Assembly: GCF_002979475.1 (NCBI RefSeq)
Contig: NZ_PCOY01000003.1
Coordinates: 62,001 to 126,000 of the forward strand
DNA from: Microbacterium sp. MYb62
GTDB lineage: Bacteria > Actinomycetota > Actinomycetes > Actinomycetales > Microbacteriaceae
Direction of reading: 5' to 3'
Length of the DNA: 64,000 nucleotides
Positions 1 to 64,000 of this stretch are shown piece by piece. Positions within the stretch are counted from its first letter, which is position 1, and every line of letters begins with the position of its first letter. The translations under genes and the position numbers were made by a program. The notes below the pieces were generated by a model. It did no database searches, was not told where the DNA came from, and saw nothing but the letters and a program-made list of their open reading frames with translations.

Positions 1-165
1 GGCGATCCCCCGCTCCTCCATCGCCGTGAAATCGCGGCGGACGGTCATCTCGCTCACGCCGAGGGATTGCGCGGCATCACTGAGCGAGATCGCCTTGGAT
101 TCCTTGAGGCGGGCGATCAGCCAGTTCCAGCGCTCTTCAGCGGCGAGAGAGTTCACGTCACCCAT
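1..165 (-). CDS. DeoR-family transcriptional regulator, N-terminal part (cut by window edge)
   Basis: Only the first 55 codons are inside the window; the gene runs off the left edge. The peptide begins MGDVNSLAAEERWNWL and carries a DeoR-type winged helix-turn-helix (SLSDAAQSLGVSEMTVRRDF), the DNA-binding domain of sugar-catabolism repressors. The ATG at 165 follows AGGATG-like purines, and a 16-bp palindrome lies just upstream. It is divergent from a second DeoR gene starting at 261, so both may share control sites. The effector domain is not visible; by position, rhamnose or a related sugar phosphate is a guess. Confidence 0.85.
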   Translation of the reverse strand, partial: MGDVNSLAAEERWNWLIARLKESKAISLSDAAQSLGVSEMTVRRDFTAMEERGIA

Positions 166-172
166 CCTAGGA

Positions 173-188
173 AGAACGCACACGTTCT
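173..188. promoter_or_regulatory. 16-bp palindrome between two divergent DeoR regulator genes
   Basis: AGAACG-CACA-CGTTCT is a perfect 6-bp-arm inverted repeat 7 bp upstream of the leftward deoR start. Its position in the leader/promoter of a DeoR gene suggests an autoregulatory operator; this is inference. Confidence 0.45.
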
Positions 189-248
189 GACAGATTCGAT
201 CATGCGCGACGGCACCACCGACCGCCTGCCCGGCCCACGAGCACGGGA

Positions 249-254
249 TAGATT
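249..254 (+). promoter_or_regulatory. -10 hexamer TAGATT of the deoR gene at 261
   Basis: TAGATT is followed by exactly 6 nt (CCTCCC) and then the ATG, so transcription would start at the start codon (leaderless). There is no Shine-Dalgarno sequence. Confidence 0.5.
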
Positions 255-260
255 CCTCCC

Positions 261-1022
261 ATGGCACTTTCCGGCAATCTCGAGGCGCAACGGCGTCGAG
301 ACGAACTCGTCGAACTCGCGAACGGCCCGCAGGGCGTCATGATCGAGGCGGCGGCCGAACTCTTCTCCGTGTCGTCCATGACGATCCGACGCGACCTGCT
401 CGAACTGGAGGCCGAAGGCCGGGTGCGACGCGTTCGAGGCGGAGCGGCGGCCGCGCCGCGGGCACGCCCGTTCGACGCACGCCGGGCGATCCGGGCGAGC
501 GCGAAGCGCGCGATCGCCGAGAAGGCGCTGCGACTCGTGCCCGATCGGGGGAGCATCGCGCTCGACGCCTCCTCCACCGTCAACATGCTCGCCTCGACGA
601 TCGGGCCGCGCGCCGGGCTCGCGGCCTACACCAACTCCTTCGAGTCGTTCCAACTGCTGCATCCACTCGACGGCGTGACGGCGGTGATCTCCGGCGGAAC
701 CGCCGAGCCCACGACGGGGAGCCTCGTCGGCCCGATCGCCCGCCGGAGCATGCGATCGGTGTATTTCGACATCTTCTTCTCCTCGGCCGATGCCCTCGAC
801 AGCGCCGACGGCACCTCCGAGGTGTCGGTGGAGGAGGCAGAGCTGAAGCAGGCGATGGCCGGCAACGCGGGCACGACAGTCGTGTGTGTCGACTCCAGCA
901 AGCTCGAGCGCCGATCCGTCGCCCGCGCGCTCGAACGCGACGAGATCTCGGTGTTGATCACGGAACTCGATCCCGCCGACGAGCGGCTGGACGCCTTCCG
1001 GGAGACCACCGACATCCTCTGA
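261..1022 (+). CDS. DeoR/GlpR-family transcriptional regulator
   Basis: A 253-residue protein of normal DeoR-family length. Residues about 10-65 form the winged helix-turn-helix (AAAELFSVSSMTIRRDLLEL) and residues about 80-235 the sugar-phosphate-sensing domain, with the family-typical elements IALDASSTVNMLA, TNSFESF and VCVDSSKLE. Such repressors usually bind a phosphorylated sugar and release DNA. It lies 105 bp upstream of the rhamnose aldolase/dehydrogenase gene on the same strand, and an inverted repeat in that gap is a likely operator, so it is the best local candidate for the rhamnose regulator. The effector was not demonstrated. Confidence 0.88.
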   Translation: MALSGNLEAQRRRDELVELANGPQGVMIEAAAELFSVSSMTIRRDLLELEAEGRVRRVRGGAAAAPRARPFDARRAIRASAKRAIAEKALRLVPDRGSIALDASSTVNMLASTIGPRAGLAAYTNSFESFQLLHPLDGVTAVISGGTAEPTTGSLVGPIARRSMRSVYFDIFFSSADALDSADGTSEVSVEEAELKQAMAGNAGTTVVCVDSSKLERRSVARALERDEISVLITELDPADERLDAFRETTDIL

Positions 1023-1053
1023 CTCCTTCCCGCGACCTTCCCCGCGACGTCGG

Positions 1054-1081
1054 TTCATGTTATCTTTCACATGAAGTAACA
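1054..1081 (+). promoter_or_regulatory. Candidate rhamnose operon operator/promoter
   Basis: The gap before the aldolase gene holds two nested dyads: TTCATG at 1054 with CATGAA ending at 1075, and TGTTA at 1058 with TAACA ending at 1081. It is AT-rich against its surroundings and 46-73 bp upstream of the ATG. Operator function for the adjacent DeoR protein is inferred from position. Confidence 0.45.
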
Positions 1082-1127
1082 GCACTAGTGCACACGGTCG
1101 TGTGCGCCGCCCCTGTCTTGGAGAGTC

Positions 1128-3164
1128 ATGACCAACGCCACCGCCGCCGCCCTCATCGCCCGGTCGAACCGCCTCGGCGCCGACCCGAAGAACACCAACT
1201 ACGCCGGCGGGAACACCTCCGCCAAGGGCACGGAGACCGATCCCGTGACAGGTCAACCCGTCGAGCTGATGTGGGTCAAGGGCTCGGGCGGCGACCTGGG
1301 CACCCTCCAGGAGGGCGGCCTGGCCGTGCTGCGCCTCGACCGCATGCGCGCGCTCGTCGACGTCTACCCCGGCCTCGACCGTGAAGACGAGATGGTCGCG
1401 GCCTTCGATTACTGCCTGCACGGCAAGGGCGGCGCCGCCCCCTCGATCGACACTGCGATGCACGGCCTCGTCGACGCCGCGCACGTCGACCACCTGCACC
1501 CCGACTCCGGCATCGCGATCGCCACCGCCGCCGACGGTGAAGCGCTGACCACGAAGATCTTCGGCGAGAAGGTCGTCTGGGTGCCGTGGCGTCGTCCCGG
1601 ATTCCAGCTCGGACTCGACATCGCCGAGATCAAGAAGCAGAACCCGCAGGCGATCGGCTGCATCCTCGGCGGGCACGGCATCACGGCCTGGGCGGACACC
1701 TCCGAGGAAGCCGAGGCGAACTCCCTCTGGATCATCGACACCGCGGCCGCGTACATCGCCGAGCATGGCAAGGCCGATCCGTTCGGTGGCGTCCGCTCCG
1801 GCTTCGAAGCCCTCCCCACGGCAGAGCGCCGTGAGCGCGCAGCAGCCCTCGCCGGCACCATCCGCGGCATCGCCTCGACCGACAAGCCGATGGTCGGACA
1901 CTTCACCGATGCCGACGTGGTCCTCGACTTCCTGGCATCCGAGCAGGCTCCAGCCCTGGCAGCGCTCGGCACCAGCTGCCCGGATCACTTCCTGCGCACC
2001 AAGGTCAAGCCGCTCATCCTCGACCTGCCCGCCACGGCCTCCCTCGACGAGCAGATCGCGCGTCTGCACGAGCTGCACGAGCAGTACCGCGCCGACTACC
2101 AGGCCTACTACGACGCGCACGCGACGGCCGACTCCCCCGCGATCCGCGGCGCCGACCCGCTCATCGTGCTGGTCCCCGGTGTGGGCATGTTCTCCTACGG
2201 CGCCAACAAGCAGACCGCCCGCGTCGCCGGCGAGTTCTACGTGAACGCGATCAACGTGATGCATGGCGCCGAAGCGCTCTCGACCTATTCGCCGATCTCG
2301 GATGCCGAGAAGTTCCGCATCGAGTACTGGGCGCTGGAGGAGGCCAAGCTGCAGCGCATGCCGAAGCCGAAGTCGCACCAGGGCCGCATCGCCTTCGTCA
2401 CGGGCGCCGCCTCGGGCATCGGCAAGGCCATCGCCACCCGCCTCGCCGCCGAGGGCGCCTGCGTCGTGATCGCCGATCTCGACCTCGAGAAGGCGCAGGC
2501 CGCAGCTGCCGAGCTCGGCAACACCGATGTCGCGATCGGGATCGCCGCCAACGTGGCCGATGCCGATGCCGTCCAGGCCGCACTGAACGAGGCCGTGCTC
2601 GCCTTCGGCGGCGTCGACCTGGTCGTCAACAACGCCGGCCTCTCGCTCTCGAAGCCGCTGCTGGAGACCACCGAGAAGGACTGGGATCTGCAGCACGACG
2701 TGATGGCCAAGGGCTCGTTCCTCGTGTCGAAGGCCGCCGCCCGCGTGCTCATCGACCAGAAGCTCGGCGGCGACATCATCTACATCTCGTCGAAGAACTC
2801 GGTCTTCGCCGGCCCCAACAACATTGCCTACTCCGCCACCAAGGCCGACCAGGCCCACCAGGTGCGGCTGCTCGCGGTCGAGCTCGGCGAGTACGGTATC
2901 CGTGTGAACGGCATCAACCCCGACGGCGTGGTCCGCGGCTCCGGCATCTTCGCGTCGGGCTGGGGTGCGAACCGTGCCGCGACCTACGGCGTCGCCGAAG
3001 AGGACCTCGGCCAGTACTACGCGAATCGCACGATCCTCAAGCGCGAGGTCGTCCCCGAGAACGTGGCGGACGCGGTGTACGTGCTGACCGGTCCTGAGCT
3101 CAGCCGCACCACGGGTCTGCACATCCCGGTCGACTCCGGCGTCGCCGCGGCGTTCCTGCGATGA
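1128..3164 (+). CDS. rhaEW: Bifunctional rhamnulose-1-phosphate aldolase / lactaldehyde (short-chain) dehydrogenase
   Basis: A 678-residue fusion. The first ~400 residues are a class II aldolase with the metal-binding elements HVDHLHPDS and LGGHGI; this family splits L-rhamnulose 1-phosphate into dihydroxyacetone phosphate and L-lactaldehyde. Residues ~418-678 are a short-chain dehydrogenase with a Rossmann motif (VTGAASGIGKA), NNAG and the catalytic YSATK, which oxidises the lactaldehyde. The two-domain architecture is known from Bacillus (YuxG type), actinobacteria and rhizobia. A GGAG ribosome site precedes the ATG. It is followed by rhamnulokinase on the same strand. No rhamnose isomerase gene is in the window, so it must lie elsewhere. 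Confidence 0.93.
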   Translation: MTNATAAALIARSNRLGADPKNTNYAGGNTSAKGTETDPVTGQPVELMWVKGSGGDLGTLQEGGLAVLRLDRMRALVDVYPGLDREDEMVAAFDYCLHGKGGAAPSIDTAMHGLVDAAHVDHLHPDSGIAIATAADGEALTTKIFGEKVVWVPWRRPGFQLGLDIAEIKKQNPQAIGCILGGHGITAWADTSEEAEANSLWIIDTAAAYIAEHGKADPFGGVRSGFEALPTAERRERAAALAGTIRGIASTDKPMVGHFTDADVVLDFLASEQAPALAALGTSCPDHFLRTKVKPLILDLPATASLDEQIARLHELHEQYRADYQAYYDAHATADSPAIRGADPLIVLVPGVGMFSYGANKQTARVAGEFYVNAINVMHGAEALSTYSPISDAEKFRIEYWALEEAKLQRMPKPKSHQGRIAFVTGAASGIGKAIATRLAAEGACVVIADLDLEKAQAAAAELGNTDVAIGIAANVADADAVQAALNEAVLAFGGVDLVVNNAGLSLSKPLLETTEKDWDLQHDVMAKGSFLVSKAAARVLIDQKLGGDIIYISSKNSVFAGPNNIAYSATKADQAHQVRLLAVELGEYGIRVNGINPDGVVRGSGIFASGWGANRAATYGVAEEDLGQYYANRTILKREVVPENVADAVYVLTGPELSRTTGLHIPVDSGVAAAFLR

Positions 3165-3170
3165 GCGCGG

Positions 3171-3253
3171 TCCGCCGAGTGCACGGCTCCCTGTCGAACG
3201 CACGGCTTGTTCACGTCACGAAGCCGTGCACTCGGGCGGATGGCGTGCACTCG
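3171..3253. repeat. Intergenic inverted-repeat element between rhaEW and rhaB
   Basis: The left arm at 3171-3188 (TCCGCCGAGTGCACGGCT) pairs with the reverse complement at 3222-3240, with one bulged base. Inside is a smaller dyad (CACGGCTT at 3201, AAGCCGTG ending 3228). A third partial copy of the GTGCACTCGG core follows at 3244-3253. The hairpin separates two genes of one operon, so it may be a processing or attenuation element or a dispersed intergenic repeat. Confidence 0.6.
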
Positions 3254-3270
3254 GCGTGTGGCGGCGACCG

Positions 3271-4671
3271 GTGACCATCCGGGCGGTCGCGGCCGTCGAT
3301 CTCGGCGCGACCAGCGGCCGTGTGATGATCGGGCGAATCGGCGAAGGACGACTCGACCTCGAACTCGTGTCGCGCTTCCCGAACGGTCCCGTCGAACGCG
3401 AGGACGGCCTGCACTGGGACTTCACGGCTCTGTACGAGCATGTCCTCGATGGGCTTTCCGAAGCCGTGCGCCGCGAACCGGGCATCGAGAGCATCGGCGT
3501 CGACTCCTGGGCTGTCGACTACGGCCTCCTGAAGGACGGCGGGCTTCTCGCCGAGCCGTTCCACTACCGCGACGAGCGCACGACGCGGGGCGTCGACGAG
3601 GTGCACGCGATCATCCCGTTCGCTGAGCTCTATCGGCGCAACGGCCTGCAGTTCCTGCCCTTCAACACGCTGTACCAGTACCGCGTCGACGAACGTCTCG
3701 ACCATGCCGACACCGCGCTCCTCATCCCCGACCTCATCGCCTTCCTGCTCACCGGATCCGCCGTGGCCGAGCGCACGAACGCCTCCACCACCGGTCTGCT
3801 CGGTGTCACGGACGGCGACTGGGACACGCGGCTGGCAGACCGGCTGGGCATCCCGTCGAGAATCCTGCCGCCGCTGGTCGATCCGGGAACGACCATCGGC
3901 ATCCTGCGCCCGGAACTGGTCGCACGGGTCGGCAAGATCCTGCCGGTGATCGCGGTCGGCTCGCACGACACGGCCTCCGCCGTCGTCGCAGCACCCCTCT
4001 CGACCCCGCACTCCGCGTACATCTCGTGCGGCACCTGGGGCCTGGTCGGGGTGGAGCTGACCGAGCCGGTGCTGTCGGATGCCGCGCGCGAGGCGAACTT
4101 CACGCACGAGCTCGGAGTCGACGGCCGCTACCGGTTCCTGCACAACGTCACGGGACTCTGGCTGCTCAGCGAGACCGTGCGGGCGTGGGAGTCCGACGAC
4201 GGGGAGAGCATCGATCTGCCGGCGCTGCTGTCCGCAGCATCCGAGGTCACCGGTGAGGTGCCGATCTTCGACGCCGACGATCCGACACTCAGCGCGCCGG
4301 GGAACATGCCGTCGCGGATCGCCGCGCTCGTCGGCGGCACGGCACCGACCGCGAGGCCCGCGTTCGCGCGGACCATCGTCGAGTCGATCGCCGCGGCCTT
4401 CGCCCGCGCGGTCCAGACGGCTGCCGACCTGTCGGGGCGCGAGCTCGACAGCATCCATCTCGTCGGAGGCGGGTCGCTCAACCGCCTGCTCTGCCAGGCC
4501 ACGGCCGACCGTACCGGCCTTCCGGTGCTCGCCGGCCCGGTCGAGGCGACCGCGCTGGGCAACGTCCTCGTCCAGGCTCGTGCGCTCGGCGCTGCTCCGT
4601 CGACACTGGAAGGCCTCCGCACGCTCGTGGCTGAGATGCACGCGCCAACGCGTTTCGATCCCCGCGGCTGA
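3271..4671 (+). CDS. rhaB: Rhamnulokinase (FGGY family)
   Basis: A 466-residue FGGY carbohydrate kinase that phosphorylates L-rhamnulose at the 1-OH, feeding the upstream aldolase. The N-terminal ATPase motif is AAVDLGATSGRVMIG, a rhamnulokinase hallmark (DLGA-S/T-SGR), followed by GVDSWAVDYGLL, and a C-terminal GGGSLNRLLCQ nucleotide-site motif. The GTG at 3271 is chosen because the motif starts six residues later; an in-frame ATG at 3226 would fall inside the intergenic inverted repeat. It probably shares the operon with rhaEW, 106 bp upstream. A strong hairpin follows the stop. Confidence 0.93.
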   Translation: MTIRAVAAVDLGATSGRVMIGRIGEGRLDLELVSRFPNGPVEREDGLHWDFTALYEHVLDGLSEAVRREPGIESIGVDSWAVDYGLLKDGGLLAEPFHYRDERTTRGVDEVHAIIPFAELYRRNGLQFLPFNTLYQYRVDERLDHADTALLIPDLIAFLLTGSAVAERTNASTTGLLGVTDGDWDTRLADRLGIPSRILPPLVDPGTTIGILRPELVARVGKILPVIAVGSHDTASAVVAAPLSTPHSAYISCGTWGLVGVELTEPVLSDAAREANFTHELGVDGRYRFLHNVTGLWLLSETVRAWESDDGESIDLPALLSAASEVTGEVPIFDADDPTLSAPGNMPSRIAALVGGTAPTARPAFARTIVESIAAAFARAVQTAADLSGRELDSIHLVGGGSLNRLLCQATADRTGLPVLAGPVEATALGNVLVQARALGAAPSTLEGLRTLVAEMHAPTRFDPRG

Positions 4672-4680
4672 CCGCGCCTC

Positions 4681-4727
4681 CCGACGAAGCCCCCTCTCCG
4701 TCTGCAGCGGGGAGGGGGATTCGTCGG
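4681..4727. terminator. Bidirectional terminator between rhaB and the GH3 gene
   Basis: The dyad has outer arms CCGACGAA/TTCGTCGG and inner arms CCCCCTCTCC/GGGGAGGGGG around a short loop. It lies between two convergent genes and ends with T-rich bases for the rightward strand. Confidence 0.8.
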
Positions 4728-4751
4728 TCCGAGGCGACCGGGCGTTCGCGC

Positions 4752-7037
4752 TCAGTCTGCTGAGGGACCGCCCGCGTTCGCTGCGGCGATCAACTGCTCG
4801 ATCTGCTCGAAGGAGACCGGGAGTCCGGGGAATCCGGCGAGCCGACCGATCGGGAAGGAGGCCATCATCTTCTGCATCGCCTCGTCGTTGGGCATCATCG
4901 AGGCGGCAGCAGCGTCGCCGTCGAGCCCGCCCATCAGGCCGCCGAGCGCCTGCTGCACGATGGGGCCGGCGATCGGGTGCGCGATCAGGTCGCCGATCGA
5001 GGAGTTCATCGTCAGCTCCTGGTGCACCTCATCCCCCGAGACCTCCACCGAGACGGTCGACCGGATGTCACGGCTGGAAGCGGCGACGTCGACCGTGTAA
5101 GACCCACCCTCGACCACCCAGCGGTCGACGCGGATGTCCCAGTAGGCGAGGTCCTCACGCCGCACGACGAGCTCGACCGCGCGGGTCTCTCCCGCGGCGA
5201 GCGCGACCGAGGCGAACGCCTTGAGTTCGCGGGGTGCGCGCTGCACGATCGACGTCGTCGGGGCGACGTAGACCTGCACGACCTCGCGGCCGTCACGGTC
5301 ACCGGTGTTGGTGACGTCGACTCGCACGACGATGTCGCCGTCTGCTCCGACCGCTGCCGTCGCGGTGCCGTACTCGAACGTCGTGTACGAGAGTCCGTGA
5401 CCGAACGGGAAGGTCACGTCGAGATCCTTCGCGTCGTACCAGCGGTAGCCGACCAGCAGGCCCTCGCCGTAGCGCACATGGCCGAACTCGCCGGGGAAGT
5501 TGCCGAAGGAGGGGTTGTCCTCGAGTCGCACCGGCACGGTCTCGGTGAGCTTGCCCGAGGGGTTCACTGCGCCGTAGAGCACGTCGGCGACAGCACTGCC
5601 TCCGGCCTGGCCCAGCAGCCAGCTCTCGACGATCGCGGGCACGCGGTCGGCGAAGGGCAGGGCGACGACACCGCCGTTGGACAGGACGACCACCACGCGA
5701 GGGTTCACCTCGAGCACGGCATCGAGCACGACCAGCTGCTCGGCCGGGAGGTCGATGTGGTCGCGGTCGAAACCCTCAGACTCCTCCGCGGCCGGAAGGC
5801 CAAGGAACAGCACGGCCACGTCCGCCGCACCTGCGACGCCGACGGCTTCCGCCCGCAGGTCAGAGGCGGTGCGACCGGAGGTCGCGATGGTGCCGCCTTC
5901 GACCCCGAAGCCTGCCGCGTAGGAGACGTTGTCGCCGCCGACTGCCCGTAGTTCATCGAGGGCCTTGTCGACACGCGTGGGGTTGATCAGCGACGAGCCT
6001 GCACCCTGGAACCGCGGTTCGGTCGCAAAGGCACCGATCACGGCGACCTTCTGGTCGGCGGCGAGCGGCAGCAGTGCGCCCTCGTTCTTCAGCAGCACGA
6101 TCGAGCGACCGGCCGCCTCACGGGCAAGTGCGTGGTGCGCCTCGACGTCGAGCGGGCCTGCCACAGCAGGACGCTCACCGGCCTTGCGCACGAGGTCGAG
6201 GGCGCGGGCTGCCGCGGTGTCGAGCACACTCTCCGCGAGCTCCCCCGCCCGCACGGCTGCGACGAGCTGGGCATCCGTCCGCCCACCCGATGCGGGCATC
6301 TCCAGGTCGAGTCCGGCAGCGACTCCGACGACACGGTCGTTCACCGCGCCCCAGTCCGACACGACGAGGCCGTCGAAGCCCCAGTCGTCGCGCAGCACGC
6401 TGGTCAGCAGCCACGGGTCTTCCGAGGTCCAGACGCCGTTGAGCTTGTTGTACGAGCACATGACGGTCCACGGCGCCGCGTCCTTCACGACGCGCTCGAA
6501 TCCGCGCAGGTAGATCTCGCGCAGCGGGCGCGGGTCCAGGTCCGAGCTCGCACGCATGCGGTCGAACTCCTGGTTGTTGGCGGCGAAGTGCTTGAGCGAG
6601 GTGCCGACGCCCTTCGACTGGATGCCACGGACCGAGGCGGCTCCGAGGATGCCGGACACGATCGGGTCTTCCGAGAAGTACTCGAAGTTGCGTCCGCACA
6701 GCGGCGAGCGCTTGATGTTGATGCCGGGGCCGAGCACGACGGCGACGTCCTCGATCGCGGCCTCGACCCCGATCGCGGCACCCACGCGCTCGATGAGCTC
6801 CGGGTCGAAGGAGGAGCCGATGCCGACCGCGGGCGGGAAGCAGGTGGCGGGGACGCTGCTGGCGAGACCGAGGTGGTCGGTGGCTCCGGACTGCTTGCGC
6901 AGGCCGTGCGGGCCGTCGGTCATCATCATCGATGGGATGCCCACGCGATCGATGGCCTTGGTGGTCCAGAAGTCCGCACCGCTGGTGAGCGACGCCTTCT
7001 CCTCGAGAGTGAGGTCGGAAGCCGAGTTCTCGGGCAT
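4752..7037 (-). CDS. Glycoside hydrolase family 3 beta-glucosidase
   Basis: A 761-residue enzyme without a signal peptide, so probably cytoplasmic. Residues ~20-290 form the GH3 N-terminal barrel with the substrate loop MMTDGPHGLRKQ and the catalytic nucleophile aspartate in GLVVSDWGAV (~Asp227). The GH3 C-terminal sandwich follows, then a fibronectin-III-like domain (EVVQVYVAPTTSIVQRAPRE, residues ~575-655), then a ~90-residue helical tail rich in Met/Ala/Gly. AAAGGA precedes the ATG. It is divergent from a TetR regulator across 94 bp, which probably controls it. Beta-glucosidase is the likeliest activity, but beta-xylosidase or another GH3 specificity is not excluded. Confidence 0.9.
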   Translation of the reverse strand: MPENSASDLTLEEKASLTSGADFWTTKAIDRVGIPSMMMTDGPHGLRKQSGATDHLGLASSVPATCFPPAVGIGSSFDPELIERVGAAIGVEAAIEDVAVVLGPGINIKRSPLCGRNFEYFSEDPIVSGILGAASVRGIQSKGVGTSLKHFAANNQEFDRMRASSDLDPRPLREIYLRGFERVVKDAAPWTVMCSYNKLNGVWTSEDPWLLTSVLRDDWGFDGLVVSDWGAVNDRVVGVAAGLDLEMPASGGRTDAQLVAAVRAGELAESVLDTAAARALDLVRKAGERPAVAGPLDVEAHHALAREAAGRSIVLLKNEGALLPLAADQKVAVIGAFATEPRFQGAGSSLINPTRVDKALDELRAVGGDNVSYAAGFGVEGGTIATSGRTASDLRAEAVGVAGAADVAVLFLGLPAAEESEGFDRDHIDLPAEQLVVLDAVLEVNPRVVVVLSNGGVVALPFADRVPAIVESWLLGQAGGSAVADVLYGAVNPSGKLTETVPVRLEDNPSFGNFPGEFGHVRYGEGLLVGYRWYDAKDLDVTFPFGHGLSYTTFEYGTATAAVGADGDIVVRVDVTNTGDRDGREVVQVYVAPTTSIVQRAPRELKAFASVALAAGETRAVELVVRREDLAYWDIRVDRWVVEGGSYTVDVAASSRDIRSTVSVEVSGDEVHQELTMNSSIGDLIAHPIAGPIVQQALGGLMGGLDGDAAAASMMPNDEAMQKMMASFPIGRLAGFPGLPVSFEQIEQLIAAANAGGPSAD

Positions 7038-7087
7038 TGTTTTCCTTTCGCGGGCGACGTCGATGTCCTTGCGAAAACCATATGCCC

Positions 7088-7125
7088 TTCAGTATTAGAT
7101 TTCAAACGGCATTCAGGATTAGGGT
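7088..7125. promoter_or_regulatory. Direct repeats and -10 in the GH3/tetR divergent region
   Basis: TTCAGTATTAG (7088-7098) and TTCAGGATTAG (7112-7122) are near-identical 11-mers 24 bp apart. The second overlaps TAGGGT (7120-7125), which stands exactly 6 nt before the tetR ATG as a leaderless -10. The repeats are a likely binding site for the TetR protein on both promoters. Confidence 0.5.
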
Positions 7126-7131
7126 CGAAGC

Positions 7132-7710
7132 ATGGCAACACGAGGTTCGTATGCGAAGGGCGTGGCGCGACGCGAGGAGATCCTCGAGAGCGCCCTCGAC
7201 GTGATCGGACGCAAGGGATATCAGAACGCCTCGCTCAAGGAGATCGCCGAAGTCGTCGGCGTCACCCCTGCCGCCCTCCTGCACTACTTCGGCTCGAAGG
7301 AGGAGCTCTTCACGGAGGTGCTCCGCAAACGCGATGAGCACGACGGTCTCGACCCGGCCCGGCTCAGCGCCGACGAGGCGAGGACGGCATTCCTCGATGT
7401 CATCCGCCACAACACCGAGGTCCCGGGACTCGTCACCCTGTTCTCGCGACTCTCGGTGGATGCCGCCGACCCGGAGCATCCGGCCCATTCGTACTTCCTG
7501 GACCGCAGCGCGCGTCTGCGCGAGTCCATCGTCGACAACTTCGGCGCCGAGGACCGTCGCTCCACGCTCGACCCCGACACCCTCGCCCGCGTGATCCAGG
7601 CCACGTCGGACGGGCTCCAGCTGCAGTGGATGATCGACCCGACCGTCGACATGCCCGGCATCATGGCGGCTCTCATCGACGCCCTGCATCCGCCGACATC
7701 ACCGGCCTGA
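7132..7710 (+). CDS. TetR/AcrR-family transcriptional regulator
   Basis: A 192-residue protein of family-typical size. Residues ~10-60 form the TetR helix-turn-helix (ASLKEIAEVVGVTPAALLHY) and FGSKEELF follows. The C-terminal ligand domain is not specific enough to name an inducer. It is divergent from the GH3 beta-glucosidase gene, with paired 11-bp repeats between them, so it is most simply the local repressor of that gene and of itself. Confidence 0.9.
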   Translation: MATRGSYAKGVARREEILESALDVIGRKGYQNASLKEIAEVVGVTPAALLHYFGSKEELFTEVLRKRDEHDGLDPARLSADEARTAFLDVIRHNTEVPGLVTLFSRLSVDAADPEHPAHSYFLDRSARLRESIVDNFGAEDRRSTLDPDTLARVIQATSDGLQLQWMIDPTVDMPGIMAALIDALHPPTSPA

Positions 7711-7725
7711 GTTCGCCGAGGCGAA

Positions 7726-8673
7726 CTACCCCTTCACCGCACCCCCGAGCCCGGCCGAGCGCAGGAACACCGACTGGAAGATCAGGAACATCGCGATCGG
7801 GATCAGGGTCGCGATCGCGAGAGCTGCGAGGAACACGTCGAGCTCGGTCTGCGACTGCACGGCGGGGAGCCGTACCGACAGCGGCTGCACCGCGGGATCG
7901 GGCAGCACCAGCATCGGCCACAGGTAGTCCTTCCACGCCGCGATGATCGCGAACACCGAGACCACGCCGAGGATCGGCTTCGACATCGGCAGCACGATCG
8001 ACCAGAACAGTCGGAAGGGACCAGCTCCATCGGTGCGCGCCGCCTCGAAGACCTCACGGGGCAGGCTGTCGAAGAACCGCTTGACCAGCAGGATGTTGAA
8101 GGCGTTCGCTCCCATCGGCAACCAGACGGCGAGGTAGTTGTTGAGCAGGCTCACGTCTCCGAGCAGGGGCGGATGCACGATCGTGAGATACAGCGGCACC
8201 AGCAGCACGATCCCGGGGATGAACAGCGTCGCCAGCACCAGGGCGTTCAGGATCGGCGCGTACGTCGGACGCAGCACCGAGAGCGCGTAGCCCGCGGTCG
8301 TGGCGATGAACAGCTGCACGAACCAGGCACCGAGCGCGATGATCACCGTGTTGAAGAAGTACTGGTCGATGTGGATGTCGTTCCACGCGGTCGACAGGTT
8401 CTCCCAGTCGATCCCGTTCGGCCACAGCGCGAACGGCTGCTGCAGGGTGTCCTGCGTGGGTGTGATCGCCGACTTCGCCAGCCACAGGATCGGACCGAGA
8501 CCGGCGACGACCAGCCCGACGGCGAGGAACACATGGGTGACCGACATCCCGACGCGGATTCCGGGGCGCCGGCGTTCGGAGTCGGAGATGACGGTGCGAT
8601 CCCCCACGCGGTCGGCGGCCTTCTCCGCCGCCTTCTCCGCGGCGCGAGTCGAGAGGCGGGTCGTGAGGCTCAC
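7726..8673 (-). CDS. Carbohydrate ABC transporter permease (MalG-like, inner membrane)
   Basis: A 315-residue protein with six predicted membrane segments, beginning after a ~45-residue charged N-terminal tail. The EAA loop contacting the ATPase is EVFEAARTDGAGPFRLFWSIV. The start is the GTG at 8673, which overlaps the stop of the partner permease as GTGA. An unusual Ala/Glu-rich repeat (AAEKAAEKAADR) sits near the N-terminus. It forms the membrane pore with the upstream permease; the substrate is probably an alpha-glucoside, from the adjacent GH13 enzyme. It is the last gene of the leftward operon. Confidence 0.93.
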   Translation of the reverse strand: MSLTTRLSTRAAEKAAEKAADRVGDRTVISDSERRRPGIRVGMSVTHVFLAVGLVVAGLGPILWLAKSAITPTQDTLQQPFALWPNGIDWENLSTAWNDIHIDQYFFNTVIIALGAWFVQLFIATTAGYALSVLRPTYAPILNALVLATLFIPGIVLLVPLYLTIVHPPLLGDVSLLNNYLAVWLPMGANAFNILLVKRFFDSLPREVFEAARTDGAGPFRLFWSIVLPMSKPILGVVSVFAIIAAWKDYLWPMLVLPDPAVQPLSVRLPAVQSQTELDVFLAALAIATLIPIAMFLIFQSVFLRSAGLGGAVKG

Positions 8674-9635
8674 GTCGTGCTCCAACGGTCGGTCAGCTTG
8701 AAGTACAGCCAGGAGAGGACGGCGAGGACGATCGCGAGCAGCACCGAGACCGCCGTCGCCTCGCCGTAGTCGCCGCCCAGGCTGTTCCGGAAGGCCTTGT
8801 CGTAGATGTACAGCAGCACGGTCTTGGTCGCCCCGGCAGGCCCGCCGCCGGTGAACAGGAACGGTTCGAGGAACACCTGCGCGGTCGCGATCACCTGCAG
8901 GATCAGCATGATGAAGAGGATGCCGCGCAGCTGCGGCAGCGTGACGTGCCAGATCTTCTTCCAGATTCCGGCGCCGTCGACCTCCGCGGCGTCGTACAGT
9001 TCGGGCGGCACCCCGAGGAGCGCGGCGAGGTAGATGATGATCGACCCGCCGGCTCCTGCCCAGGTGGCTTCGAGCACGAGCGAGGGCATCGCCTGCACGG
9101 CGTCCTGGATCCAGGGCTGCGGGGGGATGCCCACGAACCCGAGCACGGTGTTGAACACACCGGAAGGATCGGCGCTGTAGAAGAACTTCCACAGCAGCAC
9201 CGCCACGACGGGCGGGATCACGACGGGGAGATACGCGAGCGCCGAATAGATGCCCTTGCCCCGCCGGACCTCGCTCATCAGCACGGCCATCAGCAGCGGC
9301 AGCGGGAACCCGAAGAGCAGGGCGAGCACGGCGAACCACAGCGTGTTGATCACGGCACGGCCGAGCTCGGGGTCGCCGATCACGGCGAGGTAGTTGTCGA
9401 ATCCGACCCACTCGGAGACGATCAGGTTGGTCTTCTGCAGGCTCATGATCACGGACTGCACGATCGGCGACCAGGAGAAGAACACGAAGACGAACAGCAT
9501 CGGAAGCACGAACAGGAGGTTCGCGAGCCCGCCGCCGCGGAACCAGGTGAGTGGTGAGCGGCGGCGGGAACGGCGCACAGCGGGCGGCGGAGAGTCCTCC
9601 ACCGCCGCCCGCTGCTCGGAGAGCGTCATCGTCAT
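8670..9635 (-). CDS. Carbohydrate ABC transporter permease (MalF-like, inner membrane)
   Basis: A 321-residue MalF/UgpA-type permease with six membrane segments; the first is LLFVLPMLFVFVFFSW. The EAA loop is ELYDAAEVDGAGIWKKIWHV. It lies 6 bp downstream of the sugar-binding lipoprotein gene and overlaps the second permease by 4 bp, so the three are translated as one unit. A second in-frame ATG two codons in (9629) is an equally possible start. Confidence 0.94.
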   Translation of the reverse strand: MTMTLSEQRAAVEDSPPPAVRRSRRRSPLTWFRGGGLANLLFVLPMLFVFVFFSWSPIVQSVIMSLQKTNLIVSEWVGFDNYLAVIGDPELGRAVINTLWFAVLALLFGFPLPLLMAVLMSEVRRGKGIYSALAYLPVVIPPVVAVLLWKFFYSADPSGVFNTVLGFVGIPPQPWIQDAVQAMPSLVLEATWAGAGGSIIIYLAALLGVPPELYDAAEVDGAGIWKKIWHVTLPQLRGILFIMLILQVIATAQVFLEPFLFTGGGPAGATKTVLLYIYDKAFRNSLGGDYGEATAVSVLLAIVLAVLSWLYFKLTDRWSTT

Positions 9636-9641
9636 GAAGCG

Positions 9642-11009
9642 TTACTCGTCGAGCTTCGCCTGCGCATCGGTCTGCACCTGAGCGAGCAGAGCGTCGATGT
9701 CGGCGTTCTGGTCGGTCAGCACGGTCTGCACCACGGTGTCGAGAAGGGCGTAGACCTCCTGCGTCTTCACCTTCGGCTCCCCCACCGGCGTCTGGTCCCA
9801 GATGCGGTCGCTGAACGGTGCCATCTGATCGACGGGCACGTTGATGTAGTCGGCGATCCACTCCTGCGACTCGTCGTAGATCTCGCGGCTGAGCACCGGC
9901 AGCAGCGGGGTGCCCACGGCCTGACCCGACTCGTCGAGGGTCTTGGCGTCGAGCACCGCCGCGTCCTTGTCCATCAGCTTCTGCATGTAGTACCAGTCGA
10001 TCCAGGTGACGGCAGCAGCCTTGGTGGTCTCGTCTACCGTGGGACTGATCACCGCGATGTCACCGCCGCCGAGCGTGCCGGGGTCGTTGCCCTCCATCGG
10101 CACGACCGTCATGCCGTAGATCTCCGAGTCCATGCCGAAGTCGCGCACGAGTGCCGTGTAGATGTCGGAGCCCGAGGTGTACATGCCGATGTTGCCGGCG
10201 GCGAACTCCTGGTTGATCGTTCCCCAGTCGAGATCGACCTTCGACCCGAAGGCGTTGTCCTCCCACTTCACGTCGTGCAGGAACTGCAGCGCCGCCTTGG
10301 TGGCGTCGTTGTCGATCGTCGACTCCGCCGAGCCGTCGCCGGCATCGGTCTGTGTGCGGCCGCCGCGAGCGACGGTCTGCGAGGTGAGCTGCCACCCGCC
10401 GGTGTTGTTGATCGCCATCTGCGCGTAGCCGGCCTTGCCCGTGGCATCCGTGATCGCCTTCGCGGCCTCGCGGATCTCGTCCCACGTCTCCGGCGGGTTG
10501 TCCGGGTCGAGCCCGGCCTGTTCGAAGAGATCGCGGTTGTAGTGCAGGGCAGCGGCGTACGCCTGACGCGGGAATCCGTAGATCTTGCCGTCGGCGCCGG
10601 TGACGCCGTCGAGGATGATGGGATTGAACTTGTCGGTGTAGCCGAGCTTCTCGATCGCCTCCGTCACGTCGGTCAGCTGCCCGTTTTCAAGCAGGGTCTT
10701 CGAGTCGGTGAAGGGCACCGTGAACACGTCGGGCAGGCTGCCGCCGGCGAGCTGCACGGCGAAGGTGGGGCCTTCCCATTCGTACTCGACGCCGATGATG
10801 TCGATGTCGGGATGCTCTTTCTCGAACTGCTTCTCCTGTGCGGCGAACGCGTCGTATGCCGCGGCATCGGCGCCCGGCGGGAACGTCGCGACGCGGAGCT
10901 CGGTCTTGCCGTCGGCGCTGTCACCGCCGCTCGACGTGCAGCCGGCGAGCGCGCCGACCGTCGCGAGCACGGCGACGCCGGCGAGCAGGACTTTCGTTGG
11001 TGACTTCAT
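9642..11009 (-). CDS. Sugar-binding lipoprotein of ABC transporter
   Basis: A 455-residue extracytoplasmic solute-binding protein (family 1). The N-terminus is a lipoprotein signal with the lipobox VGALAGC, so the mature protein is lipid-anchored at Cys-23 and followed by a Ser/Gly-rich linker. The body has the SBP_bac_1 pattern (FPRQAYAAALHYNRDLFEQA, FAAGNIGMYTSG). AAGGA lies 6 nt before the ATG. It captures sugar for the two permeases downstream. The GH13 alpha-glucosidase immediately upstream suggests maltose, isomaltose, sucrose or trehalose-type ligands; the sequence alone does not decide. Confidence 0.92.
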   Translation of the reverse strand: MKSPTKVLLAGVAVLATVGALAGCTSSGGDSADGKTELRVATFPPGADAAAYDAFAAQEKQFEKEHPDIDIIGVEYEWEGPTFAVQLAGGSLPDVFTVPFTDSKTLLENGQLTDVTEAIEKLGYTDKFNPIILDGVTGADGKIYGFPRQAYAAALHYNRDLFEQAGLDPDNPPETWDEIREAAKAITDATGKAGYAQMAINNTGGWQLTSQTVARGGRTQTDAGDGSAESTIDNDATKAALQFLHDVKWEDNAFGSKVDLDWGTINQEFAAGNIGMYTSGSDIYTALVRDFGMDSEIYGMTVVPMEGNDPGTLGGGDIAVISPTVDETTKAAAVTWIDWYYMQKLMDKDAAVLDAKTLDESGQAVGTPLLPVLSREIYDESQEWIADYINVPVDQMAPFSDRIWDQTPVGEPKVKTQEVYALLDTVVQTVLTDQNADIDALLAQVQTDAQAKLDE

Positions 11010-11049
11010 TGTCTGTCCTTCCATGTGGTGCTGATCGGGTGGTGCAGGG

Positions 11050-12741
11050 CTACTTCGGCGCCGGGTGCGAGCGCGGAAGGACGGCTCGGAGGGCGAGCCA
11101 GGCTGTGGAGTCCGGAGGCAGTACACCGTCGAGCGGCGCACTGGCGAGAAGCACCTCGTGGTGCGCCGGCAGCGGCACGGGCACGGCCCCGAGGTTGGAG
11201 ACGCTGAGGGTGCCGTCGCCTCGGCGGAAAGCGAGGACGTCCGCACCGAGCTCGAGCCACTCCAGGTCGCTGCCGACGAGGTCGCCGATGCGACGGCGCA
11301 GCGCGATCGCCGCGCGGTACAGGTTGAGGGTCGAATCGGGGTCTGCGTCCTGTGCCTCGACCGTGAGCGCCCCCCAGTCCTCGGGCTGCGGAAGCCAGGG
11401 GGCGCCGCCGAAGCCGTACGGGGCCGCCTCGCCCTTCCAGGGCAGCGGCACACGACATCCGTCCCGCCCGGGATCGATCCCCCCGGAGCGGAAGTGCATG
11501 GGGTCCTCGATCGCATCCAGGGGCAACTCCACCTCCGGAAGACCGAGCTCGTCGCCCTGGTAGATGTAGAGGCTGCCCGGCAGTGCCGCCACGAGCAGCG
11601 CCGCGGCGCGAGCACGGCGGGCTCCACGTGCCGCATCCGTCGCCGTGCCGAACCGCTTGCGCTCGAAGGCGAACGAGGAATCCGCCTGGCCGTATCGGGT
11701 GACCGGGCGGGTGATGTCGTGGTTCGAGAGCACCCACGTCGCGGGCGCTCCCACCGGTGCGTGCTCGGCGAGCGTGCGGGTGATCGAATCGCGCATGGCC
11801 TGTGCGCTCCACGGCTGCGTCATGAACCCGAAGTTGAACGCGGTGTGCATCTCCCCGGGACGCAGGTACCGGGCGAAACGCTCGGCGTCGTCGAGCCACA
11901 CCTCGCCGACGAGAACCCGCTCACCGTCGTACTCGTCCGCGACGGCGCGCCAGCCGCGGTAGATGTCGTGCAACTCGTCGCGGTCGATGTGCGGGTGGTC
12001 GACTGCGGGAGCAGTTCCCGGCGGGAGGTCGGGAAGCGCCGGGTCCTTGACCGGGAGCGCGGCGGAGTCGATGCGCACACCCGCGACCCCACGATCGAAC
12101 CAGAACCGCAGGACGTCTTCGTGCTCGCGGCGCACGTCGGGGTGGTTCCAGTTCAAGTCGGGCTGCTCCGGGGTGAACAGGTGCAGATACCACTCGCCGT
12201 CGGTGCCGTCGGGGTTCCGCGTGCGCGACCACGTCTCACCCTGAAAGCTCGAGACCCAGTTGGTCGGGATGCCGGCACCGTGCTCGCCCCGGCCACGATG
12301 GAACCAGAAGCGCTCGCGCTCGGGGCTACCCGGTCCTGCCGCCAGCGCCTGCTGGAACCACTCGTGCTGATCCGAGATGTGATTGGGGACGATGTCGACG
12401 ATCGTGCGGATGCCGAGCGCGAGGGCCTCGGCGATCAGCAGTTCCGCCTCCTCGAGCGTGCCGAAGCGCGGATCGATCTGCCGGTAGTCCTGCACGTCGT
12501 AGCCGCCGTCGGCCAGCGGACTCCGGTACCACGGCGTGAACCAGAGCGCGTCGACGCCGAGGCTCTTCAGGTAGGGGAGGCGGGAGCGCACGCCGGTCAG
12601 GTCCCCGACCCCGTCACCATTGCCGTCCGCGAAGCTGCGCACGTACACCTGGTAGATGACGGCCGTGCGCCACCATCCCTCGCCCGCCGGCATCGTCAGG
12701 GGATCGGCGGGCGCAGTGCCCGGCAGAACTTCGGTGTCCAC
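11050..12741 (-). CDS. Glycoside hydrolase family 13 alpha-glucosidase (oligo-1,6-glucosidase type)
   Basis: A 563-residue GH13 enzyme, cytoplasmic (no signal). Conserved regions: VDIVPNHISD, the nucleophile Asp in GVAGVRIDSA, the acid/base Glu in VLVGEVWLDD and the third Asp in VLSNHDITRP. The early block VIYQVYVRSFADGNGDGVGD is typical of GH13 alpha-glucosidases. The GTG at 12741 is chosen because GAGGAG lies 4 nt upstream and the enzyme motif starts soon after; an upstream extension would run through the promoter. It is first in the operon with the binding protein and two permeases and would hydrolyse the imported sugar to glucose. Confidence 0.92.
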   Translation of the reverse strand: MDTEVLPGTAPADPLTMPAGEGWWRTAVIYQVYVRSFADGNGDGVGDLTGVRSRLPYLKSLGVDALWFTPWYRSPLADGGYDVQDYRQIDPRFGTLEEAELLIAEALALGIRTIVDIVPNHISDQHEWFQQALAAGPGSPERERFWFHRGRGEHGAGIPTNWVSSFQGETWSRTRNPDGTDGEWYLHLFTPEQPDLNWNHPDVRREHEDVLRFWFDRGVAGVRIDSAALPVKDPALPDLPPGTAPAVDHPHIDRDELHDIYRGWRAVADEYDGERVLVGEVWLDDAERFARYLRPGEMHTAFNFGFMTQPWSAQAMRDSITRTLAEHAPVGAPATWVLSNHDITRPVTRYGQADSSFAFERKRFGTATDAARGARRARAAALLVAALPGSLYIYQGDELGLPEVELPLDAIEDPMHFRSGGIDPGRDGCRVPLPWKGEAAPYGFGGAPWLPQPEDWGALTVEAQDADPDSTLNLYRAAIALRRRIGDLVGSDLEWLELGADVLAFRRGDGTLSVSNLGAVPVPLPAHHEVLLASAPLDGVLPPDSTAWLALRAVLPRSHPAPK

Positions 12742-12797
12742 AGAACTCCTCGTCGTCGGTGGCGATGAGTTGAATGTAGCTTTTCCCGGCGTATCGC

Positions 12798-12805
12798 GCA
12801 AGAAC
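12798..12805. promoter_or_regulatory. GCAAGAAC half-site upstream of the GH13/ABC operon
   Basis: This octamer also occurs at 13906-13913 within the dyad in front of the LacI gene. It lies 57-64 bp upstream of the GH13 start codon in an AT-richer stretch (12742-12877, otherwise without a gene). A half-site for the LacI protein is a reasonable inference; no full palindrome is visible here. Confidence 0.35.
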
Positions 12806-12877
12806 TAAACAGAAGGTTGTAATTTTACGATAGCGTGCGGCCGCGCGAGAGCGACCCGATCGCGGAGGAACTCCGCG

Positions 12878-13882
12878 TCAGGCCAGCGGGCCCGTGGATG
12901 CCCGGAGCACCAGCTCGGGTTCGAACAGCAGCTCGTCGCTCGGTTGGGCCGTCCCGGCGATCTGCGCGAGCAGGAGGGCGATCACCGCCCGTCCCATCGA
13001 CTCGATCGGCTGGCGGACCGTCGTCAGCGGAGGCTCGGTACAGCTCATCAGCGCCGAGTCGTCGAATCCGACGATGCTGACGTCTCCCGGCACCGACAGC
13101 CCGGCGCGTCGCGCCGCCCGCACCGCTCCGAGCGCCATCGGATCGCTGGCGCACACGATCGCCGTCGCTCCGGCCGCGAAGAGCCGCGCCGCCCCCGCCT
13201 GGCCGGACTCGAGCGAGTACATGCCGCGCACGACGAGCTCGTCCGAGAGCGGGTCTCCGAGAGTCTCGAGCAGACGGCGGGCCGACTCCAGCTTGCGTCG
13301 GGAGGGAACGTGATCCTCCGGCCCGAGAAGAAGCCCGATGCGGCGATGCCCGAGCTGATGCACGTGCAGCACCGCCTGCTCCGCCGCGGCGGTGTCATCG
13401 GTCGACACCGTGGCGAAATGCAGCTCGGGCACACGGGCGTTGACGAGGACAGTCGGCAGGTTCACCTGCCGCAACCGCTCGTAGTGCTGGTGCGCGGCAT
13501 CCGCCTGCGTGTAGTTGCCGCCCAGGAAGATGACCCCGGAGACCTGCTGCGCGAGGAGCAGATCGACATAGTCCGACTCCGTCACGCCGCCCGCGTTCTG
13601 CGTGCAGAGCAGCGGCGTATAGCCGTTCTGCGTGAGTGCGCCTCCGACGATCTCGGCGAAGGCGGGGAAGATCGGGTTCTGCAGCTCGGGCAGCACGAGC
13701 CCCACCAGGCGGGCACGTTCGCCGCGCAGTTTCGTCGGCCGCTCGTAGCCGAGGACGTCGAGCGCGGTGAGCACCGCCTGCCGCGTGGCGTCGGAGACGC
13801 CGGGCTTCTCATTGAGGACGCGGCTCACCGTGGCCTCGCTCACACCGACCTTGCGGGCCACCTCTGCCAGTCGCTTCGACAT
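12878..13882 (-). CDS. LacI-family transcriptional regulator
   Basis: A 334-residue LacI/GalR protein. Residues 1-55 hold the helix-turn-helix and hinge (AEVARKVGVSEATVSRVLNE); residues ~60-330 are the periplasmic-binding-protein-like sensor, with GVIFLGG, VSIVGFDDSALM and PPLTTVRQP. The ATG at 13882 is favoured over an in-frame ATG 33 bp upstream, because a -10 stands 6 nt before it and the upstream stretch is a dyad operator. It lies directly upstream of the GH13/ABC operon on the same strand and is the expected local repressor. Confidence 0.93.
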   Translation of the reverse strand: MSKRLAEVARKVGVSEATVSRVLNEKPGVSDATRQAVLTALDVLGYERPTKLRGERARLVGLVLPELQNPIFPAFAEIVGGALTQNGYTPLLCTQNAGGVTESDYVDLLLAQQVSGVIFLGGNYTQADAAHQHYERLRQVNLPTVLVNARVPELHFATVSTDDTAAAEQAVLHVHQLGHRRIGLLLGPEDHVPSRRKLESARRLLETLGDPLSDELVVRGMYSLESGQAGAARLFAAGATAIVCASDPMALGAVRAARRAGLSVPGDVSIVGFDDSALMSCTEPPLTTVRQPIESMGRAVIALLLAQIAGTAQPSDELLFEPELVLRASTGPLA

Positions 13883-13888
13883 GCAGTC

Positions 13889-13930
13889 AGTGTACGCAAA
13901 CTCTTGCAAGAACACGCAAGCAGTTTGCGT
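13889..13930 (-). promoter_or_regulatory. LacI gene promoter with dyad operator
   Basis: ACGCAAACT (13894-13902) and AGTTTGCGT (13922-13930) are perfect inverted 9-mers. The dyad continues inward (CTTGC/GCAAG) with one extra base, and TCTTGCAAGA is a 10-bp palindrome inside it. TACACT (13889-13894, minus strand) sits 6 nt before the lacI ATG. A repressor on the dyad would block this promoter. Confidence 0.6.
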
Positions 13931-13945
13931 TCGTGCGGCGCGAGC

Positions 13946-15202
13946 TCAGCGGACGTTGCCGTTGGAACAGGTCTGCTGCGCGGCGGAATTGCCCTTGATC
14001 GAGTCGGGGAGAGCCACGACGTTCTCGGGAACCGCTCCGGGGTCAGGCGTGGCCGAAGGGTCGGTCGCCGCGGGCGCCTCGACGGGCGCCGTCGGCTCCT
14101 GCACGACCACACCGTCGTTCTTGTTGTTCTCGTGCGTGATCTGCAATTGGGCGTTGGCCTCGATCGCGTCCCACAGCGCCGTCGCGGCGGTGTGGTTGGG
14201 AACGACCTTGTTGGGGTCGGACGAATCCGCCCCGTTCGGGTACTGCACGAAGACAATGTCCTCGAACGGCACCGACTTGACCGCGAGGGCGATCTGGACG
14301 AGCGTCATCGGGTTCGTGAGGGACTCGCTCGGCTCGAGGTTCTGGATGGCGGTGTTCGCGAGCTTCAGCATCACGGGGACGTTGCCGAGCACCTCGCCGC
14401 TGATCATCTTGCGCGCGAGGCTCGACATGTACTGCTGCTGGTTCCCGATGCGGCCGAGGTCGCTGCCGTCGCCGACTCCGTGTCGCGTGCGCAGGAACTG
14501 GAGCGCCTGGAGCCCCTCGACCGTGTGCGTGCCCGCGGGCATGTCGAGACCCGTGTAACGGTCCTTGATCGGATTGGCGAGGCAGACGTCGACGCCGCCG
14601 ATCGCATTGGTGATCTCGATCACGCCGCCGAAGGTGACGCCGGCCGCGAACTGGATCTCCTGGTCGGTGAGTTCGGAGATGGTCTTCACGACGCAGTTCA
14701 GGCCGCCGTCCGTGTAGGCCGTGTTGAGCGGCTGCTTGCTCATCGCGGAGGTGGCGTTACCGTTCTTGTCGGTGCAGGCGGGGATCGGGACCATGAGGTC
14801 GCGCGGGAAGCTGACGACCGTGATGCGGCGCGGCTCCTGCGAGACGTGCACGAGCAGGTTCACGTCGTTGAGCGTGCCCTCGGAATCCGCGCCGGTGCAT
14901 CGAGCGCCGAAGAGGTCCTTGTACTTCTCTTCACACGTGTCCACGCCCGTGAGGACGAGGTTGAATCCGCCCTGGTACTCACCGATGTCCGGCGGCACCG
15001 GATCCTGGCCCTCGAGCTCGACGGCGTTCGCAGACACCGTGGTCGAGAGGTCGTAGAAGACGTAGGCGCCGACGCCGAAGCCGCTGACGAGCACCACTGC
15101 CAGTCCGATCGCGATGAACTTCAGCAGTTGGCCGACCGCACCAGGAGTGCCCAGCTGACCGTGGCGCGCGATCGTGTGACGGCGTCGGGTGTTCCGGCTC
15201 AC
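13946..15202 (-). CDS. LytR-CpsA-Psr (LCP) family cell-wall glycopolymer ligase
   Basis: A 418-residue type II membrane protein: a basic cytoplasmic N-terminus, one membrane segment (LKFIAIGLAVVLVSGFGVGA, ~residues 27-50), then an extracellular LCP domain. LCP motifs visible are NLVLTGVDTC, RRITVVSFPRDLMVPIP and LQFLRTRHGVGDGSDLGR; the arginines and aspartate in these bind the polyprenyl pyrophosphate. The family transfers teichoic-acid-like or capsular glycans onto peptidoglycan. Five cysteines are scattered in the outer domain. The tail is Pro/Ala/Thr-rich. GTG start with AAAGGA 7 nt upstream. An association with the exopolysaccharide locus at 49-64 kb is possible but not shown. Confidence 0.92.
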   Translation of the reverse strand: MSRNTRRRHTIARHGQLGTPGAVGQLLKFIAIGLAVVLVSGFGVGAYVFYDLSTTVSANAVELEGQDPVPPDIGEYQGGFNLVLTGVDTCEEKYKDLFGARCTGADSEGTLNDVNLLVHVSQEPRRITVVSFPRDLMVPIPACTDKNGNATSAMSKQPLNTAYTDGGLNCVVKTISELTDQEIQFAAGVTFGGVIEITNAIGGVDVCLANPIKDRYTGLDMPAGTHTVEGLQALQFLRTRHGVGDGSDLGRIGNQQQYMSSLARKMISGEVLGNVPVMLKLANTAIQNLEPSESLTNPMTLVQIALAVKSVPFEDIVFVQYPNGADSSDPNKVVPNHTAATALWDAIEANAQLQITHENNKNDGVVVQEPTAPVEAPAATDPSATPDPGAVPENVVALPDSIKGNSAAQQTCSNGNVR

Positions 15203-15252
15203 TCGTGTCCTTTCGGATTCAGCACGAATGCGAGGACACTGTGCTCAAAATG

Positions 15253-15337
15253 CGGAGGGTGTGGGATTCGAACCCACGAGACATCTCTGCCCACTGGTTT
15301 TCAAGACCAGCTCCATCGGCCGCTCGGACAACCCTCC
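15253..15337 (-). tRNA. tRNA-Ser (anticodon UGA)
   Basis: Read on the minus strand, the acceptor arms GGAGGGT and ACCCTCC pair fully, the anticodon stem CTGGT/ACCAG carries the loop CTTGAAA with anticodon TGA, a long class II variable arm is present, and the T arm is GTGGGTTCGAATCCCAC. The discriminator is G, as expected for tRNA-Ser. CCA is not encoded. It lies one gene away from serS on the same strand. Confidence 0.96.
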
Positions 15338-15379
15338 CGACAGATGCTTCTGTCGACCAGGCGTGAGTCTAGCCGAGTT

Positions 15380-16201
15380 CTATTCTCCTGCGCTGACCTG
15401 GGCGGGGGCTGGAAGCGTGTCGAGCGCCCGTGCCAAGCCGCCGTCGGCGACGTCTGCGGTGACCTCTCCTGCAGCCTCCTTCACCACGTCCGGGGCCTGC
15501 CCCATCGCCACGGCCCTGCCTCCGAGCGATCGGGCCCATCCGAACATGCCGATGTCGTTGCGCCCGTCTCCGGCCACGAGGATGCGCCCCTCGTCGAGAC
15601 CGAGCTCGGTGCGCACCTGCTCCAGTGCCGTGCCCTTGTCGACGCCCTGCGGGGCGATGTCGAGCCACGCCGTCCAGCCGATCGCGTAGGACACCTCGTT
15701 GAGGCCGGCGTCCGCCACCAGACGGTGGAAGTCGTCCTCGTCATGGCCCGGGGAGACGACGACGATGCGCGAGACGGGCAGCGCACCGAGTTCATCGAAG
15801 TCGACCTGCCGACCGCCGTCGAGCGTCCAGTCGTCGAGCTGCTCCGTGTAGAGGCGCTGACCCGAGGCGAGCTCGACCATATACCTGGCGTCGGGCAGGC
15901 GGTCGCGCAGCAGCCCCAGCACCGGCGTCGGGTCGAACGTCTCGACGTTCCAGCGCTCCCAGTCGTCGCCCGCACGGCGCATCGTCACGGCACCGTTGGA
16001 GCACACCACGTAGTCGGCGGTCAGGCCGAGCTCCTCCACATAGCGTCGCGTGGCCATCCAGCTGCGTCCGGTCGCGATCGTGACCACGTGCCCGGCGTCG
16101 CGCACCCGCGCGATGGCCTCGGGCACACCGGGACTCATGCTCTCATCCTGGAGGATGATCGTGCCGTCGACGTCGAGACCGACCAGCCAGGGCATCGTCA
16201 C
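15380..16201 (-). CDS. HAD-superfamily hydrolase (Cof-type, subclass IIB)
   Basis: A 273-residue HAD phosphatase. Motif I is GLDVDGTII (DxD nucleophile), motif II is VTIATGRS, and motifs III/IV are a lysine in GVDKG and the aspartates in [13 protein letters not shown]. The substrate is unknown; Cof-type enzymes act on sugar phosphates, flavin or PLP phosphates. The GTG at 16201 overlaps the serS stop as GTGA, giving translational coupling; the ATG at 16195 is an alternative. The gene is transcribed with serS and followed by tRNA-Ser. Confidence 0.9.
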
Positions 16202-17514
16202 CGTGCGGCCCGCCCTTCCGCGAGGGGCCGGATCACTTCGAGGCCGCCGAGGTACGGGCGCAGGACCTCGGGCACGCGCACCGAGCCGTCGGCCTGCTGG
16301 TGCGTCTCGAGCAGCGCGACGATCCAGCGCGTGGTCGCCAGCGTGCCGTTCAGCGTCGCGACGTGCTGGGTCTTCGGCGCGCCCTGCGCGGCCGCATCCT
16401 CGGTGTCGACGACCGGGCGGTGCCGCACGTCGAGCCGGCGAGCCTGGTAGGTCGTGCAATTCGAGGTCGAGGTGAGCTCGCGGAACGCGCCCTGCGTCGG
16501 CACCCAGGCTTCGATGTCGTACTTCCGCGCGGCGCTCGAGCCGAGGTCTCCGGCGGCGACGTCGATCACACGGTAGGCGAGACCGAGCGATGTCAGCATC
16601 TCCTCCTGCAGCGCGACGAGGCGCAGGTGCTCGGCCTCCGCATCCTCCGCCGTGGTGTAGACGAACATCTCCAGCTTGTTGAACTGGTGCACCCGGATGA
16701 TGCCGCGGGTGTCCTTGCCGTGCGAGCCGGCTTCCCGGCGGTAGCAGGTCGACCAGCCGGCGTAGCGCAGCGCGCCATCCGCCAGGTCGACGATCTCGTC
16801 CTTGTGGTACCCGGCGAGGGCGACCTCGCTGGTGCCGACCAGATAGAGGTCGTCGTCCTTGTCGAGGTGGTAGACCTCGTCGGCGTGCTCACCGAGGAAT
16901 CCGGTGCCCTGCATGATCTCCGGGCGCACCAGCGTCGGCGTGATCAACGGCACGAAGTCGTTCTGCAGCGCTTTGTCGAGTGCGAGGTTCATCAACGCGA
17001 TCTCGAGGCGTGCCCCGATACCGCGCAGGAAGTAGAAGCGCGCACCCGAGACCTTGGCCCCGCGCTCCATGTCGATCGCGCCGAGGAGCTCGCCGAGTTC
17101 CAGGTGGTCGCGCGGCTCGAAGTCGAAGGCCGGCACCTCGCCGACGCGGCGCAGCTCGAGGAAGTCCGCCTCGCCGCCGGCGGGAACACCGTCGATCACG
17201 ACGTTCTCGATACGCGCGAGCGCGATGGATGCCGCCTCCGCGGCCTCATTCGCCGCATGCTGGGCCTGCTTGACGCGGTCCGCGAGGTCTTTCGCCTGCG
17301 CCACGAGCGCAGCCTTCTCCTCCTTGGGCGCCTTCGCGACCTGCTTGCCGAAGGCGTTCTGCTCGGCGCGCAGCTCCTCGAAGGCGGAGAGCGCGGCTCT
17401 GCGCGATCGATCGGCCTCGAGTGCGGCGTCGACGGTGCTCTGGTCGTTTCCACGAGCAGCCTGCGAGCGGCGGACGATCTCCGGATTGTCGCGGAGGAAT
17501 GCGAGGTCGATCAT
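16198..17514 (-). CDS. serS: Seryl-tRNA synthetase
   Basis: A 438-residue class II aminoacyl-tRNA synthetase that charges tRNA-Ser (and tRNA-Sec where present). The N-terminal coiled-coil arm that grips the long variable arm of tRNA-Ser spans ~residues 30-110 (rich in Glu/Lys/Ala). Motif 2 appears as [19 protein letters not shown], and motif 3 near [17 protein letters not shown] -10 6 nt before the ATG predicts a leaderless message. It is coupled with the HAD hydrolase and neighbours its own substrate gene, tRNA-Ser(UGA). Confidence 0.97.
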
Positions 17515-17520
17515 CCACCA

Positions 17521-17526
17521 AGTCTA
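17521..17526 (-). promoter_or_regulatory. -10 hexamer TAGACT of serS
   Basis: On the minus strand TAGACT, then TGGTGG (6 nt), then the serS ATG. A divergent promoter to the dgk-like gene lies 64 bp away. Confidence 0.5.
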
Positions 17527-17589
17527 CGGTGAACGCCTTGCGGTGCCGGAGTCGGCCCCGATGTGAGGCGACCCGAGCGCGTCCCGGTT

Positions 17590-17595
17590 TAGAGT
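17590..17595 (+). promoter_or_regulatory. -10 hexamer TAGAGT of the lipid-kinase gene
   Basis: TAGAGT, then AGCGCC (6 nt), then the ATG at 17602; no ribosome-binding site is present. Confidence 0.5.
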
Positions 17596-17601
17596 AGCGC
17601 C

Positions 17602-18600
17602 ATGACCACCAGCGCCCCCGTCCCGCGACAGGCAGCGCTCGTCTACAACCCGACCAAGGTCGATGGCAAGCTTCTGCGAGCCACCGTGCGGGATCTCTCC
17701 CGCGAGGCCGGGTGGGAGCATCCGGCCTTCTACCCGACGACGATCGAGGATGCCGGACAGGGTGCGACAGCGCAGGCGCTCGCGCGCGACGTCGACGTCG
17801 TGCTGGTCGCGGGTGGCGACGGCACCGTGCGCGCGGTGTCGGAAGCGATCGCGAACACCGGAGTCCCGCTGGCGATCCTGCCCAGCGGCACCGGGAACCT
17901 GCTCGCGCGCAATCTCGGGCTTCCGCTCGGCGACCCCGCGGAGATGATCAGGGCCGCCCTCGGGGACTTCCGGCATCCGATCGACATCGGCTGGGCACGC
18001 CTGACCCGCGAAGACGGCACGGAGGTCGAGCACGCGTTCGTGGTGCTCGCCGGCATGGGCCTGGATGCCGACATGATCGCGAACACCCGCTCGGATCTGA
18101 AGAAGTCGGTCGGCTGGATCGCGTATGTCGACGGTGCCGCGCGCTCCCTACCCCGCGCGAAGCCGTTCCGCGCGGTGTATCAGGTCGACGAAGGGCGTCT
18201 GCACTCGCACCGCGCCTACAGCCTCCTCTTCGCGAACTGCGGCACGCTTCCGGCGGGCATCGCGCTGATCCCCGACGCCTCGATCACCGATGCGGCGCTC
18301 GACATCGCCGTCATCCAACCCACCGGCATGCTCGGGTGGTTCGCCGTGTGGCGCAAGATCTGGTGGGACAACTCCGTGCTGAGACGCTTCCGCGCCGGTC
18401 GACGTGTCCTCGAGCGCCGCGGCAAGAACGCCTCGGTGCACTACTTCCACGGAGCGGCCGCAGAAGCCGCAGCACCCGACCCGATTCCGATCGAACTCGA
18501 CGGCGACGAGTTCGGCGAAGCCGTGCGCATCACCTGCCGGGCCGACCCCGGAGCCCTGCTGCTGGCGTTGCCGCACGGCCACCCGGTGCACATGCTCTGA
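17602..18600 (+). CDS. Diacylglycerol kinase-family lipid kinase
   Basis: A 332-residue protein of the DagK/YegS/LCB5 family. The nucleotide-binding motif VLVAGGDGTVRAV (~residues 66-78) and the following LPSGTGNLLARNL are diagnostic of this lipid-kinase fold. The second half is the C-terminal beta-sandwich common to bacterial members. It probably phosphorylates diacylglycerol or a related lipid at the membrane, recycling it to phosphatidic acid. It is a single-gene unit, convergent with a lipoprotein gene 22 bp away. The substrate may differ, since YegS relatives use other lipids. Confidence 0.9.
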   Translation: MTTSAPVPRQAALVYNPTKVDGKLLRATVRDLSREAGWEHPAFYPTTIEDAGQGATAQALARDVDVVLVAGGDGTVRAVSEAIANTGVPLAILPSGTGNLLARNLGLPLGDPAEMIRAALGDFRHPIDIGWARLTREDGTEVEHAFVVLAGMGLDADMIANTRSDLKKSVGWIAYVDGAARSLPRAKPFRAVYQVDEGRLHSHRAYSLLFANCGTLPAGIALIPDASITDAALDIAVIQPTGMLGWFAVWRKIWWDNSVLRRFRAGRRVLERRGKNASVHYFHGAAAEAAAPDPIPIELDGDEFGEAVRITCRADPGALLLALPHGHPVHML

Positions 18601-18621
18601 GCGGCGGATGCTCCTACGGCG

Positions 18622-19347
18622 TCAGCGCACCTCGACCGTGCCGTCGAGTCCGCCGCCGACGAGAGTCAGCGTGAAGGTGCCGTCGTCTTCGACCGCGTCA
18701 TCGCCGAAGGCGAGCATGGTCGCGCGCGGTGCCATGTCCATCGTGCAGACCTGGGTGTCGTCGGTCACGAACGTCGCCGTTCCCGCGTTGCCGGAGCCTT
18801 CGAGCGACTCGACGAGGGGCGGGCAGGACGATGATCCCCAGGTGAGCAGCACGAGACCGCCATCGTCGTACCACCCGGCCGAGGGCAGGTACTCGGTCGA
18901 GGAACCCGGCGTCCCCCCTGCCGCGGGGTCGCCATCGAGATCGACGTCATCCACGATGTCGCCGTAGGTCACGTTCAGGGTGATGTCCGTCTTCGGATCC
19001 ACGCCTTCCGGCAGTGCGCCGAGGCTCGCCCGCGGTGCGAGATCGGCCGTGCAGGCCTTGTCGGTGCCGTCCGGGTCGACGAGCGTCACCGTCACGGTCT
19101 GGCCCTGGGCCTCGACCTGGTCGACCTGCGGCACGCACGTCGACGACCCCCAGGTCACGACGGCGAACATGCGTCCGTCGTCGAGCAGTGCGCCCTCCAC
19201 GTCGTTCTGGTCATCGATGGCACCCGCGCTCGGCACCGGCGAGCTGGTCGGCGTCTCCGAGCCCGGCCCCGCGGTGCACCCGGCGACGAGGAGCGCGGCA
19301 GCGACGAGTCCGACGACGGAAGCGAGAGGGCGAAGAGCAGAGGTCAT
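18622..19347 (-). CDS. Secreted lipoprotein with two tandem uncharacterised repeats
   Basis: A 241-residue protein starting MTSALRPLASVVGL, with a lipoprotein signal and lipobox LVAGC (Cys-24), then a Thr/Ser/Pro linker. The mature part contains two copies of a ~80-residue unit: TWGSSTC ... CTADLAPRASLGAL (from ~residue 65) and TWGSSSC ... CTMDMAPRATMLAF (from ~residue 167). Each has a Cys pair that could form a disulfide. I do not recognise a named domain. The ATG at 19347 is preferred to a GTG six bases upstream, because TAACCT lies exactly 6 nt before it. Function unknown. Confidence 0.85.
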   Translation of the reverse strand: MTSALRPLASVVGLVAAALLVAGCTAGPGSETPTSSPVPSAGAIDDQNDVEGALLDDGRMFAVVTWGSSTCVPQVDQVEAQGQTVTVTLVDPDGTDKACTADLAPRASLGALPEGVDPKTDITLNVTYGDIVDDVDLDGDPAAGGTPGSSTEYLPSAGWYDDGGLVLLTWGSSSCPPLVESLEGSGNAGTATFVTDDTQVCTMDMAPRATMLAFGDDAVEDDGTFTLTLVGGGLDGTVEVR

Positions 19348-19353
19348 GCTCAC

Positions 19354-19359
19354 AGGTTA
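19354..19359 (-). promoter_or_regulatory. -10 hexamer TAACCT deciding the lipoprotein start
   Basis: On the minus strand TAACCT-GTGAGC-ATG; the 6-nt spacing supports ATG 19347 over GTG 19353. Confidence 0.5.
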
Positions 19360-19394
19360 GCCCTCGCGAAGTTCGCCGGGATAGCCCGCATCGT

Positions 19395-20855
19395 CTACTG
19401 CAGGGCGGAGGTGAGGCGTGCGAGGTTGTCGAGCACGGTCGAACGCAGGGGCTGCTGCATCCACTCCTCCAGCGTCAGCTCCCTGCTGAGCGAACGGTAC
19501 TTGTCTTCGACCTCGCGCATCTCGGAGACGAACTCCTCGCCGCGCACCAGCATCGAGACCTCGAGGTTCAGACCGAAGGAGCGCATGTCCATGTTGCTCG
19601 ATCCGACCACGGCGACCTCGTCGTCGATGGTCAGCGTCTTGGTGTGCAGGATGTACGGCTTGCGGTACATCCAGATGCGGACCCCGGCCTTGAGCAGCAC
19701 CTCGTAGTAGCTGCGCTGGGCGTGGTAGACCATCGCCTGGTCGCCCTCTTCCGAGACGAACAGCTCGACGTGGACGCCGCGATCGACGGCAGCCGTGACC
19801 GCGAGCAGAAGAGCCTCATCGGGGACGAAATAGGGGCTGACGATCATGATCTTCCTCTTCGCCGCGTAGAGCAGCGCGAGGAAGAGGCGAAGGTTGTTCT
19901 CGACCTCGAAACCGGGTCCCGACGGCACGACCTGGCAGTCGAGGTCGCCGGAGCCGATGTTCGCGTGAGCGATGTCGATGCCTTCGAGCACGGTGTCGGT
20001 CTCGCTGTACCAATCGGCCACGAAGATCGCGTTCACGCTCAGCACGACGGGACCGTCGAGGCGGACCATGAGATCCACCCAGTGCAGGCCGCGCTTGATG
20101 TTCTTCGGCAGGTTGTATGTCGAGTCGGTGATGTTCTGCGACCCGAGGAAGGCGATGTTGCCGTCGACGACGAGGAGCTTGCGGTGATTGCGCAGATCGG
20201 GGCGCTGCATCTTGCCCTTGAGCGGCTGCACCGGGAGCATCAGGTGCCAGTCGGCGCCCATCGCGTTGAGCCGCGCGATGGTCTGCTTGTAGCGCGGCTT
20301 GCCGCGGTTCGCCCAGTGGTCGAGCAGCACGCGCACCTCGACACCGCGCGCGCAGACCTCTTCGAGCGCACGGAAGAAGTTGTCGGTCGCGGTGTCCGAC
20401 TGGAGGATGTAGAACTCGACGTGCACGTAGTCCTGCGCGGTGCGGATGGCCTCGGCCATCTCGTCGAGCGACTCCTGGTAGTCCGAGATCAGGTGGGCGC
20501 CGTTGTCACCGGAGAGCGGAAGGGCGCCGAGTTTCTGGTTCATCTGCACGATCGGACCGAACCACGCCGGGGCGTTCGGGCGCAGCGTGCCGAAGTGCAG
20601 GTGCTCGCTGGTCTCGGCGATGTACTCGTTGATCTGGTCCTGCTTGCGGCGACGCGCGCGGGGAAGCCGCGGATTGCCGATGAGGAGGAACAGGAAGACG
20701 CCGACGAACGGGATGAAGAACACGGCGAGCAGCCATGCCATCGCCGCCGTGGGACGCCTGTTGCGGGGGATGACGATGATCGCCGTGACACGGATGATGA
20801 GGTCGAGCACCAGAATGAAGGTGGCGACCCACCATCCCCAGGTCTCCGCACTCAT
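19395..20855 (-). CDS. cls: Cardiolipin synthase (phospholipase D family)
   Basis: A 486-residue membrane enzyme. Two N-terminal membrane segments (WWVATFILVLDLIIRVTAII and MAWLLAVFFIPFVGVFLFLL) are followed by two PLD domains. The HKD signatures are present as NHRKLLVVDGNIAFLGSQN and LHTKTLTIDDEVAVVGSSN, each with the catalytic His and Lys. The family condenses two phosphatidylglycerols to cardiolipin and glycerol. The length matches bacterial ClsA. A purine-rich GAGGGGG ribosome site precedes the ATG. No obvious operon partners. Confidence 0.95.
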   Translation of the reverse strand: MSAETWGWWVATFILVLDLIIRVTAIIVIPRNRRPTAAMAWLLAVFFIPFVGVFLFLLIGNPRLPRARRRKQDQINEYIAETSEHLHFGTLRPNAPAWFGPIVQMNQKLGALPLSGDNGAHLISDYQESLDEMAEAIRTAQDYVHVEFYILQSDTATDNFFRALEEVCARGVEVRVLLDHWANRGKPRYKQTIARLNAMGADWHLMLPVQPLKGKMQRPDLRNHRKLLVVDGNIAFLGSQNITDSTYNLPKNIKRGLHWVDLMVRLDGPVVLSVNAIFVADWYSETDTVLEGIDIAHANIGSGDLDCQVVPSGPGFEVENNLRLFLALLYAAKRKIMIVSPYFVPDEALLLAVTAAVDRGVHVELFVSEEGDQAMVYHAQRSYYEVLLKAGVRIWMYRKPYILHTKTLTIDDEVAVVGSSNMDMRSFGLNLEVSMLVRGEEFVSEMREVEDKYRSLSRELTLEEWMQQPLRSTVLDNLARLTSALQ

Positions 20856-20941
20856 CGTGCCCCCTCGCCACCGCAGTGACCGTCACAGCTCACGCGCACC
20901 GAAGCCGGTGCGCTGGCTTCACAGTAGCGGATGGGTCGGAC

Positions 20942-21115
20942 TCAGGCGCGCGGCGGGAGGCCCCGCGCGGCGCGCTCTTCGGCCTCGATCTGCGCGTGGA
21001 CCTTGCGCTCCGTCCGATCGAAGCGGAGGATGCCGCGGACCACGAAGAAGAACACGATGCTCACTCCGACGGTCGGCAGAAGCGACCATGCAGCGGCGAG
21101 CCAGAAGTTGTCCAT
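20942..21115 (-). CDS. Small single-pass membrane protein, function unknown
   Basis: A 57-residue protein: a short N-terminus, one membrane segment (~residues 5-27, LAAAWSLLPTVGVSIVFFFV), then a basic/acidic helical tail (RFDRTERKVHAQIEAEERAA). The ATG has GGAGGG directly against it, too close for a ribosome site, but TACCAT stands exactly 6 nt upstream, fitting a leaderless message. It is divergent from the DUF4192 gene. No function can be assigned. Confidence 0.75.
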   Translation of the reverse strand: MDNFWLAAAWSLLPTVGVSIVFFFVVRGILRFDRTERKVHAQIEAEERAARGLPPRA

Positions 21116-21121
21116 CCCTCC

Positions 21122-21127
21122 ATGGTA
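21122..21127 (-). promoter_or_regulatory. -10 hexamer TACCAT of the small membrane protein gene
   Basis: On the minus strand TACCAT-GGAGGG-ATG, 6-nt spacing. Confidence 0.45.
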
Positions 21128-21215
21128 CGCGAGCGACTCTTCGTCCACATTCCCGCCCTCGCAGGATCTGCGTCCACAAGGCGCCTTTTCGCGCCCGCCG
21201 CATCGCCCTCTCGAC

Positions 21216-21221
21216 GACACT
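21216..21221 (+). promoter_or_regulatory. -10-like hexamer GACACT of the DUF4192 gene
   Basis: GACACT-CGCGGC-ATG, 6-nt spacing; the hexamer is weak (G at its first position). Confidence 0.35.
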
Positions 21222-21227
21222 CGCGGC

Positions 21228-22346
21228 ATGACAACAGTTCTCCGCGCCACCGATTCGGCCGCATTCCTCGGCATCGTCCCCCGCCTCGCCGGCTTCACGC
21301 CTCGGAGGAGCATCGTGCTCCTCCCGTTCCGGGGCGCGCGCACCGAAGGAGCGATGCGGCTCGACCTTCCCCAGGACGCGACCGACCTCGGGCTCTATGC
21401 CGATGCGGCGGTCGGGCTGGTGTCCCGGGTCGCCGGGACCGATGCCGTCGCGGTGGTCGTGTACACCGACGAGGAGTCCCATCCCACGCGGGACGGCCTC
21501 ATCCTGCCGCATGCGGTCGCCGTCGACGAGCTGCTGGGCTGTGCGGAGGATGCGGGGCTCCGCGTGGTCGACGCGCTGTGTGTGACGCCCTCCGGGTGGT
21601 CGAGCTACATCGAGGAAGAGCCGGAGCTCGGCGCGCTGGCGCAGATCTGCAGCCCGGCAGACCTTCCGGCGATGGGCGATGTCTCCGGCGACCAATCCGC
21701 CGGGACCGAGCTCCCGGTGGTCGATCTCGTGGAGAAGGAACGTGTGGGCAGGGCGGTGACCGAGCTCGCAGATCTCCTCGACGCGCAGGGGAACGGTCGG
21801 CTGACGGGTCGGGAGAATCCGCAGCTGATCGCCGCCCTGGTGCTGCTCGAAGACATCCCGACGTTCTTCGAATCGGTGCTGGCGGCGCCCGAAGGGCTTC
21901 CGCCCTTCGCGACGGCGACGCTTCTGTGGTGCCTGGATCAGCCGGTGCTGCGCGATGTCGCGATCGCGCAGTGGGCGACCGACCTGACGGGTGGGATCCG
22001 CACGCTCGATGCGCAGACCGCCTTCGTCGAGTCCGGCGCGAGAGTCCCCGACGATCTGGGCCGGGTGTTCCTCGGTCGGGGTCCTGCACCGGACACGGGT
22101 CGACTGCGAAGTGCGCTCTCGGTCGTCCGCGAAGCGGCCTCGCGAGCGCCGCGAAGCACGCGGCGGGCCCCGCTCACCGCCGCGGCATGGCTCTCCTGGG
22201 CGCTGGGACGCGCCACACATGCCGCTCACTACCTCGAGAGGGTGCGGGAGATCGACCCCGAGTACTCCCTCGCCGCGCTCCTGGAGACCATGATCGGCGG
22301 AGCGATGCTGCCGGAGTGGGCATTCCGGCGGGGCCTGACGGAATGA
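21228..22346 (+). CDS. DUF4192 domain-containing protein
   Basis: A 372-residue soluble protein that matches the actinobacterial DUF4192 family: an N-terminal segment resembling FLGIVPRLAGFTPRRSIVLLPF, VAVVVYTDEE and a C-terminal all-helical part with LTAAAWLSWALGRATHA and LERVREIDPEYSLA. The biochemical role of the family is unknown. The start at ATG 21228 is chosen because the family begins shortly before the phage-tail-like IVP..G-P motif and a -10-like element precedes it; an upstream extension would overlap the divergent promoter. Confidence 0.85.
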   Translation: MTTVLRATDSAAFLGIVPRLAGFTPRRSIVLLPFRGARTEGAMRLDLPQDATDLGLYADAAVGLVSRVAGTDAVAVVVYTDEESHPTRDGLILPHAVAVDELLGCAEDAGLRVVDALCVTPSGWSSYIEEEPELGALAQICSPADLPAMGDVSGDQSAGTELPVVDLVEKERVGRAVTELADLLDAQGNGRLTGRENPQLIAALVLLEDIPTFFESVLAAPEGLPPFATATLLWCLDQPVLRDVAIAQWATDLTGGIRTLDAQTAFVESGARVPDDLGRVFLGRGPAPDTGRLRSALSVVREAASRAPRSTRRAPLTAAAWLSWALGRATHAAHYLERVREIDPEYSLAALLETMIGGAMLPEWAFRRGLTE

Positions 22347-22363
22347 CCGCCGGGCGGCACCCG

Positions 22364-23896
<1,533 letters not shown>

Positions 23897-23964
23897 GTGC
23901 GGGGCTCCTTGGAAGTCCCTCCCAGTTTACCGAGGCGGCGCGCCCCCCTCGGGCGCACCCTGGG

Positions 23965-23970
23965 TAGCCT
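23965..23970 (+). promoter_or_regulatory. -10 hexamer TAGCCT of the DUF2207 gene
   Basis: TAGCCT-CGGAGA-ATG (ATG at 23977), 6-nt spacing, in the 80-bp divergent region with lysS. Confidence 0.5.
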
Positions 23971-23976
23971 CGGAGA

Positions 23977-25854
23977 ATGGCCCACACACGGATCCTCCGC
24001 GCGTTCGCTGTCGTCTGCCTCACTACCGCGGCCGCCGGGGTTCCTGCCGCGGCGTTCGCGACGTCGGAGGGATCCGCCCCTGCCGTCTCCGCACATCTGC
24101 GACCGGCCGCGGTGGCGACCGACGTCGACGACTTCTCCTACAGCTCGTGGGACGCCGTCTACGAGATCGGACTCGACGATGACGGCCGTGCGCGGATGCG
24201 CGTGACCGAGACCCTCACGGCCCGGTTCCCCGAATCCGACCAGAGCCGTGGCATCGTCCGCGGCCTGGTGACCTCATACAGCGGAGCGAGCACCGAGACG
24301 ACCGTCCTCTCGGTCACCGACGAGGACGGCGCGGAGGTGCCCTATGAGACCGAGGAAGACGACGGAGTGCTCTACCTCAGCACCGGCGACGACGACTTCG
24401 TGCAGGGTCTCACGACATATGTGATCGAGTACGAGATGCGCGACGTGATCCTGGCGACCGAGCCGGATGCCGGGTCGAAGAACCCCCCGGTGGACGAGTT
24501 CTACTGGGATCTACTCCCCCTCGACAGCACGCAGCCCATCGAGCGTTTCCGCGCCGACATCATCTTCGACAGCGAGATGAGCGCCGCACTCACCGGAGCC
24601 ACACGCTGCTACACCGGTCTCGAGAACTCGACGGCGGGCTGCGACGTGGAAGGACCGCTCACCGACGACGGCACGGCGCGGTTCCACGTCGAGTCCGGAG
24701 CACGACCGGCCGGCGACGGAGTGACCGTCGCCATCGGCTTCGAAGAGGGCACAGTCACGCAGCCCCTCGCCCGCACACCGGATCCGGTCGCCGACATCGC
24801 GCCGGCGGTCGCCGCCGTCGGCGCGCTCGGCATCTCCGCCGCCAGCTGGGTGGCCGTCTCGGCCTTCACCCGCAGAAGACGCACCGCCACCGGCGTCATC
24901 GTCGCGCAGTACGACGTACCGGACGCGCTCCCCCCGCTGCTCGCCGGGGCCGTCATCCCGGGAGCCGAAGATGTGATCCCCGCCGAGATCGTGCATCTCG
25001 CGGTGCGGGGAACCCTGCGCATCGAGGAGGGAGCCGAAGCCGAGGAGCCGCGGCTGCGCCGCATCCCCGACACGCGTGTCCCCGATCAGCTCGACGTCGA
25101 CGCACTCGACGCGCTCTTCACCGACGCGAATGCCGACGGTGTCGTCGACCTTCCTGCGGCCAGCGAGACCTTCTCCGCACGCATGGTCGCCCTGACACAG
25201 ACGGGAACGACCGCGGCGAGATCCCGCGGCCTCACCCAGAAAGCCCGCAGCCGCGGTGCCGTCGTCCTGCAGTGGTGCGCGATCGGCATCACCGCCGTCG
25301 GTCTGGCGCTCGGGATCTGGGGAGCCACCAGCGGCCGACTCTCTGCGATCCCCGCGCTCGTCGCGATCTCGTTCGGCGCGTTCCTCGTGCTCCTGTCGAG
25401 CCTGTACGCGTTCTCGAAGCACACGGTCCTCACGGCTGAGGGGGCGCGGACCTACGAGTATCTGCAGGGTGTGAAGGAGTTCATCCGTGTCGCGGAGGCC
25501 GACCGCCTGCGCATGCTGCAGTCGTACACCGGCGCCGAGCGTCGACAGGACGGCACCGCCGACGTCATCCACGTCTACGAGAGGCTCCTCCCCTACGCGA
25601 TCCTGTTCGGCATGGAAGACGAATGGGGCGACGTGCTCGAGCGCGCCTACACGCACGAACAGCGCGGTGCGACCTGGATCGGCGACCCCACATCGGTCGC
25701 GCTCCGCGTGCAGCTCGCCTCGTTCATGGCGTCCTCCCACTCGGCCGCCAGCTACACGGCCCCCTCGACGGGTACCTCGTCGAGCACCGGCGGATCCTTC
25801 GGCGGCGGCTTCTCCGGAGGCGGCGGAGGTGGCGGCTTCTCGGGAGGACGCTGA
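23977..25854 (+). CDS. DUF2207 domain-containing membrane protein
   Basis: A 625-residue protein with a signal peptide (~1-30, cleavage near AAAFA), an extracellular DUF2207 beta domain (~residues 45-260; DEFYWDLLPLD and IERFRADIIF), a membrane segment ~270-297, a cytoplasmic region ~300-425, two membrane segments ~428-475, and a cytoplasmic tail ending in a Gly/Ser run. The final glycine-rich tail (FGGGFSGGGGGGGFSGGR) is characteristic of this family. The function is unknown; it is widespread in actinobacteria as an envelope protein. Confidence 0.88.
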   Translation: MAHTRILRAFAVVCLTTAAAGVPAAAFATSEGSAPAVSAHLRPAAVATDVDDFSYSSWDAVYEIGLDDDGRARMRVTETLTARFPESDQSRGIVRGLVTSYSGASTETTVLSVTDEDGAEVPYETEEDDGVLYLSTGDDDFVQGLTTYVIEYEMRDVILATEPDAGSKNPPVDEFYWDLLPLDSTQPIERFRADIIFDSEMSAALTGATRCYTGLENSTAGCDVEGPLTDDGTARFHVESGARPAGDGVTVAIGFEEGTVTQPLARTPDPVADIAPAVAAVGALGISAASWVAVSAFTRRRRTATGVIVAQYDVPDALPPLLAGAVIPGAEDVIPAEIVHLAVRGTLRIEEGAEAEEPRLRRIPDTRVPDQLDVDALDALFTDANADGVVDLPAASETFSARMVALTQTGTTAARSRGLTQKARSRGAVVLQWCAIGITAVGLALGIWGATSGRLSAIPALVAISFGAFLVLLSSLYAFSKHTVLTAEGARTYEYLQGVKEFIRVAEADRLRMLQSYTGAERRQDGTADVIHVYERLLPYAILFGMEDEWGDVLERAYTHEQRGATWIGDPTSVALRVQLASFMASSHSAASYTAPSTGTSSSTGGSFGGGFSGGGGGGGFSGGR

Positions 25855-25898
25855 CGCCCCGACGGGTCAGGCCGGACGACGGCACACGTCGGCGGCGC

Positions 25899-26591
25899 TC
25901 AGATCAGTGGCGGTGCATCGGATGCTTCACGCAGTGCCCGTTCCACCGTCGACTGCACCAGCGCCGACAGATATCCGCCGGGGTTCTCGACCCCGATCTC
26001 ACGCAGCCGCGCGGTCGACTGGCCGATGATCGATCGTGAGAACTCGGTGGCCGTCGCGATGGCATCGGCATAGGCGGGCCGGTCCGATTCGGCGATCACG
26101 ACCGGCTCGCATCCCATCTCCACGGCGAGCGCCTGCGCGATCGGCAGCACGGCTGCCGGCGCGGTGACGGCAGCGAAACCGGCCTGCAGCTGTCGGAGGT
26201 CGATCGACGTGCCGGTGAACGTGATCGCCGGATGCACGGCGAGGGGAATCGCCCCGCGCTCGGCAGCCGGCCGCAGCACCTCGATGCCGTATGCCGGATC
26301 GGTGTGCAGCACGAGCTGACCGATCTGCCAGCCGCCCACCTCGGCGATGCCGGCGACCAGGGAGGGCAGCTGCTCGGAGGGAACCGCGATGATCACGAGC
26401 TCGGCTCGGCGCACGACCTCCAGGGCATCGAGCACCGGCACATCCGGCAGCACGGCGGAAGCGCGTTCGTCATCGGACCCACTGGTGATCCCGATCACGG
26501 CATGGCCTGCACCGCCGAGCGCTGCACCGACGACGGGCCCGACGCGCCCTGCGCCGATGATGCCGACGCCGAGGCGACCGTCACGCGCCAT
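25899..26591 (-). CDS. Rossmann-like and DUF2520 domain-containing protein
   Basis: A 230-residue protein with an N-terminal dinucleotide-binding motif (VGIIGAGRVGPVVGAAL, residues ~8-24) and a C-terminal DUF2520 helical region (SAVHP-like LAVHPAITFTGT). It resembles NADP-dependent oxidoreductases of the 6-phosphogluconate/ketopantoate-reductase type; in actinobacteria it normally sits just before panC and is suspected of a pantothenate role. Here it overlaps the PH-domain gene by 11 bp and no panC follows. It is shorter than the ~300 residues usual for the family. Confidence 0.85.
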   Translation of the reverse strand: MARDGRLGVGIIGAGRVGPVVGAALGGAGHAVIGITSGSDDERASAVLPDVPVLDALEVVRRAELVIIAVPSEQLPSLVAGIAEVGGWQIGQLVLHTDPAYGIEVLRPAAERGAIPLAVHPAITFTGTSIDLRQLQAGFAAVTAPAAVLPIAQALAVEMGCEPVVIAESDRPAYADAIATATEFSRSIIGQSTARLREIGVENPGGYLSALVQSTVERALREASDAPPLI

Positions 26592-28641
26592 CGTCGCTCC
26601 GCCTACGCCGGAGCTGCGGGGCCGCGGGAGGAGTCGTCGGAGGAGCAGGAGGGACGACCGGGGGCGCCGGAGGAGTCACCGGAGCGCTCGCGGAAGGCGC
26701 CGGAGGCGGAGCAACCGGCGGCTCGGCCGGGGGCGCGGGTGGCGTCGACGGCGATACAGGCGGCGCGACCGGAGCACTCGACGGCACGACCGGAGGCGCG
26801 GGCGGGGCGGGCGGAAGCACCGGCGGGGCAGGCGGAAGCACCGGTGCGGCAGGCGGGGCGGGCGGAAGCACCGGTGCGGCAGGCGGCGCCGCGTGCCCCG
26901 GGGCAGGGAAGACCGGCGGGGGTCCGGTGTACGCGGGCGGCGCGGGAGTCGCTTCCGGTGCCGGGACGGCATGCTCGCTCCACCGATGGGTCGTGTCGCG
27001 GGATGCCGCTTCCGCGGCTGCCCGGCTCACGTCGTCGAGCAGCGACAGCGCGTCTGCGCGCTCGATCCCGGACAGGTTGCCCGTGATCGGTCCGGGAACG
27101 GTGTGCACCTGCGCAGCGGAGACCCGCTGCGCACGGTCGATGGGTCCCTGACTGAGTGAGACGCCCTGCAGCCGGGCCAGCGGGAACACGGCGAGCTTGC
27201 GCCACACGTTCCCCCGGCGCAGCAGCAGGCCGAAGTCGGCGACCAGGTAGCCGTGACGCTTCCACGAGAACGGGCGCCGCCATCGAGCGCGGCGAGGAAT
27301 GGTGCGATACGGGTCGTCCTCGGCCGGGCCCACGATTCCGTTGTCCCAGAGTGCCGGGATATCAGAGGCAGGCACGTCGGGGAGCACCAGACCGAGCACG
27401 CGCTCGACATCGGCGCGCTTGCCGACCGGCAGCACCACGTTGAACTGCTGCCCGCTTCCCGAGGACTGCTGGGCGGCACTCTTGCCGCTCATCCGGTTGA
27501 TCCTGATCGTCCACCAGCCGAAGGGGCGCCACAGCAGCGACTGCGACACCTCCACCGCGAAGATGCGCCCGGGCGGGAGCGTCTCGGTCACGGTCGTGAG
27601 CAGACCGTAGGTGATGCGCACACCATCGGGCGTGGGCGCGATCGAGTAGCGCAGAGACTTCGAGATCTGCGCCCACGTGATACCGACGACCGCGATCACG
27701 ATCGGGACTCCCATGCCGAGGCCCAGTCCGAGGAGAACGATGCCCCCGTCCGAGTCGCCGTCGACGAACATGCCGATCATCGCACTGCCCATCGCGATCG
27801 CGAAGATCGCCCCGAAGAACACGAACCACAGCAGACCTGAGATCAGCTGCGAGCCGACCAGCCGGCCGGTCGGGATCTTCACGACGCTCTCGGGGACCAC
27901 GTCGGCGAGGTCGACGCCGCTGATGAGCCCGTTGACCCCGGCGTTCATCGACCCGACGAGTTGCGCCCGAGCGGTCGCCGGCGCGCTCGGTGACGTGGCA
28001 TCCGCCCCCGCGGCTTGAGGGTTCAGTGCGGCGTTGCGCGCCGCGCGCGCCCCCGAAGCCAGGCGCAGGATGTCAGACCGGACGGACTCGGCGCGGGGCG
28101 TGGCCAGGTACTCGAGCTCGACGTTGGCGTCGTTGCCGGCTCCCACGACCTCGAGCTTCGCGAGACCGATGATGCGAGCGGGGAACGGGCGCGTCAGGTT
28201 GACGCCCTGCACCCGGTCGAGGGGTGCGCGGCGATGCGAGCGGAAGATGATGCCCTTGCGGACCTCCACGTGATCGCCGGTGATCCGGAACTGCTGGAAG
28301 CGCCAGACGAACCAGAAGATCAGCACCAGAACGATGACCAGCCCCAGCACGCTGAGCAGCGCGACGAGGATCAGGTTGTTCGAGAGGACCCAGTCGACCG
28401 GGTCGCCGGGATAGCTCCCGTAATGCGCCTCCTCGGGGGTGAAGAGCGCGACCGCCCAGGCGATGAGGCGATCCCGCATGTTCGCGATCACGATGCCGGC
28501 GATGATGATGAGAGCCAGCCCGCCCTTGAAGAGGGGCGTGAGCGGATGCATCCGGTGCCACTCGCCGTTCGCGAGGGTCGCCGTCGAGGCGCTGTCGACG
28601 ACCTGTGCGCTCGGCGAGGGAGGGAGCTGCGGCTCGCTCAC
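26581..28641 (-). CDS. PH domain-containing membrane protein (YdbT-like) with proline-rich tail
   Basis: A 686-residue membrane protein with several bacterial PH (bPH2/YdbT) domains: RSHRRAPLDRVQGVNLTRPF, VEVSQSLLWRPFGWW and LARLQGVSLSQGPIDRAQRV each mark one. Membrane pairs lie at ~residues 36-90, ~240-300 and nearby. The last ~130 residues are Pro/Ala/Val-rich low-complexity sequence. The GTG at 28641 overlaps the preceding gene as GTGA. The function of YdbT proteins is poorly known. It works presumably with the smaller YdbS-like protein encoded just upstream. Confidence 0.88.
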   Translation of the reverse strand: MSEPQLPPSPSAQVVDSASTATLANGEWHRMHPLTPLFKGGLALIIIAGIVIANMRDRLIAWAVALFTPEEAHYGSYPGDPVDWVLSNNLILVALLSVLGLVIVLVLIFWFVWRFQQFRITGDHVEVRKGIIFRSHRRAPLDRVQGVNLTRPFPARIIGLAKLEVVGAGNDANVELEYLATPRAESVRSDILRLASGARAARNAALNPQAAGADATSPSAPATARAQLVGSMNAGVNGLISGVDLADVVPESVVKIPTGRLVGSQLISGLLWFVFFGAIFAIAMGSAMIGMFVDGDSDGGIVLLGLGLGMGVPIVIAVVGITWAQISKSLRYSIAPTPDGVRITYGLLTTVTETLPPGRIFAVEVSQSLLWRPFGWWTIRINRMSGKSAAQQSSGSGQQFNVVLPVGKRADVERVLGLVLPDVPASDIPALWDNGIVGPAEDDPYRTIPRRARWRRPFSWKRHGYLVADFGLLLRRGNVWRKLAVFPLARLQGVSLSQGPIDRAQRVSAAQVHTVPGPITGNLSGIERADALSLLDDVSRAAAEAASRDTTHRWSEHAVPAPEATPAPPAYTGPPPVFPAPGHAAPPAAPVLPPAPPAAPVLPPAPPVLPPAPPAPPVVPSSAPVAPPVSPSTPPAPPAEPPVAPPPAPSASAPVTPPAPPVVPPAPPTTPPAAPQLRRRRSDDGA
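26810..26890. repeat. Tandem 21/30-bp repeats inside the PH-protein tail
   Basis: GGCGGAAGCACCGG starts at 26810, 26831 and 26861; the units are 21, 30 and 30 bp and the last two are nearly identical. They encode the minus-strand proline-rich units such as LPPAPPAAPV. In-frame repeat number may vary between strains. Confidence 0.8.
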
Positions 28642-29219
28642 AGGCCGGTCCGACGGGTCTCGGCGACATGGATGAGGGTGTCGCGCAGCGCCTCCGCGGC
28701 CTCCTGGGTCAGCCCGGGGATCTGCACGCCGGTCGTGGCGGCGGCCGTCACCATCTTGAGCTGGGCGATTCCGAAGGCGCGGTCGAGCGGCCCCTGGGTG
28801 ATGTCCACGAGCTGCATGCGGCCGTAGGGGACCGCGATCATGCGCTGCCACAGAATGCCCTTGCGGAACACGATGTCGTCGGCGCGCAGCATGTATCCGA
28901 TCGCCTTCGCCTGACGGGGAAGGATGATGAGCGCGAACAGCGTGATGAGAAGGACGATCCCGGCGGGGATCCACACCCACTGCTGGTCGAGCACGAAGTT
29001 CAGCACCAGGGCGGCGGCCGCGACGAGCACGATCAGGATCACTTCCTGCACGATCTGCGAGACGACGTAGCGTGGCGAGATCTGATGCCACGTGCCGTCG
29101 AGCTCCAGCCGGGCCTCGTTCCGTGCGGTGCGCAGCTGCGTGTACGTGCCCTGATCGAGCGCGTCGAGGTCAGTGCCCTCCGCCGGGTTCAGGGGCGCGG
29201 TCTCTGGGTTCTGAGTCAT
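28638..29219 (-). CDS. PH domain-containing membrane protein (YdbS-like)
   Basis: A 193-residue protein with two membrane segments (~residues 50-95: VILIVLVAAAALVLNFVL and WIPAGIVLLITLFALIILP) followed by a bPH2 domain (MIAVPYGRMQLVDITQGPLD). It pairs with the larger PH protein in the way YdbS pairs with YdbT in Bacillus. Its ATG lies 50 bp inside the end of the DUF3180 gene and its stop overlaps the next gene by 4 bp, so it is firmly within the fol operon. Confidence 0.88.
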   Translation of the reverse strand: MTQNPETAPLNPAEGTDLDALDQGTYTQLRTARNEARLELDGTWHQISPRYVVSQIVQEVILIVLVAAAALVLNFVLDQQWVWIPAGIVLLITLFALIILPRQAKAIGYMLRADDIVFRKGILWQRMIAVPYGRMQLVDITQGPLDRAFGIAQLKMVTAAATTGVQIPGLTQEAAEALRDTLIHVAETRRTGL

Positions 29220-29652
29220 CAGGATCCTTCGGCAGGGTGCAGAACTGTTCGGCGACGAGTGCAGCGATCACGAGGACGATCGCGCTGCCGATCAGGGCCA
29301 GCATGGCCACAGTCGACCCTACCTGTGGAACGACGGGACGCGACAGGAGGAACACCAGCAGTCCCGCACCGAAGCCCGCCATGAGGGCGCCGAGCAGACT
29401 CGAGGCACGTGCGAGCGTCGCCGCTCGGAGAGCGCGGAAGGGATCGATGCGCACACCGGAGCGCACGCTGCGCCGCACCGGCCAGGCGACCCCCAGAGAT
29501 GCGGCGGCGATCAGCAGGAGCAGCACGGGCAGCAGCAGCGAGGGCGTGAACGTGACGCGCCCTGACGCGGTCAGCAGGTGGTCGAGAAGGAACCCGCCGC
29601 CGCCCGCGAGGAGCGCGAGCACGACGAGGAGGCCGACGGAGGTGCGTCTCAT
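29170..29652 (-). CDS. DUF3180 domain-containing membrane protein
   Basis: A 160-residue protein with four predicted membrane segments (e.g. VGLLVVLALLAGGGGFLLDH and LLLPVLLLLIAAASLGVA) and a charged C-terminus. The size, topology and position directly after folK match the actinobacterial DUF3180 family, whose role is unknown. It overlaps folK by 4 bp (ATGA). Confidence 0.87.
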   Translation of the reverse strand: MRRTSVGLLVVLALLAGGGGFLLDHLLTASGRVTFTPSLLLPVLLLLIAAASLGVAWPVRRSVRSGVRIDPFRALRAATLARASSLLGALMAGFGAGLLVFLLSRPVVPQVGSTVAMLALIGSAIVLVIAALVAEQFCTLPKDPDDSEPRDRAPEPGGGH

Positions 29653-30188
29653 CCCTCGCCCCGGGCGTGCAGCTCGGCGACGAGGTCGGCCACCCGTCCG
29701 CTGCCGGGCAACTCGGCATCCGGATCGACGTCCAGCCAGGGGCCGAGGACGAAGAGCCGTTCCGCGGCGCGGGGATGCGGCAGCTGCAGACGCGGCTCGT
29801 CCGAGACGACGTCCGCGTAGGCGATCAGGTCGAGGTCGAGGGTGCGATCGCCCCAGCGCTCGCGGCGTTCCCGACCGTTCTCGTCCTCGATGGCGTGCAG
29901 CATCCCGAGGAGGATCTCGGGGGCGAGGCGCGTGGTGACCAGCGCGACGGCGTTGACGTAGCCCGGGGCGTCGGGATCCGGCCCGTCGAGGCGGACGGCG
30001 ACGGTCTCGAAAAGACGTGACAGACGCACGTCGCTGACCAGCGGCAGTCGAGCGATCCGCTCGGCGGCCGCACGGATGGTCTCGTGCCGGTCTCCGAGGT
30101 TCGCACCGAGGGCGACGACGGCGACGGTCTCCGGGCGCCGGGGGCGGGGACCCGGCAGATCAGGCGGGTTCGCGAGGTTGCGATTCAT
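29649..30188 (-). CDS. folK: 2-amino-4-hydroxy-6-hydroxymethyldihydropteridine pyrophosphokinase
   Basis: A 179-residue HPPK that transfers pyrophosphate from ATP to 6-hydroxymethyl-dihydropterin. Motifs: VVALGANLGDRHETI near the N-terminus, the metal-binding DRTLDLDLIAY and LPHPRAAERLFVLGPWLDV. It overlaps folB by 4 bp upstream and DUF3180 by 4 bp downstream, so folB-folK-DUF3180 are translationally coupled. Confidence 0.96.
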   Translation of the reverse strand: MNRNLANPPDLPGPRPRRPETVAVVALGANLGDRHETIRAAAERIARLPLVSDVRLSRLFETVAVRLDGPDPDAPGYVNAVALVTTRLAPEILLGMLHAIEDENGRERRERWGDRTLDLDLIAYADVVSDEPRLQLPHPRAAERLFVLGPWLDVDPDAELPGSGRVADLVAELHARGEG

Positions 30189-30580
30189 GCGGTGATGCCT
30201 TCCAGCGAATCGGGTGTGCGACGGCGGTGCACGGTGACCGCCACGTCGGCGAAGTCCAAGGGGATCGGGGCGTGCGGTTTGTGCACGGTCACGATCACGT
30301 TCTGCACCCGCGCATCGTCCAGAGCCACGGCGGCGATCCGCTCGGCGAGCGTCTCGATCAGATTCACCGGTTCGCCCGCCACGACGGCTGCGACCTTCTC
30401 GGCCAGCTCGCCGTAGTGCACCGTCTCCCCCACGTCGTCCGAGGCCGCCGCCTGCGCGAGCGACAGCCGCAGGCGGAGGTCGATCGTGAACTCCTGGCCG
30501 TCTTCGCGCTCGTGCTCGTACACGCCGTGACGACCGAAGACGGTCAGACCGGTGAGGACGATCTCGTCGAGGAGCTCCAT
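30185..30580 (-). CDS. folB: Dihydroneopterin aldolase
   Basis: A 131-residue enzyme that cleaves dihydroneopterin to hydroxymethyl-dihydropterin and glycolaldehyde. Conserved elements: LTGLTVFGRHGVYEHERE at the N-terminus, FTIDLRLRLSL, VHYGELAEKV and the catalytic-lysine region VTVHKPHAPI. A -10 hexamer 6 nt before the ATG suggests a separate promoter after folP, besides read-through across the 33-bp gap. Confidence 0.96.
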   Translation of the reverse strand: MELLDEIVLTGLTVFGRHGVYEHEREDGQEFTIDLRLRLSLAQAAASDDVGETVHYGELAEKVAAVVAGEPVNLIETLAERIAAVALDDARVQNVIVTVHKPHAPIPLDFADVAVTVHRRRTPDSLEGITA

Positions 30581-30586
30581 GCCTCT

Positions 30587-30592
30587 AGCGTA
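30587..30592 (-). promoter_or_regulatory. -10 hexamer TACGCT of folB
   Basis: On the minus strand TACGCT-AGAGGC-ATG, 6-nt spacing; it suggests an internal promoter splitting the folate operon. Confidence 0.45.
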
Positions 30593-30613
30593 CGGGGGTC
30601 GCCCCGCCGCCCC

Positions 30614-31417
30614 TCAGCCTTCCCAGGCGTGCGCGATCGCGAGCGCGTCGCGCGTCGCGGCCACATCGTGCACCCGCACCGCCCAGACGCCGGCCCTGGC
30701 GGCGAGAGCGCTGGTCACCGCGGTCGCGAGGTCGCGCCGAGCCTCGGAGACCTCGATGTCGGATTCCTGGCGCAGTCGCTCCGCCAGGAATCGTTTGCGC
30801 GAGGTGCCGACGAGCACCCGTGGACCGAGCGCGACGATCTCGTCGAGTCCGCGCAGCACGTCCCAGTTCTGCGTACCGGTCTTCGCGAAGCCGATGCCCG
30901 GATCGACGATCAGCCGTGACGGGGCGATTCCGGAGGAGGCCGCCTCGCTGATGCGCTCCTGCAGCTCTCCCGCGACTTCCCGCGCCACGCGACGGTACTC
31001 GGCGTTCGCATACATGTCGTCGGAGAAGCCGCGCCAGTGGCCGATCGCGAAATCCGCACCGGACTCCGCGACAGCCGCGCGCATCTCCGGATCGGCGAGG
31101 CCTCCGGAGACGTCGTTCACGATCCTGGCGCCCGCACGCACGGCCGCGACCGCCGTCTCGGCGCTGAGCGTGTCGATGCTGACGGGCACGCCTGCCGCCG
31201 TGAGCTGTTCGATCACGGGGATCACCCGCTGCTGCTCGACGTCAGCACCGACGCGCTCCGCGCCGGGCCGGGTCGACTCGCCGCCGACGTCGAGCACCGC
31301 TGCACCTTCCGCTCGCAGCCGCAGACCGTGGGCGACCGCCCTGTCGACGTCGAGGTAGCGTCCGCCGTCGCTGAACGAATCGGGGGTGACGTTGACGATC
31401 CCCCAGATGCCGGTCAT
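30614..31417 (-). CDS. folP: Dihydropteroate synthase
   Basis: A 267-residue TIM-barrel enzyme joining hydroxymethyl-dihydropterin pyrophosphate and p-aminobenzoate, the sulfonamide target. Signatures: WGIVNVTPDSFSDGGRYLD, LDVGGESTRPGAERV, IVNDVSGGLADPEM and the terminal VRVHDVAATRDAL. Its ATG overlaps the folE stop by 4 bp. The length is typical. Confidence 0.97.
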   Translation of the reverse strand: MTGIWGIVNVTPDSFSDGGRYLDVDRAVAHGLRLRAEGAAVLDVGGESTRPGAERVGADVEQQRVIPVIEQLTAAGVPVSIDTLSAETAVAAVRAGARIVNDVSGGLADPEMRAAVAESGADFAIGHWRGFSDDMYANAEYRRVAREVAGELQERISEAASSGIAPSRLIVDPGIGFAKTGTQNWDVLRGLDEIVALGPRVLVGTSRKRFLAERLRQESDIEVSEARRDLATAVTSALAARAGVWAVRVHDVAATRDALAIAHAWEG

Positions 31418-32043
31418 CGGCGCGCCGTCCCCGAGTCCATGCCGGAGGCAGCCGGACTCGCTGAGGCGCCGATCAAGGTGATGAGCTCCGTCCTGGCGAC
31501 GGCGTCGGTGTACTCCCCGCGCGCCGCGATCGTGAGTGTCGAGGCCTCGGGCTGCCGCCCGCCGCGCATCGTGACGCAGCCGTGGCTCGCGTCGAGCACG
31601 ACGAGCACCCCTCGGGTGTCGAGATGCTCCGCGATCGTGTCGGCGATCTGCTCACCGAGGCGCTCCTGCACCTGCGGGCGCGCGGCGAGGATCTCGACGA
31701 CGCGCACCAGCGCCCCGAGCCCGACGACCTGCTCCCCCGGGAGATAGGCGATGTGGGCATGACCCGCGAACGGGAGCAGATGATGCTCGCACACGGAGCG
31801 GAAGCGGATGTCACGCAACAGCACCGCACCCGAGGGCAGGGTGTCCGGAGCCGGTCCCCGCGACACGCTGATGGTGCGGGCGAGCGGTTCCGCGGCATCC
31901 TCGCCGACTCCGGAGAAGAACTCGGAGTACAGCTCGGCCATACGCGCCGGGGTCTGCTTCAGTCCCGGTCGATCCGGATCCTCGCCGATCGCCTCGAGCA
32001 GCTCCCGATTGAGTCGCTCGACACGCTGCCTGTCGACGGTCAC
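31414..32043 (-). CDS. folE: GTP cyclohydrolase I
   Basis: A 209-residue enzyme catalysing the first step of folate (pterin) synthesis from GTP. Zinc and active-site signatures are visible: RSVCEHHLLPFAGHAHIAY (Cys, His-His) and DASHGCVTMRGGR (second zinc Cys). It starts with GTG one base after the ftsH stop, showing operon coupling with ftsH, and overlaps folP. A ~25-residue Ala/Ser-rich tail follows the family core. Confidence 0.97.
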   Translation of the reverse strand: MTVDRQRVERLNRELLEAIGEDPDRPGLKQTPARMAELYSEFFSGVGEDAAEPLARTISVSRGPAPDTLPSGAVLLRDIRFRSVCEHHLLPFAGHAHIAYLPGEQVVGLGALVRVVEILAARPQVQERLGEQIADTIAEHLDTRGVLVVLDASHGCVTMRGGRQPEASTLTIAARGEYTDAVARTELITLIGASASPAASGMDSGTARR

Positions 32044-32044
32044 G

Positions 32045-34045
<2,001 letters not shown>

Positions 34046-34136
34046 GATCGGATCAGCGTATCGCGCGCGCCCTAGGGGGTCGCTGTGCGTTCACCCACGG
34101 CGTACCGCTCGACGGGCTCAGGGCCGCCGACGAGCG

Positions 34137-34688
34137 TCAGGAGTAGACGTGCGGGGCGAGCACAGCGACGTCGCGCAGGTTGCGGTAGCGCTCGTCGTAG
34201 TCGAGGCCGTATCCGACGACGAAGTCGGTGGGGATGTCGAAGCCGACGTACTTGCAGTCGATCACGACCTTCGCGGCTTCCGGCTTGCGCAACAGCGCCA
34301 GCACCTCGATCGACTCCGCTCCCCTCGATCCGAAGTTCTCGAGCAGCCAGCTGAGGGTCAGGCCCGAGTCGATGATGTCCTCGACGATCAGCACGTGCTT
34401 GCCGTTGAGGTCGGTGTCGAGGTCTTTGCGGATCTGCACGACACCGCTCGACTTCGTGCTCGCGCCGTAGCTCGACACGGCCATCCAGTCCATCGGAGCG
34501 TGGAACGGCAGGGCGCGCGCGAAGTCGGCCATGACCATGACGGCCCCCTTGAGGACGCCGACGAGGACCAGATCCTTACCGGCGTAGTCGTCGGCGACCT
34601 GCGCCGCGAGCTGGTCGAGCTTGGCGAGGATCTCCTCCTCTGTGACGAGGATCTGTGCAAGGTCGTCCTGGATCTCCGCGGCGCGCAT
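34137..34688 (-). CDS. hpt: Hypoxanthine phosphoribosyltransferase
   Basis: A 183-residue purine-salvage enzyme making IMP/GMP from hypoxanthine/guanine and PRPP. The PRPP loop is VLIVEDIIDSGLTLSWLLE and the PP loop LVGVLKGAVMVMADF; the C-terminal FVVGYGLDYDERYRNL is characteristic. Its message is predicted leaderless (-10 TAAAAT at 34695-34700). It lies upstream of ftsH, the usual order after tilS, but a rightward DUF937 gene now separates it from tilS. Confidence 0.96.
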   Translation of the reverse strand: MRAAEIQDDLAQILVTEEEILAKLDQLAAQVADDYAGKDLVLVGVLKGAVMVMADFARALPFHAPMDWMAVSSYGASTKSSGVVQIRKDLDTDLNGKHVLIVEDIIDSGLTLSWLLENFGSRGAESIEVLALLRKPEAAKVVIDCKYVGFDIPTDFVVGYGLDYDERYRNLRDVAVLAPHVYS

Positions 34689-34694
34689 GGATCG

Positions 34695-34700
34695 ATTTTA
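34695..34700 (-). promoter_or_regulatory. -10 hexamer TAAAAT of hpt
   Basis: On the minus strand TAAAAT-CGATCC-ATG, 6-nt spacing. It is one of the closest matches to TATAAT in the window. Confidence 0.55.
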
Positions 34701-34821
34701 GGTGACGTGATCGGATGGTCGGTCACAAGTTCGTCGATCGGGAAGGCATCTCCCCAACCCGAGGCTTCCGCACTACTGTGAGCGGTGACACGGGCGGACG
34801 CCCCGGACGGAAGGATTCACC

Positions 34822-35418
34822 ATGGCTCTTGACGACATCCTCGCGCAGGTTCCGATCGACGACATCGCCGAGAAGCTCGGCGTCTCCCGGGACGAGGCCA
34901 GAGTCGCTGTCGAGCAGGGCGGCGCCGTGCTGCTGGGCGGCCTCGCGAAGAATGCCGAGACCGACGAGGGCTCCGCGGCGATCCAGAACGCGCTGAAGAA
35001 GCACGAGGGCGCGTCCGGCGCGGCGAAGGTCGACGACATCGATCAGGCCGACGGCGACAAGATCGTCGCGCACATCCTCGGCTCGAAGAAGACGGAGGTC
35101 ACGAAGGAGCTCACGGAGTCGAAGGCGACCCCGGGCATCGACTTCGGCAAGCTCCTCCCGATCCTCGCTCCCATCGTGATGGGTCTGATCGCGAACGCGA
35201 ACAAGGACAAGACCGCGAAGACGGATGCCGGCGCGGAGAGCTCCGGCGGCATCGGCGACCTCATCGGGGGCCTCCTCGGCGGGGGGAGCGGCAGCGGGTC
35301 CGGCGGCGGCATCGGAGATGTGATCGGCGGACTGCTCGGCGGCGGCAAGACTGGCGGATCCGGCGGCGGTATCGACCTCGGAGGCATCCTCGGCGGCCTC
35401 TTCGGCGGGAAGAAGTAA
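34822..35418 (+). CDS. DUF937 domain-containing protein
   Basis: A 198-residue protein, soluble. Residues ~1-120 are helical and match the DUF937 pattern (IAEKLGVSRDEARVAVEQGG, DKIVAHILGSKKTEV, LLPILAPIVMGLIANANKD); the last ~55 residues are Gly/Ser-rich with repeated IGGLLGGG units. The function of the family is unknown. GGAAGG lies ~9 nt before the ATG. It sits on the opposite strand between tilS and hpt, which are normally adjacent. Confidence 0.88.
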   Translation: MALDDILAQVPIDDIAEKLGVSRDEARVAVEQGGAVLLGGLAKNAETDEGSAAIQNALKKHEGASGAAKVDDIDQADGDKIVAHILGSKKTEVTKELTESKATPGIDFGKLLPILAPIVMGLIANANKDKTAKTDAGAESSGGIGDLIGGLLGGGSGSGSGGGIGDVIGGLLGGGKTGGSGGGIDLGGILGGLFGGKK

Positions 35419-35436
35419 GAGGGCCGAGCACCTGGC

Positions 35437-35505
35437 CGGCATCCGGTCGTCGAGCGAGGACGCCGGAGGCGACCGAGGTGAAACGCTCTCAGCGACCGGA
35501 TGCCG
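35437..35505. terminator. 13-bp inverted repeat between convergent DUF937 and tilS genes
   Basis: CGGCATCCGGTCG (35437-35449) is the exact reverse complement of CGACCGGATGCCG (35493-35505), which is the 3' end of tilS. A 43-bp spacer separates them. It could act as a transcription stop for both genes or be an inverted copy left by the insertion of the DUF937 gene. Confidence 0.45.
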
Positions 35506-36490
35506 AGAAGACGATGCGGCCGCCCGCGCGCGCGGCCGAGCATTCGGGCAGATCGATCGGCCCCTGACCACGCCAATCGGTGACCAGGCGGGCGACCTCC
35601 GTCGTCTGCGTCCGCGTGAGACTCACGCCGAACTCGCTGTCGACGACGAGACGGATGATCCGGTTGCGCAGCGCCGCGGGGTTCGCGGCGAGCGCGGCGA
35701 CGCTGACGGAGATCCCGGCCTCCGCGTGCTCGACGATGTCCTCGATCGTCTCGTGGATCATCTCGTCGAAGGCCTCGGCATCCTCGCGGAGCTGCTCGGC
35801 GGTGCGGACGAGGGCCTCGGCGATCCCGGGCCCGAGTTCCGCCTCGAGAACCGGAAGCACTCGCTCGCGCACCCGAACCCTGGCGAAGCGGCCGTCGAGG
35901 TTGTGCGGGTCGTTCCACGGCGTCAGGTCGGAGGCGGCGCAGAACGCGCGCGTCGTCTCCCGGCGCACCCCGAGCAGCGGGCGGATCCATCGGAGTCCGT
36001 CCTCGTCTTCCCGCGACGGAGCCATGCCCTGCAGGCTGGTCGCGCCGGAACCCCGGGCGAGACCCAACAACACGGTCTCGGCCTGATCGTCGAGGGTGTG
36101 ACCGAGGAACACGGCAGATGCTCGCTCCCCCCGCGCGATACCCGCGAGGGCGGTGTAGCGGGCGTCACGAGCAGCTGCCTCGGTCCCGGTGCCGGATGCT
36201 CTGTCGACCTCGACGCGGGTCTGCAGTGCGTCATCGACACCGAGTCCCTCTGCCGCGACCGCCGCCGTGCTCGCGACGTGAGCCGACCCGTCCTGCAGCC
36301 CGTGGTCGACGGTCGCGCTGAGCACCCGGATGCTGCGGCTGCGCGCTTCGAAGGTCGTGGCGGCGGTCAGCGCGAGCGAGTCCGCGCCCCCGGAGAGCGC
36401 GACGATCACCGTCGATCCCTCGGGGAGGTCGGCGAGCGCGGTGCGCACGGCGAGGCGGATCTCGGCGATGGCGGGAGACAGGGAGGGCAC
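35489..36490 (-). CDS. tilS: tRNA(Ile)-lysidine synthetase
   Basis: A 333-residue N-type ATP pyrophosphatase that makes lysidine at the wobble base of tRNA-Ile(CAU). The PP-loop is VIVALSGGADSLALTAA, with GHTLDDQAETVLLGLARGSG and a C-terminal region IDLPECSAARAGGRIVF. The GTG at 36490 (VPSLSPAIAEIRLAVR) is favoured because TACCGT stands exactly 6 nt before it; a GTG six codons upstream is the alternative. The length suits short actinobacterial TilS. Confidence 0.95.
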   Translation of the reverse strand: MPSLSPAIAEIRLAVRTALADLPEGSTVIVALSGGADSLALTAATTFEARSRSIRVLSATVDHGLQDGSAHVASTAAVAAEGLGVDDALQTRVEVDRASGTGTEAAARDARYTALAGIARGERASAVFLGHTLDDQAETVLLGLARGSGATSLQGMAPSREDEDGLRWIRPLLGVRRETTRAFCAASDLTPWNDPHNLDGRFARVRVRERVLPVLEAELGPGIAEALVRTAEQLREDAEAFDEMIHETIEDIVEHAEAGISVSVAALAANPAALRNRIIRLVVDSEFGVSLTRTQTTEVARLVTDWRGQGPIDLPECSAARAGGRIVFSASGR

Positions 36491-36496
36491 GGTTCC

Positions 36497-36502
36497 ACGG
36501 TA
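36497..36502 (-). promoter_or_regulatory. -10 hexamer TACCGT deciding the tilS start
   Basis: On the minus strand TACCGT-GGAACC-GTG, placing the leaderless start at 36490. Confidence 0.45.
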
Positions 36503-36558
36503 GGGCACGGCCTTGCTCCCCGCGCCCCGAGACCTTCAGCTGACGCGCATGCAGGGTC

Positions 36559-36564
36559 TATCCT
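36559..36564 (+). promoter_or_regulatory. -10 hexamer TATCCT of the TMEM175-family gene
   Basis: TATCCT-GACGCC-GTG (GTG at 36571), 6-nt spacing. Confidence 0.5.
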
Positions 36565-36570
36565 GACGCC

Positions 36571-37236
36571 GTGACCGATGCTCCGCGCGCGACGCCGTTT
36601 CGGACCGAACGCTTCAAGGCGTTCGTCGACGCGGTCGTCGCGATCGCCATGACGCTGCTCATCCTGCCGCTGATGGAGTCCGTCTCCGAGGCGGCATCGG
36701 GACACATGAGCACGGCCGAGTTCCTGGATGAGCATTCGGGTCAGTTGCTCAGCTTCGGCCTGAGCTTCCTCCTCATCGCGACGTTCTGGATGGGGCACCA
36801 TCGCCAGTACCGCGACGTGGAGTTCGTCACCGGACCCCTGCTGTGGATCAACATCGCGTGGATGGCGACGATCGTCTGGCTGCCTGTTCCCACCGCCATG
36901 ATCGGGCAGATGGACACCGACCCGCTGCAGGCGGTCGTCTACATCGGCACGCTGATCATGACCCAGGTCACCACCCTCGCCGGCTGGCTCTATCTCGCGC
37001 GGCATCGCGAACTCGGCACGGTGTCGACCGAGACCATCCGCCTGGGGGCGATCGGTGACCTCGCCGCGATCATCCTGTTCTCCGCGGCGCTGGCGATCGC
37101 GGTCGCCGCCTCTCCGGACGGATATGCCGGACTCTTCCTGTTGCTCCTGAGCGACCCGACGAGCCGCCTGCTGAATCGCCTCTTCCGCCGGCATCACGAC
37201 GCAGCGCCTGCGCCGGAGGTGGAGACCGGCACGTGA
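36571..37236 (+). CDS. TMEM175-family (DUF1211) potassium channel-like membrane protein
   Basis: A 221-residue protein with six predicted membrane segments. The first helix carries the TMEM175 signature R-F-K-A-F-V-D-A-V-V-A-I with TLLILPL, lining the ion pathway in characterised bacterial relatives, which are tetrameric leaky K+ channels. It has a single repeat, as bacterial members do. It begins with GTG, probably leaderless. No operon partners; ppa follows after 94 bp. Confidence 0.88.
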   Translation: MTDAPRATPFRTERFKAFVDAVVAIAMTLLILPLMESVSEAASGHMSTAEFLDEHSGQLLSFGLSFLLIATFWMGHHRQYRDVEFVTGPLLWINIAWMATIVWLPVPTAMIGQMDTDPLQAVVYIGTLIMTQVTTLAGWLYLARHRELGTVSTETIRLGAIGDLAAIILFSAALAIAVAASPDGYAGLFLLLLSDPTSRLLNRLFRRHHDAAPAPEVETGT

Positions 37237-37330
37237 GCAGGCGGACGCGGACGGGCGCGGACGGGCGCACGAGAGCCGCGGGTAGGCTAGTCCGCGGCAT
37301 CCAACCGAACTTTTCCTGAGGAGCACACGC

Positions 37331-37822
37331 ATGGGCGCACACGACGCCGTCATCGAGATCCCGCGCGGCAGCCGCGTGAAGTACGAGGTCGACCACGAGA
37401 CCGGGCGAGTGCACCTCGACCGTGTTCTCTACACGACCTTCGGCTACCCGGCCGACTACGGCTACTTCGACAACACGCTCGGCGAGGACGGCGACCCGCT
37501 CGACGTGCTCGTGCTGCTGGACCACGCCATCTACCCGGGCGTCGTCGTCGAGGTCCGTCCCGTCGCCGTGCTGAAGATGAGCGATGAGGCCGGCGGCGAC
37601 GACAAGCTCGTCGCCGTGCTGTCGAAGGACCCGCGCTGGGCGCACATCCAGGACATCGAAGACATCGCGGAGTACACGAAGAAGGAGATCTCGCACTTCT
37701 TCGAGCACTACAAGGACCTCGAGCCCAACAAATGGGTCAAGGTCGACGAGTGGGGCAACGCCGCCGAGGCGCAGCGCATCCTCGACGAAGCCATCGTCCG
37801 CTTCGGCGAGCAGGGGCACTGA
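37331..37822 (+). CDS. ppa: Inorganic pyrophosphatase
   Basis: A 163-residue family I soluble pyrophosphatase, hydrolysing PPi to two phosphates in the cytoplasm. The metal-binding signature GEDGDPLDVLVLLD is intact, with IEIPRGSRVKYEVDHETG at the N-terminus and the active-site DYGYFDNT. GAGGAG lies 8 nt before the ATG; a -10 TAGGCT at 37283-37288 would give a ~36-nt leader. A strong terminator follows. Confidence 0.97.
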   Translation: MGAHDAVIEIPRGSRVKYEVDHETGRVHLDRVLYTTFGYPADYGYFDNTLGEDGDPLDVLVLLDHAIYPGVVVEVRPVAVLKMSDEAGGDDKLVAVLSKDPRWAHIQDIEDIAEYTKKEISHFFEHYKDLEPNKWVKVDEWGNAAEAQRILDEAIVRFGEQGH

Positions 37823-37843
37823 CCTCGGGCTCACCGACACGAA

Positions 37844-37890
37844 CGACGAAAGACCCCCGGTACCGCTCAGCGGCCGGGGGTCTTTCGTCG
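37844..37890. terminator. Bidirectional terminator after ppa and the M23 peptidase gene
   Basis: Arms CGACGAAAGACCCCCGG and CCGGGGGTCTTTCGTCG are perfect inverted 17-mers around a short loop; T-rich tails serve both convergent genes. Confidence 0.9.
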
Positions 37891-37901
37891 AGGATGAGGG
37901 A

Positions 37902-39287
37902 TCAGGCGGAGACGCCGCGCTGCCCGAGGAAGACCACGGGGTTGACGGCCCCTCCGTTGACGTAGACCTCGAAGTGCAGGTGGCAGCCGAACGAACGTCC
38001 CGTGTTGCCCGCGTACGCGATGACCTGACCCGAGTTGACCCACTGGCCGGAGCGCACGAGGACTCCGCCGTCGCGGATGTGTGCGTATCCGGTTCCGATG
38101 CCGCCGCCGTGCTGGATGCGGATGTAGTTGCCGTAGCCGCCGTTGTACCCGGCGTAGTCGACCGTGCCCGACTGCGCCGCATAGATCGCGGATCCACAGC
38201 CGTTCGCGAAGTCGGTGCCGTAATGGAAGCTCGACGAGCAGCCCTGCGGTCCGCACTGCTGCGAACGCGGGCCGTAGCCGGAGCTCTTGCCACCGCCGTG
38301 AGGACGGCACCACCCGCCGGTACCCTGGCTTCCACCGCCGCCTCCACCGCCACCGCCTCCTCCGCCACCACCGGCAGCGGCAGCGGCAGCAGCTGCTGCC
38401 CGTTCGGCGGCTTCGCGTTCGCGACGGGCTTTCGCCTCGGCTTCGACGCCGGCCTGGTAACCGGCGACGGTCTGGGTCGTCGCGTCCTTGAGGGCAGCCA
38501 GCTGCGCCTGCATCGTGGCGAGGTTGGCGGACTGCTCGTCCAGCGCCGCTTGAGCGGCGTCCGCCGCCTGCTGTGCCGCGACCATCTTCTCTTCGGCGAT
38601 CTTCTGCAGGCGATCGCGCTCGTCACGAGCGACGACCGCCTGGTCGCTGAGGGACTGCGCGGAGTTGCGGGCGGCGACGGCGTTGTCGTAGACCGACTGG
38701 TTGTACTCGAGCAGCTTGTCCATCGTGCCGAGGCGCGCGAGCAGCTCATCGGCGTTGTTGGCGGAGCCGGCGAAGAACAACTCGAGCGAGGTGTCGTCGC
38801 CGCCGTTGCGATAGAGCTGAGCGGCCACCTGGCCGGCCTTGCGTGCGGAGGCGTCGGCGACCGCCGCCTGCTCGTCGGCTTTCGCCTGCAGGGTGTCCGC
38901 TTCCGTGGCCGCGGCGAAGTACTGCTGCTGGGCCTCGTAGAACTCGTCTGCTGCCACCTTGGCCGCAGCCTGGGTCTCGGCGACCTTCTGGGTGAGGGAC
39001 TGGATGAGTCCCTCGATGCGCGTGACCTCGGCGGCCTTGGCGGCCTCGTTGTTCTTCGCCCGCTGCACGTCGTCCCAGCTCGGGTACGACGCGGCGTAAG
39101 CGGCGGAGACGCCATTGGAGATGCCGAAGGCGCTGAGCGCGACGACACTCAGAACACCGATGCCGAGCGCACCGCGTCGACTGACGTTCATCTTGCCGAA
39201 TGCGCGGCGTTCGGTCGGAGTGGGCGCGCAGCCGCAGTCCTCGGATGCTGCCTCAACAGCAGCATCCAGCGTGATCTTGTCGTTCAC
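37902..39287 (-). CDS. Secreted M23-family peptidoglycan endopeptidase with coiled coil
   Basis: A 461-residue protein. After an unusual ~35-residue cytoplasmic lead (with CGC at residues 18-20) comes a signal sequence with a twin arginine (VSRRGALGIGVLSVVALSAF). Residues ~70-300 form a long Ala/Glu/Gln-rich coiled coil, then a poly-Gly linker, then the M23 metallopeptidase domain with zinc ligands in HYGTDFANGCG and HLHFEVYVNGG. It probably cuts or regulates cutting of peptidoglycan cross-links during division, like EnvC/RipA-type proteins. GTG start with AAGGGG 5 nt upstream. Confidence 0.92.
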   Translation of the reverse strand: MNDKITLDAAVEAASEDCGCAPTPTERRAFGKMNVSRRGALGIGVLSVVALSAFGISNGVSAAYAASYPSWDDVQRAKNNEAAKAAEVTRIEGLIQSLTQKVAETQAAAKVAADEFYEAQQQYFAAATEADTLQAKADEQAAVADASARKAGQVAAQLYRNGGDDTSLELFFAGSANNADELLARLGTMDKLLEYNQSVYDNAVAARNSAQSLSDQAVVARDERDRLQKIAEEKMVAAQQAADAAQAALDEQSANLATMQAQLAALKDATTQTVAGYQAGVEAEAKARREREAAERAAAAAAAAAGGGGGGGGGGGGGGSQGTGGWCRPHGGGKSSGYGPRSQQCGPQGCSSSFHYGTDFANGCGSAIYAAQSGTVDYAGYNGGYGNYIRIQHGGGIGTGYAHIRDGGVLVRSGQWVNSGQVIAYAGNTGRSFGCHLHFEVYVNGGAVNPVVFLGQRGVSA

Positions 39288-39497
39288 ACGGCCCCTTCCG
39301 CCGGTTTCACAGTTGCCACACTAACAACAACTTTCACATCCGCACCAGAGGGATCCCGTGGTCGTCGCCGCACAGCCAACCCCTCCATGGTCCTCCGGAA
39401 ACACGCCCGGGGAACGGCGCCGCGCCCTCGATTCGCGATTTGCCCGAATCATCCCTTATGCTTGAGCGTCGGCAAGGAAGTCCCCCGGGACTGACTC

Positions 39498-39570
39498 GGC
39501 CCCATCGTTTAGCGGCCTAGGACGCCGCCCTTTCACGGCGGTAGCACGGGTTCGAATCCCGTTGGGGTCA
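39498..39570 (+). tRNA. tRNA-Glu (anticodon UUC)
   Basis: A 73-nt cloverleaf: acceptor GGCCCCA/TGGGGTC with discriminator A, anticodon stem CCGCC/GGCGG with loop CTTTCAC (anticodon TTC), T arm CGGGTTCGAATCCCG. First of three tRNAs on the plus strand. Confidence 0.96.
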
Positions 39571-39599
39571 CACCTTCCGATACAATTGAAAACAAGTAT

Positions 39600-39673
39600 G
39601 GCCCTGTAGCGCAGTTGGTTAGCGTGCCGCCCTGTCACGGCGGAGGTCGCGGGTTCAAGTCCCGTCAGGGTCG
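39600..39673 (+). tRNA. tRNA-Asp (anticodon GUC)
   Basis: A 74-nt cloverleaf: acceptor GGCCCTG/CAGGGTC with discriminator G, anticodon stem CCGCC/GGCGG with loop CTGTCAC (anticodon GTC), T arm CGGGTTCAAGTCCCG. It lies 29 bp after tRNA-Glu. Confidence 0.96.
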
Positions 39674-39742
39674 CTCCGTGCGATGAGCTCTTTCTTCGGA
39701 GAGGGCTCTTCGTCTAGGACGCGACAGGTTCGCCGGTCGCGC

Positions 39743-39815
39743 GGCTCTGTAGCTCAGTTGGTAGAGCGTTCGACTGAAAATCGAAAGGTCACCGGATCGA
39801 TGCCGGTCGGAGCCA
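39743..39815 (+). tRNA. tRNA-Phe (anticodon GAA)
   Basis: A 73-nt cloverleaf: acceptor GGCTCTG/CGGAGCC with discriminator A, anticodon stem TCGA/TCGA with loop CTGAAAA (anticodon GAA). The T stem ACCGG/CCGGT carries the loop ATCGATG, so position 54 is A rather than the near-universal T. It lies 69 bp after tRNA-Asp. Confidence 0.95.
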
Positions 39816-39842
39816 CACGAGTGATCGTTACAATCACTCCAG

Positions 39843-39877
39843 AAACCCTCGCCTAGCTTCTACATGGCGGGGGTTTT
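39843..39877 (+). terminator. Intrinsic terminator after the tRNA-Glu/Asp/Phe cluster
   Basis: AAACCCTCGCC pairs with GGCGGGGGTTT (one G-T) around a 12-nt loop and ends in TTTT. The ~215 bp from here to the next gene hold no feature I can support. Confidence 0.8.
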
Positions 39878-40094
39878 GCTTTGCCCTGGCGAGATCGCCT
39901 GGTCGCCGAGAGATACGCCGGAACGGACGTGGGAATCCTTCCGCACCCGGATCGCGTCGCTCGCACCCTCCTGGCGGCAGAACGGCATCGCCTTCCACCC
40001 CAGCCCCGAGATACCGTGGGCGGAGCTCTGACGACCGTGACGTCGTCCATCCGGAAGACCGGGCCACGCCCGTCACCATCTCGAAAGGCTCCCC

Positions 40095-40889
40095 ATGCGC
40101 AGTGAGATCGTCACCCTCGACGCCGAGAGAGGCGTCACCCTCACGACATTCATCCAGCCCGTGGACGGAGAGTTCGACGGCGTCACCGCACGCCCGGCCG
40201 TCCTCATCCTGCCGGGTGGTGGCTACCACTACTGCAGCGACCGCGAGGCGGATCCCGTCGCGTTCCCGTACCTCGCCGCCGGATACCAGGCGTTCGTGCT
40301 CCGCTACTCCGTCGGTGATCACAGCGCCTGGCCACGCCCCCTGGACGACTACGAGCAGGCCATGAGCCTCATCGCCGCGAACGCCGACAGCTGGCACCTC
40401 GATCCGGAGAAGGTCGCGGTCATCGGGTTCTCGGCGGGTGGACACCTCGCCGCCGTCGCCGCCACGATGTCAGCGCATCGCCCGGCGGCGGCCGTGCTCG
40501 GTTATCCCGTGATCCTTCCGTCCGACGCCGACGCGTGCCAGCTCGGCATGCCCTACCCGGCTGAGCACGTCGGAGAGGGGACGCCCCCGTGCTTCCTGTT
40601 CCATGCGCGCGACGACACCACCACCGTGGTGCAGAACACGCTCACCTTCGCCACCGCGCTGGGGGATGCGGGCGTCCCGTTCGAGGCGCACGTGTACGCC
40701 TACGGATCGCACGGATTCGCCACCGGCGCCGCGCATCTCAACGCGCGCCTTCTGCCCGCCCGGGCCCGCAACTGGGTGCAGGACAGCATCGCCTGGCTCG
40801 ACGACATGCTCGGTCCGCTCACCGCCTCCGGTGTCGGCGAACCTCTCTCCGCGCCGAGTCGAGTCGCTCTCGGCGCGACGAGACGATAG
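40095..40889 (+). CDS. Alpha/beta-hydrolase fold esterase (carbohydrate-esterase-like)
   Basis: A 264-residue cytoplasmic hydrolase. The oxyanion region is ILPGGGYHYC, the nucleophile elbow is VIGFSAGGHLAA, the acid is in FHARDDTTT and the catalytic His in YAYGSHGFATG. This order and the GGGY motif fit BD-FAE/acetyl-xylan-esterase-like enzymes (Axe2/BcsA-type), which deacetylate sugars or cleave small esters; the natural substrate cannot be read from sequence. GAAAGG lies ahead of the ATG. It stands alone after the tRNA cluster. Confidence 0.88.
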   Translation: MRSEIVTLDAERGVTLTTFIQPVDGEFDGVTARPAVLILPGGGYHYCSDREADPVAFPYLAAGYQAFVLRYSVGDHSAWPRPLDDYEQAMSLIAANADSWHLDPEKVAVIGFSAGGHLAAVAATMSAHRPAAAVLGYPVILPSDADACQLGMPYPAEHVGEGTPPCFLFHARDDTTTVVQNTLTFATALGDAGVPFEAHVYAYGSHGFATGAAHLNARLLPARARNWVQDSIAWLDDMLGPLTASGVGEPLSAPSRVALGATRR

Positions 40890-41024
40890 CCCGCACGTCT
40901 CACGACACGGCCGCGCCCGTAGAGGACGAAGCGCGGAATTCCTCCGGCGACGGATCCTGTGACGGGCCTTCGGGCCCTTCGGAAGGTCTCCCCGCCTCGG
41001 CGCGGCCGTTAGGCTTCGAGCATC

Positions 41025-41342
41025 ATGGACGACGAGCATCAGCCCACGCGCCGGATCGAACTCACGATGCACAGGCCGCGGCTCGCGCTCTACGTGGGGA
41101 TCAAGCCGACACTCGTCATCGGCGGACGCGGGCAACCGACGCAATGGGGCCCGGGCACGTGGCAGGTTCCATCCGACCGGACGGCGACCATCGGCGTGTA
41201 TCTGTTCACTCGCGTGTGGCGCTTCGGACAGGCCGAGATCGCCCTCGCACCGGAGGATGACGGTGTTCTGGAGTACCGAGCGCCGACGCTGCCGTTCCTC
41301 CGCGGCCGCCTCGTCCACCGCTCAGCCGCGAGTGGCGCCTGA
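41025..41342 (+). CDS. Small conserved-looking hypothetical protein
   Basis: A 105-residue basic protein with beta-strand-like segments (IELTMHRPRLALYVGIKPTL, GQPTQWGPGTWQVP, TIGVYLFTRVWRFGQAEI). It looks like a small beta-barrel; I recognise no domain. A TAGGCT -10 (41010-41015) is followed by TCGAGC, then ATC, then ATG, predicting a 3-nt leader. It is convergent with the next gene, 5 bp away. Confidence 0.75.
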   Translation: MDDEHQPTRRIELTMHRPRLALYVGIKPTLVIGGRGQPTQWGPGTWQVPSDRTATIGVYLFTRVWRFGQAEIALAPEDDGVLEYRAPTLPFLRGRLVHRSAASGA

Positions 41343-41347
41343 CGTCG

Positions 41348-42193
41348 TCACAGCGCCTCCAACGCCTTCCGCGCCAGGTCCACGGCCTTCGCCGCGCCAT
41401 CCGCACGCGTGACCGCCGCAGCCCGGCTCTGCTCCGCACCGGGGAGGTCCTGCTCCACCCCGGACGCGTCGGCGCGGACCCGTGTGAGCTGGGCCTCGAG
41501 CTCTGCCGCCCGCTCGGCCAGCTCCTTCGCACGGGTGCGCAGCGTCTGCAGCGCCGCATCACGCGCCGTGAGGTCGCGCTCGGCCGATGCCTGCTCCTTC
41601 TCGGCAGCCGCGACCTCGCGCTCGGCGTCACGACGCGCCCGGCGCGCCTTCAACTCATCCGGCGGCCGCGGCGACTCGGGTTCCAGCGCCGGGATGTCGC
41701 CGGCCACGGCGTCGCGGATGTCGCTCGTCGTGGCCGAGGGGGCGAGCGCCCGCGACAGCCGACCCGAGGCCACGGCTCCCGCCGCGGCCGGGTCGTAGAA
41801 GGCCGCGGAAATGCTCTGCTCGACGGCGTCGAGCGTCGCCGGGGTGACGCGTTCACCGCGCGAGCCGGCCAGCTCCGCGGCGGTCTCGGCGAGTCGACGG
41901 GTGAGGGCCCGACGCTCCCGGCCGAGCTTCGCCAGTGCGGGAGCATCCAGATCGTCCTGCGCCTCCCGCAGTTCGCGTGCCAACTGCAGCGCCTCGCCCA
42001 GCTGTGCCGCGCGCTCCGACGCGAAGACGTTCACCACCCACGCGGCGATCGACGGTTTTCGCAGACCGAGGATGCGGGACGCGAGGTCGGCGTCGCCCGC
42101 ATCCTCCGCGCGGGCTTTGCGCGACGACACGAACGCCTCGGGAGGCCCGGCGTACAGTGCGGCCGCGATCTCCTCGAACGTGGGGTCGGCCAT
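41348..42193 (-). CDS. Coiled-coil hypothetical protein
   Basis: A 281-residue soluble protein beginning MADPTFEEIAAALYAGPPEA. Residues ~15-75 carry a basic region with KARAEDAGDADLASRIL and LRKPSIAAWVVN, which in actinobacteria recurs in uncharacterised proteins; residues ~190-280 form a long heptad-rich coiled coil (Glu/Ala/Arg). No enzymatic motif is visible. The ATG at 42193 is fixed by the -10 TATCGT exactly 6 nt upstream. Confidence 0.82.
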   Translation of the reverse strand: MADPTFEEIAAALYAGPPEAFVSSRKARAEDAGDADLASRILGLRKPSIAAWVVNVFASERAAQLGEALQLARELREAQDDLDAPALAKLGRERRALTRRLAETAAELAGSRGERVTPATLDAVEQSISAAFYDPAAAGAVASGRLSRALAPSATTSDIRDAVAGDIPALEPESPRPPDELKARRARRDAEREVAAAEKEQASAERDLTARDAALQTLRTRAKELAERAAELEAQLTRVRADASGVEQDLPGAEQSRAAAVTRADGAAKAVDLARKALEAL

Positions 42194-42199
42194 GCGCCA

Positions 42200-42205
42200 A
42201 CGATA
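42200..42205 (-). promoter_or_regulatory. -10 hexamer TATCGT of the coiled-coil gene
   Basis: On the minus strand TATCGT-TGGCGC-ATG, 6-nt spacing. Confidence 0.5.
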
Positions 42206-42254
42206 CGCCGCCGCCGCGCTGTACGAAGCGGCGGTTCGGCGCACGAGCGAGCGA

Positions 42255-42533
42255 TCACACCAAGTCGAAATCACCGCCGTAGTGGGCGGCATCATGACCG
42301 GTGCCGCCCACGCCCACGTCGACGTCGACGCTCTCGAGTGAGATCACGACGTGGGTGGACGCGGAGACGAGAATGCTCACCGAGTCGTCGCCCACCACGT
42401 CGAACTCGACGAACGCGCCGCCGGCACGCAATGCCTCCACGATCCGATGCTTGAGGTCTGCGACATCCTGCCCCGGAGCCAGGAAGAACCCGACTTCATC
42501 GACCACCATCCGGGTGCGTGCGATCGTCTGCAT
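42255..42533 (-). CDS. Small hypothetical protein
   Basis: A 92-residue acidic protein starting MQTIARTRMVVDEVGFFLAP. It has alternating beta segments (FVEFDVVGDDSVSILVSA, HVVISLESVDVDVGV) and resembles small actinobacterial proteins of unknown function. The ATG at 42533 is preceded by GGAGGG at 5-nt spacing, which decides against an in-frame TTG upstream. The C-terminus is Gly/His/Asp-rich. Confidence 0.75.
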   Translation of the reverse strand: MQTIARTRMVVDEVGFFLAPGQDVADLKHRIVEALRAGGAFVEFDVVGDDSVSILVSASTHVVISLESVDVDVGVGGTGHDAAHYGGDFDLV

Positions 42534-42642
42534 CTCGCCCTCCAATCGTCCTCGTGCACGGCCGCGATCCAGCGACGGTAACGCCGGGCCGGGGTTGCAC
42601 AGAAGGGGATTGCGTGAGCGCCCGAGAAGAGGCAGAGGTACG

Positions 42643-42658
42643 GCACGGTGTACCGTGC
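42643..42658 (+). promoter_or_regulatory. Palindrome over the promoter of the DUF7882-type gene
   Basis: GCACGGT-GT-ACCGTGC has perfect 7-bp arms. It covers TACCGT (42651-42656), a -10 five nt before the ATG, so a bound protein would block transcription. The binding protein is unknown. Confidence 0.45.
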
Positions 42659-42661
42659 AGT

Positions 42662-42967
42662 ATGGGCAGACTGCGCTACGACGGGACCTCGGATCCCATC
42701 CTCATCGAAGACGTGACGCTGGCGCACCTGAAGATCGTGATCGCGACGAAGCTGCGACGCCAGGAGAGCTTCATGATGACGTGGCGGCCCGTCAACAGCG
42801 GTGAGGATCAGCGCGCGACCGTCTGGATCCACCCCGCCATCCCGCTCCAGTTCGGGTTCGACAGCGCCGAGAATCCGCCGGTCGACGCCCGGGTGATCGC
42901 CGAGATGATGCAGGCACTCAATGCATCGGGCGAGCTGATCCTGGACCACCTGATCACGCTGCGCTGA
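42662..42967 (+). CDS. DUF7882-type small protein
   Basis: A 101-residue protein whose opening MGRLRYDG, followed by DVTLAHLKIVIATKLRR and ESFMMTW, matches a Microbacteriaceae family often mislabelled as ATP-dependent DNA ligase but far too short and lacking the ligase KxDG motif. The conserved WIHPAIPLQFGF and the C-terminal LNASGELIL are also typical. The function is unknown. Expression probably responds to the palindrome over its promoter. Confidence 0.85.
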   Translation: MGRLRYDGTSDPILIEDVTLAHLKIVIATKLRRQESFMMTWRPVNSGEDQRATVWIHPAIPLQFGFDSAENPPVDARVIAEMMQALNASGELILDHLITLR

Positions 42968-43007
42968 CGCCGCCCGCCGAACGTCCGGCGCCGGCACCGG
43001 ATCCCAC

Positions 43008-43013
43008 TACGCT
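43008..43013 (+). promoter_or_regulatory. -10 hexamer TACGCT deciding the start at 43020
   Basis: TACGCT-GTGGCC-GTG places the leaderless start at 43020 rather than the GTG at 43014. Confidence 0.45.
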
Positions 43014-43019
43014 GTGGCC

Positions 43020-43544
43020 GTGGACATCCTCCTCTATATCCTCCTCGGCCTGCTGATCCTCGCACTCATCATCGGCGGCCCCGTGCTCAAGAGCCGCCTG
43101 AACCGGGGAGCCTCCCGCGCCGGCGACGAGGCCGGAAAGAAGTTCGTCGCGGGGCAGCTGGTCAAGACGCTCGGGGAGTTCGGCACCACGCTGGTCATCC
43201 ACGCCCCGGAGCCCCTCGCCCGCGAGATCGCCGCCGCGGCGATGGCGAACAAGCGGAAGGAGTACGTCATCCGCAGCGACGGCGGCTACGGCATCCGATT
43301 CCTCGAGCCGGATGACACGATCGTGCGACTCGTCGCCGATCCGGACGGGACGCGGATGCAGGTGGAGACGTTCCGCGAATACATGGGCGTTCCGCAGACG
43401 GCGCCGCTGTGGAAGGAGCTGCGTTCTCGGGTGGCATCGGCCGCGGAAGCCCGCGACGTCCCGGTCGCGGAGGGCGCACCCGCCGAGTATCTCCGCGGCG
43501 CGCTCGTCGACGACAGGAACGCCCGGTGGGAGCGGGACGCCTGA
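43020..43544 (+). CDS. Membrane-anchored hypothetical protein
   Basis: A 174-residue protein: one N-terminal membrane segment (LLYILLGLLILALIIGG), then a soluble domain of mixed alpha/beta character (VIHAPEPLAREIAAAAMANK, YVIRSDGGYGIRFLEPDDTI). I recognise no family name; the layout suggests a cytoplasmic-membrane anchor with a globular domain. It stands alone, 222 bp ahead of the DivIVA-like gene. Confidence 0.8.
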   Translation: MDILLYILLGLLILALIIGGPVLKSRLNRGASRAGDEAGKKFVAGQLVKTLGEFGTTLVIHAPEPLAREIAAAAMANKRKEYVIRSDGGYGIRFLEPDDTIVRLVADPDGTRMQVETFREYMGVPQTAPLWKELRSRVASAAEARDVPVAEGAPAEYLRGALVDDRNARWERDA

Positions 43545-43766
43545 GCGTCGACGCGGCTCCTGGCGCGCGGCGCACGCAGCCTGGGAGAACCGGGCGCGCA
43601 ACATCCGGCAGACGCAACTAGGCTGGGACCCGCGCCCTGCCCGCCGGGCCTCCGCCGGGTCACGGTGGTGGCGTGCGCCCTGACGACCTCCTCCGGTCCA
43701 CACGGTCCCGCCAGTCGGGATGGAGCCGCCGCTCCCGGTGTGGCCACGCCAGAAAGGCAAGAACCC

Positions 43767-45158
43767 ATGAGCGAATCCCCCGGAACCGCCGACCGCGACG
43801 CCGAGCGCTCGCCGGACTTCTTCGACCAGCTGATCGAGACCACCCCGCGCGACCAGCAGGGCGCGTTCACGATCGGCTTCCGCGGCTACGACAAGGGCGA
43901 GGTCGACGCGGCACTCACGACCCTCCGCAACCAGCTGAAGCAGGCCGCCGCCGACGTCGCCGAGGCACAGGCCCGCGAAGAGGACGCCGTCGAAGCGGTG
44001 CGGGAAGAGGAGCGCAAGGCCCGCGAGGCCCTGGAGAGCGAGCTCACGGCCGCGAACGCCAAGGCATCCGATGCCGAGCAGCAGGTCGCGACCCTGACCT
44101 CCGAGCTCGTCGACGCTCCGCAGCCGGAGGGCGAAGAGGCCCCGTCCCGCCAGCAGTTCGAGGCGATCCTGCGGGTCGCGGAAGAGCAGGCGAACGTCCT
44201 GATCCAGAACGCGGCCGTGCAGGCCGACCGCCTGATGACCTCCGCCCGCGAGGAGGTGACCGCGCAGCGCGCCGAGGCCGACGCCGACGCCGAGCGGATC
44301 ACCGCCCAGGCGCAGCGCGATGCCGACCAGGTGCGCTTGAAGATGGACACCGAGTACACCGCGCACGAGGCCCGCATCGAGCGCGAAGCCGCACATGCCG
44401 CCGAGAAGGTGAACCAGGCCGCGCAGGAGGCGACGGCGATCCGCACCGAGGCCGAGAAGGGCGCGGCCGCGCTGCGTTCCCTCGTCACCCGCGAGACGAC
44501 CCAGCTGCGTGCCGACGCCGAGCGTGACGTGCGTGACATGAACGCCCGCGTGCTGGAGTTCGAGGAGACCCTCACCCGCCGCCAGGACGATGCGCAGCAG
44601 GAGTTCCTCGTGCTGCACAACCAGGCCGTGGCGCACGCCGAGCGCATCACCAACGACGCCAACGAGCAGGTCACCGCATCCCTCGAGCACGCCCAGCGGA
44701 TCTCGGCGCGCGCCGAGGACTACGAGCGACTGACTCGCTCGCAGGCTCAGGCGATCGAAGCCGAAGCCCAGGTCCGTGCACGCGAGACGCTCGAGCGCGC
44801 TCGCGCGAAGGCGCAGAAGATCGTCGATTCGGTCACCGGCCACACCACTGCGGTGCTGCACGACGCGGAGGACCGCACCCGTCAGCTGCGCTGGCAGCAG
44901 CAGCAGCTGTCGAGCTTCATGGCCGAGGTGCGCGAGCTGATCCGCCCCGACGGCATCTTCTCCGACGACTCGCTGCCGTCGGAGATCACCGCAGCGGATG
45001 CGACCGCCGCCCCGGCCGCTGTCGAGGTCGCCGCGGACGAGACGCCGGAGGAGACCTTCCTCGGCGACGAGGTCCTCGAGGATGAGCTCGACGACGACCG
45101 CCCGCTCGAGAAGATCACGATCGACGTGGTGGAGACCAAGAAGAAGTCCTCCAAGTAG
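43767..45158 (+). CDS. DivIVA-like coiled-coil protein (cell division/polarity family)
   Basis: A 463-residue cytoplasmic protein. After an acidic N-terminus, GAFTIGFRGYDKGEVDAAL (~residues 32-50) matches the DivIVA/Wag31 membrane-binding domain; nearly all of ~residues 50-395 is coiled coil rich in Ala/Glu/Gln/Arg, with an acidic tail and a Lys/Ser end (KKKSSK). DivIVA proteins mark curved membrane at poles and septa and recruit wall-synthesis enzymes. It is much longer than Wag31 (~260), so it is more like the large actinobacterial homologues than the essential Wag31. AGAAAGG precedes the ATG. Confidence 0.82.
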   Translation: MSESPGTADRDAERSPDFFDQLIETTPRDQQGAFTIGFRGYDKGEVDAALTTLRNQLKQAAADVAEAQAREEDAVEAVREEERKAREALESELTAANAKASDAEQQVATLTSELVDAPQPEGEEAPSRQQFEAILRVAEEQANVLIQNAAVQADRLMTSAREEVTAQRAEADADAERITAQAQRDADQVRLKMDTEYTAHEARIEREAAHAAEKVNQAAQEATAIRTEAEKGAAALRSLVTRETTQLRADAERDVRDMNARVLEFEETLTRRQDDAQQEFLVLHNQAVAHAERITNDANEQVTASLEHAQRISARAEDYERLTRSQAQAIEAEAQVRARETLERARAKAQKIVDSVTGHTTAVLHDAEDRTRQLRWQQQQLSSFMAEVRELIRPDGIFSDDSLPSEITAADATAAPAAVEVAADETPEETFLGDEVLEDELDDDRPLEKITIDVVETKKKSSK

Positions 45159-45166
45159 ACACGCCG

Positions 45167-45210
45167 ACGACAGAGGCGCGAGCAGGAATTCCTGCTCGCG
45201 CCTCTGTCGT
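45167..45210. terminator. 44-bp perfect palindrome, bidirectional terminator
   Basis: The two 22-nt halves, from ACGACAGAGGCGCGAGCAGG to its complement, are exact inverted copies with no loop and an EcoRI site at the centre. It lies between the convergent DivIVA-like and desaturase genes. Confidence 0.85.
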
Positions 45211-45246
45211 TCCCGGACTGATCGGGCCCGGTGATGTCTGCGGGGG

Positions 45247-46419
45247 CTAGGCCCGACCGAACTGCGCGACTGCCGGGCAGTCGAAGGGGTCGGCGCCGGC
45301 GGAGAGTCCGACGCGGTTCAGGTACTCGATCACGATCATGTACGAGCGGCCCAGGCTGGTCTCCGTGTACGGCACGTCGTTCGCCGCGCAGTAGTCGCGC
45401 ACGATCTCTCGCGCCTTCGCGAGGTGCGGTCGCGGCATGCTCGGGAAGAGGTGGTGCTCCACCTGGTAGTTGAGTCCGCCCATGAGCCAGGTCGTCCACC
45501 ATCCACCGCTGATGTTGCGGGAGGTGCGGACCTGCTTGGTGAAGAAGTCGAGGCGGGCGCCCGGCTCGATGATCGGCATGCCCTTGTGGTTCGGTGCGAA
45601 CGCGGCCCCCATGTAGACGCCGAACACCGCGAACTGCACGCCCATGAAGGCGAAGGCCATGCCGAGCGGCAGCATCATGAAGACGGGCACGAGGATGAGG
45701 ACGAACCGCAGCGCGATGATGCCGAGCTCGGTCCAGCGTCCCTTGACGTTCTTCGTCGTCATGAGGTACTTCAGGCCGAGGTAGTGGAGGTTCAGCCCCT
45801 CGAGGGTGAGCAGCGGGAAGAAGAGCCAGCCCTGCTTGCGGGTGATCAGCTTGATCAGGCCCTTCGCCTTCGCGGCATCCTCTTCGAGGAACGAGACAGT
45901 GTCGACCTCGATGTCCGGGTCCTTGCCGACCTGGTTCGGGTTCCCGTGGTGCTTGGTGTGCTTCGAATCCCACCAGGAGTAGCTCATGCCGATGCTGGCG
46001 ATCACGATGCGGGCGAGCTTGAAGTTCGCCGGGCCCGTGGTGAGGATCTGACGGTGCGCGGCTTCGTGCCCGAGGAAGGCGATCTGCGTCAGGACGATGC
46101 CGAGGCCCGCGGCGATGAGCAGCTGGAACCAGCTGTCGCCGAGCAGGATGAAGCCGGTGATGAGGCCACCGAGCGCGACCGCGATACCGGCGGTCACGAA
46201 GATGTAGAACCACTGGGTCCTCTGCAGCAGCCCGGTCTCCTTGACCACCTGCGAGACCTGCTTGTACGCCTTGGCCATGGGCGGGAAGTCCGCGTTGCCG
46301 GAATACGTCTGACGAATCGGACCCAGCGTTGCCGCGGTCGGTACGATCTGTGTGCTGGAGATGATCTTCTCCTGACGATCGGAGCCCTTGAGCTGTGAAA
46401 GCCCAAGGCAGCTGCCCAA
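45247..46419 (-). CDS. Membrane acyl-CoA/acyl-lipid fatty acid desaturase
   Basis: A desaturase of up to 390 residues. The three histidine boxes that hold the di-iron centre are GHEAAHRQI, DSKHTKHHGNPN and NYQVEHHLFPSMPRPHL. Four or more membrane helices surround them (e.g. IFVTAGIAVALGGLITGFIL). It introduces a double bond into membrane acyl chains, adjusting fluidity. The start is unclear: the outermost choice is TTG at 46419; ATG 46278 lacks a ribosome site; a GGAGA site lies in front of two ATC codons (46365, 46362), which could be an atypical start. Confidence 0.9.
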   Translation of the reverse strand: MGSCLGLSQLKGSDRQEKIISSTQIVPTAATLGPIRQTYSGNADFPPMAKAYKQVSQVVKETGLLQRTQWFYIFVTAGIAVALGGLITGFILLGDSWFQLLIAAGLGIVLTQIAFLGHEAAHRQILTTGPANFKLARIVIASIGMSYSWWDSKHTKHHGNPNQVGKDPDIEVDTVSFLEEDAAKAKGLIKLITRKQGWLFFPLLTLEGLNLHYLGLKYLMTTKNVKGRWTELGIIALRFVLILVPVFMMLPLGMAFAFMGVQFAVFGVYMGAAFAPNHKGMPIIEPGARLDFFTKQVRTSRNISGGWWTTWLMGGLNYQVEHHLFPSMPRPHLAKAREIVRDYCAANDVPYTETSLGRSYMIVIEYLNRVGLSAGADPFDCPAVAQFGRA

Positions 46420-46576
46420 CGCTTACCTCACAGTAGCCCTAGCTCCATGCGCGTCAGGGAATACATCGGAACCTCTCGACGAGCCCCCAGATCCATGCGC
46501 GGCGGGCACACGCCCGGCAGGCCACGGCCGCCCGTGCTGTGCGACGATCCGTGCAGGAGCCGACGGGCGCCGCGGC

Positions 46577-46894
46577 TCAGGCGCGGGCGCGGCGGGTCCT
46601 GCGGCGCCAGGCGCGCGGAAGCATCGGGGCGAAGACGGACCCGCGCCCGGCCGGCTCGTGCGCGTCCTCGAGCGCGTGGAAGGCGTCGTCGAGGGAGTCG
46701 AACGAGCCGAGCTCGGTGCCGTGGTTGTCGCGCACGAGGTGCGCGGTGCCGTCGAACTCGACGAAGCCGGCGAACTCGCCGGCGCGCGTCGCGACGTGCA
46801 CATCGTCGTCGGCCTGCTTCCAGGTCAACGGATCGGACGGGGGAAAGGTGGTGGTGCTCATGGTGGTGCTCATTGCTGTGTGGCGGACACGCAT
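46577..46894 (-). CDS. Small hypothetical protein
   Basis: A 105-residue protein starting MRVRHTAMSTTMSTTTF, then a compact domain (DDDVHVATRAGEFAGFVEFD, HLVRDNHGTELGSFDSLDDA) and a basic tail of arginines (AWRRRTRRARA). No family recognised. GGAG at 5-nt spacing supports the ATG at 46894; ATGs at 46873 and 46861 are alternatives. It lies in the gap between the desaturase and the dioxygenase gene. Confidence 0.68.
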   Translation of the reverse strand: MRVRHTAMSTTMSTTTFPPSDPLTWKQADDDVHVATRAGEFAGFVEFDGTAHLVRDNHGTELGSFDSLDDAFHALEDAHEPAGRGSVFAPMLPRAWRRRTRRARA

Positions 46895-47064
46895 CGGCGC
46901 TCCGCAAGATGTCAGATCGAGGGCGGATTCCGCACGCATCGATGTGCGCGGTCCGTAATGGCCCTGATCAGTGGCGACGTGGCGGCCGAGAGGGGCGATG
47001 CACACACGTTGCATGATCAGCATAGCAGACGGTCGCGCCGCCCTCGAATCGCGCTGTCTCACCC

Positions 47065-48030
47065 TCAGCTCGAGGGCGGCCGCCCACCACCCTGTCCAGC
47101 CTGCCCACCGCCGGGCGCGGAGCCGGAGGCCGGCGCCGTCGTCGTGTCCACGCCCACGACCAGAGAGGCCGTGTACCCCGCCGCGACGCTTCCGGCGACG
47201 GTCGCGAGCTGCAGAGACCCGGAGTCGTCGCCGAACACGTTGTCGCTCGCGAGTGTGATCCGGGACAGGTTGCTCGCCGAACCGTCATACGCCGACTGGG
47301 CGTAGACGGCCGCACACGCGGTCTCCGGCAGCGCCAACTGCGACGTGGCGATGGCCGCGGTCGAGTCGGTGATCGATTCGACGTCGGGATAGACCTCGAA
47401 GTGGATATGCGGCCAGCGGCCCGAATAGCACCCGGGGAAGATCGAGGTGAACGACACCCTGCCGTCGTCGTCCGCCACCTGCACCCCGCGCAGGTAGGTG
47501 ACGTCTTCCAGGCCCGAGGAGTACATGGAGTACTCGCCCTGCGCCGTGCAATGCCAGGCGTACACCGCGACGCCCGCGAACGGCACTCCCCCGTTCGCGA
47601 GGTCCAGGATCTGCAACTCGAACGTGAGTGGCACCCCTTCGGCGGTCGCCCCGCCGTCGATGGACGAGCGGATGTCCCGGCGCACGATGCCCGAGTCTTC
47701 GAGCACGTCCGGGCCGTTCGAGCCGTCGCCCGGATACGGTCCGGCCGTCTCATCGGGGATCTCCGTCGCATCCGCGGAATCCGTGGAGGCCGCTGACGTC
47801 TCGGCGGGCGTCGGGGAGCTCGACGAGCCGCCCGACGCGGACGGCGCGCAGGCCGCGAGCACCACGGCCCCGAGGCCGACGCCGGCGAGTCCGAGCACAC
47901 CACGCCGACTCATCAGCGTGCGGATGTCGAAGGCGACTCCCTGATCGACGACCTCCTCATCGGCGCGGTCGAGCAACCGCCCCTCGTAGGCGGGGCCGTC
48001 AGGCGTCTGGGTGGGTTCCGGAATGCTCAT
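47065..48030 (-). CDS. Intradiol ring-cleavage dioxygenase-like Tat lipoprotein
   Basis: A 321-residue protein. A ~40-residue lead precedes a twin-arginine lipoprotein signal (MSRRGVLGLAGVGLGAVVLA then AC), so it is exported folded and lipid-anchored. The mature domain matches protocatechuate/catechol 1,2-type intradiol dioxygenases: ETAGPYPG, VAVYAWHCTAQGEYSMYS, IFPGCYSGRWPHIHFEVYP, keeping both Tyr and both His iron ligands. A location outside the membrane is unusual for catabolic dioxygenases; similar exported homologues are known in actinobacteria, but the substrate is unknown. AAGGAG lies 7 nt before the ATG. Confidence 0.88.
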   Translation of the reverse strand: MSIPEPTQTPDGPAYEGRLLDRADEEVVDQGVAFDIRTLMSRRGVLGLAGVGLGAVVLAACAPSASGGSSSSPTPAETSAASTDSADATEIPDETAGPYPGDGSNGPDVLEDSGIVRRDIRSSIDGGATAEGVPLTFELQILDLANGGVPFAGVAVYAWHCTAQGEYSMYSSGLEDVTYLRGVQVADDDGRVSFTSIFPGCYSGRWPHIHFEVYPDVESITDSTAAIATSQLALPETACAAVYAQSAYDGSASNLSRITLASDNVFGDDSGSLQLATVAGSVAAGYTASLVVGVDTTTAPASGSAPGGGQAGQGGGRPPSS

Positions 48031-48105
48031 GGTCTGGCTCCTTCTCGTCGAGCGGGGTGAGGGAACCAGGTTCCCAGAGCATCCGATCAGCAGTCTTTGC
48101 GGGTC

Positions 48106-49290
48106 CTATGCCTTCTCGATGTCTGCGGGTGCCACCGGGGGACGGATCACCAGCACCACGACGATCCCGACGAGGATCAGGGCGGTGAGCGTGACGGGGA
48201 TGGGCAGGATCGGGTCGAGGAGTACGAGCAGCGCTCCGAGCGGCACGACGGTGTTCACGACGCGGTCGGCGCTCTCACGGATCGCGATCCACCAGATGCC
48301 GACCAGGAAGATCGCGATCGGGACGGTCACGGTGAACGATGCCGTGATGTTCGACAGGTGGCTCACGCCGGTCAGCACGTCGAGCTCCACCTCGATACCC
48401 GCCGAGAACGCCGCGGCGGCCGCGAAGACGAAGTAGTGCGTGTACCCGTAGCGCAGCGAGCGGCCGAAGCTCGTGATGGCGCGATGGTGCGGCGGCCAGA
48501 AGTAGATCCACCACAGCGACGCCGTGACCACGAGCGTGAGCAGCGAGATCGCGATCAGCGGCCCCAGGCTCTCCACCTCGTCGAGCGCGTCGATGATGGC
48601 GTTGGCCGACGCCAGGAGGCTCTCGCCGAGCACGATCAGGGTGAACAGCCCGTAGCGCTCCGTGATGTGGTGCGGATGCCACGGTGTCTGCTTGCGGTGT
48701 TCGGCGAACACCGGGATGGCGACCTCGATCAGCGCGAAGATCACGAAGGCGACGAGCTGCATCGGGCCCGTCGGGATCAGCAGGAAGAGGATCCACAGCA
48801 CCTGCACCGCCGCGATGCCGAAGGCATACCGGCGCGTGGCCGAGCGCAGCGGTCCCGCCGACCGGGAGGCCCGCAGCCATTGCGCGACCATCGCCACCCG
48901 CATGACCACGTAGCCGAGGACGGGGATCGTGAAGTCGCCCTCGTTGAACGCCTGGGGGATGCCGGCGGCGAAGACGAGCACGCCGCCCATCTGGACGAAG
49001 GTCGTGACGCGATAGAGCCAGTCGTCGGTGTCGAACGACGTGGCGAACCAGGTGAAGTTCATCCAGGCCCACCAGATCGCGAAGAACAGCATCGCGTAGG
49101 AGGTGATGCCGTGCAGGAACTCCCCCTCCCCGAGGGCATGGTGCAACTGCGCGGAGGCGATACTCACGGCCACGACGAAGACGAGGTCGAAGAACAACTC
49201 GAGCACGCTCGCGGTGCGATGAGGTTGCGACGGATCGCGCGGCAGCATCGTGCGGAGCTGGTAACGGGGTGCGGTGGAGTTCGCTGTCAC
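48106..49290 (-). CDS. Low-temperature-requirement protein A (LtrA) family membrane protein
   Basis: A 394-residue integral membrane protein with about 10 helices. The family opening ELFFDLVFVVAVSIASAQLH and the central ITERYGLFTLIVLGESLLA are both present. LtrA was first tied to growth of Listeria at low temperature; the molecular function is not known. The GTG at 49290 is favoured because TATCCT stands exactly 6 nt upstream; ATG 49338, 16 codons earlier, is an alternative. It is divergent from the exopolysaccharide operon. Confidence 0.88.
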   Translation of the reverse strand: MTANSTAPRYQLRTMLPRDPSQPHRTASVLELFFDLVFVVAVSIASAQLHHALGEGEFLHGITSYAMLFFAIWWAWMNFTWFATSFDTDDWLYRVTTFVQMGGVLVFAAGIPQAFNEGDFTIPVLGYVVMRVAMVAQWLRASRSAGPLRSATRRYAFGIAAVQVLWILFLLIPTGPMQLVAFVIFALIEVAIPVFAEHRKQTPWHPHHITERYGLFTLIVLGESLLASANAIIDALDEVESLGPLIAISLLTLVVTASLWWIYFWPPHHRAITSFGRSLRYGYTHYFVFAAAAAFSAGIEVELDVLTGVSHLSNITASFTVTVPIAIFLVGIWWIAIRESADRVVNTVVPLGALLVLLDPILPIPVTLTALILVGIVVVLVIRPPVAPADIEKA

Positions 49291-49296
49291 CGCGAC

Positions 49297-49302
49297 AGGA
49301 TA
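49297..49302 (-). promoter_or_regulatory. -10 hexamer TATCCT deciding the LtrA start
   Basis: On the minus strand TATCCT-GTCGCG-GTG, 6-nt spacing, supporting GTG 49290. Confidence 0.45.
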
Positions 49303-49356
49303 GCCCCCGGACACGCCCTCCTGACGAGATTGATTCATCCATTCGTCAGAAATACC

Positions 49357-49599
49357 TTCCCGTGGCAGTGATGTTCCGCTACAGTGATGAAGGTCTGCAG
49401 TGCCTGCTGTCAGCGATCGCCGTGTGGGACGGCGAAAACGCACTCCGCGATGTGGGAATCGTGAAGAAGTGTCAGCAGGACCCGAGGGGTCGGGACGCAG
49501 ACGAAGCCGTGAACGTGGGGTTCATGGTCTGGGGAATCTGGGGAATCAAATGACGCACTGGGGATATCTGCGTACATTCATGGCTCAAGGGGCCTCGGC
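49357..49599 (+). promoter_or_regulatory. Promoter and hairpin-rich 5' leader of the exopolysaccharide operon
   Basis: A candidate promoter (TTCCCG at 49357, TACAGT at 49380, 17-bp spacer) stands ~215 nt ahead of the first gene. The leader has three hairpins: TCGCCGT/ACGGCGA (49417-49435), GACCC/GGGTC (49479-49491) and TGAAC/GTTCA (49510-49524), followed by two tandem CTGGGGAAT repeats (49529-49546) and a third partial copy (49558). The region is less GC-rich than its surroundings. It may be a regulatory RNA leader. Confidence 0.45.
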
Positions 49600-51126
49600 A
49601 TGACTTCCGTCGAGGATGCCCTGAGCATCACTCGTACGGCATTCGTGCCGGTGGCGGCTCCGCGAGCCACCAAGTCGGTGACGCGCACGGTTGTCACGCC
49701 GCGCGCATCGGCGACCTTGGAGAGGCGCCGGCAGTGGGAGCGCCGCTATCGGATGCGGCTGCGGATCACGGATGCGGCTGTCATCCTGTTCGCCGTCGGT
49801 CTGACGGCAGCGATCCAGCTGGTCACCGGTGTCTCCGGGCTCGAGGTCCTGCGCGACGGCATCCCCCTCGCCGCGCTCTGGTACCTCATGCTCAGCGCGC
49901 TGCACACGCGGGACGCCGCGTTGTTCCGCGCGAGCGCCACCGAGTACCGCGGCGTGGTCCACGCCAGCGGGCTCGCTTTCGGGGTCATCGCCATCGTGGC
50001 GGTGCTGCTCGCATGGGAGTCGATGCAACTGGTGCTGCTGCTGGGGCTGCCACTCGGTGTGCTGACGCTGCTCGTGACGAGGTGGCTGTGGCGCCATTGG
50101 CTGCAGAAGCAGCGCTCACAAGGGAGGTTCGCCTCCCGCACTCTCGTCGTCGGCAATCGGGACGACGTGGAGTATGTGGTGCGCACGCTGCACCCGATCG
50201 GTGCGTCCGGCTACCAGGTGGTCGGCGCGACGCTGCTCGACGGCAACGCGCGCGACATCGAGATCGGCGACACGAGGTTCCCAGTTCTGGGGAACGTGAA
50301 CTCCGTGTCGTCGATCGCGGCCGAGGTCGGCGCCGACACGATCATCGTGGCGAGCCGTCCCGAGGGAGAGCCGGAGTTCGTGAAGCAGTTGAGCTGGCAG
50401 CTCGAGGGAACCGCTGCCGAGCTCGTGCTCTCCAGCCGTCTCACCGATGTCGCCGGCCCCCGCATCTCCTTCGCCCCCGTCGAGGGCCTGCCGCTCATCC
50501 AGGTGCAGATCCCGACCTATGAAGGCGGACAGCACCTGCTCAAGCGCGCGCTCGATATCGCGGTCGCCACGCTGGCGTTGATCCCGATCGCCTTGCTGGC
50601 ACCGGCGCTGGCGCTGCTCATCAAGCTCGACTCGCGCGGGCCGGTCTTCTTCTTCCAGGAGCGTGTCGGCCGCGACGGCCGACGCTTCAAGATGGTCAAG
50701 TTCCGCTCGATGAAGACGGATGCCGAGCAGCAGCTCGCCGCGCTAAAGGCACAGAACGAGGGCGCCGGCCTCCTCTTCAAGATGAAGGACGACCCGCGGG
50801 TGACCCGCATCGGCCGAGTGCTGCGCAAGCTCTCGCTCGATGAGCTGCCGCAGTTCTGGAACGTCCTGATCGGCGACATGAGCGTCGTCGGCCCGCGCCC
50901 GCCGCTGCCCAGCGAAGTCACCGCATACGACGGCACAGTCTTCCGCCGCCTCTACATCAAGCCCGGTATCACGGGCCTGTGGCAGGTCTCCGGACGCAGT
51001 GATCTCTCCTGGGACGAGAGCGTGCGCCTCGACCTGCGGTACGTCGAGAACTGGTCAGTGATGAACGATCTGCAGATCATGTGGCGCACCGCCAAGGTCA
51101 TGGTGCAGCCCAGCGGGGCATACTGA
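49600..51126 (+). CDS. Exopolysaccharide polyprenyl glycosylphosphotransferase (priming enzyme)
   Basis: A 508-residue membrane enzyme of the WbaP/EpsE type that transfers a sugar phosphate from a nucleotide sugar to undecaprenyl phosphate, starting a repeat unit. Four N-terminal membrane segments and a Rossmann-like domain (VVGNRDDVEYVV) precede a fifth helix (~300-325) and the catalytic domain: FKMVKFRSMKTDAE, LDELPQFWNVLIGDMSVVGP and YIKPGITGLWQVSGRS. It begins the operon with a GT2 transferase 4 bp downstream. The sugar is not predictable. Confidence 0.95.
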   Translation: MTSVEDALSITRTAFVPVAAPRATKSVTRTVVTPRASATLERRRQWERRYRMRLRITDAAVILFAVGLTAAIQLVTGVSGLEVLRDGIPLAALWYLMLSALHTRDAALFRASATEYRGVVHASGLAFGVIAIVAVLLAWESMQLVLLLGLPLGVLTLLVTRWLWRHWLQKQRSQGRFASRTLVVGNRDDVEYVVRTLHPIGASGYQVVGATLLDGNARDIEIGDTRFPVLGNVNSVSSIAAEVGADTIIVASRPEGEPEFVKQLSWQLEGTAAELVLSSRLTDVAGPRISFAPVEGLPLIQVQIPTYEGGQHLLKRALDIAVATLALIPIALLAPALALLIKLDSRGPVFFFQERVGRDGRRFKMVKFRSMKTDAEQQLAALKAQNEGAGLLFKMKDDPRVTRIGRVLRKLSLDELPQFWNVLIGDMSVVGPRPPLPSEVTAYDGTVFRRLYIKPGITGLWQVSGRSDLSWDESVRLDLRYVENWSVMNDLQIMWRTAKVMVQPSGAY

Positions 51127-51130
51127 ATCC

Positions 51131-52066
51131 ATGACCACAGCGTCGCCTCGCGACGAGGACCGATCCGTCCTCGTCGCCGTCACGACCTTCCGCCGCACTG
51201 AGCTCCTCTCTCCGCTCGTCGCAGCCATCCGCGCGCACGCCGGCGACAGCGGCAGAAACATGCGCATCGCGCTGGTCGACAACGACCCGATGCGATCCGC
51301 AGAGCAGACGGCCACCTCGCTGGGCGTCGACTACGTCTCGGAGCCGACCCCGGGGATCGCAGCGGCTCGTCAAGCCGCCCTCGACGCGGCAACACCGGGC
51401 GAGCTCGTGGCGATGGTCGATGACGACGTGCTGCCCCAGGAGGGCTGGCTGGACGCCCTCCTGTCCATCTGGGCTGCGTCGGACCATCCGGCGGTCGTCA
51501 TGGGCTACGTGGAGTATGTCTGGCCTGAAGGCACCGATCCCTGGATCGTCGCCGGCGGGTTCATGCGGCGACGACGCCGACGCACCGGCCAGCAGCTCGA
51601 TGCCCTGGCCACAGGCAACGTCCTCATCGATGCGACTCAGGTCGATGGACTCGGTGTGCGCTTCGACACCCGCCTCGGCCTTGCCGGCGGTGAGGACATG
51701 CTCTTCGGGCGTTCCCTTCTCGCTGCGGGTGCCTCCATCGTGGCTTCCGCAGATTCCGTCGTACGCGATGAGATCCCGGTGGAGCGAACCTCCCGGGAGT
51801 TCGTGCGTCGACGCACCATCTCGCAGGGCCAGATGCGCACACGGCTGCTCACACGCGACGGTTCCCCCGTTCGACGATTCGCTCTCCGCGTCGCGCACCT
51901 CGCAGGCGGTCTGCTCCGCCTCGTCGTCTTCTCTTCACGGGGGCTCCTGGCCCGCTGGCGCGGTGACATGACGGCGGAGGCGGTGCTGCGTCGACGCACC
52001 TGGTTCGCTCAGGGCCGCATCCTGGGAGCCGTCGGTCGTATCACGCCCGAGTACGCGCGGAACTGA
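51131..52066 (+). CDS. Glycosyltransferase family 2 protein
   Basis: A 311-residue GT-A transferase. VLVAVTTFRRTELLSPLV opens the nucleotide-binding fold, EPTPGIAAARQAAL follows, and VAMVDDDVLPQEGWL holds the metal-binding DxD. The C-terminal half is basic with a possible amphipathic or membrane stretch (LAGGLLRLVVFSSRGL), suggesting membrane association. It lies 4 bp after the priming transferase and probably adds the second sugar of the repeat unit. A strong terminator follows. Confidence 0.93.
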   Translation: MTTASPRDEDRSVLVAVTTFRRTELLSPLVAAIRAHAGDSGRNMRIALVDNDPMRSAEQTATSLGVDYVSEPTPGIAAARQAALDAATPGELVAMVDDDVLPQEGWLDALLSIWAASDHPAVVMGYVEYVWPEGTDPWIVAGGFMRRRRRRTGQQLDALATGNVLIDATQVDGLGVRFDTRLGLAGGEDMLFGRSLLAAGASIVASADSVVRDEIPVERTSREFVRRRTISQGQMRTRLLTRDGSPVRRFALRVAHLAGGLLRLVVFSSRGLLARWRGDMTAEAVLRRRTWFAQGRILGAVGRITPEYARN

Positions 52067-52080
52067 CCCACGGCACGAGA

Positions 52081-52112
52081 AAGGGGGCGGGGGCCGTGTG
52101 CCCCCGCCCCTT
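52081..52112. terminator. Terminator between GT2 and the giant secreted protein gene
   Basis: AAGGGGGCGGGGGC and GCCCCCGCCCCTT form a nearly perfect GC-rich hairpin with a 5-nt loop between convergent genes, with T-rich flanks on both strands. Confidence 0.85.
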
Positions 52113-52126
52113 CCTCGGGTACATCT

Positions 52127-55100
52127 CTACTGAGGAACCACCACGGCGAAGCGCTCGAACGACAACTTCGTCGCGGCGTTCGTCGATGCCGAACTGATCG
52201 ACGTCTTGATGCCGACGCCACCTGCGGCCTGCATCGCGGCCGTCGCGTCAGTGCCCTGGAGCTGCCAGTCGGCGGGCTCTGCCTGCCCCTCGACCCACAC
52301 CTTGGCGGCGACGGTCGTCGGGTTGGTCCCGGTGACTGCCAGACGAGCGTGGAGCACCTGGCCCGGCGCGTAGGTCGTCGGCACGACGTAGCTGTTCCCG
52401 ATGGCTGTCTCATCGCGGAGGATGTAGAGACGGATCACGCCGGCCGGCTCCAACCGCACCCGAGCAGAGTACGTCGACGTTCCGACCGTCCGACCGTTGA
52501 GCGTGATGCTTGCGGTGCCACCGGCCGAAGCGACATCCGACGAGAACGTCGCGTCGAGGATGGTACTCGTGCCCGACACCGCCAGTCGCGCCTCACGGGT
52601 CTGCGACGGTGCGAGCGTCACGACGCCCTTCCCTGCTGCAGTGCTGAACGCGGCATTGCCGCCGGACAGCGTCCATGCTCCGCCGAGATCAGCTGTGCCC
52701 CATCCACCGGTCGTCGCACGGTCGAACTCATCCGTCGCGAGCGGGACCGGGCCCGTGGGATCCGGCGGGTCGACCACCGGAGCGGTGACCGTCACCGGGT
52801 TCGTCACGGCGTGCGTCGCCCCGTCGTCATCGGTCACTGTCAGAGTGACGTTGTACGTCCCGGACGCCGCGTAGGCGTGCGATGCCGTCGCGCCCGACGC
52901 TGTCGCCCCGTCGCCGAAGTTCCACGCGTACGACGCGATCGTTCCGTCCGCGTCCGTGGAGCCGCCCGCGTCGACGTTCGCCGTGAGTCCGTTCGTCGTG
53001 GAGGCGAACGCGGCCGTCGGCGCCTGGTTCTGCGGTGGCGCCACCACGGCACCGGTGACGACCTTGTAGTCGTCCACGGAGATGACCGACGACACCGTCG
53101 ACACCGAGCTGATCGCCATCTTGAGACCGACGGAGCCGGCGGCCTGCAACGCGGCCGTGGAATCGGTCGCCTGCAACTGCGGGTTGGCCGGTTCCGTGGT
53201 CCCCGCGCGCCAGACCTTGAGCGAAAGCGTCGTCGGCGAGGTGCCGCGGACCGACAGGACGACCGAGAGCTTCTCGCCCGCGACATAGTTACCGGGGATC
53301 ACGACGCTGTTGCCGAGCGCTGTCTCGTTGCGCAGCAGGTAGAGCCGGATCGCGCCGTTGGCCTCGATCTTGACGCGACCGGAGTAGACGTCGCTGCCGA
53401 TCTGACGGCCGTTGACCGTCAGGTTGAAGGCTCCGCCGCTGGTGGCGTTGCTCGAGCCGATCGTCATCGATGTGATCGTCTCCGAGCTCGAGACGCCCGC
53501 GAGACGGGCTTCACGAGTCGCGGCAGGGGCGAGTGCGAACTTGCCCACACCGTCGCCGACCGAGAAGGCCGCAGCGCCCCCGGACGTCGTCCACGCCCCA
53601 CCCACATCTGCGGTTCCCCAGGAAGAGGAAGCCGTCCGCTCGAAGGCGTCCCGGGCGATCACGTCTTCGGTGGCTGCCGGCGCGACGGCGACCGAAGCCG
53701 TCGTCTGGTGCGTCGCACCATCGTCGTCGGTGACCGTCAGCGTGACGGTGTAGGTCCCCGCTGTCGCATAGGTGTGAGTCGCTGTCGCACCGGTGGCGGT
53801 GGCGCCGTCACCGAAGTTCCAGGCGTGCGCCGTCACCGTGCCGTCACTGTCCGTCGATCCGCTGCCGTCCACCGAGATGGACATGCCGTCGGCGCCGCGC
53901 ACGACGTTGGCCACGGCCTTGGGCGGCGCGTTCTGCGCCTCCACCGTGATCGCCTTCGTCGTGGTGGCGGATCCGCCGCGATCGTCGGTCACCGTCAGCG
54001 AGACCTCGTAGATGCCCGAGGCCGCGTAGGCGTGTTCGGCCGTGGCGCCGGTGGCTGCGCCGCCGTCGCCGAAGTTCCACGAGTACCCGGCGATCGTGCC
54101 GTCGCTGTCGGTGCTGGTGGATCCGTCGAACGCCACCGAGAGGAATTGCACCGCCTCGGTGAAGGCCGCCGTCGGCAGCACGTTCGGGTTGCGGGCGATC
54201 ACGTCATGAGTGACCGTCGACGTGAGCCCGCCCGCGTCCTGCACCGTGAGCGTCACCGTGTAGGTGCCCGCGGAGGCGTAGGCATGCGTCGGAGCGACTC
54301 CGGTGGCGGTCTGACCGTCGCCGAAGTTCCACGAGTACTGCGCGATCGGACCCTCGGGATCGCTCGACGTCGATGCGTCGAAAGCGACCGAGAGATCGGT
54401 CGGCGTCGCGGTGAACTGCGCCGTCGGGAGCTGGTTCAGCTGCCCCGTCTTGCCCAGCTGGAAGTGCTGCAGCACCTGGCTCGAGGTGAGCGGTGCCGTG
54501 TAGACGGCCGCCTCATCGATCGTGCCGACCCAGAACGGGTCGCCCTCCCAGGTCGTGTCCCCACCCACACGCCAGTATCCGGCGTAGTCGTCGGATGCCG
54601 CCTGCGTGTTCGATGCCACCTGGACGCCGTCGACGAACAGCTGCATGCCGCTGGCCGACTGCTGTCCCACGACATGGTGCCATTGGCCGTCGCGGTAGGT
54701 ACCCGGCGCGGTGAGAACGTAGGAACCACCGCTGTAGACGCCGAACTTGAGCTGGCCGGACGGATCCATGTAGATGTGCCGGTCGTAGTTCGCGCTCGCA
54801 TTGGCGGTGTTGGCGTTGCTGTTGCCGAAGCCGATCAGCTTTCCGCCTCCGCTCGAGGTGGTCTTGAACCATGTCTCGATCGAATAGACGTCGGGCGACG
54901 GGTACTGCCGCGCGCTGACGACGGTCTGACGGTTGTTCCAGCTCGAGAAGAGCTTCGACGACGTGAACCGGATGGCTGGGTTGCTCACTCCGGACAGCGC
55001 GCCGGACTGGTTGCGTTGGATCGCCGCGGATCCCGCCGTCTGGTACGTGCCGTTGCTGCCATCGCGTCCGGAGTCCCTGGCGACCGTTCCGCTCGTCTCC

Positions 55101-57580
55101 CCGAGTCGCCAGTACAGCGTGGGGTCGAGCTCGTAGACCGACTTGCCGTAGGCGTCGGCCGGAGCCGCGGGCAGGGACGAGGTCCGCCCGGAGGAGACCC
55201 AGTGCGCGTCGACCGCGTCACGGGTGAGAGCGGTGCTGTAGACAGCCACGTCCGCGATCCGTGCGTTGAGGTAGTTGGACGTTCCCGCCGACGGCCATCC
55301 GCTCTGGGAGTCGCCGCCGATCCGCCAATATCCCGAGTAGCTCTGGCCTGCGGTGGTGTCGGTGCGCGAGCCGATGCGCACGCCGTCGACATAGAGCACC
55401 ATCCCCGACGCGCTCATCGTGCCAACCACATGGTGCCAGTTGCCGTCGTTGAGGCCTGCACTGCTGGTGATCGTGCGCGCCGAGCCCGGGTACACGCCGA
55501 ACGTGACCTGTCCGGTGTTGCTCATGTAGAGATGCCGGTCGTAGTTGCCGGAGAGTCCCGTGGCGGTGTTGCCGAAGCCGACGATCTTGCCGCCGCGCGT
55601 GCTCGTCGTCTGGAACCAGGCCTCGACCGAGAACTCGTTCGGGGCGGCTTCGGAGACGGAGCTGGACGACGTGCCGTTGGTGCCGTTGAAGGCGGTGGAG
55701 GACGAGGTCTGGCCGACGGCCTGACCCGCTTGACCCCGCGTGGTGCCACCGGCCAGAGTCAGGTCGTTGCCCGCGACCCAGTCGGTCGCAGACGTGCCGG
55801 ACGGCTCGTTCAGCGGCCAGTAGTATTTCGGCTCGGACGCGAGGATCGCCTCGTTGTAGGCGTTCGACGTGCCGGCGGCAGCGATCGTGACCGGCGTCCA
55901 GTCAGACGTCGTGGAGTTGCCGTTCGGGTCGGTGACCTTCACGCGATACTCATAGCTCTGACCCGCCGTCACCGCCGTGTCCGAGAAGGTGAGCCGCGGA
56001 CGCACCCAATAGGTGGAATCGGCGGTGGTCGTGTGGATCGGCTGCGCGAGATCACGACGGAAGACCTCGTAGGTCAGTCGTGCGTTGTCTGCGTCGTAGT
56101 TGGCCGACCAGGCGACGCGCGCCTGCCCCGCACGGAACGACTGCGCGCTGATCTGGTAGGCGCCACCCTTGATGGTCGGACCGACCTTGTTCGGCGCGGT
56201 GCCCGGCTTCGCGAAGCGCACGAGCCCTTGCTGGGCCGAGCCGCTCACCGCGGTGAACTCCCCGCCGTAGACGAGGTAGTCGCCGCCGCCGGTGACGGAC
56301 CACGCCGCCTGGCTCATGCCGGAGACCGTCCCCGGCTGCCACGTGGGGTACCAGTGCAGCAGTCGCGCCGCCGGATTTCCCGTGAAGCTGCGGTAGCCGT
56401 AGATGTCCGGCGTGATGGTGCGGTCCGACGGGTTCTTGTCGAAGGCGAGCGAGAAGTTGAAGTTCCACGGGTCGAGCTGCGGGAACTCCCCGATGTTCCC
56501 GCAGTAGTGCGAGTGCGCCGCGGTGTAGAGCACGCCGCCGGTCGGATACACCGAGTAGGTGTCGCCGTGGCAGTCTTCCATCCACACCATCGAGCCGTCG
56601 CTCCAGTTCGCGCGGAACGAGCCCTCGAAGTCGTCCTCCGTCTTCGAGCCGCCGAAGTCGTAGCCGCTGCCGTAGACGCTGTCGCCGTCGGATGCGAGCG
56701 AGTAGATGGAGGCGCCCGTGCCTCCGTTGCGGATGACGCTGTTGATCGCCCACGGCAGGCTCGCGCCGGTGCCGGCGTCGAGCGCAGCCATGCCGCGCCC
56801 GGGGTTCGTGGAACCGTTGGTCGACGTGAACGACCCCGCGATGACGACCTTCGATGCGTCGGGGGACACGACGACCGAGCGGACGCCGTAGCCGCCCGCG
56901 AGCACCGGGTTGAAGTCGAGCACGGCACCGGTCGACGCGCTCAGGGCGGCGACTCCGGTGCGGGCGGTGTTGTTGACGTTCGAGAACTCACCGGTGACGT
57001 ACACGGTGGTGTCGGTGGCGACGATGCCCTGCACGATCGTGTTGGTTCCGGGGGTCCAGTTCGCGATCAGCTGCCCCGTTGCGGTGTTGAAGGCCGCGAG
57101 CCGATACCGGTTCTGCCCGTCGACCGACGTGAAACCGCCGCCGATGTAGAGTCGCGAGCCGTCCGGCGAGACGGCGGCCGCGAGCACGCGACCGTTGACC
57201 TGCGGGTTGAAGGAGGCGTCGAGCACACCTGTGGCGATGTCGTAGGCCAGCAGGTTCGACCGCGGCGTCTCGTTGGTCCCGGCTGCAGCGCCCGCCGGGC
57301 GCGCGCTCGTGAACTGGCCGCCGGCGTAGACCTTGCTGCCCCCGACCGCCTGAGCCCAGACGATGCCGTTGATCTGCGTGGTCGGAAGTGGATCCGCGCT
57401 CACCGTCGCCGGCGACGCCGGATCGGTCGGCGCGGTGTCCGCCTGCGCTGCTGGTGCCGTGATGGCCGCTCCCAGGAGCGTGGCCACCAGAACGGCGACG
57501 ACTCCCATGGCGATGCGACGGTACGGACGTGCGCGCGACTCTTCGTCGCGTGCGATTGCATCGAGTCGTTGGACTCGCAT
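52127..57580 (-). CDS. Giant secreted protein: propeller-like, FN3, two LamG, four PKD and two C-terminal modules
   Basis: A 1,817-residue exported protein. Signal peptide ~1-47 (LVATLLGAAI, cleavage after AQA). Residues ~60-460 are a WD/beta-propeller-like repeat region (IYIGGGFTSVDGQNRYRL, VYVTGEFSNV). Then FN3 (~465-565), two LamG/concanavalin jelly rolls (~573-795 and ~811-1041, each with DGNWHHVVG or DGQWHHVVGQ), three PKD domains (~1048-1300, WNFGDG), a ~215-residue module, a fourth PKD (~1516-1600) and a second copy of that module (~1610-1817). No LPxTG or membrane anchor is visible. Probably an adhesin or polysaccharide-matrix protein, from its domains and the flanking EPS genes. GGAGG lies 4 nt before the ATG. 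Confidence 0.88.
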   Translation of the reverse strand: MRVQRLDAIARDEESRARPYRRIAMGVVAVLVATLLGAAITAPAAQADTAPTDPASPATVSADPLPTTQINGIVWAQAVGGSKVYAGGQFTSARPAGAAAGTNETPRSNLLAYDIATGVLDASFNPQVNGRVLAAAVSPDGSRLYIGGGFTSVDGQNRYRLAAFNTATGQLIANWTPGTNTIVQGIVATDTTVYVTGEFSNVNNTARTGVAALSASTGAVLDFNPVLAGGYGVRSVVVSPDASKVVIAGSFTSTNGSTNPGRGMAALDAGTGASLPWAINSVIRNGGTGASIYSLASDGDSVYGSGYDFGGSKTEDDFEGSFRANWSDGSMVWMEDCHGDTYSVYPTGGVLYTAAHSHYCGNIGEFPQLDPWNFNFSLAFDKNPSDRTITPDIYGYRSFTGNPAARLLHWYPTWQPGTVSGMSQAAWSVTGGGDYLVYGGEFTAVSGSAQQGLVRFAKPGTAPNKVGPTIKGGAYQISAQSFRAGQARVAWSANYDADNARLTYEVFRRDLAQPIHTTTADSTYWVRPRLTFSDTAVTAGQSYEYRVKVTDPNGNSTTSDWTPVTIAAAGTSNAYNEAILASEPKYYWPLNEPSGTSATDWVAGNDLTLAGGTTRGQAGQAVGQTSSSTAFNGTNGTSSSSVSEAAPNEFSVEAWFQTTSTRGGKIVGFGNTATGLSGNYDRHLYMSNTGQVTFGVYPGSARTITSSAGLNDGNWHHVVGTMSASGMVLYVDGVRIGSRTDTTAGQSYSGYWRIGGDSQSGWPSAGTSNYLNARIADVAVYSTALTRDAVDAHWVSSGRTSSLPAAPADAYGKSVYELDPTLYWRLGETSGTVARDSGRDGSNGTYQTAGSAAIQRNQSGALSGVSNPAIRFTSSKLFSSWNNRQTVVSARQYPSPDVYSIETWFKTTSSGGGKLIGFGNSNANTANASANYDRHIYMDPSGQLKFGVYSGGSYVLTAPGTYRDGQWHHVVGQQSASGMQLFVDGVQVASNTQAASDDYAGYWRVGGDTTWEGDPFWVGTIDEAAVYTAPLTSSQVLQHFQLGKTGQLNQLPTAQFTATPTDLSVAFDASTSSDPEGPIAQYSWNFGDGQTATGVAPTHAYASAGTYTVTLTVQDAGGLTSTVTHDVIARNPNVLPTAAFTEAVQFLSVAFDGSTSTDSDGTIAGYSWNFGDGGAATGATAEHAYAASGIYEVSLTVTDDRGGSATTTKAITVEAQNAPPKAVANVVRGADGMSISVDGSGSTDSDGTVTAHAWNFGDGATATGATATHTYATAGTYTVTLTVTDDDGATHQTTASVAVAPAATEDVIARDAFERTASSSWGTADVGGAWTTSGGAAAFSVGDGVGKFALAPAATREARLAGVSSSETITSMTIGSSNATSGGAFNLTVNGRQIGSDVYSGRVKIEANGAIRLYLLRNETALGNSVVIPGNYVAGEKLSVVLSVRGTSPTTLSLKVWRAGTTEPANPQLQATDSTAALQAAGSVGLKMAISSVSTVSSVISVDDYKVVTGAVVAPPQNQAPTAAFASTTNGLTANVDAGGSTDADGTIASYAWNFGDGATASGATASHAYAASGTYNVTLTVTDDDGATHAVTNPVTVTAPVVDPPDPTGPVPLATDEFDRATTGGWGTADLGGAWTLSGGNAAFSTAAGKGVVTLAPSQTREARLAVSGTSTILDATFSSDVASAGGTASITLNGRTVGTSTYSARVRLEPAGVIRLYILRDETAIGNSYVVPTTYAPGQVLHARLAVTGTNPTTVAAKVWVEGQAEPADWQLQGTDATAAMQAAGGVGIKTSISSASTNAATKLSFERFAVVVPQ

Positions 57581-57718
57581 GGCGCCTCCCCATAGGCACA
57601 TGCCGATATATCGGCGAATGATGGTTTCCCTCGCGTCCCCCAAAGACGCAACCGCGCTCAGACTAGCGCACGACACCCGCGTGGCGCTACCCGTACTCCC
57701 CGATCTGCGATAAAGGGG

Positions 57719-58738
57719 TCAGCGATCCGGGAGGAGGATCTCTGCGAGGTGCGCGCACATGATCGCCGTCGTGAACGACGTCACCACCGCCGCACGTCCG
57801 GCGGCGCCCATCGCGGCCGCACGATCGGGATCGTCGACGAGCGTCACGAGTCGACCCGCCAGCGCCTCGGCATCGCCGACGGGAACGAGATGGCCGGTCT
57901 CGCCCTCGACGACATATTGCGACATTCCCGGCGTATCCGTGTTGACCACCGGCCGCCCCGTCGCCGACGCCTCGAGCGTCACCGTCATCCCTGACACGTG
58001 GAGGTTCGGCCGGGTCGCGGTCGCCACGACGCTCGCCGTCGCGTACAGATCGCGCAGCTCGCGGTGACTCATCCGCTCCATGACCCGGACGCCTTCCGGA
58101 GCACCGGCGGCCGACGTCTGCACGACGATCTCGACCTCAGGGCGCTGGACCCGCACCAGCTCGAGCGCCCGGAACAGCGTCTGGGGGTCCCGATCCCGGT
58201 CATTGCCGATGCTCACGATCCGCGGCCGATCAGGGAACGTCCGCGGCGCGAAGAACTCGGCATCGACGCCGAAGGGCACCGCGGTGATGCGCGGGCCGTG
58301 CTCACCGAACAGCTCCTGCAGGGGTTCGACCTGTCCGCGGCTGAGCACCCACAGGTCCTCGGCGCCTCGAAGCACCTCGATCAGGCGCTCGGGAACGTGC
58401 CCGCGCGCGACCATGTCCGTCAGCCAGATCACGCCGGAGGCGAACCGCTGACGCGGAAGCGCCACCTGCATCCGGAACGCGGCGTTCTCGTCCCACGTGA
58501 AGCCCATGCCCTCGGCCCGCCGCGGGCCGAGTCCGGCGCGGGCTCGGAGACGCGACAGCCGTCCGGGAACAGGAAGGTCGAGCACGTCGACGCCGGCGAA
58601 CTCGCGGAGCCCGTCGAGGCCGTACTGCCACGCGCTGGGGACTTCGCCGGCGGCGTGCCGCTGCTCCCAGGCATCCACCGACTGCTCGGCAGGGAAACCC
58701 CACACGAGGGAGCGTTCGGGACCGGGGGCTGACGACAC
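57719..58738 (-). CDS. Glycosyltransferase family 4-type protein
   Basis: A 339-residue GT-B transferase. The C-terminal half has the GT4 pattern: VSIGNDRDRDPQTLFRALEL, MSHRELRDLYATASVVATAT, HVSGMTVTLEASATGRPVVN (the E-x7-E nucleotide-sugar site) and GETGHLVPVGDAEALAGRL. The N-terminal acceptor domain is less conserved. The GTG at 58738 follows TAGTCT by 6 nt. It is divergent from another transferase and lies 138 bp upstream of the giant secreted gene, on the same strand. Confidence 0.92.
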   Translation of the reverse strand: MSSAPGPERSLVWGFPAEQSVDAWEQRHAAGEVPSAWQYGLDGLREFAGVDVLDLPVPGRLSRLRARAGLGPRRAEGMGFTWDENAAFRMQVALPRQRFASGVIWLTDMVARGHVPERLIEVLRGAEDLWVLSRGQVEPLQELFGEHGPRITAVPFGVDAEFFAPRTFPDRPRIVSIGNDRDRDPQTLFRALELVRVQRPEVEIVVQTSAAGAPEGVRVMERMSHRELRDLYATASVVATATRPNLHVSGMTVTLEASATGRPVVNTDTPGMSQYVVEGETGHLVPVGDAEALAGRLVTLVDDPDRAAAMGAAGRAAVVTSFTTAIMCAHLAEILLPDR

Positions 58739-58744
58739 CGCCCC

Positions 58745-58750
58745 AGACTA
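58745..58750 (-). promoter_or_regulatory. -10 hexamer TAGTCT of the GT4 gene
   Basis: On the minus strand TAGTCT-GGGGCG-GTG, 6-nt spacing, in the 52-bp divergent gap with the DUF1972 transferase. Confidence 0.5.
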
Positions 58751-58790
58751 GCGCCAGGACCACGTCGACCTGCTCGGGCATACTGTTGCG

Positions 58791-59978
58791 ATGCGCTCTC
58801 CACAGTCGCCCTCCTCGCCCTCGCTCCGCATCGCGCTGATCGGGACGCGCGGCATCCCGGCCGCATACGGCGGGTTCGAGACCGCCGTCGAAGAGGTCGG
58901 GCGCCGGCTCGTCGAACGCGGCCATCGCGTGCTCGTGTACGGCCGCGACGCGGGCACCAGCGGGGACGAGTACCTGGGCATGCGCCGGGTCACGCTCCCC
59001 GCCGTGCGACAGAAGGCGCTCGAGACCCTGAGCCACACCGCACTCTCGACGGCTCATGCCGTGACCAAGGCCAGACCGGACGCCGCGTTCGTGTTCAACG
59101 CCGCCAACTCGCCGTTCCTCCCCGTGCTCCGGGCTCGTCGGATCCCGGTCGCGCTGCACATGGACGGCCTCGAGTGGCGACGCTCGAAATGGGGCGGACG
59201 CGGCAAGGCGTACTACCGCTGGGCGGAGGAGTTCGGCGTTCGCACGGCCGACGCGATCATCGCCGACGCCCCCGGCATCTCCGACTACTACCGTCACCAG
59301 TTCGACGTCCCGAGCGAGCTGATCCGCTACGGAGCTCCGCTCCTCGACCAGGCTCCGGCCGACGGCATCCGCGCACTGGGCCTCGAGCCGGGCGGATACC
59401 ATCTCGTCGTCGCGCGGTTCGAACCCGAGAACCATGTCCGTGAGATCGTCGAGGGATATGCGGCGTCGTCAGCCACCAAACCGCTCGTGGTCGTCGGGTC
59501 CGCGCCTTATGCGGCGGAGTACACCGCCGCGATCGATGCGCTCGCCACCGCGGACGAGCGCATCCGGCTTCTCGGCGGAGTGTACGACCAGGACCTGCTC
59601 GACGCGCTCTACCATCACGCTTTCACCTATCTGCACGGCCACTCGGTCGGCGGGACGAATCCCTCGCTGCTGCGGGCGATGGGCGCCGGCACGGCGGTGA
59701 TCGCGTTCGACGTGACCTTCAACCGGGAGGTCCTCGACGAGCAGGGCTGGTACTTCGCCGATCCTGCCCTGGTGACGTCGGCGCTCGAAGCGACCGAATC
59801 CGACCCCCACGCCGTGGACGCGGTGGCTCGGACCCTCCGCTCCCGGGCGGCCGAGGCCTTCTCGTGGAACGACGTCGCGGACGCGTACGAGCAGTTGGCC
59901 CGTCGGATCGCGCAGGGGGAATCGATCCATGCCTCGGCACGCCGCTCGCGTCGGCTCGCGGAAGAGTGGCCGGGCTAG
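58791..59978 (+). CDS. DUF1972-type (rhamnosyltransferase-like) glycosyltransferase
   Basis: A 395-residue GT-B enzyme. The N-terminus LIGTRGIPAAYGGFETAVEE is the signature of the DUF1972 group, which includes rhamnosyltransferases; the C-terminal half has VVARFEPENHV and GHSVGGTNPSLLRAMGAGTA. It probably adds rhamnose or a related sugar to the lipid-linked repeat unit. Its stop shares the palindromic CTAG at 59975-59978 with the stop of the convergent flippase gene. Confidence 0.92.
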   Translation: MRSPQSPSSPSLRIALIGTRGIPAAYGGFETAVEEVGRRLVERGHRVLVYGRDAGTSGDEYLGMRRVTLPAVRQKALETLSHTALSTAHAVTKARPDAAFVFNAANSPFLPVLRARRIPVALHMDGLEWRRSKWGGRGKAYYRWAEEFGVRTADAIIADAPGISDYYRHQFDVPSELIRYGAPLLDQAPADGIRALGLEPGGYHLVVARFEPENHVREIVEGYAASSATKPLVVVGSAPYAAEYTAAIDALATADERIRLLGGVYDQDLLDALYHHAFTYLHGHSVGGTNPSLLRAMGAGTAVIAFDVTFNREVLDEQGWYFADPALVTSALEATESDPHAVDAVARTLRSRAAEAFSWNDVADAYEQLARRIAQGESIHASARRSRRLAEEWPG

Positions 59979-61309
59979 CTCGACTCGACGACCGAGGCCG
60001 GATCCTCCGCGCGCTCGGGTGCGAGAAGACGCTCGCGGTGCCGGTGGATGTAGATCACGTAGGGGATCACCTGGCACACGATCAGCGCGAATGCGACACC
60101 GAGCAGCGGCCCCACGATGCCGAGGATCGGCGTGAGGACGATCGACAGCACGATGCTGACTCCGGCCATCGCCAGCGTCGGGATCACCTGGAAGCGGATA
60201 CCCGGCTTGTCCATGATGAACATGCCGAGCGGATAGACCGCGGCAGTGAACATGATCATGCAGCCGAAGGAGAGGATCGTCGAGGTCCGCACCTCGAGTT
60301 CGCCCCGCGTGATGAACTCGAACAGCCAGGGCCCGATCAACCAGACGAAGAGCGTCGCCGCGGCGACCGCGCCTCCGAAGAGCAGCGAGAGCAGGTAGGG
60401 GCCGCGGCGGAGCTCACCCCGGTGCCGCCGTCGGGCGAACTGCGGCCACAGCGCCACACCGGCCGCCATGACCAGCCCGTTGAGGGCGAAGAAGACCTGC
60501 CCGGCCACCCCGTACTCGGCGACATCGGTCGGAGTCCCGTACTGCGCGAGCACGTAGCGCTGCGACCCGACCGCGATGGGATAGGTCACCATCTGCGCGA
60601 GCATCGGCCAGCCGACGTCCATGACCCGGACCCCGGGCACGCTGCGCCACCGGAGAAGCACCCGGAGGGCGTCCGGGATGAGCGGTGCGGTGGAGCGCGT
60701 CACGAGGAGGAATCCGATGACCGCCGTCAGCAGCGACGCGCCGTAGGAGGCGACCGCCAGGTAGGAATCGAAGTCGCGCCCGCCGAAGGTCAGCATGAGC
60801 CATACGCCGCCCATCGTCACGGGCGAGATGAGGCCCTGCACGAGGATCACGAGATGATTGCGTCGTTGGCCGAGCAGGATCCGGAACCACACGCCGAGCG
60901 TCACGGTCAGGCTGAACAGGGTGATGCACAGGAAGGCCGCGAGGGGGGCCCCCGGGATCGCCCCGGCGTCGCCGAACAGCGCACGCCATCCGCCTGTGAT
61001 CAGCAGCACGGTGTTGATCAGCATGAGGCCCGAGGCGAACAGGAGCAGGATGCGACCGACGGAGGTGACCTGCAGCCGCAGCTTCTTGTCGGTGCGCACG
61101 TCGTCGCTGGTCGCGACGGCGTTGACGAGCACCGCTCCGCTGCCGAGGTCCGTGAACGTCAGCAGCGACGGGATCGTGATGAGCAGGGTGTAGAGCGCAT
61201 AGTGCTCGATGTCGGTCTCACCGAGGATCATCCGCGTCGTGATCACACCGCAGACGAGGGAGATCACCATCGTCACGCCTCGCGCGCCGAGCGCCAGCAG
61301 AGAGTTCAT
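59975..61309 (-). CDS. Polysaccharide flippase (MOP/Wzx family)
   Basis: A 444-residue integral membrane protein with 12-14 predicted helices (LLALGARGVTMVISLVCGVI, VMDVGWPMLAQMVTYPIAVG, IVGPLLGVAFALIVCQVIPY). It matches lipopolysaccharide/O-antigen flippases that turn undecaprenyl-linked repeat units to the outer face. The ATG at 61309 lies 8 bp after the kinase stop, so the two are one operon. The C-terminal tail is charged and cytoplasmic. Confidence 0.92.
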   Translation of the reverse strand: MNSLLALGARGVTMVISLVCGVITTRMILGETDIEHYALYTLLITIPSLLTFTDLGSGAVLVNAVATSDDVRTDKKLRLQVTSVGRILLLFASGLMLINTVLLITGGWRALFGDAGAIPGAPLAAFLCITLFSLTVTLGVWFRILLGQRRNHLVILVQGLISPVTMGGVWLMLTFGGRDFDSYLAVASYGASLLTAVIGFLLVTRSTAPLIPDALRVLLRWRSVPGVRVMDVGWPMLAQMVTYPIAVGSQRYVLAQYGTPTDVAEYGVAGQVFFALNGLVMAAGVALWPQFARRRHRGELRRGPYLLSLLFGGAVAAATLFVWLIGPWLFEFITRGELEVRTSTILSFGCMIMFTAAVYPLGMFIMDKPGIRFQVIPTLAMAGVSIVLSIVLTPILGIVGPLLGVAFALIVCQVIPYVIYIHRHRERLLAPERAEDPASVVESS

Positions 61310-61317
61310 GAGAATGC

Positions 61318-62703
61318 CTAGCCGCGGACGTTCCGGCGCCCGAGACGCGGACGCAGCCCCTTGGAGCGCTCGTCCGTGTAATACGGGCTCTTCGCCGCAC
61401 CGCGGACCCCGTTCAGCACGATGCCGAGCACGGGCGTCCTCGTGGATTCGAGCGACGACAGCGCACGGGCGAGGTCGGACCCCTTCGTGCGGTTGGACCT
61501 CACCACGAAGAGCGTGCCGTCCGCCATGGTCGAGAGCCACAGGGCGTCGCTCACCGACAACACGGGCGCGGTGTCGATGATGACGTAGTCGTAGTTGTCG
61601 CGCGCTTCGTCCACCACCTTGTGGAGCTCGCCGCTGGAGAGCAGCTGCCCGGGGTTGGGCGGCTGCGCACCCGCGGTGAGGATGTCCAGTCCCGGACGCC
61701 CCCACTGCTGCACGGCGCCCGCCAGCTCGATGTCACCGATCAGCACGGTCGTGAGACCGACCGACCCCTCGAGTTGGGTGTACCGGGCGGTGCTGGGTCG
61801 CCGCAGATCCGCCTCGATGAAGAGGACGGAACGGCCGCCCTCGGCGAGCGTCAGAGCGAGTCCGAGCCCGACGGAGGACTTCCCCTCCTGCGCGGAACAC
61901 GAGGTGACGAGTATCACCCGACGACTCTTGTCCACGTCGACGAACTTGAGGCTGGCCGACACCTGGCGCATCGCCTCGGCGACGCGACCGTCCGGCTGCG
62001 AGCGGATGACACGGGCGAGCGTCTGGTTGTCCGCGGCCTCCGGGATCTCGCCGAGCAGAGCGATGTCGGTGATCTCCCCGAGCGCGCTCGCGCTGGCGAT
62101 GCGCGTGGCGAATCGCCGACGCAACACCGCGAAGACGACACCGGCGACGAGTCCCGCCGCAACACCGAGCGCGACGTTGTTCCGGGTGTTCGGGGCGATC
62201 GGCACTGTGGGTGTCCGCGCCGGCGAGATCGTCTCGATGCGCACCGCCGGCTCCCCGTCCGCACCGATCGGCGAGACGTTGCCGACGGCGACGGCGAGTT
62301 CGCTGGCGATCGCGTTCGCCGTCTTCTGCGCGCTCTCCCCGTTCGTGTCCGTGACGCCGATCTCGATCACGACGGTGTTCAACGGAACGTTCACATCGAC
62401 CCGTCGCGCGAGTCGGTTCGCCGTCTCGTCGAGACCGACCTCCTCGATGACGGGATCGAGGACGGTGGGCGAGACGACGAGAAGCGTGTAGGTCTGCACG
62501 AGGCTCTGCACGTAGTTCGACCCCTGCAGCAGCTCGGTCGTGCTCTCGCCGCGAGTCGGGATCACCATGACCTGCGCCTCTGCGCGGTACTCCGGGTCGA
62601 CGAACTGGGAGTAGCCGTACGCGGCTCCACCGCCGAGGAGCATGAGCACGATGATGACGACCCAGTTGCTCCTGAGCGACTGGAAGTAGTCCTGCAGTGT
62701 CAT
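61318..62703 (-). CDS. Chain-length determinant / tyrosine autokinase (Wzz-Wzc/CapB-like)
   Basis: A 461-residue fusion of a Wzz domain (helices at ~15-35 and ~180-205 around an extracellular coiled segment) and a cytoplasmic BY-kinase. The kinase has a P-loop variant VTSCSAQEGKSSVGLGLAL, Walker A' VLFIEADLRRPS and Walker B YDYVIIDTAPV. BY-kinases autophosphorylate C-terminal tyrosines; here only one Tyr pair (SPYYTDE) precedes a basic tail, fewer than in Gram-negative Wzc. It controls chain length and export, presumably opposed by the phosphatase encoded divergently. Confidence 0.93.
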   Translation of the reverse strand: MTLQDYFQSLRSNWVVIIVLMLLGGGAAYGYSQFVDPEYRAEAQVMVIPTRGESTTELLQGSNYVQSLVQTYTLLVVSPTVLDPVIEEVGLDETANRLARRVDVNVPLNTVVIEIGVTDTNGESAQKTANAIASELAVAVGNVSPIGADGEPAVRIETISPARTPTVPIAPNTRNNVALGVAAGLVAGVVFAVLRRRFATRIASASALGEITDIALLGEIPEAADNQTLARVIRSQPDGRVAEAMRQVSASLKFVDVDKSRRVILVTSCSAQEGKSSVGLGLALTLAEGGRSVLFIEADLRRPSTARYTQLEGSVGLTTVLIGDIELAGAVQQWGRPGLDILTAGAQPPNPGQLLSSGELHKVVDEARDNYDYVIIDTAPVLSVSDALWLSTMADGTLFVVRSNRTKGSDLARALSSLESTRTPVLGIVLNGVRGAAKSPYYTDERSKGLRPRLGRRNVRG

Positions 62704-62761
62704 GGTTCCCCGTCCCCCTCGGCGCGACCGCGCGATGTCTCGCGGTGCCTCGCGGCTCACC

Positions 62762-62777
62762 ATTATCGCCTATGTTG
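62762..62777. promoter_or_regulatory. Overlapping divergent -10 elements between kinase and phosphatase genes
   Basis: GATAAT lies on the minus strand (complement of 62762-62767) toward the kinase and TATGTT on the plus strand (62771-62776) toward the phosphatase. The two promoters share the same 117-bp gap and may be co-regulated. Confidence 0.4.
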
Positions 62778-62820
62778 GAAGAGAGAGTCGGTGCTGCCGA
62801 CTCCGCATCGAGGGGAACAC

Positions 62821-63474
62821 GTGACGCACAGGCTCATCTTCGCCTGCGAGGCGAACATCTGCCGGTCGCCGCTGATGGAGCAGGTGCTGCGCTCGCGCGT
62901 CGAGGCCGACCTGTGGGAGATCACGAGCGTCGGCACGCGTGTCGGGCCCGGCGACCGGCCCATGTGCACGGTCTCCGCCGACGTCGCCCTCGCTGTCGGG
63001 CCCGGGGACAGCACCGTCGAGCATCGCTCCACGGCGGTCGATGTCGAGGCGCTGCACGCGGCCGAGTTGGTCCTCACCGCGAGCCGTGCCGAGCGCTCAG
63101 CCATCGCGCAGCTCCTGCCCGAAGCCCGGTCGAAGACGTTCACGCTCCGCGAGGCCATCCACCTCGGCGCCGCGCCGCTCCGCTCCGAGGAGCTCACGGC
63201 CATCGCCGATCTCATCGACGACGCCCCCACGGAAGGGCTCGGCGCCTACGCCGCCGCCCTCCATCGCCGGCGCGGGTTCGTGGCGCCGCCCACCGCCGGA
63301 CGCACCCTGTGGGGGAAACGGCGACCGAACGCCCTGGACATCCCCGATGCGCACCACGGTGGATCGAGAGAGCATCGTTCGATGCTCGAGGGGACCGCAC
63401 GCGACGTCGTCGAGCTGCACCGACAGCTCGACGCGTTCCTCACCGCGCCGGTCACGGATCCCGCCGTCCGCTGA
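62821..63474 (+). CDS. Low-molecular-weight protein-tyrosine phosphatase family protein
   Basis: A 217-residue protein. The P-loop FACEANICRSP (Cys-9 nucleophile, Arg-15) is near the N-terminus and the general-acid region is LDIPDAHHGG (Asp present, normally DP-Y/F). It is ~60 residues longer than typical members (~150), with an insert at ~95-150. Expected role: dephosphorylating the BY-kinase and glycosyltransferases to control polysaccharide synthesis. GTG start with GAGGGG 6 nt upstream; divergent from the kinase. Confidence 0.9.
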   Translation: MTHRLIFACEANICRSPLMEQVLRSRVEADLWEITSVGTRVGPGDRPMCTVSADVALAVGPGDSTVEHRSTAVDVEALHAAELVLTASRAERSAIAQLLPEARSKTFTLREAIHLGAAPLRSEELTAIADLIDDAPTEGLGAYAAALHRRRGFVAPPTAGRTLWGKRRPNALDIPDAHHGGSREHRSMLEGTARDVVELHRQLDAFLTAPVTDPAVR

Positions 63475-63483
63475 GCGCACGCC

Positions 63484-64000
63484 TCAGGAACGGGTGCGAG
63501 ATCCCAGGAATGCGGCGACGGTCCGACGGTAGGCATCAGGTGCGAACCGTCCGAGCGCAGCATCCCGATCGGTGATGGCGACCGCTCGGCGCGTCTCCCA
63601 GTCGTCGCGCACCGTGCGGAGCGCTCGAGCGAGGTCCTCCGCGTCGCCCGGCACCACGAACGTCGCACTCTCGTAGGGGTCGATCGCCTCTCGAAGCCCG
63701 GCGATGTCGCTCGCGATCACGGGCCGCGCGGCCAGGATCCCCTCGACGGCGGTGTTGCCGAAGGACTCGTCCTGGCGCGACGGCACGACGAGGACATCGA
63801 CCTCGGCGAGCAGCGGCCAGATGTCCTGCTGGAATCCGAGGTACGCGACGCGGTCGTCGACGCCGAGTGCGGAGACTCGATCCCGCAGTCGTCGGTCGAA
63901 CTCCTCATTGCCGGAGAAGACATCGCCGACCAGATGGAGCTCGGCGTCGACGCCGTCGTCCGCCAGCCGCGCGAGCGCTTCGACAGCGACGTCCGGCCCC
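63484..64000 (-). CDS. Glycosyltransferase family 4 protein, C-terminal part (cut by window edge)
   Basis: The gene enters from the right edge; 171 codons are visible, the C-terminal GT-B domain. Visible motifs: LHLVGDVFSGNEEFDRRL, VAYLGFQQDIWPLLAEVDVL, VPSRQDESFGNTAVEGILAA (E-x7-E site) and DIAGLREAI. It is convergent with the phosphatase gene, 9 bp apart, and continues the polysaccharide cluster. The acceptor is unknown. Confidence 0.9.
   Translation of the reverse strand, partial: GPDVAVEALARLADDGVDAELHLVGDVFSGNEEFDRRLRDRVSALGVDDRVAYLGFQQDIWPLLAEVDVLVVPSRQDESFGNTAVEGILAARPVIASDIAGLREAIDPYESATFVVPGDAEDLARALRTVRDDWETRRAVAITDRDAALGRFAPDAYRRTVAAFLGSRTRS

Follow-up and report, generated by a model that had tools for sequence, protein, structure and literature searches.

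Matrix proteins that partner with an exopolysaccharide have been well worked out in Vibrio. As described for RbmC and Bap1, a propeller domain binds the polysaccharide and other domains bind surfaces, and the RbmC gene sits between the two polysaccharide clusters of Vibrio (PMC10102183). A second point of reference is provided by mycobacteriophage Douge, for which a carbohydrate-binding module is reported at residues 116-311 of the baseplate protein; binding to M. smegmatis and to fragments of mycobacterial glycans is described for this module and for the tip domain of the central fibre (PMC13033339).

The window analysed here, a stretch of 64,000 nucleotides from Microbacterium sp. MYb62, encodes a protein that resembles RbmC and Bap1 of Vibrio cholerae in being secreted and modular and in combining a beta-propeller with lectin-type domains. 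As with RbmC, the gene is found with a polysaccharide cluster, whose product the protein would here serve. The parts themselves appear to differ: the RbmC/Bap1 propeller is eight-bladed, whereas the present one models like seven-bladed propellers of the WD40 type, and the RbmC/Bap1 lectins are beta-prisms, whereas those of the Microbacterium protein are predicted to be concanavalin A (ConA)-like and are joined by LamG and PKD domains; a Pfam scan of the 1,817-residue protein returned no beta-prism family. On the features seen, the two systems would therefore be alike in how they work and not kin. Our preferred reading, for which we judge the case to be evenly poised, is that the protein is secreted into the matrix to serve the exopolysaccharide of the surrounding cluster, and that the two modules at its C-terminus are lectins with a ConA-like fold. 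Glycan binding by the modules is proposed from their predicted fold and their genomic context.

Domain composition and the surrounding cluster

The gene (52127-57580, minus strand) translates to 1,817 residues and then a stop, with an alternative in-frame GTG start upstream at 57676. Its N-terminal signal sequence (residues 1-48; 57437-57580) was assigned by eye, as was the cleavage site, and the most hydrophobic stretch of this region begins at residues 22-27. There follow, all on the minus strand, a beta-propeller (residues 53-468; 56177-57424), an FN3-like domain (residues 479-568; 55877-56146), two LamG domains (55181-55750 and 54449-55027), three PKD domains (53699-54421), module A (53060-53674), a fourth PKD domain that serves as a spacer between the modules (52802-53014) and module B (52142-52753). 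Local domain profiles thus give the string PROP-FN3-LAMG-LAMG-PKD-PKD-PKD-MOD-PKD-MOD, the same order that a preliminary description of this DNA had proposed for the 1,817-residue frame. In Pfam, the protein matches Laminin_G_3 twice and PKD_4 four times, modules A and B are unmatched, and the propeller yields weak Rax2 and DUF5122 matches, both near or below cut-offs. No Pfam FN3 model matched in the 1,817-residue protein, and the FN3 call is based on weak profile matches to solved structures (neogenin, E 0.011; DCC, E 0.073) together with the predicted model. The model of the propeller and FN3 domain has a pLDDT of 96.4, and the best structural matches of the propeller are WD40-type proteins, e.g., WDR5, plus a design titled 7-bladed (Z 31); Bap1 is absent among the propeller matches listed, an absence that does not exclude likeness.

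The propeller also displays a (nearly) invariant D-C-H-G-D ... H-x-H-x-C pattern (positions 284-308 of alignment A3), and apart from the two cysteines of this pattern (residues 337 and 360) the protein has none; to judge from the pattern, the pair may form a disulfide adjoining a metal or active site.

The preliminary description further held that the protein lacks a wall anchor and is flanked by polysaccharide genes, and both points agree with what was found. The Pfam scan of the 1,817-residue protein detected no anchor domain, and, in contrast to sortase-anchored surface proteins, the protein possesses neither a C-terminal LPXTG motif nor a hydrophobic C-terminal segment, ending instead a few residues past module B. 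Its only two sortase-like strings, at residues 1042 and 1747, are both located within domains. On one side of the gene, Pfam identifies an initiating sugar transferase (49600-51126, plus strand; Bac_transf, E 1.4e-68) and a family 2 glycosyltransferase (51131-52066, plus); on the other, a group 1 glycosyltransferase (57719-58738, minus), a DUF1972/group 1 glycosyltransferase (58791-59978, plus) and a Wzz/kinase-type chain-length protein (61318-62763, minus; Wzz and AAA_31), with a CDP-alcohol phosphatidyltransferase and a low-molecular-weight tyrosine phosphatase past the window end. Between the last two of these window genes lies a multi-pass membrane protein (59975-61321, minus) labelled by eye, without Pfam support, as a putative Wzx-like flippase. 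The polymerase was likewise labelled by eye, its weak Wzy_C match (E 0.0009) falling below the cut-off. As detailed below, this setting recurs across genera in comparison with control regions of the same genomes.

A genome search located a third copy of the module on the same contig (128481-129098), about 13 kb from modules A and B, past the window end and within the same cluster; it is 29% identical to module B. This copy is the N-terminal domain of a secreted protein of 844 residues (TTG start), in which it is followed by a proline-rich linker and then a right-handed beta-helix. That the cluster holds a further module copy, fused to a secreted beta-helix, is a new observation. The profile of the beta-helix matches solved structures of a xylosidase and of mannuronan C5-epimerases, and the domain has an invariant, active-site-like charged cluster (NN-E-F, PV-G-K, WFD-S, E-S, RR); because of these two features, a role for the beta-helix as a polymer-modifying enzyme is plausible. 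The companion gene occupies L004:6696-9227 on the minus strand.

Fold and family of the repeated module

The modules had been described as a beta-rich unit, probably a jelly roll, duplicated around a PKD domain. The duplication is evident from the end-to-end alignment of modules A and B at 53% identity, and the jelly roll was refined to a ConA-like lectin fold at high model confidence. A chance or low-complexity origin of the repeat was considered and ruled out by the E-value at which module B finds module A in the genome search (3.3e-58). A profile search, which the preliminary description had set as a check, returned no named Pfam or NCBIfam family for the module, whether non-carbohydrate or other: modules A and B match no Pfam family even at E 10, and NCBIfam contains none for the module. 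When 94 module copies were searched against Pfam at E 0.1, scattered weak matches to 29 families were obtained (best E 0.0009), and among the 25 families listed none was matched by more than six copies and Laminin_G_3 did not occur. The only sequence matches in the PDB, to a PH domain (E 0.78) and to TOM40 (E 0.066), were read as noise. The PHROG label 'phosphodiesterase' belongs to a whole phage family and hence assigns no function to the module.

An AlphaFold model of module A, built from the alignment of 94 module copies, has a mean pLDDT of 96.8 and a pTM of 0.91 and predicts a two-sheet, ConA-like lectin jelly roll. Legume lectins lead the Foldseek matches of this model (E 6e-7, TM-score about 0.5-0.6), and VIA-align gives Z 16-18 across its best 50 rows, the top of which (Z 17-18) are so close as to be tied: a chain of the mycobacteriophage Douge baseplate (8zdo_a, residues 109-310; Z 18.0), ERGIC-53 (Z 17.8), the Douge central fibre (Z 17.2), the alginate lyase Aly36B (Z 17.2) and CBM66 of Bacillus subtilis (Z 17.0), with the receptor-binding domain of TM4 gp23 at Z 16.5. 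In a viral structure library, the best match is a minor tail protein of Streptomyces phage KimJongPhill (E 2.9e-9, TMq 0.82). CBM66, a carbohydrate-binding module, has the lowest rmsd among the best 50 rows (2.3 over 155 residues); it resembles the module in fold, at 13% identity. Enzymes, too, can have a ConA-like fold, as can proteins without sugar-binding activity. The Douge baseplate module and fibre tip and TM4 gp23 belong to the same fold class and come from phages of Actinomycetota, yet their identity to the module is 10-15% and their rmsd is 4.5-4.9 for Douge and 2.8 for TM4; moreover, these domains are virion parts, whereas a cellular matrix protein is proposed here. To judge by residue ranges, the Douge chains matched by VIA-align are probably the glycan-binding domains described for that phage (PMC13033339).

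At the level of profiles, the module matches the LamG profile of the same loci in register (probability 69%, E 4.5e-5), whereas control profiles of the PKD, FN3, propeller and beta-helix domains reach a probability of 2% or less. The likeness is to Laminin_G_3 (PF13385), for which modules A and B nevertheless miss the Pfam gathering score. Because of the fold matches and this profile match, the module is best placed within the ConA-like/LamG superfamily, as a diverged lineage for which Pfam has no model. Further iteration of the module profile drifts into LamG domains, and module counts therefore refer to the second-round profile set (228 domain hits, 216 of them near full length); the tree is limited to 162 modules from the window, viral and named-genome loci. 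The most conserved positions are D13, R17, W23, G24, G29, R94, Y101 and W159. Module A departs from the family at position 169, where it has proline and 91% of copies have tryptophan, and at position 191, where it has alanine and 63% of copies have tyrosine.

Faster evolution of the module relative to its neighbours was considered and rejected; modules diverge about as much as the LamG and PKD domains, and there is therefore no arms-race signal. In 12 orthologue pairs, not all of them independent, the mean identity of the propeller exceeds that of the modules in 11 and ties with it in one, and the propeller is the single best-conserved domain type in nine. Because the propeller is the better conserved of the two, and because it is the polysaccharide-binding part in Vibrio, it may be what grips the polymer in place of the modules, a role that the preliminary description had not considered for it.

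Linkage to exopolysaccharide genes and distribution

Linkage was assessed in 20-kb regions around module genes in 20 genomes assembled in one or few contigs, with two control regions from each of the same genomes (n=40, at hand-picked round coordinates) and with 14 proteins of the MYb62 cluster as tblastn queries (E 1e-8). At least one cluster homologue was present in 16 of the 20 module regions vs 2 of the 40 controls (Fisher p 4e-9), and at least three were present in 15/20 vs 0/40. An initiating transferase or a Wzx-, Wzz- or Wzy-like protein was likewise found in 15 of 20 regions and in none of the 40 controls (Fisher p 3e-10); without the two labels given by eye (flippase and polymerase), core-gene hits remain in 14 of the 20. 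The regions with homologues are those of propeller-type proteins (16/17, the miss being L164), vs 0/3 for module proteins without a propeller. Across the wider named set, 46 of 67 loci have a cluster homologue, and at least three homologues accompany 32/52 propeller-type and 2/2 beta-helix-type loci vs 0/13 other loci. On the DNA available for them, the remaining 20 of the 52 propeller-type loci have fewer than three homologues and eight of these have none; among the eight, L062 and L082 are on short DNA and L109 on 17.8 kb, and L059, L063, L089, L103 and L115 are on about 20 kb. The linkage to exopolysaccharide genes is thus strong, albeit with exceptions, and it is a property of the propeller-type proteins rather than of the module itself. 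At one locus (L155, genome G034), two overlapping frames (1,326 and 922 residues) together encode the propeller protein, as would result from a frameshift or from a sequencing error.

The module is patchily distributed, given that at E 0.001 or better it was detected in 39 of 150 sampled genomes of the family, 59 of 297 of the order and 26 of 396 of the phylum. The 67 named loci include members of Microbacterium, Leifsonia, Clavibacter, Cellulomonas, Actinotalea, Geodermatophilus, Blastococcus, Modestobacter, Nocardioides, Phycicoccus, Tessaracoccus, Nakamurella and Actinomadura as well as some Chloroflexi bins, the nearest to MYb62 being those of M. algeriense (87%) and M. galbinum (82%). By the tree listing, the propeller-FN3-LamG-PKD-module design spans at least 10 actinobacterial families, and its recurrence in linkage with exopolysaccharide genes is also new. 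In a comparison by hand of the genome lists for the 150 family genomes, 37 had a strong propeller match (E 3e-145 or better) and 36 of these also had the module, the exception being G097, and the module genomes without a strong propeller were G011 (whose module match is itself weak), G021 and G063. Propeller-FN3 matches of any strength occur in 61 of the 150, many of them weak or single-repeat. Propeller proteins that lack the module also occur (four frames). In 68 of 70 propeller-module frames, no more than 15 residues follow the last module; L082, whose frame is cut by the contig end, and L098 depart from this.

In 10 of 41 multi-module proteins (10 genomes), the modules group solely within their own genome (SH-aLRT 94-100), a pattern that would fit repeated duplication or gene conversion, which are indistinguishable on this tree. 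The modules of the other 31, including the MYb62 protein, do not group in this way, and the split between its modules A and B is common to M. algeriense and M. galbinum (an eight-row clade, support 95). A single branch (support 97) sets the 14 beta-helix-linked modules apart from the rest of the tree.

Phage carriers, alternative ligands and wider meaning

The module is also present in Streptomyces phage tail proteins, again a new observation. Thirteen phage records match it, two phages twice (GenBank and RefSeq), and among these records six label the gene a minor tail protein, one a virion structural protein and five a hypothetical protein, with one unannotated; in the two records examined it lies directly past the tape-measure gene or one gene further. 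The module is also carried by 19 viral contigs; in 13 of them it lies close to the C-terminal end of its frame, and in the other six, two of which are cut by the contig end, it lies elsewhere. The Streptomyces phage protein family phrog_24476 matches module B (E 1.3e-17) and module A (E 1.9e-9) at its residues 827-1035, and among eight of the 19 viral module proteins scanned, phrog_24476 was found in all eight and phrog_5313 in seven; phrog_24476 consists of phage tail proteins whose remainder is unrelated to the propeller protein. In one phage tail protein (L014:2104-6708), Pfam CBM_4_9 scores above cut-off immediately before the module. Phage and bacterial modules are largely separate in the tree (15 phage rows, two changes), which gives no sign of strain-matched borrowing by phages. 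Ten other bacterial module proteins were scanned, and these include four with a metallophosphoesterase (L066, L153, L156 and L166), one with a polysaccharide deacetylase and three with a beta-helix (varying strength).

The phage carriers figure in the main rival to polysaccharide binding by the modules, in which the modules are a wall anchor on a cell-wall glycopolymer and the propeller/LamG end faces outward to hold either the exopolysaccharide or some other surface. The module is carried by tail proteins of phages, which have to locate glycans of the wall or surface; the modules are C-terminal and often repeated in a protein with no other anchor; and the metallophosphoesterase proteins are located outside the clusters, the regions of L153, L156 and L166 having zero cluster-gene homologues. 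We nonetheless regard wall anchoring as unlikely, given that the propeller-type genes are linked to exopolysaccharide genes and that the module is N-terminal in the beta-helix protein. Less likely again is that the protein binds a foreign glycan, i.e., a plant, fungal or other surface polysaccharide, and acts as an adhesin or a scaffold for scavenging, its gene being no more than a fellow traveller of surface-polysaccharide genes. Adhesins and degradative enzymes often contain LamG, FN3 and PKD domains, and a deacetylase-type protein carries the module, but the strong cluster linkage of the propeller type and the location in the same cluster of a companion with the same module make this reading improbable. 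Least probable of all is a structural or protein-binding module without lectin activity, for fold is no proof of function, yet phage tail proteins contain the module, it has carbohydrate-related domains as neighbours, and the solved structures closest to it in fold include several that bind glycans.

We therefore return to the matrix-protein reading. Beyond fold and linkage, it draws on the co-occurrence of propeller and module in the family genomes, the terminal position of the modules, the separate branch of beta-helix-linked copies and the kinds of domain found in other carriers. Counting against it are the conservation of the propeller, the ConA-like folds that bind no sugar, the departures of module A at positions 169 and 191, the propeller-type loci with few or no cluster homologues, the module proteins of other types that showed no linkage, and the small share (10 of 41) of multi-module proteins whose modules group by genome. 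Because the design recurs beside polysaccharide genes and phage tails carry the domain, the protein is a probable glue for the strain's own slime. The modules, spaced by PKD domains, would bind the strain's polysaccharide at two or more points; by means of the propeller and LamG domains at its opposite end, the protein would cross-link polymer chains or tie the polymer to the cell. The beta-helix protein, which may be an enzyme that modifies the polysaccharide, would be tethered to the polymer by the same module. The whole would constitute a multivalent lectin matrix protein working like RbmC and Bap1 of Vibrio.

The fold is already known; the lectin family and its partnership with a polysaccharide appear to be undescribed, and the open-licence literature yielded no description of this type of protein or of its link with actinobacterial polysaccharide clusters. 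More tentatively, at somewhat less than even confidence, we suggest that many actinobacterial families possess exopolysaccharide-dedicated matrix proteins of this undescribed kind, in which each strain's cluster has its own lectin, repeatedly duplicated and shared with a polymer-modifying beta-helix, and that Streptomyces phage tails use the same lectin family to find their hosts. By virtue of the phage link, the module is a lead for host recognition by Streptomyces phages. Additionally, the propeller-module protein could mark exopolysaccharide clusters that current pipelines miss. For example, a 2025 study is reported to have found no match to an exopolysaccharide operon in its Microbacterium oxydans isolate (PMC12246864). 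At the loci L091 and L093, from two other M. oxydans strains, the propeller-module protein is present and 11 of the 14 query cluster proteins were matched on about 20 kb. The authors of the Vibrio study raise the question of how general its double-sided-tape design may be (PMC10102183), and a counterpart assembled from other parts appears to be widespread in Actinomycetota.
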